Source: Amanita rubescens (taxonomy: Eukaryota > Basidiomycota > Agaricomycetes > Agaricales > Amanitaceae). From it: a DNA stretch of 64,000 bases. Both the position numbers and the translations under genes were made by a program. Below, piece by piece: positions 1 to 64,000 of the stretch. Every line of letters starts with the position of its first letter. The first letter of the stretch is position 1. The DNA lies in the NCBI GenBank assembly GCA_015039365.1, contig WION01000261.1, positions 1-64,000 of the forward strand, given 5' to 3'. Under the pieces are notes generated by a model. It worked only from the letters and a program-made list of their open reading frames with translations, ran no database searches and was not told the origin of the DNA.

Positions 1-77
1 GGAACGCAATTGCTCCAAGTGTTTCAGGTCTTGTTTCAGGTCTTACGCGTCGGTTGAGTGGTTCTGAACCGTTATCG

Positions 78-285
78 AGAGTGGCCCAAGTAGAAAGGCG
101 ACAACGCCTTCGTCTGGCAGTATCGTTGTGAATGACTCGTGGCACTAAACCGAACTTGACGTTCACGCTATATCCACTTTAATACACATGTTAGCCTGTA
201 ACAGCTATTCGATTTTAATAACGACTTTGATGTGTTGATATCACTTTGCTTGCAAGCATCATACGAGTGAAGATTGTATAGTTGC
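78..285. repeat. Dispersed repeat, copy 1
   Basis: This stretch is closely similar to 4721-5014 in the same orientation. Shared landmarks in order are GTGGCCCAAGTAGA, CAACGCCTTCGTCT, AGTATCGTTGTGAA, ACTCGTGGCACT, ACACATGTTAGCCTGTAAC and GATTGTAYAGTTGCGC. Copy 2 has about 85 extra bases near its right end. No coding frame is shared, so a decayed non-autonomous element or solo repeat is likely. Type unknown. Confidence 0.7.
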
Positions 286-1628
286 GCGCATGCGTTTACT
301 TAAGTATATTGCGCTGCCGCCATGATTTCTGCTTTTTTTTGGCACGTTCCTAGGAGCATAGCGTCCAGGTCGGTTGCATAGCTCACGGCTCATGACGAAG
401 GTCTTATTGCATTTCGACAGACGAGAATACCTTGTTCGAATGAGAGGACATGTCTAGCACTGGCTGTGGGTATTCGGACGGGCCGCACAGCCTGATGATA
501 ACGAAGGCGCTAAAATAAGCCTGCCCAACTCGCTAAGATATCGACAAAGTTTGAAAAAAAGTTTGTCTTCTATAATAGGATTACCCAAAACTAATAGTGT
601 TTCAAGGCTATGATCCCACCTTTGTTAGGACGTCTCTTCCTCCCCACCGGTTTCCTCGTTATTCCGACCCGGTGTCACGACCCAAATCATGATACGTCGT
701 CTATTTCAGGTCTATTGCAATGTCTTTGAAGGTATCCGCAGACCTCTCCACTGGTTAGCCTTTATCATGCAATTCTGTCTGTCAATCTTATTGACTCACC
801 CAGCGAGATCTTATCGTATTCCTTGACATATCGCAAAGTCGGCCAATGTCACTGCCTTTCTATGTCTTATTAAATATGAGTCCGTCACGGACTTTAGGCA
901 TGAATAGCAAAAGTGCCGCAGGTGCTATGCAAGTTGCGTTTACTTCAACTCACGAAAGCCTAGAGCATACTGTTAGAGCGTTTGTAACAGCTGCTAATTG
1001 TTTTGTTTATAGAAACGTACGTACTGGTTGTAAGTTCTTGACAATAAAACCTTTCGGGTGGCGAGCACTTTCTTATTGAATATCATTGGCACAAAGCCGA
1101 TGGCGGAGCGGACCCTCTCCATCTTCATTAACGTGACCGCCCATATGGCGGTAGCGCGAACAATTCTCATAGCTCGGATAAGGTTAATTTTAGTAGGATT
1201 AGCAATTAGACGTAACATAGGTTGTTTGTCTATATTATTATAGTATACGAATTTTGCGCTATTAGTTTACGACACCGCCTGTTTTTCAACTACCCCCACA
1301 CGATCTCCAAGGACACCTCAAGACCTAGAACAGTTACGCCGAATAGGATTTTCATCGCCTCGGCGCCTAAGGCCTTGGGTACCAAGCCTCTGACTCACTG
1401 CGCACCCAAGGGCGCAGCCCCGTAACCTAAATGGGCGACTCATCACATCACGGTTCGTCCGCCGCTAATCAGGCTTGGCCATGACGGACTGAATGGACTC
1501 AATCCGGTGCTGCTGAACCATCCAATAATAACTCACGATATGACGTTGGGACAGTCCCCAGTTCTCGGGAGTATAAAGCCCCAAGCTTGAACCCACCCCT
1601 CCCACAGTAAACTTCATATTCGCCAAAG
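286..1628. other. Intergenic, no gene recognised
   Basis: Only short open frames on both strands that overlap each other, with no recognisable domain and no convincing intron-exon series. An upstream non-coding exon of the gene that starts at 1629 could lie here but I cannot place one. Confidence 0.5.
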
Positions 1629-2189
1629 ATGCAACCACGAAGGCACGTCCCTTTTGCCACCACCAACCCATACGCCTTCCCGTCGGGTCCTTCCAGGTCA
1701 AGGTCTACGCGCCTTCACTCATTAATTGACTACTCCACATCTACTATCGCCTATGACTTTGTCCATCCTCCGTCCACCATGCCATCTAGGCGAGACCGGA
1801 TTTCATCGCGCGCACTTGACGAGCCCGCCACTAGCCCTCCCATGCAGAGTATGACATTGCATTCACCCTACCTGCCATGGGTGATCCAAGTCGTAGCAAG
1901 CAATAGATCATTCGTCTCTGTAAGGGACATCATCGATAATATTTACCACTGCTTGCGAACGAAGGTTGGTGGGCGGGAGCTCTCCAAGCAATTTCCCAAA
2001 AAAATGGATCAGGATAGGGTGACGGCGGCTTACAGGCAGCGATACAGGCATTACAAGGACCCAAGGACGTACGATGAAGAGAAACTCCGCGGTTTGCTGC
2101 GGATTGACTTCCTTATGGGCCATTCAAAGTTCAGAGGTCTGTCAAAGACAGATTCTCCTTCGAAATGGTTCCTCATTTTCGGTGAATGA
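1629..2189 (+). CDS. DUF6699 domain protein
   Basis: A single open frame of 186 residues. The C-terminal two thirds matches the basidiomycete DUF6699 pattern: an entry segment LPWVIQVVASN, a helix VSVRDIIDNIYHCLR, a basic segment VTAAYRQRYRHYKDPR and a closing GLLRIDFLMGHSKFRGLS. The family is small, expanded in Agaricomycetes and of unknown function. The N-terminal about 80 residues are Ser/Pro/Arg-rich and probably disordered. The first ATG at 1629 is used here; the ATG at 1788 (MPSRRD) is an alternative start. No intron is needed. Transposon-poor surroundings and an F-box gene 0.9 kb downstream on the same strand give no functional hint. Confidence 0.75.
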   Translation: MQPRRHVPFATTNPYAFPSGPSRSRSTRLHSLIDYSTSTIAYDFVHPPSTMPSRRDRISSRALDEPATSPPMQSMTLHSPYLPWVIQVVASNRSFVSVRDIIDNIYHCLRTKVGGRELSKQFPKKMDQDRVTAAYRQRYRHYKDPRTYDEEKLRGLLRIDFLMGHSKFRGLSKTDSPSKWFLIFGE

Positions 2190-3071
2190 ACTGCCCTTGC
2201 CACGGATACGATGGACCCGATGCTCCTTTCGCGGCGAAGTGCATGGCTTTACCATCCTCTTCAGCCAATTACTGGTGATCATCTCGGTTTACTTTGTCTA
2301 GTACCTGGACCGTTTTTACGTGATCCATAGCGTTCTCCTCGGACGAGATACTTACTTGACTCGATGTCACGTCACTTACTTATAATATCTATGATATCTA
2401 TAGCTATGCATCATGCTGCTGATTCATGCATCATGTTCTCTGCTGTATATGCTCTATCCTGTGACCATATCGCAATTAGGACTGGCAGTGGCACTTGAAA
2501 TCATATGCTATCAAACTTCCAATGTCATTGCCAAACGATCAAATGGCTGGGGTATCAACGGCAGAAAAAGTTTTCCGAGGCCGTAAGTGGAACGGAAGGT
2601 ATCGGTTTTATCATGTATGTCGTTGGAAGCATAGACCAGCTTGCAAACTGGTCTTCAGCTAGTATTGATGTCATGATGTCATCGCGCTGAGTGCGGACAA
2701 CTATCTGACATAGAGCGGTGAGTCTCTTGCTGATGTTTCGGACGCACTGCTCATAAGCATGTAGCTACGATATTGCTCTCGGCAAGCACGACGTCGACGT
2801 TACAATATAGATAGTCTAATGCTGATCAAAGAGTGGTTTCGGGTATCTCGGGATTTAATTGCAACAAATGAACTCCTCTCGCGTATCGTGCTGCAATTCA
2901 GATTGGATGGCCGCCTGCCTTAAAATGCCACAAATAATGATGGCGGGATAGCGAACGCCAGTGTATAATTTAAATTATTGAATAGTATGGTGAAAATCCT
3001 GTGCTGACATCTGCTGACATATGGCCGATGAGTAATTCACTTGACCACCTCCATCGCCAGTAATACTAAAC
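2190..3071. other. Intergenic, no gene recognised
   Basis: AT-rich spacer between the DUF6699 and F-box genes. Short open frames only. The stretch around 2780-2815 shares a short string (GCAAGCACGACGT, then CAATATAGATA) with 4654-4685, so a small repeat may be present. No promoter element can be assigned with confidence. Confidence 0.4.
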
Positions 3072-4384
3072 ATGTTCGCCTCTGGCTATCCCATCTTGTT
3101 TCCTCCAGAGATTCTCGATGAGATAATCGATCAAACTGACGACAAATCGATGTTGCTTTCCTTCGGCCTCATCTGCGGACGAGCTCTTGTCAAAAGCCGA
3201 CGTCGTCTATTCTCCTCCCTCGAGTTCACCGACCACGAGAGTTTCGACTACTTTTTGCATCTCGCCGGCAAGCCATGGACCAGTTTTACGTTGGCCGTCA
3301 CAGAGATTCACCTGCAGGATGTGTTTCACCACAACTTCCGCTACCGTTATAAGTGGGACCATATACAGGTTGCATCAAACCTCCGTAACGTGAGGTCACT
3401 AAGTATATCAGCACACAAGCTCTGGAAACCCGGATGGCGGATCGTACCGCGCTCTGTTCTGGATGTTATCTTCCAGTTGAACCTGCACGATCTCCAGATA
3501 GATGCCGTGGGCACATGGCGCACGGAAGATGTCGTGATGCTATTCAGCCGGCTTCCTTCCTCTGTGAAAACACTTGCCTTCCGGAGGCTACGATTCCAAG
3601 AAACGCCCGATCTCTCTCGCCATTTAGATACATTTCGTCGTCCTTTCCGCTTCAGAAATATCGATAACATCTCGCTCGCTCTTCTAAGAGACGTATTGGA
3701 CCCATCGAGTAACCCGAACCTTGACGTCGTCGTGCAGGCCTTCCATATTCGAAACCCCGACATTCCCCTTGCACATGCTGACAATCTCTTGACCTCGAGA
3801 TTTTTACATCACATCGGCCCTCATCTTGAACAGCTTCTCATTACCTTTGGCACCAACCCATATCGCGGTGAGCACAGTTCCGTGTCAAATATATGATATC
3901 CCTAAGCCACCGATTCTCAACAGATTCATCCGTTGAATATTTGGAACCAACTCAAATTGCCCAATGCATTAACATCCGCATGCTATTTGTCGGTTTTCCA
4001 ACTTTTGCGTACAAAATACCTCTGCTTCTTCCAGCTATGTGGAAAATGTTGTCCGCGCTGCCCGCGCCGAACGCTCTACACGAATTTTGGTTCAAGTTCA
4101 CGCCCTATCTAAGCTCTTTCGAAGAACAAATGTCCTTGTTGGGATTCTTTGAATCTCCGAATCTCCTTCATAGATTGAGGCACATGTTTCCGAATCTGAA
4201 GATAATCAAGATTATATTAGACGTTTGGGGACAGTCAAGTTATGATTTTTACTTTGAAGGGTTGCGCCGAGTGACTGACTTGAGAGCATTTGAGGAAATT
4301 GGTTTTGTGAAGTTCGTCGTGGGAGGTACGAAGGAGCATGTTGCGTGTCACTCTGTTTTCGAGGGCTGTAATTATTTGTTGTGA
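3072..4384 (+). CDS. F-box-like protein with leucine-rich C-terminus
   Basis: Two exons, 3072-3867 and 3924-4384. They are joined by a 56-nt GT-AG intron (donor GTGAGC, acceptor CAACAG) that restores the frame to 418 residues. Residues about 8-45 carry an F-box-like opening (LFPPEILDEIIDQ, then a short helix and SRRRLFSSLEF), as is usual in agaricomycete F-box proteins. The rest has repeated hydrophobic strand/helix segments of LRR type but no other domain I can name. Such proteins are thought to serve as SCF ubiquitin-ligase substrate adaptors; here that is inference from the N-terminus only. The frame is intact, which argues that base-level errors are not pervasive in this window. Confidence 0.8.
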
Positions 4385-4720
4385 AATTATGTGGTTCTAA
4401 TTGTCCGCATACCGTCCGTGGTGTATATGTGGCGCCAGAAACATTCATTCACTCGTACAACTGGCAGCTCTTACCATTAATTTCCCCTGCGACGTCTGTC
4501 CAATTCCCTTTCCACCCTTCGCCGGGCACTTGATCCTGCCGTATTGATATATAAATTCCTGTTATACTAGTTGATCATACATTTATATATAACACTGATC
4601 TTCATAGGACGACTTTATACATAAAATGCCTGTAGTATATTGGCCGGTTCGACTGGGGCAAGCACGACGTTCCAATATAGATACATCCGCATATATAAAT
4701 TATGGTGTAGCAAGATGGGT

Positions 4721-5014
4721 GAGTGGCCCAAGTAGAGAGGCAACAACGCCTTCGTCTTGCCTTCGTCTGGAAGTATCGTTGTGAACGACTCGTGGCACTG
4801 ATTCGAAACTTGACGTTGGCGCTGTATCCACCTCAGTACAGGCTGAGTACACATGTTAGCCTGTAACGACTATAATAACTTCGATGTGTCGATATTACTT
4901 TAATGGCAAGCATCACTGCAAATTGAAGTGAAGAGGGTCCTGCAACCAAACAAGGGCGAGATCTTTGGACTGCTGGTTGGGCCATCGTGTGAAGATAAGA
5001 TTGTACAGTTGCGC
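4721..5014. repeat. Dispersed repeat, copy 2
   Basis: Second copy of the repeat at 78-285, direct orientation, with an insertion of about 85 bases before the final GATTGTACAGTTGCGC. It lies between the 3' ends of the F-box gene (+) and the kinase gene (-). From about 5080 to 5150 a short AAAGATGA-type simple repeat follows. Confidence 0.7.
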
Positions 5015-5193
5015 AAGCCTTCACTTCAACTTGAATACAGATAGAAGTAATAATATTTCCAATCCGAATACCGATAAAGAAATCGAAAGAAAATAATAAT
5101 GAAAAAGATGAAAAAGATGAGAAAGATGAAAAATATAAAGAAGAAAGAATAGTGTGAAATAACAATAAGCACTCGTTCACCGGATCATTCCCA

Positions 5194-8133
5194 TCAGCAA
5201 AGAATAGTTCGTTTGCGTTTCAAGCATTGAGTATGCTTCACTTTCGGTACCCACATCTTCTGGAACCTCCACTTGATAGACGCCCACAATGACATACCGT
5301 CACAACCGAATAAAGTAAGCGCGGACGCATCTTCTCTTTTCTTGCACCAAGGCAGGGGTCTCTTCAACCATGACACAACATATCTGTACAGCGAAATCGC
5401 TCGAAACTCCCGTCTGGGAATGGAATCCACCGAGATCGAGGGCTCGGAGTCAAAGATAGGCTCGGAACATTCCACTAGTGGTTCAAGGATGGCTTGGAAC
5501 GAAGGAGGCCTTGTGAAATCGATGGTAACTTCAATTGAGGGTGGTTTTGCGAAGCGAAGAAGCTTTGGTACAGCCGATTCGAGGACGGTGTTGGACAGGG
5601 CAGTTTCTACAACGGATTCGGGGATAACACTGACGTTAGTATGACTGACAACAGGCTCCGCTTTGGACTTGACGAAGGGAGGAGAGAACCGGCCCAATGG
5701 GCCACCTAGACTTTCAAAAGAAGTTGCGAGGGGAGAGAGCAGGCAAGCTTGAGTCGACAAGCTCGGGGATGACATGTTCAACAGTGCTAGATTCGGCGGC
5801 ACATTCAATGATGGGCTCGACGGGGGGTGCAAGGGCATCTTCCATTGGCGCAGAGACATCAAATTCAGATGCATGGCAAGTGGCGGGTTGCGAAGGTTGA
5901 ACGATGGCTGGAGGTTCTGACTCTGCAGGGCACTTGAATTTAACCAGATTAAGCAACGAGGATCCCGAGTGGAATGACGGTAACATATGAGTGTGAGATT
6001 CCGGAGTAGAGATCATCGGAGAGCGAACTTGGACCACATTGACTGGGCGAGCATCGTCATCGCCATCCTCCATCTCAAAAGTCCATAATTCGTCTTCATT
6101 CACGTTGTCTTCCTCTTCAGAGGTAAAAAGATAGCTGAAGAGGTCATCGAGGAAACATTCTTGTGGATCATAAGAGACCGAGCCATCGAGGGATTCGTCC
6201 TTGATGCCGTTGCATTGCATATCAGGAGACGTGTAAACGAAGTCGGGAAGAATGCCTTCTTCCTCCTCGCTAAGTGCGCTTCCAGGAACAAAGTCCTCGA
6301 TTGTACCCCAGTCCTCAAAGAAGTGATGTCCCTTGACGAAATCCGGAACCCAAGGAGGCAAAACAGTCCTATTCCTCATAGCCTCCCAGTCCCTGCGAAC
6401 AAAATCAACAAATAGTGCATGAAAGACGAATGAACGCGTACACGCCAGCAAAATAAGGGTGAGAAGTCATGTCGAGTCCAATCCTGAGCCGTTCAGCAGG
6501 GTCCTTCCTCAACATTTGGGATATGAAATCTTTGCATTCGTCGCTAACGTCGTCTTCGGGGGCAAATTCGATGTCGACCTCAAGAATCTGCAGTGCAACC
6601 TCTTCTTCATCACTCCAAGGATGCTGAGCCGCAGTTTAGTTTCAAGATGTGACGAACCAAAGTATGACTTACTTTGCCAGTGACCATTGCATAGAGAGTT
6701 ACGGCCGCAGACCAGTAATCCACGCCAAAAGAGTAATAGTCACGGCGGACGATTTCAGGCGCCATTTCCATTTCCGAACCACACCAATCTTGAGAAACAA
6801 ACGTCAATTCCGTAGGCGAGCGACGCGGTGCCTCAAAGACGCTATCATCGGTCTTGAATGGCCAGTAAGGTTGATAAGATCGTTCAGCGATAGTCGGTTT
6901 AGACCCAAAGTCCTTGGAAAGGCCAAAATCAGCTAAAACAATATGACCGTCGGTACGAATAAGGATGTTGGCTGTCTTGACGTCTCTGTGGATAATACCA
7001 CGCTTGTGCAATTCATCCAAAGCAATAATCTTGGAACCAATTAGAAGGTGAGATGAAGGTCAGAAGAAGCTATTGCTTACCATTTCAACCATGTAGAAAC
7101 GCGCTCTGTCGGCCGGAAACGTTTCGCATCGGATAATTTCGCTTTCTATATCTGTAGGATAATACATCTGTGCCGGAAGTTAGACACACCAAGAAAACAA
7201 CGTGAAATCGTACTCACCATTGCGAGGTAAATGTTGTTCGTGTCGTGCCAGCTCGCTTCGAGCTGTACAAACCAGTCCAAACCCTGGAGCGACGCCATAA
7301 TCTTCTTCTCTTCAATAAGAACTTGCTTCACAAATGGATGGTCCCAAACACCAGCCACCTTTCGAATCACTTTGAGTGCAACTTGCTTGCTAGAAACATT
7401 ATCCCTCGCGAGATAGACCTGTCCACACGAACCCTTGCTGAGAAACTCGAGAAGCTCGAAATCCTGGATGTTGACGACGCGAGGCTCGCAGAAAGGTGCC
7501 GCGGATACATCAGATGCTGGAGAAGAAAGAGCAGGAGTAGAACAAGTGAGCGAAGGGGTGCAGAGCGAGGCGGAAACGTCGTAGATGTTCGAAGAATCTT
7601 CAAAAACCGGGGTGCTCGGCAGCCGAGGAGTACGGGGAATGACCGCAAGGTCCGTGATGGTATCCAGAGGCTCAAGAACAAGCGGTGCTACGAAAATTGG
7701 ACTTTGGTTGACACCGAGGATGTCGGAGCTGGATGGAGCGAATGATACAGCAGAGAGTTGCAGGGGAGTCGCAAGTCCGTATTTCACAGAACGACGAACG
7801 TCAAGCAGTTCTGGTTCGTGGTATGCCTCACCGAGGGCTTCAAAATACGACGTTTCGTTAGCCTAATTCTCGAGCAGTCAGCAATGCTGATCAACGAAAG
7901 CAAGAACTAGTGGCTGACCTCAGGTTCTGGCTTGACAAATGTGTCTGGCTTGACAAGTTCTGCCTTTGCCATCGACGAGAAGGCCTCATCAACGGATTTG
8001 CTTGCCTTGGCGTGCTTGACCTATATGGATCGTCGTTAGCTAAGTTGAACGGACAGAATTCGCCATGATGACAAACCTTCTTGCTTCGACGAATTAACTC
8101 CGTAACGGACCGCTTGATGCGCAAGAACGACAT
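5194..8133 (-). CDS. AGC-type serine/threonine protein kinase
   Basis: Exons on the minus strand: 8133-8077, 8020-7919, 7862-7218, 7167-7081, 7029-6673, 6623-6442 and from 6392 on. All introns are 50-60 nt with GT-AG ends and compatible phases. The catalytic domain is complete: glycine loop (SKGSCGQVYLAR), VAIK-type lysine in VALKVI, IIHRDVKTANIL with HRD, LADFGLSKD with DFG, and MAPEI as the APE motif. It ends with HPYFAGVDW, the FxxxxW tail typical of AGC kinases. A Ser/Thr/Pro/Glu-rich tail follows. Within 5714-5874 the open frame changes: the frame from exon 7 stops at 5714, while the frame running to the TGA at 5194 has the same composition. A further intron (length must be 3n+1; a 97-nt GTGCCG...CTAG candidate exists) or a one-base insertion would explain it. 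Substrate unknown. Confidence 0.82.
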
Positions 8134-9376
8134 CTGGGTAGACGAATGGAGATTAGGGACGAATGCGGAAGTTCGGTGCAGTAATAGCTCACCTGACGTC
8201 TACTATACCTGTACCGAATACAACTAGTTGGTTGATCAGTGTCGAAGTGCTAGTATTTGATGGATCCTAGAAAGGGCGTTGAGAGATGGGGTTAGAAAAA
8301 AGAGGAAATTGCGCGTTGGAGCGGGTTTATTTAGGAATTATGTTGCGGCTGACATGGCTAACATATGTTGGAGCCAAAAGTCAGCCACAGAGCCTACTCA
8401 CGTATTTCCACTATTACATAGCCAAATTAAGCATTGACGTATAAATATTTCTCGAGCAGAGGGCGCTGCTATGTAGAAGTGAGAAGAGTATCGGGGCGGG
8501 AGCTAGTCATCCACCTAACTGACCTTGGCAAGTCTGGGGGATTATAATGCGGTCATAATCGACTCGGTCACGGGCTCCCCAAGCACGATCTAGGCTGCCA
8601 GAGAAATGATGGCAACCGTAGAGTGGCGCTGAAGTGACAAAGGTTGAGATTGACCTAAATCTTGAAGCTTGAAGAGCGGTGAGGTCTACCTAGTGCCAAG
8701 GCTGTCAATCTTAACAGGAAAATGACAGTGAACCAATAATCGAGCAAGTAGCCCCGCTTCAAAAGTCAGAGTGCCGTACTTACATTCGATGAACCCACTT
8801 CGATAGACTCTCCAGAATGCCAAACCTCGAAGGTCCCGCCCGCGTCGGGTCTTGAAGAACCATGGTGTTCAGTAAATCGTGGCTTGATGGCCCACGGATC
8901 GGGATTTCTTGTGACAATTTCATGGCCATCGTTTCGAGCCTATGATGGACTTGCTTGCAGTGTCATAGTCACGGATAATTTGAAGGAGTGACGAGTTGGA
9001 CTCTAGAAATAGCCTCAGGAAACTGATATAGAGAATAAGAGCAGACGATGATAGGTGATTCGAGGCGACGTGATGGTCTGAGTAGAAGTGCCATGAGAAA
9101 AATCAAGTAATTCCATTAGGCTGCGTCACAACAAAATGCCTGTAGCTACTAGCCACTGACGACGATATATTCATTAGCCTTAGAGGTCATTTCAAGTATT
9201 AGGTTCTAATTAAAATTGATGATATGGATGCTATATACATGTAATTATACATATGTATCTACAAAAATGTCAAATGAGCCTCGTCCCCATAATCATACGT
9301 AAAAAACAGGAAAAGAAAATGCCAATGTAAACCAGAACGAGGAGAAAAATGATGAAAGGTATCAATGTTCGTTGTC
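8134..9376. other. Intergenic, no gene recognised
   Basis: Upstream region of the kinase gene and downstream region of the Asn-rich gene. No open frame of note and no repeat seen. The kinase promoter must lie in the first few hundred bases, but no element can be named. Confidence 0.4.
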
Positions 9377-9984
9377 CTATGCCTTCTTTGCCATCATCGA
9401 CTGAATGGATTCTGCGGCTGCCTTCAATGCGGAGATCATCTCTGGTGTCCATGCATCCGCTGATATCCCCGCCATGAAAGCAAGGGCATTGGACACCTCG
9501 ACAGGGGGCGCTTTCTGCTGAGGTGCTTTCTGAGTCACGGTCGATGTGTGCATCGTCATGCCAGAAATATTGGGCATCCCTCCTGGAAGGGAAGATAGCG
9601 CAGTTTGAAGCAAATTAGACAAGTCCGGCGTCAAGCCCTCTACGGTTCCTGTTAGCGAAAGGATTAAAACACGATATTAGCTGAAATTGCTGCCAATACA
9701 TACCGTTGAATGCCGTCCTGCCGGTCCGAAGGAAATCGTGTTCCCATGGCCGTTTCCTTCAAAAATGAGTCAGCAGGAGCGTTGCGAGAGTCCACGGAAT
9801 ACATACCAATGGTATTGTTCATCGTTTCCGTATTATTCTTGGACACCGTAGAGCCCGAGTAATGATTATTCATGTCAGAGTTATTCGTCACGTTTTTCGT
9901 CTCGTTCCGGGTGTAGTTACCCTGAACGTCGTTCATCTCTACATTGTTCATAGAGAAGTTGGATGCACCGGTGAAGAAAGGCAT
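9377..9984 (-). CDS. Small Asn-rich protein, frame-broken copy
   Basis: Paralogue of the intact gene at 55806-56365. Exon 1 (9984-9807) encodes MPFFTGASNFSMNN and an Asn/Thr-rich stretch. Exon 2 (9756-9704) encodes GNGHGNTISFGP. Exon 3 (9648-9377) encodes a helical C-terminus with TPDLSNLLQ and DAWTPEMISALK. The introns have GTATGT donors. In the paralogue exon 2 is 54 nt; here it is 53 nt, so exon 3 is read out of frame and a stop follows soon. Either one base is missing or the copy is a recent pseudogene. Proteins opening with MPFF.xASNF and an Asn-rich repeat are common in Agaricomycetes, sometimes as the head of larger proteins; I do not know their role. Confidence 0.6.
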
Positions 9985-10892
9985 TGTGGTTGAACGTTGA
10001 GAACGGAAGAGAAGGGTAGACGGAGGTGTTAACGGAACAAGTTGCTGTTAGGTTAAGCCATCATATACCTTATATATCGATTAGCGAGAACTTGGCGTGC
10101 ATGCACAAAAACAGAATTAATTGTTCCCGATCAGGATCGAACAGCCTCGCCGCCTATGCCTGGTCGCCTTGCGAGTGTCATGTTGTGGGTGCATGTCATA
10201 ATCATTGTTCAGATAACGGCCTTGAAACAGAGAAGGACGTTTCCTGTGTTAATAAAAGAACATATGAATGACTTGAGCGCTCACGGATTGGCCGAAATTG
10301 CCAACTTTGGCTGGCATCACCGTCAGGGCGACTTTGCTCGCAGCTCCTTGACAGACGTGGGACCCAAAGTGCTTATTGTGCCGGTTCCTGAACATATAAA
10401 CGGGCTATGTCATGCGGATTCCCAGCTATGTCAGACCTCGTTGAGTCGTTGTCGATGATGACATACGTTCATTCAATGCGGCAAAATCCGGTGTACAGGA
10501 GCTGTGCCCACCTCATGTTTTCGTGCCGAGTCATCATTGGACTTTTGCCCATGACCCTGATAGACGCACCCGAGGTTAAAGTTGAAAGTTCTGATGAGCA
10601 AATCGAATCTCTCGGTGAAACTTCGTGCCGTCTGCACGAGTGTGACAAACCAGCTCGGGACGCACAATCAAATATAATAAGTACCTTCCATCCTTGTCAT
10701 CTTCTCTCCCAGAGGCCAAAAACCCCAAGTGCAACACTGAAGCGAAATTGGTTAATTAAACACTCGTAAGTAGTCCATGCTACAAGGGTATAATAATATC
10801 ATCTATTCGAAAACAAGATAAAAAAACAATGCCAATGCATGCGGATTATATACTTGTATGCGGATGTCAACGAAAAACGAAAAAAAGAGAGG
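9985..10892. other. Intergenic, no gene recognised
   Basis: Between the 5' end of the Asn-rich gene and the 3' end of the USP pseudogene. Overlapping short open frames on both strands without domain signal. A T-rich, A-rich patch near 10780-10870 lies just past the USP stop codon and could be its 3' untranslated region. Confidence 0.35.
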
Positions 10893-13800
10893 TCATGCAC
10901 AGATTCTCTCATACATACAGATATACGCTTTGGCCTTGAGAACTTCTTCTAACGTTGCAAGCCTCACGTTTGCGTCGCTGATATATGCCCATTGCCGTGC
11001 TGGTCTTGAACCCTTGGATGATGATGAGTTTGAAGGAGATATCGACGGTGCGACCAGAGTCGCCGAGGAAGCAGAATTAGCTGAAGACGGTTTTGGCCCT
11101 TCCTCACTAACCGCAGGGGAAGCTGAAGCACCCGACGAGCCGGGCGTCACCGGCTGGTCAGGTATCGCCGTGTACGCAACGTAATGCCCACCGAGCTATA
11201 AAAAGTATACGGTTGGTTCCCATCGACTCCGAGATGATAACAGGTAGGTTACGCTTACCATATTACCAACATGCACGACAACAGCATATAGCCGGTACAT
11301 GCATTTCCCATGTTCCTCGCTAAACTCTCGTTTCACATCACCGCCATCGTCATCTGTCTGGTTTGACTCAAACTCTTCCCTCCGTGGAGCCAAAAAGGGC
11401 GTCAAGTCCAAGTATTCCGGGAAAGTCACATAGTCATCTAACTTCTTGAACCCGTAAGTTGGTGTAAACGAGATCAGCGGCATCTTGTCCACCTGCTGAA
11501 ACCGCTTTAAATGGATCACGAGCACAGGGGGTGCAGTCGCAATGAGGTAACGCTTGTACGCAGGTCCCATGATGACTGGTTTGGGCTTCTTCGGTCTCTT
11601 CGCCTCTTTCTTCCTTTCCCTACTCTCAGTTTCCCGGCTTCACCATTCGTCTCAGGCTGGGCTCCAGTGACAACGATATCCAGACCAGGTGGTTCTTCTG
11701 CTTTCTCACAGCCACTATCACTGAGCGATCTCGGCTTGGATGATTCCCCCGACCTGGGGGGCGACAATGATGACGAAGATCCAAGAGAGCCTATCATCCG
11801 CATCCTCCCCACCACTCCGGCTATCCATTGCGGAGATCGACTCGTCGCTCTCGTTATCCGTCGAATCAACACCTGCGGTTCCCCGACGAGTAATAGGTGC
11901 TCGAGGAATCACCAAAGATTCTCTCTCGCCTACTTGCGACACTGGCCGGGAATACAGTTGACTTAACGGATAAGGTGGATACGAAGACCTCGGATGTGGG
12001 GTCGAGTGAGGCGACACGACAGTGGATGGTATGGATGGCGATGAAGCGTTACGGTGAAGGGTTGATGCATCTAGTATGGGCGTATTCTCCCGGGAAGAAA
12101 GGGCAGAGAGACTGACAAAGTCTGCGCTGTTCGACCGTAGAGGATGTGGGATCCTGGGACGGGAGGGTGGCTCCAACGGTGATTCTGGACCCGTCGTAGC
12201 TATGATAGGTATCGGCATACCGCCGGGCGTGTTGGGCGTCATGGATAACCTCTCATACTCTTCAGGACGCGTAGTCAACGTTTGCGTAGAAGTCAACAAC
12301 GAAGTGGGCGACCTCTGGAAGCTCGTCTCGTCTTCTTCCTCGCTGCTACTTTCCTCGTCGTCCATTCCATCTTCGTGTTCATCCCCTTCTTCTTGTGAAT
12401 CGCCCCCTCTCTCTCTTGATAAGCCATCTTCCAACACCGCCGACACCCAACCACGTTTTCGTTATCCAACACTTCCACACTCGTGAACAGTCTCAAGCAT
12501 TCTTCAACCCCGCTAAGCCTGTTCATGCCCAACCACGACGACCACTTGTGCGATGGTCGAGTTTCTCCCGTACCCGTACCCGCTGCGCCAACCGCGGCAA
12601 CGTCTACTTTGCTACCACTCTCGCTCCCTTCAGACCCCTTTTTCGTCCCGCTAGACTTCATAAGAAGCGCAAACGGATTCACAGCGCATGGTGTGAGGGA
12701 GCGCTAGCGGCTGGAGGCCATCCACCTGAAGTCGTAGGCGATGATCCCGATCCTGACACGTCAATGTCGGCCAGAATACGCCTCAGGTACTCCGCTTCTG
12801 CGGACGTTGGTGAATGGATATGAAGTTTGTGCTTGTGCTTTAGGGAAACCTTGGGAGTTCCGGAAGGTTTCTCGTTAAGGTGGAGGAGGGCGTGTGATAT
12901 CGAGGGACAGCCAGATGGCGTCGTGGTTGGTTTTAGGATAGAGGGTACCACTTTGAGTAGGGGCGACTGGTAAGGTGGTTGAGAGAGCGGAGAAGACTTG
13001 GGTACAGGCAGTGACGAAGGATGATGGTGAATAGCAGGTGGTGATAAACTCGGGGATGAAATGGTTGGCTGCGTCTTTGTTGGTAATGGGGGTGGCGTGT
13101 TGGCATGGTCGCGTCGGGAGTAGACCTTCCGCTTGGGTCTGGTGACGACTCGCGAGACTTTTTCTTTGCCCGAACTTCATCAACGACGCCGCTTTCCTTG
13201 TCTTTGGCCTGCCATGCTAATATGTTCAACCGCTTTCCAAACTTGACCCATCCATCCTCTTCTTTGTCTTTCTTCTTTTTCTTCTTTTCATCGCCCTGGA
13301 GTACGTTTCTCGCATGGTTCCGCTTCCTCTTTGACGATGGACCAATCGCTCTCAACCGTCTCATGTGTACTCGGCGCCGTCGTATTCGCGTCGTCTCTCC
13401 CTGTGCTCCCATCACCACTTCCTTGTTCATCGTCCAGACCTTCCCGCTCTTCACTGCCATCCCGCACCGTCTCCAATGTCGTCGCCTTGTTCAGGTGACC
13501 CAAACTCCTGCTTCTCCTCTTCCGCAGGGAATCTCTTCTGCTCTTAGCATCATCGAGTTTCGTCTCTGCACTGTCAGCTGGAGGCACAGAAGACGATCTG
13601 GGCATTTCAGGTTCAACATGATTAGCTTGGTTCGAGAAGGCCGCGTCATTAAACGTTGTAATGCGCTTTGCAAATTTCTTGAATCTGTCCCGTCTCCGCT
13701 CCCTTCCGTGTTCCTCGTTTTCCGCTTCCTTGACTTTCCCTTTTTCTTTGGTTTCGCCCTTTCCCTTCTCCTTCACACCACTCAAACTCCTCCCGAGAGA

Positions 13801-15000
13801 AAACAGGACGGTAGATGAAGCAGAAGGGGGAGGAGAGGTGGATGATGACGCATAATCTCTGGCTTTATGGAAAGCGAGATATCGTAGAAATCCTCGTATG
13901 TCTGGGAGATGCGCTTGCAATTTTGGCAAACGAGGATGCTTGTGAGCTGACCCCCAAAGATCATGTCCGTAAAAGGAAGTAGGGTACCGGAGGGGGTATC
14001 GGAAAGAGACGCTGCAGTAGAAGAACGCCTCCGTTTAGCGCTGTATACGTGTTTTTTCTTTCTGGATTTTTTATTCTCTAGTTGGGGTTGTCGTTTTTTG
14101 ATGACCTGGATACACAATTAGTGCTAGGACCATGCAGAGCATCGAAACGCACGTCTATTTCCTCCATCCGGACGGCGTCGAACAGGATAGCATAAATTCG
14201 TGGGCATCTTGCTGTGCAAAGTCAAGGTTATTGTTGGTATTTCCTTCCGAGGGCATAAGAAGCGGTCTGCAGGTGTAATTGGTTGGCGGCCGGTAGATGT
14301 AGGACGCACTTGGGCTGATGGATTCCCTCCTTCTCTCTGACTGTGCGTCCCATGCACGGTACATAACGAAAGCAATCGGTCTCCGATTGGCATACAATCT
14401 ACTGTAAGTTTGTTCGTGCGGGCCCGCTACGCCATGTCCATTGTAAGCTGGGGAGATCGGGCTGGGTCGAGTAAGGGTAGGTCTTGAGTTCGGGGGATAT
14501 GGGCGCAAAAGTGGCTAGATCGTGAAGAAGTCTTGTTGCGATAATCTGTGTACGGAGTGAGCGGTGTCCGCGGTGAGCGAAGGAACGGGCCGAAACTTAC
14601 GCCCCTGGAGAACGGAGTTCATGAAGCAAGTGTTGCCATGGTTGAGGAGGCCCGGGGGTAGGAAGCAGTGCGCTCGCGTTCCTCCTTGAGTTTTCGCTGA
14701 TTGTAGAGCTCTCGAGGTGAGGGCTGCTTGCTCTTTAGCATGGTGGTGACCCGGTGACGGTGACGGGAAATGGTGCTGGCGAACTGCGGGTCGCACTGCG
14801 GCACACGTGGAGATGGACGATGGCGACTCAGCGCTCAGAGGCTGTGATGCGACCACGACAAACTGTTCCAGGATTTCCACTGCTACCACTTACAGGCTCA
14901 AGCGTTCATCCCTATCTGTCAAATGTCACCGCGGATCTCGTCGGAGCGCAGCCGGTCAAAGGTTATCTTGCCTCCGGTGCCGGTGGCGTCGAAGCCCGAT
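10893..15000 (-). pseudogene. USP16/45-like ubiquitin hydrolase, frame broken many times
   Basis: All hallmarks of a C19 ubiquitin-specific protease are present in order. They are SPRELYNQRKLKEERERTA, the cysteine box GLLNHGNTCFMNS (about 14650-14615), LDFAQQDAHEF (about 14200), zinc-type CQNCKRISQTYEDF (about 13910), EECLRLFTSVEVL, VLVIHLKRFQQ (about 11520), and the histidine box LGGHYVAYT at the start of the last exon (11195-10893). The ending, KAYICMYERI, is typical of USP16/45. Between these, the coding sense moves to another frame about ten times. Places include about 14680, 14180, 13860, 13300, 13100, 12690, 12430, 11790 and 11590; most fit a one-base deletion (e.g. SIKPE|DYASS). Neighbouring prolyl-tRNA synthetase and F-box genes are intact, so decay is more likely than general sequencing error. 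The 5' end near 15000 (GFDATGTGGKITFDRLRSDE) is uncertain. Confidence 0.75.
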
Positions 15001-15894
15001 AAAATCGCGCTTAGCTGTCAGTCACAGTTGGTGCAGCGTTAGGTTAGGACTCGCGCAGACTTCGATTGCAATGTCTAATATCAGACAACAATGATCAACC
15101 TGAATTCAATGTTTCCTGGGTGTTTTGATAAAAGGGTCGGGGCCGGCGCACTCGGTGATGTACCCCTCACTGATCCAGATCGCCGTCCACAATACGAAGC
15201 TCGAATTGAAAATAGCGCTTCGGTTGCGTTTGTCGCAAGCAGATGCATTTTTGTCAGAGCCATAGAAACTAACAGTCTACTGGTAAATCAAAAGAAAGCA
15301 TAATACACATCAGCATCAAGAAAAGTTGTTTGGTACAGCTTGAGGTGACAGATTAGGATAACAATTGGAGTTTTATCCTAAGAATGAGCTGCATAGGCAT
15401 TGTATGATGGGAATGAAGAACATACCAGAGTCAGATATGGGTAATTTGATCATACCAAAAAACACAAACAGATCATCTGGATCTGAAGGTAACAATGCAG
15501 GATTAAGGTGATTCTTCACTTTCTCAACATTGCCCTGCTCCTTGACTGCTTCAAAGCTCCATCATTGATTCATCAACTGATTTCATCTTCACCCAGAATG
15601 CCTGCCTGACAATGATGAGGATAGCTTGAAAGTGTCAGCTTATAAGAAGTAAATTAGGCAGGATGCATTACTGGCTAAGATTTGGCAGCCTATGAGCTAA
15701 TTAAACCAATATTAAACTATATTAGTCCAGATACAAGTTAGAATCTCACAGTTGTTGAAAGCCCATCTGTTTCTTTTCCAAACAACACAAGAATTTCATC
15801 CTAAAGATGACAAAGGTGAAATTATAAGGCCAGTTCAGCACTAGACCTACAACCTGACATGAAGATGAAGATGCCTACTAAACCATCATCTTGA

Positions 15895-15920
15895 ATTATG
15901 TGCTTACCTAAACAGAAGGA
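15895..15920 (-). other. Zero-length splice node (AG|GTAAGC), copy 1
   Basis: A pyrimidine-rich run CTTCTGTTTAG is followed directly by GTAAGC, with no exon between acceptor and donor. It lies between the last single-codon exon (ATT) and the exon DEILVLFG. The same node is kept in copy 2. This is the form of a recursive-splicing ratchet point. Confidence 0.5.
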
Positions 15921-15967
15921 AAATTAGAAAAAATTGCTATAAATGAACAGTTGAAGTTGTATTGTAC

Positions 15968-18900
15968 AATCTGTACACAGGTGACAGTAGTATCATCATT
16001 AAAATCTAAAATGTTGCACATTGATCCCACTTACTGGCTGTGAAATTCAGATGGAGACATGGCATTGCTAAAAAGAATGAGGGTTTCTCACGACCCTGTT
16101 TGATCACCAGAATAATATGAGAAGGGCACTCTACAGGTTAAATTTGAGGGACTTACAAACTGTTGTCCAATGTCATGTTACACTGAGATCTCTCTACTAG
16201 ATATAGACACAAATTGGCACTTACATTCTGTCAGTCATAATAAGACTGCTGCCTGGATGAAAGAAATGTGCTATGCAATGACATACATACTAGGATTCAT
16301 TGGTGGGTATTTTATAGGAAGATGAAATGCAGTGCCACTCAAATTCTATTCCATCATTTATACAATGAGAGAGCTTGGCAAAAAGACAGTGTGATATGCC
16401 ACTGACATACTATTTATTATATCAAGTGATGAGGCCCCATGCTTGCCAAAAAATGCTACTTACTACCTGTTATGATCACAGAAATGGATTTATGAAACTT
16501 CCTAATGAATCAAAGTAAGGTGTCACTCACATACTGTTGACATGGCATGGAATATGTCAAATTATTAAGACCACCTGGCAGCAAAAAGTGTCATGCTGCT
16601 CACATGCTATCATGGTTGTTGGATTAAACAATGGTTAAGATTGCTTTGAAAAGTGCTGTATCACTTACCTGCTGTTGATGACTCTGAGATTATACTTTTA
16701 AGCAAGTAAAAGCAAAGTGAGCTTACTACCTGTCAGACAAGTCATGATACTCCACAAGTCTTCAAAAAAGAGAATGTCACTCACTCCCTGTTATTAATGG
16801 AATAAGATAAAATGGGAACAGATAGTAAAATAGTAGTATTACATCTTCCTATTGGTCATGAGCTGGGTATGATTACATGGAAGACAAAAGTGGATTATGC
16901 ATACCCCCTGGTGATTACAGGATGAGGTCTATTTAATAAAGGAAAGAATGGTATCACTTACCGTCTATTTATCATAAGATGAGTTTGCATAGAATATGAA
17001 AGTATATTGTCACTCACATACTGTTAATCATAACATGAGAAGTGATGGTGGAAAATACAATGCTACTCACTGCCTGACAATTATTAGAGGGGTTGTGATG
17101 AAACTGATTGCAAGAAAAAGTGGCTCCTCACTCACTTCCTATCGGTTATTGAGTTGTGAAGACTAGCCAGTAAATATGATTAATGTGTCACTCACACCCT
17201 GTTGTTTATTATATGCTATGAGAGGGGAAAATGGCAGGAAAAGGTGTAATTGCTCACTTCCTGTTGGAGATTGAATGTGCAGTGTCACTATCTGGTGAAA
17301 GTGTGCTCAGGTGCAATATCACTCACTCCCTGTTGGTCATAGGATTGGACAAGATTAGACTGCCAGAAACAGAAGGTAGAGTGCTACTTGCTTCCTTTTA
17401 ATCATGACACAATATATGAGATGAGATTGTTAGACAACTGTTCATTGTCACTTACTAGCTGATCATCAAGAATGAGTTGTGTGTGTGATGAAACTGCCTC
17501 ATGACATCACTTACAAACTTTTGGATTACATACACATGTAAAAATGTGTATAACTTCCTGAAAAAGAAGAAAGGTAGCTCACAAGCTATAGTTCATGTCA
17601 TGAGATATGCTGAAAGCCTGAAACTGTCTGATGGATGGAAGTTCACCCACATCCTATTAGTTATAAAATGGGATTGGTGAGAATGTCCATAGCCTGGGAG
17701 GACCAAATGCAGTTTACTCACATACTGGGTAATGTGAAAAGGTCCAATGAGATTGCCCTGAAGACAAAATTACAAAGTCACTCACATCCTAATGAATATT
17801 TGATGAAACAGAACACTACCAGATGAAAGTCACATTCACCTTCTGTGGGTCATGGGATGCAACTTTCCAGCAAATACCCAGCAAATATGTTATGCTGCTC
17901 ACCTCCTGTTTACAGTGGTGTAATGTGGCCATGAGGTTGCCCAGCAGATGAGATCACAGTGCCACTTACAAGCTAAATATTGTAGTGGTGGTGGATGACA
18001 AGGGATTGCCTTGAGAGAAAAGGTGGGGTTGCTCACATACTGAATGGGATGTGATGTGATTGTGAATGGAAAATAAAATAACCTCATATTCTAATATGAT
18101 ACCACATGGTGAGACTGCCTACCAGAAAAATAGTGAAGTTTTACTCACTTCCTGAAGGCAATGAGAAGTTAGTACTTCATGAAATATGCAGCACTGTCTT
18201 ACTTTCTGTTGATCATGGATGATATGTGATACATAACTTACTTGGCAGGAAAGTGTACATTGCCACTTACTTTCTGTTCAGCATACATATGTATGATGAA
18301 GTGCAATGAGATTGTCATTCATAAAGTGAAAAGTCACATGTCACACACATACTGTTGGTAAAGAAAGGGGGGATAAATGATGTGTTTGGCATGCCCCAGG
18401 AAAAAAGTACAATGTTACTTACTTCCTGTTAGTCATGGAAAGTAATGTGGTAAGACTTGGTGGCAAACAAAAGTAAAGTGTCACCTACATTCTTTGCACC
18501 ATATGGCATGGGGTCAGGTGATCACTGCCATTGTGAAAAAACAAGTATGGTATGACTCACTCTCTGTTGGTGATGGAATAATGGAATGAGAATTGCTTAA
18601 GAAAATGACACTGTTACTTGCTTCCTGTTGGTCAGGTATTATTTCTAAGACTGTCCATTAACAAACAAGCAGCACCACTAACTTTCTATGTATATTTAAC
18701 AGTCAGACATTCAGAGAAATATGCAGTTATACTTACAAACTTTTGGCCAATGGTTATGATGTAAGTTGTGATTAAATGTTATGTTTAATAAAATGAAGCA
18801 TTACCCACCCACTGTTGGTCATGGGATGTTCATAAATGTTTGCTTTGCTGATAAAATTGATGCTTCACATACTTTCTGATGCAGACAGTGGGATGCAAGT

Positions 18901-19583
18901 GAGACTCAAATAAATTCTCTACTCACTTCCTATTGTTCATGATGGAATGCAATTTGATGATATTGTTGGTCATAAAATGCTGTTGCTCATTACTCACATG
19001 CTGTTAATCATCAGAAGAGACATGATGAGACTACTACTTCTTCTTTGTATCACATTGAATGACACTCACATACTGTTAGTTTGGACTGAGACTTGATGAG
19101 ACTTCATACAAAGATTAGTGTACTGACATCCTGTTGCAGTTGCAAAGTGCTGCATGTATGTGTAGAAATAGAGGACTTACATCCTACATATTGGTCATCA
19201 TGTGACAAAAGGAATTGCTTATAAGTGCAGAAGCACTCACCTCCTGGTACAATGGGCTATCTACATTTCTGAAAGTTAAGTATCACTTACAGTCTGTGTT
19301 GGTTGGCATGAGTTGTGTGACTAGAAATGGGGAAGTTACACGCACTTGCTTTTGGCAATGCAATCAGACCTCAGTGGTATCATTCACTGAACATCACATA
19401 CCCACTTTTGTCTATTGCATTAGATGGGTTGCATGTGCAGTTATAATATTGCTCACTTTCATCAAAAAATGCTAGATTCAATATTGCATTATATTAGCAT
19501 TCCAGGGTTAAGCTGAATTATGCACATCCTATTTGTCATGGTATTTAGAAAATGACTTGACAGCAAGACAGTGCACTCACACT
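15968..19583 (-). repeat. Array of one-codon exons and ~57-nt introns, copy 1
   Basis: On the minus strand the pattern acceptor (AACAG, ATAG, AAAG), three bases, donor (GTGAGT, GTAAGT, sometimes GTATGT or GCAAGT) recurs about every 60 bases. Codons in order start AGT, GAT, then a 15-nt exon (19468-19454 region, HFLMK), TGG, CAA, ACT, GAG, GAT, GAT, TAT, CAT, GAA, AAA, TGG, TTT, AAA, GAA, AGA. They end ...TTT, GGTC, CCA, ATT. About 55 such exons, none a stop codon. The introns between them are alignable with one another. See copy 2 for the better preserved version. Confidence 0.75.
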
Positions 19584-21841
19584 CTGATTCATATGTTTTA
19601 CCATCTACTATTTGATCTGTGAAAAGCACAGGACTTACCTTTTTGATGAACTTGCCTGGGCTTAACTTCTATCTTGTCAAAGGCATTTACACTTACCCAA
19701 AAGTATGGAAAGCAGTTGAGGGCATCCCAAATAACTTCACTCCATGAACGCCCATGATGAACCAAGGCTTGTCTGAAAATTGTCAAAATTCATAGCTGGA
19801 AATTGGAATATGAGATTTTATGACACTCACTTAAGGGCTGACTTGACACAAAGATTAAGATTGTTCATTTGTGTTGAGACAAAAAGCTCATATAGGCTGG
19901 AATCATTAATTGCATCAGCAGTTTTCTCAGTCAGTTCAGGACAGTCCATCTCTGGTGTATCCAAGTCTGTTGAGTCAGTGATTAACAAGAAATTTACTGT
20001 ATCAGGATATGGGCATCTATCATGAATGTTACTTATCCACACCTTGCAAGTGCACATATGCCTTTGGAGGAAATTGAGCATTTAAGACTTTGGAAAGGAA
20101 TGCCTCCTGGAAGATAATATCAGCTTTTTCTTCAGCTTTAGACCACCTAGTATCTGATCCATCTTGTTCTTCATTCAATTTAGCATATTCCTGAATCACC
20201 AGAGCATCAAATTTGGTGAATGCATTCACCAAAGGGACTGTGAACATCCCATTTAGGACACAATATCCAAATTCAATAAAAGCAGAAAATTGACTCAGCT
20301 TACCTTTCCCTGTCCCTTTAGTAAAGAACTCAAGTTCTGATGATAGAATGGGGCGAGAGTCATCCATGGGTATGCAATACCTAAGAAAATGTTGAAACTG
20401 GCCATGGCCATATAGAAAAAGTAAAGAATACCAAATTGCATGCAACTGATCTCCTACTTCAATTGCAGCAGATCGCCTCTCAATGAATTTCCAAACATCC
20501 TGAAGCTCCTTGTTGTCCCCAGCTTCAAACCCCTGTGAATCATGGAAGATAAAGTTACTTCCAGGGTAAGTAATCTGGTGCTCTATATTATGTAGGCCTC
20601 GCTGAAAATATTGCATATCAATCCTAAGCACAGTTTAGTTTACTCACCTCCATTGATGGTGCCAAATGCAATGAAGAAAGTTCTGATTATCTGTGTCAAA
20701 AGGGTGCCAACCCCATGTAGTACACTGGATGAAGATTGGCAAGCTTACCTTCAAGCTCAACACCATTCTGGTCATATATGATGGGCTTTGTCCCCTTTGT
20801 CACACCACAAACCTTCTCAAGGATGGTGGTCTTGCCTGCATTGGCCCTTCCTATGATAAGAATACGGAAATGGTGACATTTGTATCGCTCTTTGAGCACA
20901 TTAACGGAGCCTACATGATGAGAAATTTGAAGAGTTACTAGTAAATGTTAGTGTATGCGGATTGCGACGTACATGATTCATTTGTGATAGAAGCCTCTGA
21001 CTGCGACATGAGTTTCAAGTTGCTTGCGCTGGACGGACACAAGTCCTAGATACGGAAGACAGCCCATCAGAGTGGACCAATGTTTGTGGAGTAGGAAAAA
21101 AATACGTTACTAGAGAGCCGCGTTCAAGAAGCGACGAGGTAGGGGGTCAGATTAAAGCGGACAATGGAGATAACCGGTAATCACCTGCAATGCTTACAAT
21201 CTTGGAACGACTCGGAGTACATACACCATCTGATGATCTGATAATATATATATGCCGGGCGGCCCAGGCCTAACTCAGCCTCGTCTCCGAATTTATTCTT
21301 TTCCTATTTGAAGGAGCGAACTCCAGCTGCCGTAAAGAAGCGCGAACCTTATGACTTCATTGTCAGAGTGTAAAGCTCCCTTCACGCCCACAGATAACGC
21401 GGATGGTGTCGATTACACTATAATCATTGTCTTGTCAGCGTGCCCGATCATCGCCGGATCAGCGGATCCTGCGATCTTGGCGATCAATTCAACTGCAGCT
21501 TGCGATAAACGCAATGAATGCAGATGTGAACCGTCAATCGCAAACATATGAGACGTTCATGAGATGTTCCTTGAGCACAGGAAAGAGGATGAGCATGAGA
21601 GATTATTGATTCTGAGCACGGTGACCCATGACAATACAAATGCGATGGTACGAGCTTATAATATACATACTCTTGGGGGTCAATCCGGCTATGCGGGCTC
21701 ATTTCCCCTCCTGCCAACCAATAGCTCAGTGCAACGCATAAAAGATAACAGAAGGGAATGCCTATTGGTATTGCAATAAGTGGCTTGATCCACTACAGTC
21801 CGGCAACTGATAGTCGCACGCTCGGTGTTAGGTGGGTTGTT

Positions 21842-23435
21842 TCATGAAATTCTATGCGGCGCCAACCCGAGTTTTGGCCTTAATTCTCCCTCTGTATTAA
21901 ATACGACGTGTGCATTCATCATAAAACTATGAGGTTCTGTTAGTTTTCGTCAACAGATACAATTTGTTTAGGAGGATTTCACCTGCTGCCTAAAGCCCAT
22001 GTACCTGAAGGCCATTCACCCTCGGGCGTCACCTGAATTGCCCCGAGACATACATGCTCGTTGTTCAAGGGGCCTTGGTTTGAATGGGTTCCTCCGTGGT
22101 TAACAATGGTCCCGAAGAGCATAAAACTAGAATTGCGCATCAATATCAATATGCTCCTTGAGAGCCTTGCTCACCTATCACGACTCAACGTCCAATCTTG
22201 GCCACCCCATGAAAAACTTATTTTGGGAAATGGGTGTAAGTTACACCTGAGGATCCAATGCCCATTCCTTTTGACAGCAGTTTCTATCTTGGCGTAGATC
22301 TTATCCACCTGTTCTTGAGGGCCAAATATCGCATCCGTTCCACTGATGATAAGTGTCCGCAAATTCTCTGCTATAACTTCTTCGCCCACTTTGACCTTGC
22401 CATTATCGATCGCCCAGTATGACAAGGCTACTTTTTTCAGCCCTACCGCCCCCGCCTTGACAACCCGATGGTACTCGAGACGACTTTCGTCAAATAACGC
22501 CGGATCGCCAAGCCAGCCGATGAAGAGTTTGGAACCGGTCTCTGCGATGTGGAGGGCAAAGACGTGAGTAAGTCTGTGTTGACTGAAGATCTCAGAGATA
22601 ACAGATTTTTCCTGGCTGAAGGCCAAGGCGGAGAAAGCGAGGCCAAGAATGCTGATTATTTAAATCTCAGCACAAAAATTCAAGTAGACAGGTAGGAGAT
22701 CGCTTACCCGTCATATGGCTGATCATCAAAACATTTTGTGAAGCCCGCTAAAGCACCATATTTGTGTCTCACTACTGTTACGCCTCCAAATATTACTTCG
22801 CCTTCGTACAATTTGCTATTTGTATCCGGTGTTTTGCCTTTCAACAAACCCCACACGCCATACTTAGGCCTATATATTCCAACCTGACTTGTGTATATCG
22901 TTTTCACGTATTTTCTTTGTGAAATCGATTCTGACTGTAACTTGTCTATCTCCAATGTCGTCTTCTGAATTCCCGTCGGCGGTTTATAAAACTTTGAAGC
23001 AACCCAGAGGTCTGAGGATCCAGTATCGACTTTCACTTTGAATACAGTGCCAAAGCCCAAAGTGATTTCTGCGACAAAAACGTTATCGTATTCAAATCGA
23101 TTTGTTCTGTAGTGCTGGAGATTTATCGTGATCGGCTGCTGGTTTCGCCGTTCAATGGGTGGCGCCGAAACAAATGCTTCGTCAGTGTGAGGGTCGATAT
23201 CACTACCCTGTGATTGAAATTCAGCATGTCAATGAAATAAGCAAGAAAAATGCCTCCATACCATGGTAAAATTCTCGTCATCAATGTAGGGGTAGTAGTT
23301 TAATACGCCGTCCGTCGTTAGGTTGTTGCCGAGAGAGACGAAGCCATCCTCGGAGTTGCTTTGTTTGCGACGGGGGCGAGCGGAGAACGTGACGGTGGCA
23401 GTGAGGAGGGTAACCACCAGCTTTGAGAGAATCAT
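21842..23435 (-). CDS. Secreted pepsin-like (A1) protein, second catalytic Asp missing, copy 1
   Basis: Starts MILSKLVVTLLTATVTFSA, a signal peptide, followed by the dibasic site ARPRRKQ suggesting Kex2-type processing. First lobe: ITLGFGTVFKVKVDTGSSDLWV with the catalytic Asp in DTGSS. Second lobe: where A1 peptidases have IIDSGT or IVDTGT this protein reads LIISGTDAIFGPQEQVDKIY, so the second Asp is Ile. The last exons give CLGAIQ...GTWALGS and FMMNAHVVFNTEGELRPKLGLA, the usual closing strand of the fold, with the stop at 21844-21842. Introns are short GT-AG. Known A1 enzymes need both Asp residues, so I infer a non-catalytic protein. The paralogue at 32827-34373 shares the change. Confidence 0.72.
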
Positions 23436-24605
23436 AAATATCTTGTCAATATAGAGAATTAGGATGAGAAAGAATTGGTCGAGATGATGACGACAAGGCA
23501 GCTGAGAGCGCTAGCTAGACGTGGGGGGTTGATTTGCGACACGCTGCTATGTACTATTTGATTTCCGAGTCGCCGGAGTTGTCCCTTGATAGATGGTTTC
23601 CATGAGTGCTATGCTGTGTGCCGTGATTGCCTATGATTGCGGATCCGAGGACTGCACCCAGCAAGCGAATGGTATGTGACTGCGGTGTACCCCGATGCTG
23701 AAGTGAGTTTGAGCGTATGAACACTGGAGTACTATTTGGTAAACGTTGGCAGACCAAATCAGACGCGGGGGATGGTCGGGTTGATCACTGGCCAGTAATT
23801 ATAGCTCTGATGCCATATTATCTCGCTAATATTGCAAGAGGAGGTAAGTACCTGTAAGTACTCGATAAAGGAAACGTACGAACGGCATAGTCGGACGGAG
23901 GTGACTCGACGCATCGGGCTCGGATCTCGCCGGCATTCATTGATACCCCGGTGCGCTCGCTGGACGCGCACACATTTCTGCAGAGAGTCCACTGGCTCAG
24001 GCGTCGGATCAAACACAATCCGCTCACATACCCAACACCAACCAAATTCAAAGAGAAGATCAAAGAGCGCGAGGCAGGGTGGCAGCTGTCATTGGGGGGC
24101 TGCAACGGTTGTTGGGGTCACCCGAGCATTTTCCCTGTTTTTGCTTCGCCCTCAACACCTCTACAATCATTCCAGGCTCTTCAAATGCCTTTTCGAGACA
24201 CAAACCTGTAAGTCGTCAGATCCGGCGCCTGGGGCGCTATAACTAATCTTACCATCCAGACATGATTAAACGGGTGGTGCGCTGAATGTTATGTGCAGGC
24301 GAACGACTCAGGGAAATGAAGTGGTGGGTGGGGACACCAGGGCTCCCGGTGTGTTTGCTCTATGCTGACCCGACATTCGATCTAATCACGCCTGACGAGC
24401 ACAGTCGCCGAAAGACAAGAGCAGAGACCATGTCCCGGGTTTCCCGATAAATTTCAGTCAACGTCTCTGACCCAGGACTCACCAACATTCCCAGGTCTCG
24501 TGTGGCCGGCACGATGTTCGTTGGATAAAGCTGAAAATATGTTTTGTCGCCGTAGGTACTTTTCTCGCCTGCGCGTCTACCCCGAATGTAATTATTCTGT
24601 TCCAA
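23436..24605. other. Intergenic, no gene recognised
   Basis: Upstream of the pepsin-like copy 1. The part 23560-23620 corresponds to the flanks of the LINE insertion of unit B and is its empty site. From about 23800 to 24600 overlapping short frames appear on both strands with no domain signal and no clear counterpart in unit B. Confidence 0.4.
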
Positions 24606-25506
24606 GGTTTGGTGGTAGTCTCCCCTCTTGCTTTGACAGAAAAAAACTTCTCTCGTGTTTCCACTGTCGTCGTTCCATCTATGCCCTACATACCCCCTCC
24701 TCTTCTGCCATCTTTCTCAAGGAGAAAGACGTGCTCGCATATCTTCGCAGTCTAGAAACAACTGAAACCAAGCTCCAAATTGTTGATTTCGCCGAAACCA
24801 CTGCCTCATCCGCTACCGTGCAACAGTCCCTGCTCCTGTTGTTCCAAGGAAAATGCAAAGATAGAGGGTGCAGTTCAGATTGCTATCGGAGTTAAGAAAG
24901 AGGTTGATTTTGCATCGTGGTATATCAATGTACGTTTTTTCAACAGTAAAATTTTCCTTGTGTTGATTATGAGTGATTAGGTCCTGATCAAAGCGGACAT
25001 GCTGGACTATTACAGCTACAGTATCTGGAAGGAGATCCAACGTACGATCAACGGACAACCATCGCCGTTCGTTTTCTAATGTCTAAACAGAGTGATTCGA
25101 TTCTTAGATCAAGGAGCTCGGCGTCCAAAATTCATCCTTCCTCATGTTTGTGTCAGCCAAAGTGCTAGAGCGGGATAAGGACCATATCGAAGGATTCTCT
25201 CCAGAAGTTACATGGGTCACGCGAGCGTTCGTACAAACGTCGCTCTTCGATCCGTTAGCTAATTGACGACCTGTAAACCACAGTGGAAACTTGGATCTAA
25301 AACGATTGCAATCCGGACCTCAGAGACGGCAGTGTACCCTTGTAAGTCTACATATGCGCTTCGGAAGAGTGCATATATTCACTCACTACGCTAAATGGAT
25401 TAAGAGTCATCGTAATCTTCCACTCAAACTCAACCAATGGAATAGCATCTTTCGATGGGGAATCAAAGCCTCGTACGTTACTTCGCATTGTTCTGCGCCT
25501 CTTGTT
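24606..25506 (+). pseudogene. Prolyl-tRNA synthetase fragment
   Basis: Degenerate copy of 37125-38100. It begins within intron 1 sequence (GTTTGGTGGTAGTCTCC) and passes through [42 protein letters not shown], the exon with [38 protein letters not shown] and [19 protein letters not shown]. It has lost the 5' exon, several internal stretches (e.g. part of the region before YALHTPSSS) and everything after the exon ending near 25480. It stops abruptly at the junction with the USP fragment. It cannot make a working enzyme. Confidence 0.85.
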
Positions 25507-26110
25507 AAGTGTGCGCCCCATGGAGGGACCATAACCGAAACCGATCGGTCTCCGATTGGTGTACGTTTGTTCGTGCGAATCCGCTACGCCATGTCCGTTC
25601 GTAAGCTGGGGTAGGGTCGAGTGAGGGATAGTCTTGAGTTCGGTGGAGATGGACGCAAAAGTGGCCAGATCGTGAAGAAGTTTTGTTGCGATAATCTATG
25701 TGCGGAATGAGCGGCGCCCACGGTGAGCGATGGACGGCCCCTAGGAGAAGGAGCAAGGGTTCCCATGGTTGAGGAGGCCCAGGGGTAGGAAAGCAGCGCG
25801 CTCCCGTTCCTCGAGCTTTTACTGGTTGTACAACTCGTGAGGCGAGGGTTGCTTGCAGACGGCGCTGGCGGACTGCGGCACACGTGGAGATGTCGACGGT
25901 GGCTCAGCACTCAGAGGCTGTGATGCGACCACGACAAGCTGTTTCGAGGATTTTCTGCTGCTCTACTTATAACTCAAGCATCCATCCCTCCCTATCTGTC
26001 ACCGCAGATCTCGTCGCAGGTTATCCTTACCTGCCGGTGGGGTCAAAGCCCGAAAAAATCGCGCTAAGCTGTCAGTCACAGTTGGTGCAGCACTAGGTTA
26101 GACTCACGCA
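25507..26110 (-). pseudogene. USP fragment at the duplication junction
   Basis: Corresponds to 14340-15060 on the same strand: the string after TGTGCG, ATCGGTCTCCGATTGG, CGCTACGCCATGTCC, the GATCGTGAAGAAG block, CATGGTTGAGGAGGCCC and the 5' part to GCAGACTTCGATTGCAAT. Compared with the left copy it has lost about 70 bases around the cysteine box and parts of the N-terminus, so it is a dead fragment. Confidence 0.82.
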
Positions 26111-26486
26111 GACTTCGATTGCAATATCTAATATCACACAACAATGATCAATGTTTCCTGGTGTTAAGTTGATAAACAGGGCCTGGCCAGTGCACTTGGT
26201 GATGTACTCCTTACTTATCACCGTCCATAATACATGTTATTGAGGCTCAAACTGGAAATACATGTAGCACCTGGGTTGTATCACAAGTGGGTGTGTTTGT
26301 CACAAACAAAATGCATTTTGCAATAATGGTCTACTAGTACATCAAAATGAGAGCATATCATGCATATCTGACCATTGAGAAAACAAGTTGGAACAAGATG
26401 ACAAAATTAGGATAACAACTGGAGGTTTGCCCTGAGAATGAAGCTTGCATAGGCATTGTGTGATAGGAATGGAGAACATACCAGAT

Positions 26487-29400
26487 TCAAATATGGGAAA
26501 TCTGATCATACAGAAACATAAACAGATCATCTGGATCTGAAGGTAGCAATGCAGAATTTAGGCGATTCTTCACTTTCTCAACATTGCCCTGCTCCTTGAA
26601 CTGCTTCAAAGCTTCCATCACTGATTCATAAATTGAGTTCATCTTCACCCAGAATGCCTGCTTGACAATGATGAGGATAGCTTGAAAGTGTCAGCTTATA
26701 AGAAAGTAAATTAGGCAGGATGCATTACTAGCTAAGATTTGACAGCCTATTGGCTAATCAAACCAATATCAGTTATGTATATATGTATTAGTCCAGATAA
26801 AAGTTAGAATCTCACAGTTGTGGAAATCCCATCATCTGTTTCTTCCCCAAACAACACAAGAATTTCATCCTAAAGATGACAAAGGGTGAAATTCTAAGGT
26901 CAGTTCAGCACTAGACCTACAACCTGACATGAAGATGAAGATGCCTGCTGAGTCATCTTAAATTGTGTGCTTACCTAAACAGAGGAGAAATTAGAAAAAT
27001 TGTGAATGACAGTAAGTTGTGTTGTACAATCTGTACACAGTAGTATCATCATAAATCTAAAATGCTATACATGTGTCCCACTCACTGGCTGCAAAATCTA
27101 GATGGAGACCTGTAATTGTTAAAAAGAAAGAATATTTCTCACAACCTGTTTTGATCACCAGATGAATAAGAGAAGAGAGTCTACAAGTTTGATGGATATG
27201 AGTAACTTACAAACTGTTGTCAATGTCATTCTATGGTGAAATCTCTACCAGATATATGCACACAAACACTTACATCCTTTCAGTCATGAAATCAGACTGC
27301 AGTCTGGATAAACAAAATGTGTGTTGTATGACATACATACTAGCATTCATTGGTAGAATATTTGCAGGAAGGTGTTGAATGGACTGCCACTCACATCCTA
27401 TTGATCATTCATGTGACAACTTGGTAAAAGACAGTGTGATAATGCCACTGACATACTATCCATTATATCAAGTAATGAGACTAAATGTTTGCCAAAAAAT
27501 GGTACTTACTTCCTGTTATTGGTCATGGAAATGGACTAATGAGAAACCCAGTAAATGAAAGTAGGGTGTCACTTGCATACTGTTGACATGGCATAGAATT
27601 GTCAAGACTGCCATCCAGAAAAAAGTGACATGTTACTCACACGCTACTTATTGGAAGAGACATGGTTAAGACTGCTTTAAAAAGTGTTGTGTCACTCACC
27701 CACTGTTGATGCCTCTGAGATTATGCCCTTTGAGCAAGTAAAAGCATAGTGGACTCACTTCCTGTCAGTCACAACATGACAAGCTATGATACTACCCCCC
27801 AAAAAAGTGTATGCCACTCACTCCCTGTTATTCATGGAATAAGGTGAAATAAGGATAGATCATAAAATAGTAGCATTACTTCTTCCTGTTGGCCATGAGC
27901 TGAATGTGACTACTTGGACAAAAGAGCATGATACACACCAACTGGTGATTAAAGGATGAGATGTATCTGATGAAGGAAAGAAGGGTATCACTTGCTATCT
28001 GTTTATCACAAGATGCTGAGTCTGTATAGCATATGAGAGCATATTGTCACTCACAAACTGTCAATCATAGCATGAGACATGATGGGTCTGGCAGGCAGAA
28101 GAAATGCAATGCTAGTACTCACTGCCTGAGGATTATTAGAGGGGTTGTAATAAAACTAATTGCAAGGAAAAGTAGCTTCCTCACTCACATCCTATTGGTT
28201 ATTGGATGAGTTGTGAAGACTAACTAGTAAACATGATTACTGTGTCACTCACACTCTGTTGTTTATGAGACAGAAAATTGCCTGAAAAAGGTTTAATGGC
28301 TCACTTCCTGTTGGAGATTGAATATGTGGTGTCACTATCTGTAAAAGTGCAATATCACTCACTCCCTGTTGGTCATAGGATTGGACAAGATAAGACTGCC
28401 AGAAATGAAAGGCAGAGTGATACTTGCTTCCTTTTAATTGTGACACAGGATGTGAGATGACATGTTAGACAAGTGTCCAATGTCTCTTACTAGCTGATCA
28501 TAAGGATGAGTTATGTGTGTGATAAAACTACTTCATAATATCACTTACAAACTTGTGGATCACATATGTAAAAATTGTACAACTTCCTGTAAGAGAGGGT
28601 GGCTCACAAGCTATGGTTCATGTCATGATATGCTCAAACTGTCTGACAGATGGAACTTCACTTACATCCTGTTAGTCATGAAATGGGTTGGTGAGACTGC
28701 CTGTCACCTGGGAGAACCAAATGAAGTTCACTCACATACTGAAATTGAAAGGTCCAACTTTGAGACTGCCTTGAAGACAAAATTACAGCATCACTTACAT
28801 CCTAATGAATATGGGATGAAAGAAAGAAGACAGCTAGATGAAAGCGGCATTCACCTTCTGTTGGTCATGGGATTTGACATCCAGCAGATATCCAGCAGAT
28901 ATGTTATGCTGCTTGCCTGCTGTTACAGTGGAGTGTTGCAATGAGGTTGCCCAGCAGTGAAATCACAGTGATGCTTACAAGCTAAATATCATTGTATGAA
29001 AAGGATAGCCATATGAGAAAAGAAGGGGTTGCTCACATACTGAATAGAATGTGATGTGATGTGCAACTGGGAAATAAAGCATCACTCACATTCTTTGGAT
29101 ATACATGTGGTGAGACTGCCTATCAGAAAAATAGTGAAGTTTTACTCACTTCCTGAGGGCATATGATAAGAATACTTCATTAGATACGTTGGGGCCTTAC
29201 TTTCTGTTGATCATATATAATATGTGATAACTCTGGCAGGAAAGAGTACATTGCCACTCACTTTCTGTTGAGAATATGAAGTACAATGAGATGGCCATTC
29301 ATAAAGTGCAATGTCACTTGTCACATACATACTGTTGAAGGGTTGGGGTGTAGAGAATGTGCTCAGCACACCTGAGAAAGAAAAAGAGTAGAGTGTCACT

Positions 29401-31992
29401 TACTTCCTGTTAGCAATGGAAAGGGATGTGGTAAGACTTTTTGGCAAATAAACTAATGTGTCACCTACATTCTTAGTTGCATATGCATCATGGGGTTAGA
29501 TGATCATTGCCACTATGCAAAAAACAAGCACAGTATGACTCACTCTCTGTTAGTGATCAAAGGTAATTGAATGAGAATAGCTTAAGAAGAGGATGATACT
29601 GTTACTTACCTCCTGTTGGTCAGGTATCATTTCTGAGAAGACTGTCCATTAACAAAAAAGCAGTGCCACTAACTTTCTATGTATATTTAATAATGGGCCA
29701 TAGTCAGACATGGGTCAGAGAATACTTACAAACTGTTGGCAATCAGGTGTGATGTTGTGATTAAACATTTTGTTTCACCCACCCACTGTTGGTCATAGGA
29801 TGTCCATAAAATATTTGCCTAATAGATAAAACCAATACTTTACACACTTTCTGATGTGGATGGAGGGATGCAAATGAGGCTTAAGGGCCTATGTAAATTC
29901 TTTACTCACTTCCTATTGTTCATGGAATGCAATTGACAACATTGTTAAAATGCTGTAATGTTACTCACATGCTGTTAATCATCAGAAGAGACATGATGAG
30001 AGTACTTCCTTGCATCAAATTGAATGACACTCACATACTGTTAATTTGGAATGAGACTTGATTAGATATAAAGATTAGTGCACTGACATCCTTTTGGTTG
30101 TGAAAGCATATCAGCATGTACTAATGTGCAGAAATAAGTTTAACAGAGCACTTACTTCCTGCATATGTATTGCACATTAATGTGACAAGAAGGATTTGCC
30201 TATAGGTACAGTAGCACTCACCTCCTGGTACAATGAGCCACCTTATGTACATATCCAAATGTTAAGTAGTTCTTACAGTCTAATTGTTGGCATGAATTCT
30301 GAACAAGAAATGGGACAGGTTCATGCACTTGCTTTTGGTGATGCAATTAGACCTCATTGGCATCAGTTATATTTCATCATCACTTACCCACTGTTGTCTA
30401 TTGCATTAGATCTGGTTGCAGGTACAGTTATAATATTGCTCACTTTCATCAAAAAATGCTAATTTCAAGAAAATTGCATCACTATGTCAGCATACCAGGT
30501 TGAGCAGAATTACACACATCCTTCACCATGGTATTTAGAAAATAAATTTACAGCAAAATGTGAAAGTGCACTCACATTCTAATTCATATTTTTGAACATC
30601 TACTGTTTTAGGTATGGCTATGAAAAGCACAGTACTTACTTTTTTGATGAACTTGCCAAGGCTTAACATTACTAGTCTTCTCAAAGGCATTTACAGCTTA
30701 CCCAAAAGTATGGAAAGCAGTTGAGGGCATTCCAAATAACCTGACTCCATGAAGGCTCATGGTTAACTAGGGCTTGTCTGAAAATTGTCAAAATTTATCA
30801 CTGGAATTTGGAATGTGACTCTCACTTAAGGGCTGACTTGACACAAAGATTAAGATTGTTCATTTGTGTTGAGACAAAGAGCTCATATAGGCTGGTATCA
30901 TCAATTGCATCAGCAGTTTTCTCAGTCAATTCAGAACAGTCCATCTCTGGTGTATCCATGTCTGTTGAACAATGTATTAGTATCTCTCATGATTCAAAAA
31001 ATGTTAATTATTTTCACCTTGCAAGTGCACATATGCCTTTGGAGGAAATTGAACATTTAGAACTTTGGAAAGGTATGTCTCCTGGAAAACAGTGTCAGCT
31101 TTTTCCTCAGCTTTAGCCCACCTATCTGATCCATCTTGTTCATCATTCAATTTAGCATATTCCTGAATCACCAGAGCATCAAATTTGGTGAATGCATTCA
31201 CCAAAGGGACTGTGAATATGTCATTTAGGACACAAAAACGAAATCAATAAAAGCACTGGATTTATTTGTGTCAGCTTACCTTTCCCTGTCCCTTTAGTAA
31301 AGAACTCAAGTTCTGATGATAGAATGGGACGAGAGCCATCCATGGGTATACAATACCTATGAAAATGTTGACCAACTGGCCATGGCCATGTAGAAAAAAA
31401 TTAAGAATACCAAATTGCATGCAACTGATCTCCTACTTCAATTGCAGCAGATCGCCTCTCAATGAATTTCCAAACATCCTGAAGCTCCTTGTTGTCCCCA
31501 GCTTCAAATCCCTGTGAATCATGGAAGATAAAGTTACTTCCAGCATATGTAATCTGGTCCTCTATATTGTGTATGCCTCGCTGAAAATATTGCATATCAA
31601 TCCTAGTAAGTTTATGCAGAAGTTTACTCACCTCCATCGATGGTGCCAAATGCATTGATGAAAGTTCTGATTATTGGTGTCAAAAGGCAACCACAGCCCC
31701 ATAGTATACAGATGAAGATCAAGCATACCTTCAAGCTCAATACCATTTTGATCATATACGATGGGCTTTGTCCCCTTTCCCACACCACAAACCTTCTCAA
31801 GGATAGTGGTCTTGCCTGCATTGGCCCTTCCTATGATGAGAATACGGAAATGGCGGCATTTGTATCGCTCTTTGAGCATATTAACGGAGCCTACACGATG
31901 AGAAATTTGAAGAGTTACTACTAGTAAATGTTGATGTATGCAGATTGCAACGTACATGATTCATTTGTGTTAGAAGCCTCCGACTGCGACAT
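26487..31992 (-). CDS. P-loop GTPase gene with single-codon exon array, copy 2 (best preserved)
   Basis: Begins MSQSEASNTNESC, exon 1 31992-31956 with donor GTACGT. Exon 2 holds the P-loop GRANAGKTTILEK, exon 3 ends LHLAPSME, exon 4 carries RGIHNIEDQ and G3 FHDSQGFE, exon 6 carries G4 FTKFDAL, exon 8 ends FPYFW, and exon 9 is 12 nt (FIKK). Then come 57 exons of exactly one codon plus a 15-nt exon (HFLMK) and a 6-nt exon (EE), from 30578 to 27028. After them are DEILVLFGEETDDG (26869-26816) and a helical exon FWVKMNSIYESVMEALKQF (from 26657). A stop follows at 26489-26487; an alternative splice could extend to 26342. No broken donor or stop codon was seen. GTPases of this kind bind GTP, with switch-dependent oligomerisation in relatives; the role here is unknown. 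Confidence 0.72.
26960..26990 (-). other. Zero-length splice node (AG|GTAAGC), copy 2
   Basis: CTCCTCTGTTTAG directly followed by GTAAGCAC, with no exon between. Position and sequence match the node of copy 1. It follows the ATT codon exon and precedes DEILVLFG. Confidence 0.5.
27028..30578 (-). repeat. Array of 57 one-codon exons and ~57-nt introns, copy 2
   Basis: Reading the minus strand, each unit is acceptor, one codon, donor, at a mean spacing of 60 bases. Codons translate in order as N D, HFLMK (15 nt), W Q T E E D Y H E K W F, K E R N E Y K K E N Y L, Q K D Y D L F L E G E, S D A F I L, EE (6 nt), G E W R Y E Y D Y D F V P I. There are no stops. Most donors are GTGAGT or GTAAGT; at least four are GCAAG-type. 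Acceptors are mostly CAACAG, AACAG or ATAG. Compared with copy 1 about 40 codons are identical at matching positions, while intron interiors have small indels and many substitutions. Confidence 0.8.
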
Positions 31993-32826
31993 GAGTTTTG
32001 CTTGTGCTGGACGGAAACAAGTCCTAGATAGGGACGACAGCCCATTAGAGCGGACCAATGTTTGCGAAGTAGAAAAAAGTACGTTACTAGAGAGCCGCGT
32101 TCAAGAAGCGACGAAGTGGGGGGTCGAGTTATAAGAAGCGGCTGATGATGGAGGTAGCCGGTAACCAGCTTCGATGCTTACTCCATAGGCAAACCCAGAA
32201 CGAGTACATTCTGATCATCTGATAGCACATATATGCTGAGCCTAGGCTCAAATGACTCAGTCACGTCTCCGAATTCGGATTTCGGGTGACGGTACTACGA
32301 TAATGCCTCAGCTGCACTTTGACCACTCGTCTGTAATGAAGCGCGAACCTTATGACATCATTATCGACTCGGGAACAACGCAACTATACGGCAAAGACCC
32401 TTTCAGGTCCACAGATAACGCAGATGGGTGCCGATTACGAGCAGTATCATTGTCTTGGCGCTCGGCGTAATGATCCGATCATGAGATCTGAGAATAGCTG
32501 AGGTTGTGCGATCAGTCATCGATTCGCCATAAACGCAATGGTACGACGAATGACAAGGAGATGCAGATGTACGACCATCCAAAGCATGGTTGGACGATTC
32601 TTGAGAATCCAAGTGTACGTGCTTTAATATACATACTCTTTCCGGGAAGTTGCCATAGCATCGGCTCGGCTGAGGGTCAATCCGGCTGTGCGAGCTCACT
32701 TCCTGCCAACCAATAGCTCAGCGCAACGTATAAGAAATAAAACAAGGGAATGCCCGTAGGTATTACAACAAGCGGCTTGGTCAACTAGAGTCCAGCGACT
32801 AATAGTCGCATGTTCAGCGCTGGTGC

Positions 32827-34373
32827 CTACGATTCTTGGGTTGTTTCATGAAATGGCGCCAACCCAAGTTTTGGCCTTAATTCATTCTCTGTATTAAATA
32901 CGACGTGTGCATTCTTCATAAAACTATGAGGTTCTGTTAGTTTTTGTCAACAGATACAATTGGATTTCACCTGTTGCCTAAAGCCCATGAACCTGAAGGC
33001 CATTCACCCTCGGGCATCACCTGAATTGCCCCGAGACATACATGCTCGTTGTCCGAGTGGCCTTGGTTTGAATAGGTTCCTCCGTGGTTAACAATGGTCC
33101 CGAAGAGCATAAAACTAGAATTGCGCATCAATATCAATATGCTCCTTGAGAGCCTTGCTCACCTATCACGAGTCAACGTCCAATCTTGGCCACCCCATGA
33201 AAAACTTATTTTGGGAAATGGGTGTAAGTTACACCTGAGGATCCAATGCCCATTCCTTTTGACAGCAGTTTCTATCTTGGCGTAGATCTTATCCACCTGT
33301 TCTTGAGGGCCAAATATCGTATCCGTTCCACTGATGATAAGTGTCCGCAATTTCTCTGCTATAACTTCTTCGCCCACTTTGACCTTTCCATTATCGATTG
33401 CCCAGTACGACAAGACTGCTTTTTTCAACCCCACGGCCCCCGCCTTGACGCCTGGATGGTACTCGAGACGACTTTCGTCAAACAACTCCGGATCTCCAAG
33501 CCAGCCGATGAAGAGTTTGGAACCGGTCTCTGCGATGTGGAAAGCAAAGACGCGAGTAAGTCTGTGTTGACCGAGGAGCTCGGCGATAACAGATTTTCCC
33601 TTGTTGAAGGACAAAGCGGGGAAAGCGAAACCGAGAATGCTGATCATTTAAATTTCAGCACAAAAATTCAAGTAGACAAATAGGAGATCGCTAACCCGTC
33701 ATACGGCTGATTGTCAAAGTCTCTTGTGAAGCCCGCTAAAGCACCATATAGGTGTCTTATTACTGTTACGCCTCCAAATATTACATTGCCTTCGTACGCT
33801 CTGCTTTTTTCATCGTTTGAATTGACTTTCAACAAACCCCGCACGCCATACTTAGGCCTATACGTTTTAATGTATAGTGCACCTGACTTGGGTGGTATCT
33901 GCAATATAGTTTTCCGAATATCTGGATTCTCAGGCGGTTCACGAGCAACCCAGAGGTCTGATGATCCAGTATCGACTTTCACTTTGAATACAGTGTTATG
34001 GATGTTGATTCGTGCGACGAAAACATTGTCGTATTCAAATCGATTTGTTTTGTAGTGCTGGAGGTTTATCGTGATCAGCTGCGGGTTCCGCCGTTCAATG
34101 GGTGATGCCGAAACAAACGACCCATCAGCGTGAGGGTCGATATCGTTACCCTGTGGTTGAAATTCAGCATGTCGATAAAATAAGTAGGGGAACATGCCTC
34201 CATACCATGGTAAAAGTCTCGTCATCAGTGTAGGAGTAGTAATTTAATACGCCGTCCATCGTTGAGTTGCTGTCGAGAGGGATGAAGTCATCTTCGCTTT
34301 GTTTGCGACGGGAGCGAGCGGAGAAGGTGACAGTGGCAGTGAGGAGGGTAACCACCAGCTTTGAAAGGATCAT
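32827..34373 (-). CDS. Secreted pepsin-like (A1) protein, second catalytic Asp missing, copy 2
   Basis: Paralogue of 21842-23435. Same signal peptide MILSKLVVTLLTATVTFSA and dibasic site ARSRRKQ, same DTGSSDLW first active site, same replaced second site (LIISGTDTIFGPQEQ), same closing exon (NAHVVFNTEGELRPK and LGLAPF), with a slightly longer tail ending at TAG 32829-32827. In the middle the propeptide/first-lobe exon differs by several substitutions and a few indels. Conservation of both copies as open, correctly spliced frames suggests they are kept despite the missing Asp. A LINE-type element inserted about 100 bp upstream of the start codon, so its promoter may be altered. Confidence 0.7.
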
Positions 34374-34472
34374 CAACAAAGATCTCGTGAACACAGAGAA
34401 AAAGAATTGGTCTGGATGATGACGACAAGGCGACCTTTTATTGCCAATACGTTTTCCGAGTTGCCCGAGTTC

Positions 34473-36327
34473 TTTTTTTTTTTTTTTTTTGAATAGAACG
34501 AGTGTATTGCCACATACACTACGGAGGTACACTGGGAAAAAAGCCAACACTACTAGAGCGAGGAAAAAGAACCCGTAAGACTAAATACTTATACTATACA
34601 CGTCATCGGCATAGCGCCGCATATGGTGGCCCGTTAGTCCAACCCCGCACGTGTCGTTTACAGGGGGAGGATCGATGATCCTTGAAAGTGACGGGGCCTA
34701 TCGATAAGACTCGAGGCCGTCGTAGCGAGCAGCGAACCGGGCGGCGTGCTTATTTTCATGTCGTTGATCGCGCGTCTGGCGGACTTGCTTCAACCGTTTA
34801 GCCTGCAGGATTGCAAGCGCTTTGTCGTCGAATCTGGACGTGAAGAAGGGGCAGTCCCGCGAGATAGCGGGGTGTTGCCCACGGCAATTGATGCACTTGA
34901 TGACTTGTAGAGCGGAGTCCTTCTGGACCGCTTGCTCGTGGACGGCGGTACTGTGACAGTTCGCGCACATGGCGCACCAAGGGAGGCGCGACGAACAGAC
35001 ATGGGATGTGTGGCCCCACCGAAGGCAGATGCCACACTGACGAGAGGCCTTGCGCAAGACCCAAGGACGGGCACGACAGGGGACGCCATCGAAGTGGACA
35101 TCCGTCTGGAGGAGGCGACGCGCGACAGAGGATGCGCGGTCGTCGGCGACTTCAACCACGACAGTGGCGGTGTGACCAATCGTCTTGCCCGAGGGTATGA
35201 CGAAGTGAGCTTGTTGTACAAAATGTACCCCTTTCCAGCGGGGGTGAGCGGAGATCGTGGCCTGAAGCCAGTCGGATGTGGCCGCACCTCCAGTCAGGCG
35301 GTGGGTCGGGACGTGCATAAATTTGACGAGGGACGTAGTGTCCCGGCTGAGGAGCTGGACGCCCCCTGCATGCAAAGTGGATAGGAGGGATATGACCTCC
35401 TTCTTGAGTTCAGGGCCGATCGCCTGGGAGAAACGCACCAGGAGATCGCCACGCAGAGTATAGCCTACATGAGCAGGCGGGGGGGAGGAGCCAGCAAGGA
35501 CTCTCTGGACGTCCGAAAGGAGAGGAACCACAGGCCCATCGGCGCTGGGGAGGAAACGGAGAACCAAAGCCGAAGCCTTGGTCCCCTGACGAGTACAGGA
35601 CTTGATGTGGGCGGCTTGCTTCGAGGGACCAGGAGGGGGGGGAGGCTGCGGCAGGACAGGGGGGGGACCCTTGCCTGCAACGCTGGCGTAAGACCGCCTA
35701 CCAGGAGGCGGGGGGGGAGGGCGGCCGAGAAGCCGCTTCTTGTTGATGCGAACAGTGGGGGGTTCCTGGGCAACAGGGGCCACAGGGGTCTCCTTCCTCG
35801 TGGGTGGAGGCGGTTCCAGAGGGGCAGATTTCTTTGGGAGGGGGGGGAGTGGCGGTAGAACGGTCGAACCGATCCCTCTGACCCCCGAGGCGCTGACAAC
35901 GAACTTCTTACCCCCATTTAGCTCAAAGGCTTCCAAACCGAGGGCCAGGGCAAAGGGTTCCATAACGTCAGCGAGCGCTTGAGTTGCATGTTGAGGGAGA
36001 TGGATGGCGCGGAGGCCATCTAATGCGGTGCGAAAGTCAGCACAAGCCTCGACAAGGAGGCCATACTGGTCTGGAGCATCAGGGAAGTCACCAGAGTGGG
36101 CGGAGCCCGCTCTGGACGAATGCATTGTCGGGGGGGGGTCATCCCCCCTTGTATCCATAGCGAGGTGGGCATCTAGGGAATCGGACTGAGACGAAGTTCG
36201 AGAACCCCGTCCAGACCAGGAAAGTGGAGGAGGGAGAGACCGACCACGGCTGCCGCGAGATTGTCCTGAAGGACGACGGGCCATGTTCCAAAAGAAGAAG
36301 GTGGTGGTATCAGATCAAGATGCGATG
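34473..36327 (-). mobile_element. ORF1-only non-LTR (LINE-derived) retroelement
   Basis: On the minus strand: a 43-nt leader, one long gag-like frame (36284-34698), about 200 nt of trailer and a poly(A) tail of 18 (seen as T at 34473-34490). Both sides carry the 13-bp target duplication GTTGCCCGAGTTC (34460-34472 and 36328-36340). Unit A of the duplication shows the empty site at about 23563-23590 (CCGAGTCGCCGGAG, TTGTCCC). There is no endonuclease or reverse transcriptase frame, so it must have moved with help from a full-length LINE. Confidence 0.85.
34698..36284 (-). CDS. LINE ORF1 (gag-like) zinc-knuckle protein
   Basis: Intact frame of 528 residues. The N-terminus is Arg/Ser-rich, residues 130-230 are Pro-rich with runs of Pro, and a central block (VHFVQQAHFVIPSGKTIGHTA region) precedes three Cys-rich knuckles: CGICLRWGHTSHVC, CAMCANCHSTAVH and CINCRGQHPAISRDC. 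These are typical of ORF1 proteins of Tad/L1-like fungal LINEs, which bind the element RNA. GC-rich codon use sets it apart from the AT-rich neighbours. The frame being fully open suggests a recent insertion. Confidence 0.85.
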   Translation of the reverse strand: MARRPSGQSRGSRGRSLPPPLSWSGRGSRTSSQSDSLDAHLAMDTRGDDPPPTMHSSRAGSAHSGDFPDAPDQYGLLVEACADFRTALDGLRAIHLPQHATQALADVMEPFALALGLEAFELNGGKKFVVSASGVRGIGSTVLPPLPPLPKKSAPLEPPPPTRKETPVAPVAQEPPTVRINKKRLLGRPPPPPPGRRSYASVAGKGPPPVLPQPPPPPGPSKQAAHIKSCTRQGTKASALVLRFLPSADGPVVPLLSDVQRVLAGSSPPPAHVGYTLRGDLLVRFSQAIGPELKKEVISLLSTLHAGGVQLLSRDTTSLVKFMHVPTHRLTGGAATSDWLQATISAHPRWKGVHFVQQAHFVIPSGKTIGHTATVVVEVADDRASSVARRLLQTDVHFDGVPCRARPWVLRKASRQCGICLRWGHTSHVCSSRLPWCAMCANCHSTAVHEQAVQKDSALQVIKCINCRGQHPAISRDCPFFTSRFDDKALAILQAKRLKQVRQTRDQRHENKHAARFAARYDGLESYR

Positions 36328-36630
36328 GTTGCCCGAGTTCAAGTTGCCCCTTGATAAATTGTTTCCATGAGCTATGGTCTGCTATGGTTGGTCACTGCGC
36401 TCCCAAACTGATGAATTTACATACGGTTGTACTCTGGTTGTACTCTGGTGTACTCCGACGCATCATGGAGTAGTATATGATAGACGTTAACAGACAAGAT
36501 GGTGCGGTCGGAACTGCGTAGATGCCGTACTTTATCTCGCTAAGATAAAAATTTAAACATCAACCGAACCTGAGCACAACGAAAAGCCAAACCTCGTTTT
36601 GCTCTCGTCGTCGCCGGCAGTGAGCACCGG

Positions 36631-39327
36631 ATGCTCCGAGCCTTGCGTCTTGTTTCTAGTTGCCGCCATCAGATAAGAGTCATAAGACTCGAATCACCTC
36701 CCTTATCTTTTCCCAACCGCTTCTGCTCATCGTTCTCGACGGCCACCACAACACGCGCTAGGATGGACACCATCACAGCTTCGCTTTCTGCCATCTCCAT
36801 CACTCCAGTCGCCTCAGCTGCACACAATGAAACCTCTTCACCAGCGAGCTGGAAAGACGTGCTTCTAGGTGCTTCCTCTGCACCTGCATCATTCAACCTC
36901 ATCAAGACCCTCGTCTACAAGCCAAAAACCCCAAAATCAACTGCCCCGGTTCCAGTCATTGTCATCGCAAACGAAAATACGGAGACTTCGTCCAGTACCC
37001 TCGGAAAAAAACTCAATCTTAAAGAACTTCGTCTCGCTTCTGAAGACCTTCTCACTGATTTTTTCTCGCTCGACAAAAACTCACGTACGTCCCCTATCTA
37101 TGAGATTCTCTTCTCTACTAACGTTTGGTGGTAGTCTCCCCTCTTGCTTTGACAGAAAAAAACTTTTCTCGCGTTTCCACTGTCGTTGATGCTTCCATTG
37201 ACTCAGATACCATCTATGCCCTACATGCCTCCTCCTCCTCTTCTACCATCTTCCTCAAGGGAAAAGACGTACTCGCATATCTTCGCAATCTAGAAACGTC
37301 TGAAACCAAGCTCCAAATTCTCGATTTCGCCGAACCCGCTGCTTCATCCGCCACCAGTGCAACAGCCCCTGCTCCTGTTGTTCCAGTAAAAGAAAAGGAA
37401 GACGCAAAGATAGAGGGTGCAGTTCAGATTGCTATCGGAGTTAAGAAAGAGGTTGATTTTGCATCGTGGTATACCAATGTGCGTTTTTTTCATCGATAAA
37501 TTTTTCCTTGTGCTGATTATGAGTGATTAGGTCCTGATCAAAGCGGACATGTTAGACTATTACAGTGTCAGTGGTTGCTATATCCTCAAACCCTGGTCAT
37601 ACAGTATCTGGGAGGAGATCCAACGTATGATCAATGGACTACCATCGTCATTCGCTTCTAACGTCTAAACAGAGTGGTTCAACACTCAGATCAAGGAGCT
37701 CGGCGTCCAAAATTCATACTTCCCCATGTTTGTGTCAGCCAAAGTCCTAGAGCGGGAGAAAGACCATATCGAAGGATTCTCTCCAGAAGTTGCATGGGTC
37801 ACACGAGCGTTCGTACAAACTTTGCCCTTCGATCCGTTAGCTAATTGATGACGTGTAAATCACAGTGGAAACTCAGATCTAGAAGAGCCAATTGCAATTC
37901 GCCCGACTTCGGAGACGGCAATGTACCCTTGTAAGTCTACATATGCGCTTCAGAAGAGTGCATATATTCACTCATGTGGCAGACTACGCTAAATGGATCA
38001 AGAGTCATCGTGATCTTCCACTCAAACTCAACCAATGGAATAGCGTCGTTCGATGGGAATTCAAAAACCCTCGTACGTTACTCCGCATCATTCTCCTTCT
38101 CTTTTTAACACGACTACCTTCGCAGAACCTTTCCTTCGTACACGAGAGTTTCTGTGGCAAGAAGGCCATACGGCACACCTCACCAAAGCCGAGGCTGATA
38201 CCGAGGTACTGCAAATCCTCGACCTCTACCGCCAAGTATATGAGGACCTCCTCGCTGTTCCGGTTATCCCCGGTATCAAGTCCGAGAAGGAGAAATTCGC
38301 TGGAGGACTTTACACGACCACCCTGGAGGGGTTCGTCCCCACCTCTGGACGAGGAATCCAAGCTGCTACGTCTCACTGCCTTGGTCAAAACTTTTCCAGG
38401 GCTGAGATGTTCAACATTGTCGTAGAGGATCCGAATGATCCAACTGGCCAGGGCAAGTTGCACGTTTGGCAGAACTCGTGGGGTCTTAGTACCCGTACGA
38501 TTGGTGTGATGGTTATGATTCACGGAGATAACCAGGGTTTGGTCCTTCCTCCAAGGGTAGCCTCCGTTCAGGCTATCATTGTACCGTGCGGTATCACCGC
38601 TCGTACATCCGACGAGGACAGGAAGAAGATTAATGGATCTTGCGAAGAGCTTGCGGCAAAGTTGAAAAAGGCTGGGATCAGAGCCAAGGCGGATTTGAGG
38701 GAAGGATACACCCCAGGATACAAGTTCAACGATTGGGAACAAAAGGTGTGTGTTAACGTCTCTTTTGTTGACGGACGCTTGTGACTGATGCTGGGACGTT
38801 AGGGTGTTCCTCTCCGACTCGAAATAGGTCCCAACGATCTCGCCAAATCTCAAACTGTCACTGTCCGCAGAGATACGGGCGCCAAACATCCAATTTCACT
38901 CTCCAACGTGGAAACGACTGTGCAAACCATGCTTGACACGATCCAAAAGGAAATGTTCAATCGTGCCAAGGAGGCATACGATTCACGTGTTATTCCGGTT
39001 ACCAAGTGGGAAGATGTCGTTCCCACGTTGGATGACAAGTGTATTGTGGCTATGCCATGGTGTGAGGTCGAAGCATGCGAGGATGATATCAAGGATAGGA
39101 GTGGGAGAGCGTGAGTGTCTTCAATGTTGTCTACAGGCTTTCTGAAAAGCTAACGAGGGACGCGTAGAGCTGAGCCTACGGACGAGCGCGCGCCTAGTGC
39201 CGGTGCTAAATCACTCGCTATTCCGTTTGATCAGTCCCGCTGGCCGGCAATTGAACCTGGCAAGACCAAGTGTACGGCGTGTGGTCAGGATGCGAAGAGG
39301 TGGACGTTGTTTGGTAGGTCGTATTAA
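36631..39327 (+). CDS. Proline--tRNA ligase (eukaryote/archaeal type)
   Basis: Nine exons: 36631-37084, 37135-37478, 37531-37624, 37673-37808, 37866-37930, 37983-38072, 38126-38745, 38803-39110 and 39168-39327. They join in frame to 756 residues. Class II motifs are clear: [45 protein letters not shown] and [17 protein letters not shown]. The anticodon-binding domain and the C-terminal zinc-binding tail ([18 protein letters not shown]) follow. It charges tRNA-Pro. The first ATG adds about 44 residues ([17 protein letters not shown]..., rich in Arg/Ser, almost no acid) that look like a mitochondrial presequence before the second ATG at 36763 (MDTITASL). Two starts could give mitochondrial and cytosolic forms. 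The gene is at the intact right edge of the segmental duplication. Confidence 0.93.
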
Positions 39328-40064
39328 TGTATAGAGTTCCATGGGCAGAAAGAAATTGGTACTTTGTATATCATAATCAATTACTGTCGGGGAATACGAA
39401 TAGGTGTAGCCGTTCCGGGACACACAGGCTCCTGATTCGTACTACCAATGGTACTTGACTAGATGGCCCCGTCACGACGCTGATAAATGTCCTTTCGCAT
39501 CGTGGTGCTACTGCCTTAAGGCACAACCAGCATTGCGAAGTTGTTGTGGATGTTTGCTTGGAGAAGTTCTGTTAGCGCACGCTGTGATGCGGTTATCGCC
39601 CCCTGTGGCATACTTTGTCTGACAATGTCCCGTAATTGGGGCTGCGTACGTTGCGAGACTGATGTTTTCGGCGTTACCCTCGAATTTGGCGCGAAAGTTA
39701 AACTTTCCCTGCATCACTTCAGTTGACTCTCTGCTCACGCCATTGTCAGAGAAAATGATTGTAACCTACTACGGAGACATACCGTCGCGCGCTGACAGCT
39801 GGCTGAGTAAACTATAGCCTTCCTTCAAGGACCGTTATAAACACAGAAGCGAGAATCTTCCGTTTTCATGCTTTGAACATTTTAGATCTCGTGTTTGTCT
39901 CGCTGGAGTAACTTTGTTCTCAATTAAAATGATATGTGCCATGCAGTTATTCAAGATACGAACCTGACGGCTGTACAAGGTTGGTTCAATTGATACAAAA
40001 CGTTCAAGGTACTTACTAGTCCGGAAGTTCAGCGGCTCTGATATGTGACATGTGACATAACACA
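39328..40064. other. Intergenic, no gene recognised
   Basis: Spacer between the prolyl-tRNA synthetase stop codon and the left end of the KDZ transposon. Only short frames. The immediate left flank of the transposon (GTGACATAACACATTA) shows no obvious match to its right flank, so no target duplication could be identified. Confidence 0.4.
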
Positions 40065-40140
40065 TTAAATTGACACCTGCTGAGCCCATACTTTAAGCCT
40101 TTTATTAGTGGAGCTTGGGTGCTGTGCTCCACTAATAAAT
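40065..40140 (+). repeat. KDZ left terminal inverted repeat with hairpin
   Basis: Contains the stem TTATTAGTGGAGC / GCTCCACTAATAA (40102-40138, perfect 13-bp arms around an 11-nt loop). Matches 53085-53155 in inverse orientation. Confidence 0.85.
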
Positions 40141-40329
40141 GGCTGAAGTGTCCCAATTTCCCCTCCCAGCAATAATCCCATCCCCAATTATTGGTGAAAC
40201 TTGGGAATATTTTCAAATGGACAAAGGAGATGGTGGACATTAGTCAGCCATTGTTCTCATCACATGATTTGTATCTATGTAATTTTCCTATGATACCTAA
40301 GTTCCAAATATGGCAATTAACCTGTTATA

Positions 40330-41015
40330 GGTGATATGGGGGTCAAGAGAGAGCATTTTTCAGTGGGAATCTGATTAAGAGATTATCTAAGTGATCCGAT
40401 CAGTCATATATTCACACAGTACATTATGGGGGGCCAACAGAGAGCATTTTTTAGTGGGAAACTGATTAAAAAATTATCTAAGTGATCTGATCAGTCATAT
40501 ATTCACACAGTACATTATGGGGGTCAACAGAGAGCATTTTTAGTGGGAAACTGATTAAAATTTTATCTAAGTGATTTTATCAGTCATATATTCACATGGT
40601 ATGCATGGGGGAGAGCATTTTTTAGTGGGAAACTGATTAAAAAATTATCCAAGTGATCTTATTAGTCATATATTCACATGGTATGCATGGGGGGGCCAAC
40701 AGAGAGCATTTTTTAGTGGGAAACTGATTAAAAATTATCCAAGTGATCTGATCAGTCATATATTCACACAGTATGCATGGGGGCCAACAGAGAGCAATTG
40801 TCAGTGGGAGACTGATTAAAAAGATTACCTAAGTGATCTGATCACTCATACATTCACATGAGGGGCCAACAGAGAGGATTTTTCAGTGGCAACTGATTAC
40901 AAGATTGCAAATGATCTGATAAGTCATGTATTCACATGGTACAACCATAGGCATTGTGGGAGTCAACAGAGAGAATTTCTTAGAGGGAAACTGAATAAGA
41001 GATTATTTAAGTTAT
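40330..41015 (+). repeat. KDZ left subterminal tandem repeats
   Basis: About seven imperfect units of roughly 80-110 bp. Shared strings are GGCCAACAGAGAGCATTTTT, AGTGGGAAACTGATTAA, TTATCTAAGTGATC and AGTCATATATTCACA. The inverse family is at 52440-52890. Confidence 0.85.
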
Positions 41016-41214
41016 CTAATCAGTTAGCATCAGGTATCATGCAAGCAATTATCACAATGAGAAGTGACTGATCTAAAGATAGAACAGGAATTTACTCATG
41101 CCCAGTCAATTATATTACCTTTCCAGTTGTACTGTAGGCACTTGAGTACCTCAATGAATCAGGCCCAATAGATGAACAACCATCAGTAGTGACCTGTTTT
41201 GTAAGTGAAAAGAG

Positions 41215-41520
41215 TCATTCACAGGAAACAGACGATCCAGGGATGGGCAAGATGTCAAGTGCTTCGTATTTGTTGGCATCCTGCAAGAATATGTGAGCAA
41301 CCACATGTGAAAAGAATACACAGAAGTTGAGATCTGTACCTCTAGTATTTCGGCACACCATGCCACCCATTGCCATTTCGACTTGTCTAGAAAAAATGCC
41401 GTCCATGGGATCTTCTTCACAACCTTTCTGTGTTTACGAACAGTTGTTATGGGGTTGAATTTCTTATCTGCTCTCAGAATAAATGAATCAATAGGCTACC
41501 AAAATACATATAAGCTCAGA
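41215..41520 (-). pseudogene. Possible transposase fragment
   Basis: On the minus strand, coding-like sequence SFILRADKKFNPITTVRKH, RKVVKKIPWTAFFLDKSKW and QWVAWCAEILE. It is then joined over a 59-nt GT-AG intron to DANKYEALDILPIPGSS and a stop at 41217-41215. The KIPWTAF...W...EIL pattern recalls segments of fungal hAT-like transposases, but the match is from memory and weak. No upstream exons were found, so it is at best a remnant within the KDZ element. Confidence 0.3.
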
Positions 41521-42908
41521 AGTGTGATGCTACTGACAATCCACGCACCTCACGTAGCTTGTATGCACGCTCAACATGGCAAACGCAGTGCCCCATTGAG
41601 TATTACCATGTAGGGGTATCTTCAGTGGTTTGTCAGGGAATGATGAATTGACCAATTTCATATGATTCAAATTTCATTCGGTCATCAGCAAAATGGGAGT
41701 TTCCGCTTCGATCACTCCACGCTCCAACAAACAACACTTCATCCACTCCAGCTTTGCTGACGTCATCTTTTGTAGCTCCCCGCTCAGGCCACAACCACTT
41801 CGGCTGCTCCAGCTCTGGCGGTGACCGCTCGCGACTTTGGGTGTGGCGGTGAGTGCCCACTTTCGCCGTTCCCCAACTCCCAGCCTAACGCTCGCGCTCA
41901 GGATCAACACCTTGCCAACACAATCCAGGCCCATCCCCATCCCCTCCATCCCACTCGCTGTTGACCGCAATCCGACACCAAGCCGTTCTACTGCTCGTTG
42001 CCAGTTTCGCATTGGCAAATCCGGTTTCTGCTCGCTTGGCACCCATCACCTACTACTTGTCTGCTTAGGGCTTAGGGTACCGGATTGGGATGTGGTGTTT
42101 GGGGTTGCTTTTGCTGCAGAACGGATATATAGTGAGGATGGGTAGGGTAAGACTACGTATATGCAGGTTTTAGAATGGATGTTCGAGGAATGTCGCGGTC
42201 AAGAAGTTCATTATTCATCTACGTCTACGTCTACTACTGTGCCTAGAATATAATTTCGTGCACTTGGTAATCGAATGCCGATGGGAATGTGCGTAATGAT
42301 GATGGAAACTGGTTGGACTCGTTGAAGATGATGAATACCGGAGAAGGCGTGCGCCGTGGAAGCACTGGGTGCAGTTGGAAGCGAGATGTCGTTCACATAT
42401 ACACCCCATCCCCTGTGATAGAATCCGTCCCTTCGTCTGCTTCGCCCACACTGTTGGGATAATTGGGTGATCTCAAGAGCGGCATGCCAGTAGTACGTGC
42501 CAAGGGAATCAAGTCAAAAATGTCAGTGGGGAATGACAAGAAAAACTCCAACACTAAATCACCTAATGTAGTCCCAAGCGCTAGGAAACGATGGATTGAC
42601 CAATTTCATATTCGTTTGTTTGGGTCCTTTGGGAGGATATAACAGAGCAGCGCGCTACACAACGTCGGGACAGGGAGGGAGGACTAGACGCGGTACATGA
42701 TTGAAGGTTATAAAGTTATAAATCGTTCCCACTAGCAGAGTCACAGAAAATAATAGTAAACAAATGGTATAATGACAGTAGCTCACCACGTATTAAGTAC
42801 TAGAGAGATCCTGACTAGAAAAATTGTCAAGTGAAAATACGGACTGTAACAGGATGGCATATAGTAGTTATATAGCAAGAGTTGGGGTTCAAGTAATGTG
42901 ACTAAAAA
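41521..42908. other. Transposon interior, no gene recognised
   Basis: Within the KDZ element. Pro/Ser-rich short frames overlap on both strands near 41640-42150 without domain signal. A run of GTAGTAGACGTAGACG-type repeats is near 42210-42235. Nothing else seen. Confidence 0.35.
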
Positions 42909-44525
42909 TTAAACGCCATATTCAGAATGATCTGAGGCATTCATGTCATCATCTACAAATTCACGACTGACGGGTGCTTTTTTGGCACGTTTTGAACGCC
43001 GCTTCTGCACTCCAGACGGCCCTGCTTGTGCATTCCCTGCAACATTGTCTGAGTCATGGTCGTGGTCAGACTCAGTTGCTGCACCAGATGTGCGCTTTCT
43101 CTTCTTTCCCTTGTCCGAGCGGGGCCGGCGTGGTGGGGAGGCGGAAATGTCACCATTCTGGATCTGTAATGCATGCTCTTCCTCCCGCTGCGCCAGTTCA
43201 TCTTCCGTTAATTTTTTCCAACAGATAACACCGTTACTCAATTTTTTCAACAAGTCTTCCAATCTAGCACAAGAGAGATCGCCAACGGCTTCCAGTGGGA
43301 TATCGCCTGGCCAGCCTTGGATTTCAATAGAATAGCGCTTGACAACATTGCGGAAATAATGTTTCCATTCCATCCTAGCTGAGTTGACACCCGTGATATC
43401 CCCTTAGTAGCGGTTACGTGAGCTCACTCAGAATTGGTACATTAACGATGTAAACGAACTTAGCTGCTTGGTGACCTCATTGCGGACAGATGTGCGTAAT
43501 TCAGTACGACGCTGCTGATGGTTTTGCACTACGCCTGCTGACGTGTGAGCACCACCACAAAAAAATTAACGGAAACACACCTTTCAACCCCTGGAGTGCA
43601 AAGCCTTCCATTTTCGCTAGAAAATCAGTTGTATCTATCTTCATTGTGGACTGGAGAAATTCTTCGACTCCGGGCGTGGCATAGGTAACGCCCTTCAGTG
43701 GCATATCAAGGGATCCGCGTGTTGCAAAGAGTAGGGCCTCCAGCCCAGTTCGAGAACAAAGATTGTCAAGCTAGTAGTGGGGTCCATCAGCAATGATTTC
43801 GCAGTTAAAACGTAACTTGCCCACATACCATGGTTTCAATGGCTTCCAGGGTCTGTGAGGCATCATTTACTTTTGACCTGGCTGAGACACGAACGCCCTT
43901 AGATGCTACAGCTTTGGTTTGGGCATACTCATCAAGCAACGCTTGCTTTTGCTCATTTGTCAATTTATGATATTCTCCGCAACTATTCTTGGCAAGGTGC
44001 GGCAGGCGATGGGGTCCCTTGACCTCAGTGCTTTCTTGGGAGTTTCAACGATGGTCATATTAGTGAGCTATCAAAGCCTAGCATGAATGTAAATACCTTC
44101 AGCATCTACGCGCTCGTTCGCTATCTCATTCTCCCTCGCATTTTCTTTCTCATTTTGAGTCTTCTTCCATGTGAATGCATTCCAAGCACTCAGCTTGCTG
44201 TGGCGCTTTAAAGATACCTAGTATGCCTTTCTGTGAATCAAACTTTATGGTGTAGATAAAAAACTAATAGTACCTGACGTGCCATTTGAACATCTTGGCT
44301 AACCTTCCTGATACTTTTACTGTTTTCAATAGCAACTCGTTCAATATCCTTTTCGAGCCCAGACAACAGGCTTTGAATCGAATTCTTGTAGCTCAGATAT
44401 GCGGCGCGTCGACGTTCATTGAGACCCGTCTGAAACTCTTTGGTAAGCTTTGGGCGCTTGGATATTTTCTTCTTTTGATTTGCTTGCTTTGGCTGTAGAT
44501 GAGTCTTGAAAAGACGACCGCGCAT
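42909..44525 (-). CDS. KDZ-element accessory protein of unknown function
   Basis: Multi-exon gene on the minus strand. It opens MRGRLFKTHLQPKQANQKK with a Lys/Arg-rich helix and continues AWNAFTWKKTQNEKENA, EYHKLTNEQKQALLDEYAQ, KGVRVSARSKVNDASQTLE and CSRTGLEALLFATRG. It ends with GWPGDIPLEAVGDLSC and a basic, Asp/Ser-rich tail holding KGKKRKRTSG and QKRRSKRAKK, which look like nuclear localisation signals. Introns are short GT-AG. The AWNAF...KLT..QK..L pattern is loosely HMG-box-like. Similar proteins accompany TET/JBP and KDZ genes in mushroom genomes as far as I recall; the function is not known. Its last exon (43373-42909) is the most certain part. Confidence 0.6.
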
Positions 44526-44731
44526 GAGATACAAAGGTATGTCAATAATGATAATCCCTATTCATGAACATAAGTACCTGAATCTCCTGCACCGTCGAAT
44601 ATCACTAAGTTGAACAATCTAGATTCTTTCCCATGCCAACGCTAAACCAACTTAGTTTAATTTAGTTTAACTTTAAGGATTCAATAAATGCAACTGAAAC
44701 CAGGAACACACAGCAGGGACAGATGCGCTAA

Positions 44732-45780
44732 TTACATGCTAAAAATAATTCCTCCAATCAGAGAAATTACGGACAGGGTGAGGATGGATACAAGAGCGAC
44801 CTTTGACGTTTTGGCTGATGGAGAAACGGACTGAATGGGGCTGTGAATCTCCATTGGTTCTGTTGTGGGAGTGTTTAAAATTTGATAATAGCTTGATCTA
44901 GATACAATACGTACCTTCCCTGCTGCGTTGAGATGGCTGGCTAAGTGCCGCTGATGTCCCATGGACAGTGGGAGACTTCCCGTCAACCAATGGCTCCGGT
45001 AAAACAAGGGGCCGCTCGAACAGCAATTTATGGGCGTCATTATAGCACCGGTCGCACATCAATGTGCTGGCAGCTCGACAGCGGGCACGCAAGTAGCCTG
45101 CTTTCCTGCTTTCTGACTGGGGTATAGAGGGTGCCATTTGGCCATATAGTTGTGGTGCTGGCTCTAAAATAATTAAGATTAATGAGAACTTGAAATAGTA
45201 GACCGCATACCATCATTTGCAATCCCTACTTCTGGATTACCTTCTGCCTGAAGGCGATGTGTGAATCGCTTGAGATGCGCTTCAGCAACTAGTTCACCAA
45301 ACAGTTGAACTAGTATGGCTAATTGTTCACGCAAACCTGGGACAGAGAGCTCGCGAGAGGTAGCATATACATCGACAGACAAGTCTTCAGCAGTGAAACA
45401 TGGGTCAACAGGGTAACCAGGGCAGTGCAACATGACGGTAATGCCACCATCCAAACGGTCAAGCATCGTCAGCTACAAAAAAATCAGCCTTATCATAAAT
45501 CACTATCATACAAGGAACAAACCCCGTCGATAATATCATCCATAGTAGCGCCAATGAAACCCTTCCTGTCGTCCTCCCCACTGCCTGTTTTGTTAAGTAG
45601 TTGAAAGAACATGGGGTGCAGACCCCCTTCTGATCGAGTGTCCTTCTGCGTCCCATCTTGACACTTCTCATGACGAAGAGCAGCTCGTGCTGCGGCTCTT
45701 AACTGACCTGTTGTTAATTCTTTTGAGTTCATTGAGAGAACGGATGTAGCGCTCGATGGTGTATAGTCTAAATCGTTCAT
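44732..45780 (-). CDS. KDZ-element accessory protein with C-terminal membrane segment
   Basis: Four exons join in phase: 45780-45523 (MNDLDYTPSSATSVLSMN...FIGATMDDIIDG), one starting LTMLDRLDGGITVMLHCPGY, one starting EPAPQLYGQMAPSIPQSES and a last one ending in VALVSILTLSVISLIGGII before the stop at 44734-44732. The final stretch of about 20 hydrophobic residues right at the C-terminus looks like a tail anchor. A Cys cluster (LMCDRCYNDAH) sits in the third exon. I do not recognise the family. It is transcribed in the same direction as the KDZ transposase and ends 207 bp before the next accessory gene begins. Confidence 0.5.
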
Positions 45781-46160
45781 GGTGAGAGACGTTTCAGATG
45801 TTAGTGGGTGAAGTGATTGACAATAGAGTATTTACCCTGAATCCCTGGTCTCACGAACGTAACTCTCCCATATCGGGCCAAGATCGGGCCAAGATCCCTT
45901 TTATCTGAAGAGATATACGTTACATTCAACGCATCTCTCTGGGGAGAGACAGAGGGCAGGCGATGGAGGAAGGAGGATCGGTTTTGCATTATTATAGAAT
46001 CCAGCGAATGATGCTTAAGAAATCTGGATGATTTGGACTGAGGAACTGAACAGATAAGAAGAATGGCGATTGGACTGGTTGTTGTTGAGCCGCATGCATG
46101 TAATTTGTAATACAAGCTGCGTCTGAGGGAGAGGAATCAAATCACGGTCAACTCCTTGAG

Positions 46161-46525
46161 ACTCGAAAGCTGCCAAGTCGTCTGTATGTACTACGGGCCG
46201 AGGAACTCGAACGGATCTTGGGGAGGAACCAGAACTGATAAGAGGAGACTCGAAAGTGGCCAAGTCGTCTGTACGTACTACGGACAGGGGACTGGAACCG
46301 ATCTTGACGAAGAGGAACGGGAACTGATAAGAGGTTGAGACTCGAAAACTGCCAAGTCGTCTGTACGTACTACGGACGGAGGAACTGGAACGGATCTTGA
46401 AGAAGAGGAACGGGAACTGATAAGAGGTTGAGACTCGAAAGTGGCCAAGTCGTCTGTACGCACTACGGACAGGGGAACTGGATCGGATCTTGAAGAAGAA
46501 TAGGAACTGGAACCAATACCGATAA
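46161..46525. repeat. Minisatellite, four units of 87-93 bp
   Basis: Units start with ACTCGAAAG or ACTCGAAAAC at 46161, 46248, 46340 and 46433 and share GCCAAGTCGTCTGTACG, TACTACGGAC and GAACTGATAAGAGG. Flanking stretches at about 46040-46130 and 46550-46630 (ATTGGACTGGTTGTTGTTGAG, TGTAATTTGTAATACAAG) are also copies of each other, so the block has grown in a nested way. It lies between the two KDZ-element minus-strand gene groups. Confidence 0.85.
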
Positions 46526-46975
46526 GAAGAATGGCATGAAGGAACTGAAACCGATAGGAAGAATAGCGATAGCGATTGGACTGGTTGTTGTTGAGCCATA
46601 ATGTAATTTGTAATACAAGTCGCGTCTGAGAATTGAATCCACGGCCAACTCAGCAAGACTCGAAAGCGGCCAAGGAACTAGAATATGACGGCAATTCCAC
46701 TTAGGCAAATGATGAGTTTTAGGATTCTTTAGGGCCATAGCTCCAACGTACCTCAGGAGAAACGTAACAACAGAATACCGGCCTCATGCCTTTGTCAAAT
46801 TGCTTCGCGCCGCCTTTTCTAGCCGTCTACGCTCCCAATGATATGATCCAACGTAACAATGGAATAACGGCCTCATGCACTTGTCAAATTGCTTCGTGCC
46901 TCCTTTCCTACCGTTCGGGTCCATTCTACTTTATATTTCTCAGTAATAATCTAGCGGTATTCAACAATTCTGCTA

Positions 46976-49900
46976 CTAATCAGCAATTCTATCAATAAAT
47001 TCTGTTACTTTATAGAAGTCTTCTTCAATTTCCAAGTCATCATCGCATTCATCTGACGTTGGAAAATCCGCAGTGAAAAACGCCAGGTTCTTGAGCTGAT
47101 CGAAACGCTCCAGATGTATCATATTCACGGATGAGCGCAAGCGCCATCTGTGACTGATTTCATTTGCGAGCAAGTTATTCGTCTGAGACAGTTCATGGAG
47201 TACCTTTTCAACATGAGCAGTCTCTTGCTGTATTGATGCCTCCAACCGTCTAACTTCTATATTCAGCCTTGTTATCTCCTCTCGAGCACGACAGAGCTTG
47301 AAGTATTTCACGCAGGCATCACGATAGGCTGGTTTGCTCCAAAGCTCATCCCTGACGTCCTGTCGGGCCAATCGTAGTAAGTCGAATTCGCCCAACAAGG
47401 TATATTCAGTCAAATGGTTCCAAGACAATTCAGGGCGTGGCGGATCAAGTTTCTTGGCCTGGGTATTATAGCGGTTAAGCGCGTTCCGTAACGTTTCCGA
47501 ACGCCTCTTAAGCGCCTTGCCCAGATGTGCCCTGAGATTGCTTCCTAACATAGACTAAGTTGCATTATTCTGCGGTCAAATAAATAAGGATGACATACCT
47601 GTGTTTGCCGCTCTAAGTTTGGGAAGCTCAAACATTCTCATGACGGCCAGGCGTTCTAATTCATCAAGTGCCTTTTGGTAATCCATCATCTCCGCCAGTT
47701 TACGGAATTTCTGATACCCATCAGAATTTGATGTCCACCGGTTCCGAATGTTGAGCATTTTCTCAAGGTTCATGACCTGTGTTTGGGCATCCTGAAATTT
47801 TGCAAAGGCGGTGTCAAGCCGTTCCTTGGTTTGCGTAATAGCAAAATAGATCTTCTCATGCGCAACTCTGTTGAAGACATTGTTGGCCTCTTCCTTGGCT
47901 GCCGCCCATTGGAGCCTGCAAACATCAGGATCCCATCTTATCCCAATCCAGAAAACGCTCACTTCCACCGCGCCATTTCGTTCAAGGCGTGAATATATTT
48001 TATTTTCATCTCGTCTGTCTTGGGCATCTGCTTGAGATTATCTAGATACTTCCGTTCTTCTTCGAAAAAATGTTCGAAATCGCTGTCAGTCAGACGCAAT
48101 TGTTCCTTGATTACGGAAAGTTCTTGTTCTAACGTGTGAATCAGGTTTGTGGCCTCCCTGTAATGGTTAAGTATAAATTTGCCTAAAAAGGAGTTAGCAA
48201 CTTTGCGATACTGATAAAAGCAACGGCGTTATACTTAAAAGGGCATATTTGTCCTGGTCCCAGAATTGAAAGTGATCTTCAATAGCTTGGTGACGGTGGA
48301 ACCGGCTGCAGTGTCGCGTTGATCGCGCCAATTCGTTTGATGAAGAAAATACGTGCTCGCATCCCTCGCCATCCGTCAAGCCGGTCCCTTTAATGTACAT
48401 GGGGTGCCAAGCTAGTTGACATGCTCGATTATGTGCATGTCCATGGAAGGCGCCTACCATCATCCGAAGCTGTTTCTCCTTTGCCATAAGGCCTATGGAA
48501 CTTTTTGCCAGCGTTTTGCTAAAGACGCAGCCAATATCGTAAGCGCATCCAATGCGATTGCCGATGTTTGCCATTAGTCGATCTGTTATGGCTATGGGGT
48601 ACTTTGCCCTATAAAGGTTGGTCAATATCTCACACAACAAAAACGAGTTAAAAATATACAGTTCACCGCTCTGGATCATATCACATGTGTATAGAACCAT
48701 TCGATGTCGACAACTGGCAATAAAGATTCCCGTCTCATCGAATAGATCAAACATTCGTTTGCGGGTATTAGATCCTGCATTTTTCCAGCGGTCTGCGCAT
48801 TTGAAGCCTGCATTTGTTGATTCCGTAACATCCGTTGATTCCGGCGACTCTGCTTCTGTTGATTCGTTTGATTGAGTTGGGGCATCATCAGCGTCCTCAA
48901 ACGCCTGTTTCACACACGATAGGTAAGGGTCTTGATCCAATTATATTAGATGATGCTCACCATATCCTGGGTTTCATCTTTGAACTTGTTTACCTCAGCA
49001 GCCGATAGCCAACGATCGGATACAACTTCACGCGAATCTGGCCGTTCTTCCTGTCCCCGTATAGAAGATTTAACTCGCTTGAGGGAATTGTTGCCGTCCA
49101 TGGACACAAGGACTGCAAATTCTTGTTCGGCTTCACCCGGGACCCGGAAAAAACACGGCGGACACAAACGAGCTAGGCGGTTTTCTGAATTATACCCAAG
49201 CGAAGAATTTATTTGCCGGTCGACATGTTGACAAATCAGGAGGTACACGTCGAAGGCTGTAGAGAGTTGATTACGGAGGTATCTATGGTATGGTACCTGT
49301 AATTTATCCATGAGAATATGTTCCTAGAAAGGTAATAATATGCCTTTTGGCAACGTACGTTATGCATATGACACAGGGTTTTTGTTATGGCTTCAAAGCT
49401 AAAATGTGGGCAAGTCCGATGCATTTGGCGATACGCAAATAACGTGCGAAGGGAAATGGCGACTGTTGGATAGACAGGCGAGCAGCCGAGATACCCATTC
49501 CGCAGCAAGGTCTCATTTGGGTATAGGTCGGTTTCAGTCGTAAGGGAGTCGAAGCGAATCTTCCTGCGAGCTAATTGTGAAAGTGAAGGGGGGTAAATGC
49601 AAATATATCCGTACAATGGTTTGAACTGACATACCAAATAAATCGACTGTTTCCACTGCTGGTATGCTCGGATCGACTTCGTCAGGAGCTTGGCCTGCTT
49701 GTGGCATCCCTTCAAGGCCGGCTGTCAACCTAAAGGAAAGATAGGCAGTGACGAGTCGTTCAAGTTGCATCTCCCATTGCTGAGTCTGGTTTTCCGTACG
49801 GTCGCGCCGCGTTCGATGGTCCACTTGCTTGCTAGACAAGCGTGAGTAACAGGAGGAATTCAGTGCCGTTGAATTGACTTACTAGTATCCTGTTGCCCTG

Positions 49901-50283
49901 GCTATGTCATTTGCGAGGTTGTCAAACACCTCATATTCTCCGCCTGCATGACTGATATCAAATCCCACTTCATCCGGAGGAGCAATGTGGTTAACTGCCT
50001 CGACGTCGTCTGCTGAGCCAAATGTCTCTATATCCATCTGGGCAAGGGCTTGACGTTCTTCTTCGCTCATGTCTAAGGCCAATTAAAGCAATTGCATTCG
50101 TTGTTGATCAGTTTACTTACCTTGTATGACCGCGCGACGTCTCTCCTCTACTTCACGCATTCGTTCCGCTTTCTTCGCCGCCGATATAATTGTTGATTCG
50201 CGAATTCCACGAGAACGATTGTGAACGATAGATTTCCTTGAGATTCCGGAGTGCTTTGTAGTAGACCCTCGTCGAAAATCCAT
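46976..50283 (-). CDS. KDZ transposase
   Basis: Multi-exon gene. It opens MDFRRGSTTKHSGISRKS with a basic helix (AAKKAERMREVEERRR) and an acidic segment. The KDZ core follows: LYPNETLLRNGYLGCSP, VAISLRTLFAYRQMHRTCP, the Cys pair LCPPCFFRV, the acidic site SMDGNNSLKR, GIFIASCRHRM, CAYDIGCVFSKTL and the hallmark GLTDGEGCEHVFSSSNELA with the catalytic Glu region. Long coiled-coil exons (47551-46976 and around 47600-48150) close the protein at 46976. KDZ transposases are RNase H-fold DD(E) enzymes that cut and rejoin the ends of the element. I followed the main exons and saw no stop inside them, but did not verify every splice site. Confidence 0.85.
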
Positions 50284-51106
50284 ATTCGTCTTGAAACGGT
50301 CCCAGGAGGTGCGTTTGATGAGTTTGGAAACGGGGTGTGAGACACTGTAGATGATGAGAGAGGAAAATGGCCTCTGCTCGATGTACGCGGGAGCAGATGA
50401 GTGATTGCATCGGCTTAGAATGCAAAAACAAGAGACCGGCATACGTACATTCCGTACACCCGTGCAAATCAAACTTCACCCTTTCTCATTCATCGCCATC
50501 CTGTTGGGTGGGAGCAGCTGAGTGAGATCATAGAGTCAACAGTTAGAACGTGAGAATCAGCAACGGGTGGACGTACGTGCTCTCCTAACCCACAACTTTA
50601 TGCCATCATAAGATATCGATCTGAGCGGTTGTAAATGGGTGAAAAACAAGACACCGGGCATACGTACACTGTTCCGTACACCCCTGCAAATCAATTATCA
50701 ATCCTGGCGCTCTTCCATTCATCGCCGTCTTGCTGGAGCTGAGTGAGGTAATAGGAGTTGGCTTAGAAAGCAACGGGAGGGACGTACACTCTACACGCGC
50801 TCTCTCCCGACCCACAACTTCATGCCGTCGATAAGATGTTGATTGTAGATGTATTGAACGCGAGTGAGCGACACGGAGTCTAACCCACGGGAGCGACGTA
50901 TAGTCTAGCTCCGTAACCTCGGATTTTCGATGCTCCCCAGCAGACGTGCGAGTGTGCGGATGCAGTCTATCACGCAGTCATAAAAGCCAAGGGAGGCTTT
51001 GAGTAATGAAGTCGGCCTGGAGCCTGAGCGCGAGCGAGTGCCCTGTGGCTGTGCAATGATGGCTGTGCGTGGCTGTGCAGTCTCATTCCGCAGCATTCAC
51101 ACTGCT

Positions 51107-52403
51107 ATGGTTGCCCACAAGTCAACAACGAAGAAAAAGAAAACGTACAGAAGCGGTAACTTATTTTATAACATGACTGGCAGAATTGCAAAGCTTACTA
51201 CTATCTGACAGGCCAGAAACAGCGTGCATATCTTGAACGGCGCAAGGACGCTGAGGATGGAATATCGAAGAACTCACTCAAAACTGGCTTAAAACAGGGC
51301 AAACGCAGTAAAGAGGTGATACGGGAAAAGCGTTTGAAGAGTGCTGAGAGGATCAAAGAGGCAAGAGAGGTAGCCGAAAGTCATTGGGGTGCGTTATTGG
51401 ATTTCATCACATGTGAATTGTCATACTGACCATGGGTCTCAGAAACCTTTCTGGTAGCTGCTTGTCCCAGTGAACTGCTCAGCTGCCAGAATACAAAAGA
51501 AGCTATGAGAGCAAAACTGATGAAGTATGATCTGGACCACAATCACTACATCACTGAGACTGGCAGCATCCACCTCCCATGCCCTCCTATCTATTTTGAC
51601 TCGAACTTGGAGCGAGGCTACATCCAAAACATTGAGAAATATCCAATCTTTTGCAGCATCAAACCACATTTCCTCATTCACAAATTTGTGAATGTCCTCA
51701 GCCCAGAGCAGTGTCAGGATTTGAGAGAAAAATGGGTATCATTTACAAATGAGAATCCCATTGCTCACAATACTGAAACAGGATCCAGCTCAAGATCCAG
51801 TGGGACATCCTCATACCATCTGGGTGTTTGGCGCCGCTACAGTGATCATGCAATGGTTACATTAGATACTCAATGCAGGGGGTTCAACCATCAGCAGAAA
51901 CAATGCAAGAACTTCCTACGTGCAGTACAGCGTCATGTGGCACCTGCATTGAAGCGCCTTATGGAGCGCTATACAAAGGAGGAATGGGCAATGAGAAAAA
52001 GGCAAGTAAACTTTGGCTGGCTATTTCATGAAGCTGACAAAAGTGAGCTAGGTTATCTGAATACATTCAGGAAAGTGGGCTTGTGGATGGATACCCAGAG
52101 TTGGATTTTTATGGGTCCTTCACAACTGTTGCAGTGACAAATGGTGTCAGTGACATTTTGCACACAGACAGAAGTGATGCAGGGCTGACATGGGTATTAC
52201 CTATTGGGAAGTGGGAAGGGGGGGATTTGGGTTTTGCCCAGTTTGGCAGGAGCATCAATCTCAAAGAAGGGGATGCAGTTGCATTTCAGGCTAACTTCTT
52301 AGCCCATCAGAGCTCACCACTGCTGGGTGGTGATCGTTTGGCATTTACCTGCTTTACTGACAGCAACCTCATGAAGGATTCACAGAAGTGGAAAAAGAAA
52401 TGA
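51107..52403 (+). CDS. TET/JBP-family 2-oxoglutarate/Fe(II) dioxygenase, one frame break
   Basis: Exon 1 51107-51155 (MVAHKSTTKKKKTYRSG), exon 2 51212-51388, exon 3 from 51443, joined in frame. The dioxygenase part shows INFGWLFHEAD-like FGWLFHEADKSELGY, then the iron ligands H-x-D in DILHTDRSDAG and the distal His in NFLAHQSSP, and an Arg in DRLAFTCFT for 2-oxoglutarate. Fungal TET/JBP enzymes oxidise 5-methylcytosine. At about 52085 the frame must shift by one base (GLW|MDGYPELDFYG; TTGTGG where TTGGTGG is expected), so this copy is either inactivated by one deletion or carries a sequence error. It is the only plus-strand gene of the element, next to its right end. Confidence 0.85.
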
Positions 52404-52439
52404 TGGATTGGATTCTAATTCACATTATATGCATAAATT

Positions 52440-52890
52440 GAGAGTTGTATGACTGATAAGATTGCTTAAATAATGTCACTGAGCCCCATAGCCCTACTGT
52501 GTGAATATATAACTGATAAGATCGCTTAGATAGTCTCTTACTTGGTTTGACACTGAAAAATGCTCTCCGTTGACCCCCCATAATGCCTGGAGCCATACTG
52601 CGTGAATATATGACTGATAAGATCACTTAAATAATCTCTTACCTGGTTTGGCACTGAAAGATGCTCTTTGTTGACCCCCATAATGCCTGGAGCCATACTG
52701 TGTGAATATATGACTGATAAGATCACTTAAATAATATCTTACCTGGTTTGGCACTGAAAAATGCTCTCTGTTGATCCCCATAATGCCTGGACCCCTCCCA
52801 TATAAATATAAGACAGATAAGATCACTTAGATAATCTCTTACTTGATTTGGCACTGATAAATGCTCTCTGTTGACCCCATATCACCTTTG
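52440..52890 (-). repeat. KDZ right subterminal tandem repeats
   Basis: About four units of roughly 100 bp with ACTGATAAGATC, CTTACYTGGTTTG, CACTGAAAAATGCTCTC, GTTGACCCC and ATAATGCCTGGA. They are the reverse-complement family of the left subterminal repeats. Confidence 0.85.
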
Positions 52891-53084
52891 ATGTGCAAAT
52901 TGCCAAATTTGGAACTTAGACATCATGGGAAAATCAGCCAGATCCATGTCATGTGATGGGAATGGTAGCTGACTAATATGGGCCACATCTACATATGTCT
53001 AAAAATAAAAAATATATTACAAGTCCCCCAATAATTGGGGGCGGGATTATCAATGGGAGGGGGAATTTGGATATTTGAGCCTTA

Positions 53085-53155
53085 TATTAGTGGAGCACAG
53101 CACCCAAGCTCCACTAATAAAAGGCTTAAAGTATGGGCTCAACAGGTGTAAATTG
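53085..53155 (-). repeat. KDZ right terminal inverted repeat with hairpin
   Basis: Stem TATTAGTGGAGC / GCTCCACTAATA (53085-53119), then AAGGCTTAAAGTATGGGCTC and the end near 53155. It is the inverse partner of 40065-40140. Confidence 0.85.
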
Positions 53156-54050
53156 ACAGCACCTCATGACGGTCGAGGACGGTCACCATTAATCGGAGAA
53201 GTTGTGAGTCTCGCATCAGGCAACACAGTGAGAAAGGGGTATTAACTTGAACTTCAAACCGTCAGCGAATCAGTCCTTTCCACGTCGCCAAGTTCTTAGT
53301 TCATAGCCCTGACCATCCATCCAGCTTCAAGAACTACATGTTCCATGGCACCAGGTAATTGAATGGATTATGTATGTTCAGCTGTCAGCACCGCCCGCTA
53401 TGAAACGTAAACCTTATTTCAGACCAAATCGGCAAATATGCCCTTGACAAGAATGACATGATACGAGTCCTTTTTATCTTCAGCTGAATTAACGCTGAAA
53501 AATTGCTGCTCGACTTGACTCTTATGTTGCCAACATCCTCACATCAATCGGGTCTCTTTTTCCTCGACGCATACAGTTCGATAACAGCACAATGACTCTC
53601 CAGCAGGGATCTTCGTTCCGATGTCAAGGGCCAATACATAATCTCGACGTTGATGACGGATCAGGTTGATCTACGTGAGGCACCATCTGGATCACGTCAT
53701 TAAGTCAATGATGGTTGCTGGTAAGCAGAACCTAGCACATTTCTTCATAGAGGGAACTTAGAGCACTAAGTATCCATATTACTGGAATCCAACTACTATT
53801 CGGTGGCCTTACCTCACACCACTTCAATCGTCATCGTGCAATCTCATCTTTCGCTCCTACGATCAGTCGCTCTTAGAAACCTGTCAGCGGGAACAGATGA
53901 TGTATAACGTCATCTTTGGACTGCGAAACAAGGCCGTAACTACAGGTCGTTTTTGGTAATCGTTTATATCAAGATGCAAGGGAACTAGATGAAACACGGA
54001 TTTCAATGTATATACGTACGTTCCTGCAATTGACCAGGTCGTCACTCCCA
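53156..54050. other. Intergenic, no gene recognised
   Basis: Right flank of the KDZ element and upstream region of the membrane protein gene. No significant frame on either strand and no repeat noticed. Confidence 0.4.
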
Positions 54051-54980
54051 ATGCTTGCCCATAAGGTGCGTCAGTGTACCCAATCACAGGCCATCTGTGA
54101 CACTTAACCAAAACAGCTTCCTGTCGGACTAGTACTTCTGTTATCTTTTTTCACCGTTGCTCTTGGTTCAGGCCCCAACTTCGCTGCGTGCCTACAGCAA
54201 GCCCTTCAAAACAACGGTTCGCTCGAAGGCACCGTTGATACCAACGGAAATCCAACAACAAACACAAGCCAGATAACTGGCCTCACGTACGATCGTTGCG
54301 TGGCAGATTGCGGTCATGGATCAGTTAGTTTCGACTGGCACACGTTCTCCCAGCAATTTACTTCGTGGCTCCTCCCGTGGCTAGCCCTTATTTCTCAGCT
54401 GCCGTACGGTTCACGAGATACACTGAGCAACTGCCTAGCTGTGCTCCTGACGATTGGATCTCCGACCCTTGCAGCATACTCTCTCGCACTCTCTGTCATC
54501 AGTAATCGATGGATGGTCAAACGGTTTGGAAGGAGCAACTATCTCAGCAGTCGTTTGGCAGCCCAGACTCTGAGTAATCTTCAACAGGTGTCTCTGGACC
54601 TTCCTGACGATGAACATGTACTGCTGTCCCTAATCGTTATTCAAAAGAACCAGCAGTGGTGGCAAAAGCTCGCTCAGGGCCTTGATTATGCAAAGTGGAC
54701 GTTGGCTTCAATCATGTCCGTTGTGTATGTTGTATTGGCCGATCTCTTCACGTGGATCGATACCCTTTCTGGGCCTCTTTCCAATGTCGTCGTCAATGCC
54801 ACTGGTGGAGGCATTTCGTCGCTTTGGTTATGTTTCTTGCCTATCGTCATTGGGAACCTACAACTATCCCCTAAAACCGACCCTAATCGCATTTGTAGAG
54901 CTTTTGACCACGCCAACTCATGCCTTTTTGTCGCTATCGATGAGGGCCCGCCAAAACAGGCTCATCGTTTTCTGCGCTAA
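54051..54980 (+). CDS. Agaricomycete multi-pass membrane protein, probably C-terminally truncated
   Basis: Exon 1 54051-54065 (MLAHK) joins over a 51-nt intron (GTGCGT...AAACAG) to 54117-54980, giving 292 residues. The start yields a clear signal peptide (HKLPVGLVLLLSFFTVALG). A luminal part NFAACLQQALQNNGSLEGTV, TGLTYDRCVADCG and FDWHTFSQQFTSWLLPWLAL follow, then hydrophobic spans LAVLLTIGSPTLAAYSLAL, IMSVVYVVLADLFTWI and SLWLCFLPIVIG. This is a large uncharacterised family of mushroom membrane proteins that usually runs to well over 400 residues; here the stop comes soon after the last span (IDEGPPKQAHRFLR). A downstream exon may be missed or the gene may be shortened. Confidence 0.7.
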
Positions 54981-55064
54981 TACCAAACGTATTCAATCGC
55001 TGATCAAACGGCAAAATGGAGCATTCGGTCCGTGTCGTGATCGACTATTCTACTCATGTATAGA

Positions 55065-55180
55065 TGAAAGGTACCCGCCGCAGCAGTTCCCTTATAAAGC
55101 ACTTAACTCACCATCTATAGATTCTTCTATTTACACATAAATGAAAGGTACCCGTCGCACCATGTTCTCTCATTAAAATA
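55065..55180. repeat. Short tandem duplication
   Basis: Two imperfect copies of a unit of about 75 bp: ATGAAAGGTACCCGYCGCA, then TAAARYACTWAAGTCACC or similar, CATYTATA and TTCYTCYNTT. No coding role seen. Confidence 0.5.
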
Positions 55181-55805
55181 CTAAAGTCACCATTTATATT
55201 CCTCCCTATTGATAAGGATCTGTACAGCACTTTTACAACAATGGGGAGAAACGAATTACGCCCGAGTGGTTGGCGTCTCTTCTCTGTTATGAATGAGAGC
55301 TTGACACTGCGCGGGCACAGCCGCGCCATAAAGCAACGTTAGAAAGACAATTGATTTCTGAAAAGAGCGATACTCCGATCGGAAGGTCGGCTTAAAGTCC
55401 ATATAGGGATATGTATACCAAGTACCGCATCATCGTGCAATTTGCTGTTCTTCTATCGGTTGACAACGTCTTCTTGTAAGCAAGGCTGTCTCTAATGAAA
55501 TTTCTCACAGTAACAACTCGCTATGACTCGAAGGCACAGCCCTTATGATCTATCCCACGGTTATCCTTGTCATAACATTTCCGTGCAAGACAATTCTTTG
55601 TGTTGATTACGTATGTTCTTCCAGTGTGCTCAGAAAGCATAGCTACATGGCTGTTGTTCGCACTAATCCGTGAACAATTGGTTCATGAGTACCTCAGGTC
55701 CTTCCTTATATATAAGGACTATGCGGATTCCATTCAATATTGCCAGGCCTACCTAGGTTACGCGCTACATTCTCCACCCTTCTATTTACACCATCCTCGA
55801 TTGCG

Positions 55806-56365
55806 ATGCCCTTCTTCCAAGAAGCGCATAATTTCTCCGTTCATAATGCGAAGATGAACGATGTCGGTGGCGACTACACCGAGAACAGGCAGACGACGGA
55901 AACGAACAATAGCGACTCCAATAACCTTTACATCGGGTCCTCAGTACGCAAAGGTAATACAGAGACACATACCACGACTATATTGGTACGTATCGTCGTC
56001 AGCATCCATAACAATCAAGCTGATTTACGGAAGGGGATGGCAACCACAATACTATTACACGTGGAAACAGCGGAGCAGCAAGCAACGGTACGTTCTCATA
56101 GCTATTTTGAAAAAGACCCGTCGTAATTTTATCCTCAGCAACAACCGCGACGAACTTCCTGACGCCAGAAGTGCTTCGAATCATTCAGGCAGCGTCACAG
56201 CCACCTGTGATCACGCCAAAGAGTACACCCGGACTCCCTCCTGATGTCTCCAAATCTCTTGGAATTTTGCAAGAAGTGCCAGGAGATGCGTGGACGTCAG
56301 ATATGGTCACGGCACTGGAATATTGCGTAGGATTTATTAAGTCAGCAGCCAGAGCGAGCAAGTAA
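55806..56365 (+). CDS. Small Asn-rich protein, intact copy
   Basis: Exons 55806-55953, 56034-56087 and 56139-56365 join to 142 residues. The N-terminus MPFFQEAHNFSVHNAKMND and an Asn/Thr-rich segment are followed by GDGNHNTITRGNSGAASN and a helical C-terminus with TPEVLRIIQAASQ and GDAWTSDMVTALEYCVGFI. The donor GTAATA of intron 1 is chosen because it alone keeps the frame; the GTACGT further on matches the paralogue at 9377-9984 but would break it. The same two-part layout in both paralogues argues that this is a real family. Asn-rich heads of this type could form amyloid-like contacts, which is only a guess. The 3' half of the gene is duplicated beyond the HNH gene. Confidence 0.65.
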
Positions 56366-56750
56366 ACCAGTCGTACTCCTCTACACCGTATTATAGTGTC
56401 CTTTCATGCGTCCTATAGTGTATCTTCCGCGTCTTCTTTCTGTCATCCATTGCTTGTAATTGGAATCAGACGAATCTATGGATAAATACCCAATTAAAGT
56501 TGACGATCTAGCTGCTATGCTTCTGGATTTCTGCACGTACCAGGTCATGTAGTAGACTTTCAAGTCACATTTGCTCGACCGCAAAGTGCTCTGAGAAATC
56601 GGTCATGGCATGGTAAGCTGGAGGTCACGGATCTTGATAGATTTGAAGTCTTGATAGACCATTTAGCTTTCAACGACGTTCCGGCCGCAGCGCTGACTAC
56701 GGATTGACCATGATCCTAAACCAGACACTGCGCAGTGTGAAGTTAGTACA
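56061..56750 (+). repeat. Direct repeat flanking the HNH gene, left copy
   Basis: Covers the end of exon 2, intron 2, exon 3 and about 380 bp downstream of the Asn-rich gene. It matches 58222-58892 in the same orientation at high identity (ATTGCGTAGGATTTAT, TTGGAATCAGACGAATCTAT, TCACGGATCT). Confidence 0.9.
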
Positions 56751-56761
56751 CTGAACATGAT

Positions 56762-58095
56762 CTAATTTGTCTCGGGATTCTCCACTGATTCTAACCACTT
56801 TTTAACACCTTCGTTGCGAGAAAGACTCGCTACATGAACATCTTCTGTCTTTTTCTTGCCCATCCTCGAAGACTGCATCCACAGCGCGCACACTCCATTC
56901 ATCAAATCAGCCAAGCGACTCTCTTTCGGGGGAACATTTGACGTTCTGTTCCTGCTATGTAGAGCGTAACGTCCGGATGCAGATTGTCCTGTTGTCTGAT
57001 CACCCATCTGTGCATCAACATGACTTGATCCACTACTATCCGACACATTGTCATCATCTTCATCTTCATCTTCCCCTTCGGGATAATAAACGTCGCTCGA
57101 CTGTTCCCGGACATAGTCGATAAAGGATTTTGGACTCCATGCATTCATAGCGGCCACGGCATAGAAGAGATCAACAATGACAGCAGGTGGCCATTCACTG
57201 GTGTCTTGTGGCTGCCGCGCATCAGAGTTGTGGGGAGCGAGATTGGGGATCACGCGGCCAAGCTGAGGTAAATCGACGAAATGGTGCAGCGTAAGGCGAC
57301 TGGCCGGGCCCTCTTCATCTGCTGCGTTTGGTTGATTGTAAGGAATATCATCAACAGTCAAACCAAAGTTGGGCGTCTGAGATACTTAAGTTTCAGAATA
57401 GCCCTGGATGGAAATAACAGCAAACCTTCAGGAACGCTATGCGAGCAGCTCCAAACGGGAAATGGAGTTGGTTGACTAACAGAAGTCCATTCCGAGTGTC
57501 ATTAATGTCGTTAATGTCATCGTCTGGTCCGCCGCGGTGATGGACGACGTTCGAGATGTACTTGATTAAGTCAGAAAGTTGCCAAAGAAGATTGGTAAGG
57601 CCGCACGTTGCTTCCCTTCGCATGGGGGAGAATATGGCACGCAGTGCAGTATTCATCTATATCATCCGTTATCACGCAGGTTCCATCTCGCTCAATCACG
57701 TTGGTCCTAAAATCTCTTCGGCGGATAGTTAAATTTGAAGTAATTGATGTTCTGTCGTCCACTGCATCGACATCGACAAGGCGGGGTGAACCTGAGAAGG
57801 CAAACCACGTTAGCGAGGTATTATCGTATGCCGGACACTCCACCTTACCCTCTGAGACGAAATAGTATGGACGGGCCTCTATAGGTGCTGTATAATCACC
57901 GAGATCTAGGCCATCTTTCGATAGGGAGAGGTGGCCTTCGCGTCCATAGATGGAAAACCCTAGAAATCGGAGCCATTTTAGAGGGTTAACAGCAAAGGTG
58001 ACGCATTTATCAAGTGGGATCGACAGCGCAACCTTGGCCCGGGTCACATTGGGGAAAGACAGCCGTAACCTGACTTTGGGCGTGGTTGCAGACAT
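56762..58095 (-). CDS. HNH_2-domain nuclease-like protein
   Basis: Exons 58095-57607, 57560-57426 and 57376-56762 join in phase 0 to 412 residues. An N-terminal beta-rich domain (KWLRFLGFSIYGREGHLSL) precedes the HNH_2 core: RDFRTNVIERDGTCVITDDI, YCTACHILPHAKGSN and INDTRNGLLLVNQLHFPFG, with His/Asn/His ligands visible. The C-terminal part has RLTLHHFVDLP, HNSDARQPQDTSEWPPAVI and a Glu/Asp run. HNH_2 proteins are greatly expanded in mushrooms and presumed DNA nucleases; targets unknown. The gene lies exactly between two direct copies of the Asn-rich gene's 3' half. Confidence 0.85.
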
Positions 58096-58221
58096 GATCT
58101 TCAGCCTGACGTTTGATATGGTTCTATCGGCGAAACAGCACTAGAGGAAATATATGGAGATTGATGCGCAGGATGACGTCTGTCCTCAGATTTTTTCAAT
58201 CTCCGACTCAGATGGTGCTGG

Positions 58222-58892
58222 ACGTGAAAACAGCGGCGGAGCAGCAAGCAACGGTACGTTCTCATAGCCGTTTTGACAAAGACCCGTCGTAATTTTGTTC
58301 TCAGCAACAACCGCGACGAACTTCCTGACGCCAGAAGTGCTTCGAAAGCGTCACAGCCACTTGTAATCACACCAAAGAGTACACCAGTGACCGGGACTCC
58401 CTCCTGATGTCTCCAAGTCTCTTGGAATTTTGCAAGAAGTGCCAGGAGATGCGTGGACGTCAGATATGATCACGGCACTGGAATATTGCGTAGGATTTAT
58501 CAAGTCAGCAGCCAGAGCGAGCAAGTAAACCAGTCGTACTCCTCTACACCGTATTATAGTGTGGCCGCCCTGTCATGCGTCCTATACTAGTGTATTTTCC
58601 GCGTCTCCTTTCTGTCATCTATTGCTTGTAATTGGAATCAGACGAATCTATGGATAAATACCCAATTAAAGTTGATGATCTAGTCCAATAAGCTGCTATG
58701 CTTGATTTGTGCACATACCAGGTTATGTAGTAGACTTTCAAGCCACATTTGCTCTGAGAAATCGGTCATGGCATGATAAGCTGGAGGTCACGGATCTCGA
58801 TAGATTTGAAGTCTTGATAGACCATTTAGCTTTCAACAACGTTCTGGCCGCAGCGCTGACTGCGGATTATTGCGCGGTGCGAAGTTAGTAGC
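58222..58892 (+). repeat. Direct repeat flanking the HNH gene, right copy
   Basis: Partial second copy of the Asn-rich gene's exon 2 end, intron 2, exon 3 and 3' flank. The exon is broken by small indels (CGAAAGCGTCACAGCC where the left copy has CGAATCATTCAGGCAGC), so it is a pseudogene fragment. Start and end match the left copy at 56061-56750. Confidence 0.9.
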
Positions 58893-59108
58893 GATCATAC
58901 GGATTGATGCGCATGTGTCACACCGGGCCGCCAAATTCAACATTCGAAGGTGTGACACAATGTGACGCTCCATCGATCATCTCGCCCTCATAGTGCATCG
59001 TGCGAGCTTAAACACACCATCCATTGCCCAGTTTCCAGTTGGGCTTGCCAGTACTCACATAACCCAGATCAATCCCTTGTCTTATTTTCTGTGTCGGCCA
59101 ACACAATA

Positions 59109-62100
59109 ATGGCAGAGACCCCTGGCAGTAGGAACAATTAAATGTATTTGACCACAACAAAACTTAAGTGCTGGATACAGACAGTGTGGAACACATTACG
59201 GCTCTGAAGGAACGATACAAATGCCCCCATTTTCGCATTCTAATTATTGGGAGAGCAAATGCAGGAAAAACAACCATTCTCGAGAAGGTTTGTGGGGTAG
59301 AGCAAGGAACAAAACCAATCATATATGATGAGAATGGTAAGCTGGATTAATGTGGCAGCCACTTTTGCATATTCATGAGTCATGACTTTATAGGCACTGA
59401 ACTAGAACCTTCTACACACCTGACACCATCAATTGAGGTGAATAAAAAAATCAATTGCAAATGTCATTGGCATTAATATGCAGCAACTTCTAGAGAGGCA
59501 CACACAATATTGAGCACCAGATTACATACCATGGGAGTAATTTCATTTTCCATGATTCTGAGGGTTTTGAATCTGGGGCAACTGAGGAGTTGGAGCATGT
59601 TTGGAAGTTCATTGGGAAGCGGTCCACTACAACTGAACTAAAAGATCAGTTGCATGCAATTTGGTATCTTTTGAATTTTGGTTGTTAACAGGATCAGATG
59701 ACTAAGATTTCTCAGGTACTGTGTACCTATGGACAGTCCCCGCCCTCTGCTATCTGCAGAACTTGATTTCTTTAATAAAGGGACAGGGAAAGGTGAGCTC
59801 TGAGGTTAATCAACACTACCACAGTGCTTGGCTTGGTATGGTGAGAAGCCTCTACTTTGCAGCAATGCATACAATTTTATATTCATGACTTGCCTGCATA
59901 TCATGCAATCTACCAGTCCAAGCTATGGCATGGCAACTAGAATTATTTTCACAGTTCCTTTGGTGACCATATTCACAAAATTTGATGGTCAAATAATAGC
60001 AGAATATGTCAAATTGAATGATATGGAGAGTGCTCAAGATAAGTGGGAGAAGGCTAGGGAGAATGGTGAAAATACTTTTCAGACAATTTATCTTCCAAAA
60101 ATATTGGATAGTAAATGTCCTCCCAAAGCCCATGTGCGACTACAAGGTGAGAGTTATGGACATTTCTTAGCAGGAGATGCCAACTCTTTGTAGATATGGA
60201 TGTTCCAGAGAACAATTGTCCTGAACTGACAGAGAAGACTGCTGATGCAATTGATGATGACATTCTACATGATCTGTTTGTCTCAACACAGATGAACAAT
60301 CTTGATCTTTGTATCAAATCTGCCCTTCAGTATGAATCACATTGACAATAACATTCCACACTTTTGACAGCATCCAGATATGTTTTGATTCAACAAGAAC
60401 CTACATGGCATGGAGTTCTCATCATGGTCCTTTCCAAGTTCCCACATTTCTGGGTATTTTAAAAATACTTTTGTGTGTAGTAAGACTGAAAGAGGGACAG
60501 GTCAATATAAAGGTGGGCTGTGTGATATCATAGGTGTCTTATTTGCCAAAATGGGTAACAGGATGTAAGTATAGTGAGATGCCCTTTATTAATTAAACAA
60601 TGATGATGATTAGAATGTATGTGACACTGTACTTCTACTGCAAGGAAGTGCAAGATGTGTAATGATTCTGCATGAACAGTTGGAAGTTCTACATGTGAGT
60701 GGTACTCTAACCCTCTCTGGATCAGGATCTGATTGTATACATATATGACAGTGGGTAAGTGGTGTGGAATAGATATAGAATTTGATAGGTTATGATCCTA
60801 CAACAGGGGGTAAGTGGCACTACATATTCTGCTACAAGTCTCATCAAATCTCATGTTCCACAACAGAAAGTAAGTGACATTGCACTTGGAAGTTCCACAC
60901 ATCACATGTGATTATGAATAGAGAGTAAGTGATTGCAGTCATACCACTCATCATTGTTGATGTATCATATGATCAGAGAGTGGGTGCATTTGTTTCTAGC
61001 ATTTTGATCCTATTTTATCTTCAGTTTTATAGGAGGTCAGTAGCATTCATTTTTTCTGCAAGTAGACCTTGTTACATACATCTTGAACAACAGAGGGTGA
61101 GTTGTTTTTATGTTAAGCTATTGCATCACTGAGTCTCATCGAGGTCTTTACTGTCCCCCCCCTATTCCCGATCGGAGTCCATCTAAGTTTTTCCAGCAAG
61201 GTAGCAGTTGTCACATTGCTTTCATGGCATACAGGCAGTGAGTGACTGAGTGTTCACTGCTAAGCAATCTGACTTTCACATCCTGTCCAACAGTATGTGA
61301 GTTATGGTGATTTCTGCTAGGAAGCGGTTCACCACACTTTTTTTTTAACAACAGGAGGTGAGTGATGGCACTGTGTTTTGTCTTGCAGTCTCAATTCATG
61401 TCATCCCATGGCCAACAGTCAGTGAGTGATAACAGCTTTTTTTGGAAAGGTAGTCTTGTTGCATCTCATATCTTTTACAACAGGAGGTAAGTCATACTGC
61501 AATTACAATGTATTTCCCACCATATCTCACCTCATGACAGTATGTGAGTATACTAGATTTTTTTCTTACAGACACTGTTATTCTGACATATACATACTAT
61601 GATCTCCTATGAAAAAAAAACAGGTTGTGAGCAACCTTTCCTCTCTCCTAGTTTGTATAAGCACATCTCATCCCACAACTAACAGTATGTAAGTCACACT
61701 ACAACCTGCTTTGCAAGACATTGTGTCCCATTTCAGCTCATGACCAACAGGTTGTGAGTGATATATATTTCAGTTTCTCCTGCCATGTGACATCATTATC
61801 ACAATCATCCATAACCAACAGAGGGTGAGTCAGTTTATTCTTATGTAGGCTCACTACATCACATCTAACAATCAACAGGATGTAAGCACTACTGTTGCAT
61901 TTCTTGCAAGGCTATTGCATCACAGCTCATTTTTTAACCAACTTTAGGCTGTGAGTAGCAGTAGTTCTTCTGCCAGGCAATCTCATCATGCCTCATACTA
62001 TCCTGATCAACAGCAAGTAAGACATGCTGCACTTTTCTGCCAGCTGCTGCATCAGGCTTCTCACTCATTAATTGACAGGATGTGAGTAGCACTTCTGTTC

Positions 62101-64000
62101 TTTGATACATGATTACATCTCATCCCACAGGGTGTGAGTAATACTGTGCTATTGCTATGAGCTATTTTATAACATTTCCAATAGCTTGTAGGTGACACTC
62201 TACTCCATAATTTTTCCAGACAGTCAGAGCATATCACTCATTGCATGTCCAACAGGATGTGTGTGACACTGCATGTTTTTCTGGGACCTGAAGTTGTCTC
62301 ATCAACCACCTTATCCTATGATCAACAGGAAGTGAGTGTTGCAATTATTGCTGCAAAGCATTTTGTCCCAACTACTTTGGCCAACAGACAGTAAGTAGTA
62401 TGCAGTGACTTTTCATGAGAAAATTGCCAAATGGTCACATCACATATGAATAAAAGACTGTATGTGGAGTTGAATATTGAAATTTGTGCAGTTTGATAAT
62501 CATATCTCATTGCCAACAGTCTGCAAGTAACATTGCAGCTTATTCAATTTCCAGCCATCTGATCTTACTCACTCAATAGGCTGTGAGTGATGCTCCAATC
62601 TTTTCTTGAGTCTCACCCTGCTGATTGTGTGATCAACAGCAAGTGTGTTTTATTGCATTTTGTTCTGCAAAAGTTATCTCATCATATTTCAACCCATGAA
62701 TAGGAAGTGAGTTTGTATGCTGCAGTTCTTTCTGCCAGGTTATCTTATACATGTCTCATACTAACAGCTTGTGAGTGAAGTTATGTTTTTCCCCTAAGCA
62801 GTCTCTTCACAGAATTTTTTCATAATCCCTAGGAAGTGGGTGACACATCCTGCCTTCAATACAGACTTCTCATCATAAAACCAACAGGGAGTAAGCCATT
62901 TATCACTTTCATCTGCTAGGTAACCCTTCACATGCCATGACAGCGTGTAAGTGACTTTGAACTACTTTCTTGAAGTCACACATCTCATTTTTTGACTAAC
63001 AGCGAGTGAGTTACATTGCTTAGTATGCAAGTGGCTTTCATCATATTTCAAACAGGGAGTGAGTGAAATTGCAATTTCTCTCACTGTGTAATTTTATTTA
63101 AGATGATCCTGGAATGGCCAAATAGGAAGTAAGTGACATTAACACTCTTTTTTACCTTCACCTTTATTCAACCTATTTCATGGTCAACAGCAAGTGAGTG
63201 ATACAGTTTTTTCAACTGCTACATTGTCTTATGCATCACATACTACAAATAAAAGCTTGTGAGTGATTCTACAGGTATGTTTTGCCTTCATTGCAATCTA
63301 ATTTAAGAACCAAAAGAGAGTGGGTCATACTCATGTTTCTCCATAAATAATCTCATAATGTCTTGATTATTAGACAGTAAGTAACACCAGATTTCTTTGC
63401 TCACTGTGTCATTTTTCATCTGACCTAACAGAAAGTGGGTAAATATTATTTGTTTCAATCAATCTTTTTATGCTAATATTATGATATGTGCATAGATTGT
63501 AAGATACACTAAGGATTCTCTAATAGCTGCCTCTTGATTTGGTGTATCAAGGCAAGTGATGAAAAAGAGCAAATAAAATATGCTGACAAACATATAAGGT
63601 TGTATGTCCACTGCTGAGATTCTATTGAAATTTTGCTCCTTCATCCTTACTAGTCTAAACTGCAATACCTCTTTGGTGATGAATCAGAAAAACTTTCAAG
63701 AATCAGTGTAAGGCCTGTGTCTGATTAATTCTGCACTATGATGCAGCTGATGTTGTAACCAGCCCACAGCCTGTCAGCTGTTAGCTGGTAAGTCACTGTA
63801 TTGTATTTGTTGTTTTATTTGACCTAATAGTTACTAAGCAACTAATATCCTTGCCAAGCTGTCATTTTGGATCAGGAAACCAATCTATGAATCAATCATG
63901 GATGCCTTGGAACAGTTTGAAAGACAAGATGATGTGAAGAAACTGAAGCTACAAATCACTTCTGAATCAATGCCTTCCAATTTGGAAGATTTAATTGCTT
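59109..64000 (+). CDS. P-loop GTPase gene with single-codon exon array, copy 3 (3' end outside window)
   Basis: Exons 59109-59127 (MAETPG), 59169-59336 (ALKERYKCPHFRILIIG, then GRANAGKTTILEK), 59394-59437, 59494-59663 (HDSEGFES), 59716-59792, 59955-60146 (FTKFDGQ), 60194-60329, 60378-60453 (ending KFPHFW) and 60501-60512 (VNIK). The phases agree throughout. The array begins with GAT 60562-60564, AAT 60614-60616, a 15-nt exon 60680-60694 (LEVLH) and TGG 60752-60754, exactly the layout of copies 1 and 2. After the array the exons QYLFGDESEKLSRIS and FWIRKPIYESIMDALEQF match the C-terminal exons of the other copies. It is diverged from them at the protein level (roughly half of residues by eye), so it is an older paralogue, on the opposite strand and about 27 kb from copy 2. 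Confidence 0.72.
60562..63498 (+). repeat. Array of one-codon exons and ~60-nt introns, copy 3
   Basis: After TGG the codons read GGG, AAA, AGA, AGA, GAG, AGG, GCA, TAT, GAG, TCA, GAG, TAT, GTT, TAT, GTT, AGG, GAT, GCT, CAA, GAT, GGT, CTT, GAT, GAA, ACA, ACT, TCT and so on to AAA and ATT (63496-63498). That is about 45 units without a stop codon. Nearly all are framed by AACAG or ATAG on the left and GTGAGT or GTAAGT on the right; one donor is GCAAGT. One intron (61093-61240) is about 150 nt and may have absorbed a lost unit. Confidence 0.8.

Follow-up and report, generated by a model that had tools for sequence, protein, structure and literature searches.

Exon size and exon number are regarded as limits of spliceosome geometry. 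In the micro-exon genes of schistosomes and the bicycle genes of aphids, exons range from several nucleotides to a few tens, the introns are not known to be copies of each other, and the product is secreted and carries a signal peptide. In recursive splicing with zero-nucleotide exons, removal is stepwise, and each intron begins where the preceding one ends. Three microexons are reportedly present in RPS24. Portions of published accounts describe a 1-nt exon in Arabidopsis APC11 (PMC4674806), another in Fusarium CYP621A (PMC12940212), 1-nt exons and adjacent 5- and 12-nt exons in plants (PMC8831610), and two 3-nt exons in Dactylellina lipS (PMC5639578). Fungal introners, as characterized in an excerpt of PMC4457414, are near-identical spliceosomal introns multiplied across a genome, which lose their likeness quickly.

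Here, the window (the whole 64-kb stretch of Amanita rubescens DNA that was analysed) contains a complete GTPase gene on the minus strand (26487..31992), with 72 exons encoding 454 aa: a GTPase domain, an array of single-codon exons, and a C-terminal domain. The array is very likely a real, translated stretch of this fungal GTPase gene, in which nearly each codon is its own exon and splicing proceeds unit by unit. In the hand-built model, a CDS of 1365 nt extends from the ATG at 31992 to the stop at 26487 without internal stops, and its 71 introns are GT-AG in 67 cases and GC-AG in 4. Exons 1-8 (30702..31992, minus strand) are of ordinary size (35-192 nt), form the GTPase part, and closely resemble the A. 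rubescens model P0001 (94%), which is named partial. The array is entered from a 12-nt exon encoding FIKK (30640..30651, minus strand).

Between 30578 and 27028 on the minus strand, the model places 57 exons of 3 nt, one of 15 nt (30458-30444) and one of 6 nt (GAAGAA), all phase 0 and free of stops, just as the earlier note had described from the sequence. That note had the series exit into DEILVLFG in the same frame; the frame of this exit holds, and a 58th single-codon exon, GTT (26921..26923, minus strand), missing from its count, comes before DEILVLFG and is reached across a 104-nt intron. The stretch 30651-26921 thus comprises 61 exons (58 of 3 nt, every one phase 0, and one each of 6, 12 and 15 nt), with all junctions in phase 0 and all 61 lengths divisible by 3 from FIKK to the last GTT. 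The array introns have a median length of 56.5 nt. Within the 104-nt intron lies an internal AG|GTAAG zero-length site of the recursive type, and an AG|GTRAG site occurs near the array end in 6 of 8 array loci examined. Three last exons (54, 25 and 194 nt; 26487..26869, minus strand) encode the C-terminal domain, DEILVLFG...YDQISHI, and the stop. By eye, this C-terminal exon layout is the same as that of the C-termini of the JGI records P0028 and P0055. Judged by length (15 nt or less, flanked by canonical splice sites), 58 exons of the gene are microexons, and, as in micro-exon genes, a segment of the protein derives mostly from consecutive short exons that keep the frame.

The product is assigned to the P-loop GTPases (TRAFAC type) by an MMR_HSR1 domain (PF01926) near its start, scoring above the cut-off (E 2e-5), and by motif residues kept in the family. 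Across 46 family sequences, G48, G53, K54, T55, S115 and G117 are invariant, and D114, T183, K184, F185 and D186 are invariant or almost so; we take these residues to represent the GxxxxGKT, DxxG and TKxD motifs of P-loop GTPases. The match of the 46-protein profile to solved GTPases is weak (10 sequences, best E 2e-4) and mostly near the P-loop, with one septin aligning over profile positions 9-180. NCBIfam gave no match above its cut-offs and Rfam none at gathering scores. The genome holds many GTPase copies and is rich in WD40-repeat genes.

Given a flat prior on exon lengths of 1-30 nt and a splice-site profile trained on five of the arrays, a parser assigned 3 nt to 48 of 52 exons in the window array, and an untrained consensus control assigned it to 49 of 52. 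This parser did not work for the array L067, whose introns differ. The window array is not a product of chance: 40 dinucleotide shuffles gave at most 0 exons of 3 nt, and the opposite strand gave 0. When both strands of the window were scanned in 3-kb tiles for runs with a minimum of 8 exons of 3 nt, three arrays emerged, at 27031-30443 (minus), 16160-19696 (minus) and 60695-63431 (plus). The second belongs to a tandem paralog (15942..20604, minus strand) with GTPase exons at 20032-20250 and 20422-20604; its array resembles the first over 15942-19695 and parses into 53 exons, 52 of them 3 nt long. The third (60695..63431, plus strand) has 41 of 42 parsed exons of 3 nt. Genome-wide, strict unit pairs number 3832, against 2 for the reversed pattern. 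This genome-wide occurrence lay beyond what the earlier note could see.

A tandem repeat could in principle mimic such a pattern. The array would then be a non-coding, degenerate repeat of intron plus 3 nt, spliced out or skipped as one long intron, and young arrays do resemble a 65-bp satellite. Against this, all 60 introns between FIKK and the last GTT retain GT/GC-AG in the window gene, and in three of the five arrays tested, intron likeness declines hardly or not at all with distance, unlike a satellite that grows neighbour by neighbour. Stops are almost absent (five arrays have 1 in their 276 codons, where 20.8 are expected; 0 TAG among 36 NAG triplets). TRA triplets occur in 3 of the 3832 genome-wide unit pairs, a scarcity that is not pure stop avoidance, since TRA also creates a GTRAGT donor across the AG. 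Further, array codons outlast introns between the window's tandem paralogs over codons 1-35 (100/105 nt, 95%, versus 1403/1750, 80%, for introns; p 3e-5), whereas codons 36-50 are not better conserved (34/45 versus 550/709; p 0.72), with the split at unit 35 picked after the alignment was seen. Of the 13 codons that changed across this pair, 12 are non-synonymous.

Three features favour frame 0: scored by the codon usage of ordinary exons in the family, it takes or shares first place in 8 of 9 arrays (L061 being the exception); the entry frame of L060 relative to P0044 and P0089 points to it; and both L060 and the window gene leave the array in frame. Placement of introns inside codons (frame +1) was also considered for young arrays, where that frame is open and by eye gives an acidic peptide. 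In a genome-wide test, the base following NTA was a purine in 30 cases and a pyrimidine in 44, so stops are not barred from frame +1; these purines fall below the 66% purine share of first bases, in copies that are not independent.

RNA support is at the protein level and comes from a handful of JGI records of relatives. P0055 is very likely a spliced transcript, because its 1486-bp contig carries a 478-aa frame, and the size of contigs of this type suggests that they are cDNA. A blind single-codon translation of the paralogous array L059 aligns ungapped to P0055 with 40 of 50 residues identical (E 5e-27 among 121 proteins), and spliced alignment of the two yields 52 of 76 identities, compared with 23-30 for 10 shuffled peptides. 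P0055 also runs through the ordinary GTPase-part introns of L059. Two further full-length frames on ~1.5-kb contigs, P0028 and P0040, match the L059 array too, though less strongly (E 8e-7 and 6e-8). For L060, the matches to P0044 (E 6e-7) and P0089 (E 1e-5) span its first 25 and 19 columns, and P0044 departs from the array reading after ~19 codons. A search with the P0055 tail matched nothing beyond P0055 itself, P0028 and the public P0121 model; an uninterrupted exon for this tail was sought in the same genome and none appeared at E 10, an empty answer that is uninformative from this search.

Through L059 and P0055, the apparent inclusion of array codons in mature mRNA is supported for the gene family. 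The codon-by-codon splicing proposed in the earlier note is supported at this same level, by P0055, in which the codons are joined in order, and by P0028 and P0040. Its alternative, the skipping of the whole array as one intron, is disfavoured because P0055 includes array-coded residues. The same residues weigh against the non-coding repeat, even though the public A. rubescens model P0001 ends ahead of the array and P0121 goes astray inside it; that reading is extremely unlikely.

For the window gene itself, the reading of successive single-codon splicing draws on relatives, on the intact ATG-to-stop frame and on partial codon conservation. Its own transcript was not among 210 candidates searched at E 10; the nearest JGI protein, P0003 (81%), stops short of the array. 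Conceivably, arrays work in other copies, and this one is defunct within a decayed or assembly-damaged gene. Frames are indeed broken elsewhere: by one 4-nt exon in L059, one 1-nt exon and a TGA in L061, two 4-nt exons in L064, and three 2-nt and two 4-nt exons in L068. Together with a second array on C101 that is interrupted by foreign sequence, these indicate that some array copies are broken or misassembled, and C775, C630, C373 and the second C101 array parse with at least one odd long exon or fewer units. The window model, however, is unbroken from ATG to stop across 71 introns, and its copy on C101 retains the same 54 array codons with 2 changes, making decay of the window gene very unlikely.

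The array introns bear on how such genes arise. One 62-nt intron has 352 exact copies, and many near-identical copies within a genome are introner-like. The inspected copies, partly by eye and with about 100 of the 352 places listed, lie in arrays of this GTPase family. In young arrays, letter-identical 62-nt introns surround varying codons. The hairpin of an array intron is about as stable as its shuffles (z 0.09), and a look for mobile-element traces revealed no empty site. The differences in unit number between near-identical copies consist of whole units (C775 and C630 lack 8 codons; in C373, YDFA is doubled) and could be assembly errors.

Such gains and losses in C373, C775 and C630 would also fit an origin purely by tandem duplication, with intron plus codon as the unit and the codons diversified later by mutation and positive selection. 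Intron likeness drops with distance in L061 and L063, as duplication predicts, and pairs of units that share a codon are flanked by more similar introns in L061 (upstream p 0.003, downstream p 0.010), an effect that is weak in L060 (upstream p 0.03, downstream p 0.15). Yet in L063, 21 of 40 introns share the same 62 letters while the intervening codons are mixed. In L060, intron pairs in the top decile of similarity (89%) are no closer in their codons (33%) than the average pair (36%), and codon identity is unrelated to intron likeness in the window array and L059. Duplication would further require mutation confined to 3 of each 65 bases, and is an unlikely sole source of the arrays.

If the array is spliced unit by unit, each 48-72-nt intron would be recognized as a unit across the intron (intron definition). 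As adjacent introns 3 nt apart cannot leave simultaneously, removal would be successive, with every step appending one codon to the lengthening exon and yielding a ~60-residue tail between the GTPase and C-terminal domains. The arrays most likely originated by introner-like intron gain within a coding segment, and may then evolve by gain, loss and exchange of whole units, each adding or removing one amino acid in frame. Tentatively, they may constitute a codon-cassette system, in which identical introns serve as handles for recombination and the payload is the single codon; exchange between arrays would then rewrite the tail in frame, residue by residue, as a rapidly diversified recognition surface, for example for self/non-self.

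More than fifty one-codon exons joined in order would be an extreme test of intron definition and stepwise splicing, for which thousands of natural units are available. Where identical introns surround varying codons, intron multiplication and codon-by-codon protein rewriting can be viewed directly, in segments that annotation misses, as in P0001 and P0121. The earlier note held such arrays to be undescribed, and the full-text literature agrees among the matches listed, which is not proof. Ultra-short exons elsewhere, in the portions of those accounts cited above, likewise comprise one to few nucleotides between ordinary introns and are easily missed in annotation; they number 1-3 per gene, whereas the Amanita gene has 58 and its genome thousands of unit pairs. 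With the schistosome and aphid genes, it shares a protein built mostly from many short frame-keeping exons, but here the exon is one codon and the introns inside an array are related or identical. Introner copies lie in unrelated genes in the excerpt of PMC4457414, while the Amanita copies inspected are in tandem, one codon apart and within one family. Stepwise removal, proposed here, and AG|GTRAG sites are shared with recursive splicing, except that each Amanita step leaves one codon. If spliced as P0055 suggests, an array of consecutive one-codon exons stretches the known limits of exon size and number.

The complete model that we built of the window gene (31992-26487, minus strand) comprises 72 exons and 71 introns, with 1365 nt of coding sequence specifying 454 residues and no internal stops; the assembly that holds it spans 75.7 Mb in 786 contigs. 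Exons 1-8 are of ordinary size and encode a P-loop GTPase (PF01926, E 2e-5). These are followed by: a 12-nt exon (FIKK); an array of 58 exons of 3 nt, interspersed with one 15-nt and one 6-nt exon; and three ordinary exons with the C-terminal domain. Every array junction is in phase 0. The model bears out the earlier note's claim of one-codon exons, all in phase 0 and in a frame without a stop, with 58 exons of 3 nt rather than 57. The median array intron is 56.5 nt (range 48-72 nt, with one exception of 104 nt). This exception precedes the last single codon and contains a zero-length AG|GTAAG site (~26974, minus strand). A zero-length AG|GTRAG site close to the array end, just before the last exons, was present in six of the eight array loci inspected (the window gene and five others). 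Among the public A. rubescens models of this GTPase family, P0001 ends ahead of the array and P0121 goes astray inside it. In the protein sequence of a third model, P0030, the HYW region is joined directly to the C-terminal domain.

A Viterbi parser with a flat exon-length preference from 1 to 30 nt assigned 3 nt to 48 of the 52 exons in the window array, and an untrained splice consensus did so for 49 of 52. The flat-prior parser found no 3-nt exons on the opposite strand of this array or in 40 dinucleotide shuffles of it. At L060, an array locus elsewhere in the genome, 75/75 exons were 3 nt in a length-favouring parse and 71/73 under the flat prior. Two linked units (each one intron plus one 3-nt exon), strictly defined, occur 3832 times genome-wide, near-identical contigs entering more than once, versus 2 for the reversed control. 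Three arrays lie within the window, and the GTPase family is large, with 295 exon matches reported in the genome. The window also contains satellites at 40336-40943 and 52490-52878, with units of ~91 and ~100 bases that by eye resemble mutual reverse complements, and a possibly coding 93-base (31-codon) repeat in 3.8 copies at 46156-46499.

Three protein records, taken from the best 120 of 1153 protein matches, have frames of 478 aa (P0055, contig of 1486 bp), 461 aa (P0028, 1506 bp) and 445 aa (P0040, 1492 bp). The A. rubescens gene matching P0055, L059, spans ~5 kb; P0055 reads through its introns, which makes spliced RNA the very likely source of P0055. When L059 was parsed blind, using no protein, a 50-residue translation had 40 identities to P0055, ungapped (E 5e-27). 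A spliced aligner gave 52/76 identities, as compared to 23-30 for ten shuffled peptides. Over its first part, the array translation of L060 is in agreement with both P0044 and P0089; beyond that, P0044 diverges. As a query, the P0055 tail (the array-coded stretch) matched P0055, P0028 and the public model P0121 only. Codon-by-codon inclusion, one of the two readings offered in the earlier note, thus gains support from the paralogous array L059; the window gene's own tail matched nothing at E 10 among 210 candidates.

The codons themselves appear constrained. Five arrays contain one stop in 276 codons versus 20.8 expected from position-wise composition, and TRA triplets number 3 among the 3832 genome-wide unit pairs. 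Because TRA would also build a GTRAGT donor across the acceptor, TAG is the cleaner stop test; it accounts for 0/36 NAG triplets, related copies not being independent. Against a codon-usage reference of 4100 codons from ordinary exons of the GTPase family, frame 0 is best or tied in 8/9 arrays. The tandem window paralogs (minus strand, arrays at 27031-30443 and 16160-19696) share 100/105 codon bases versus 1403/1750 intron bases in units 1-35 (p 3e-5), and 34/45 versus 550/709 in units 36-50 (p 0.72). Alignment gaps occupy 6 columns in codons, two per codon position, and 453 in introns, splice-site columns included; 12 of the 13 changed codons are non-synonymous. Because codons outlast introns in units 1-35 and are no different in units 36-50, the first part looks selected and the second free or diversifying.

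On balance, the data fit better if intron copies were gained inside a coding segment and the units were later duplicated, lost and exchanged than if duplication and mutation acted alone. At L060, likeness is 78% for intron interiors and 36% for codon bases; among the 10% of intron pairs that are most similar (89%), codon likeness is 33%. With increasing distance, intron likeness stays level in the window array and in L059. In L060 it barely declines (0.685 to 0.666 across 30 units), and it drops in L061 and L063 (in the latter from 0.888 to 0.719). Where two units carry the same codon, their introns resemble each other more closely in L061 (p 0.003 and 0.010) and, weakly, in L060 (p 0.03 and 0.15); this was not found in the window array or L059. 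One 62-letter sequence makes up 21/40 introns of L063, with varying codons between, and identical 62-letter introns number 26/45 in L064, 25/44 in L065 and 23/47 in L066. L065 and L066 have nearly all units in common, with two adjacent codons differing between identical flanking introns; old units at the edges of L063 recur in L064-L066, and its middle is different. The 62-nt intron has 352 exact genome copies, found on four contigs among the ~100 of 352 places listed; the lone copy on contig C12 lies within an array truncated by the contig end.

L067 (C408:18500-23000) has the same array layout, with introns of an unrelated, mostly letter-identical 60-nt sequence and exons of 2-4 nt, mostly 3; by eye, its C-terminal exon suggests a diverged GTPase-family member. 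The array at L068 (C13:581000-584600) is very young: most of its introns are identical. Three of its exons are 2 nt and two are 4 nt long, and its joined exons resemble a CTA/CAA/CGA simple repeat. Given the 2- and 4-nt exons at both loci, one-codon spacing is imperfect. The second array on contig C101 (L047) is broken by sequence, probably inserted, that the parser reads as 51-, 28- and 49-nt exons.

The tail lies between the GTPase and the C-terminal domain. By eye, P0028 and P0040 diverge in the middle of the tail, the GTPase parts being nearly the same; our guess is that the tail forms a variable binding surface.

In fungal introns this short, splice sites are usually paired across the intron. 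Introns of window-type arrays would be recognised by intron definition and removed stepwise, in an order that we infer. The literature matches listed, with most subscription papers and preprints outside their scope, describe single or few ultra-short exons and no array of one-codon exons, in agreement with the earlier view that such arrays are undescribed. One example is a pair of 3-nt exons in Dactylellina (PMC5639578). Microexons, introners and stepwise splicing are each familiar; their combination, on the scale seen here, was not found in the literature covered. For the 1-nt exon of APC11, intron definition combined with recursive splicing has been proposed, the reason given being that simultaneous removal of two such close introns is improbable (PMC4674806). 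By analogy, the same view is adopted for the Amanita arrays, which may be spliced in this way.
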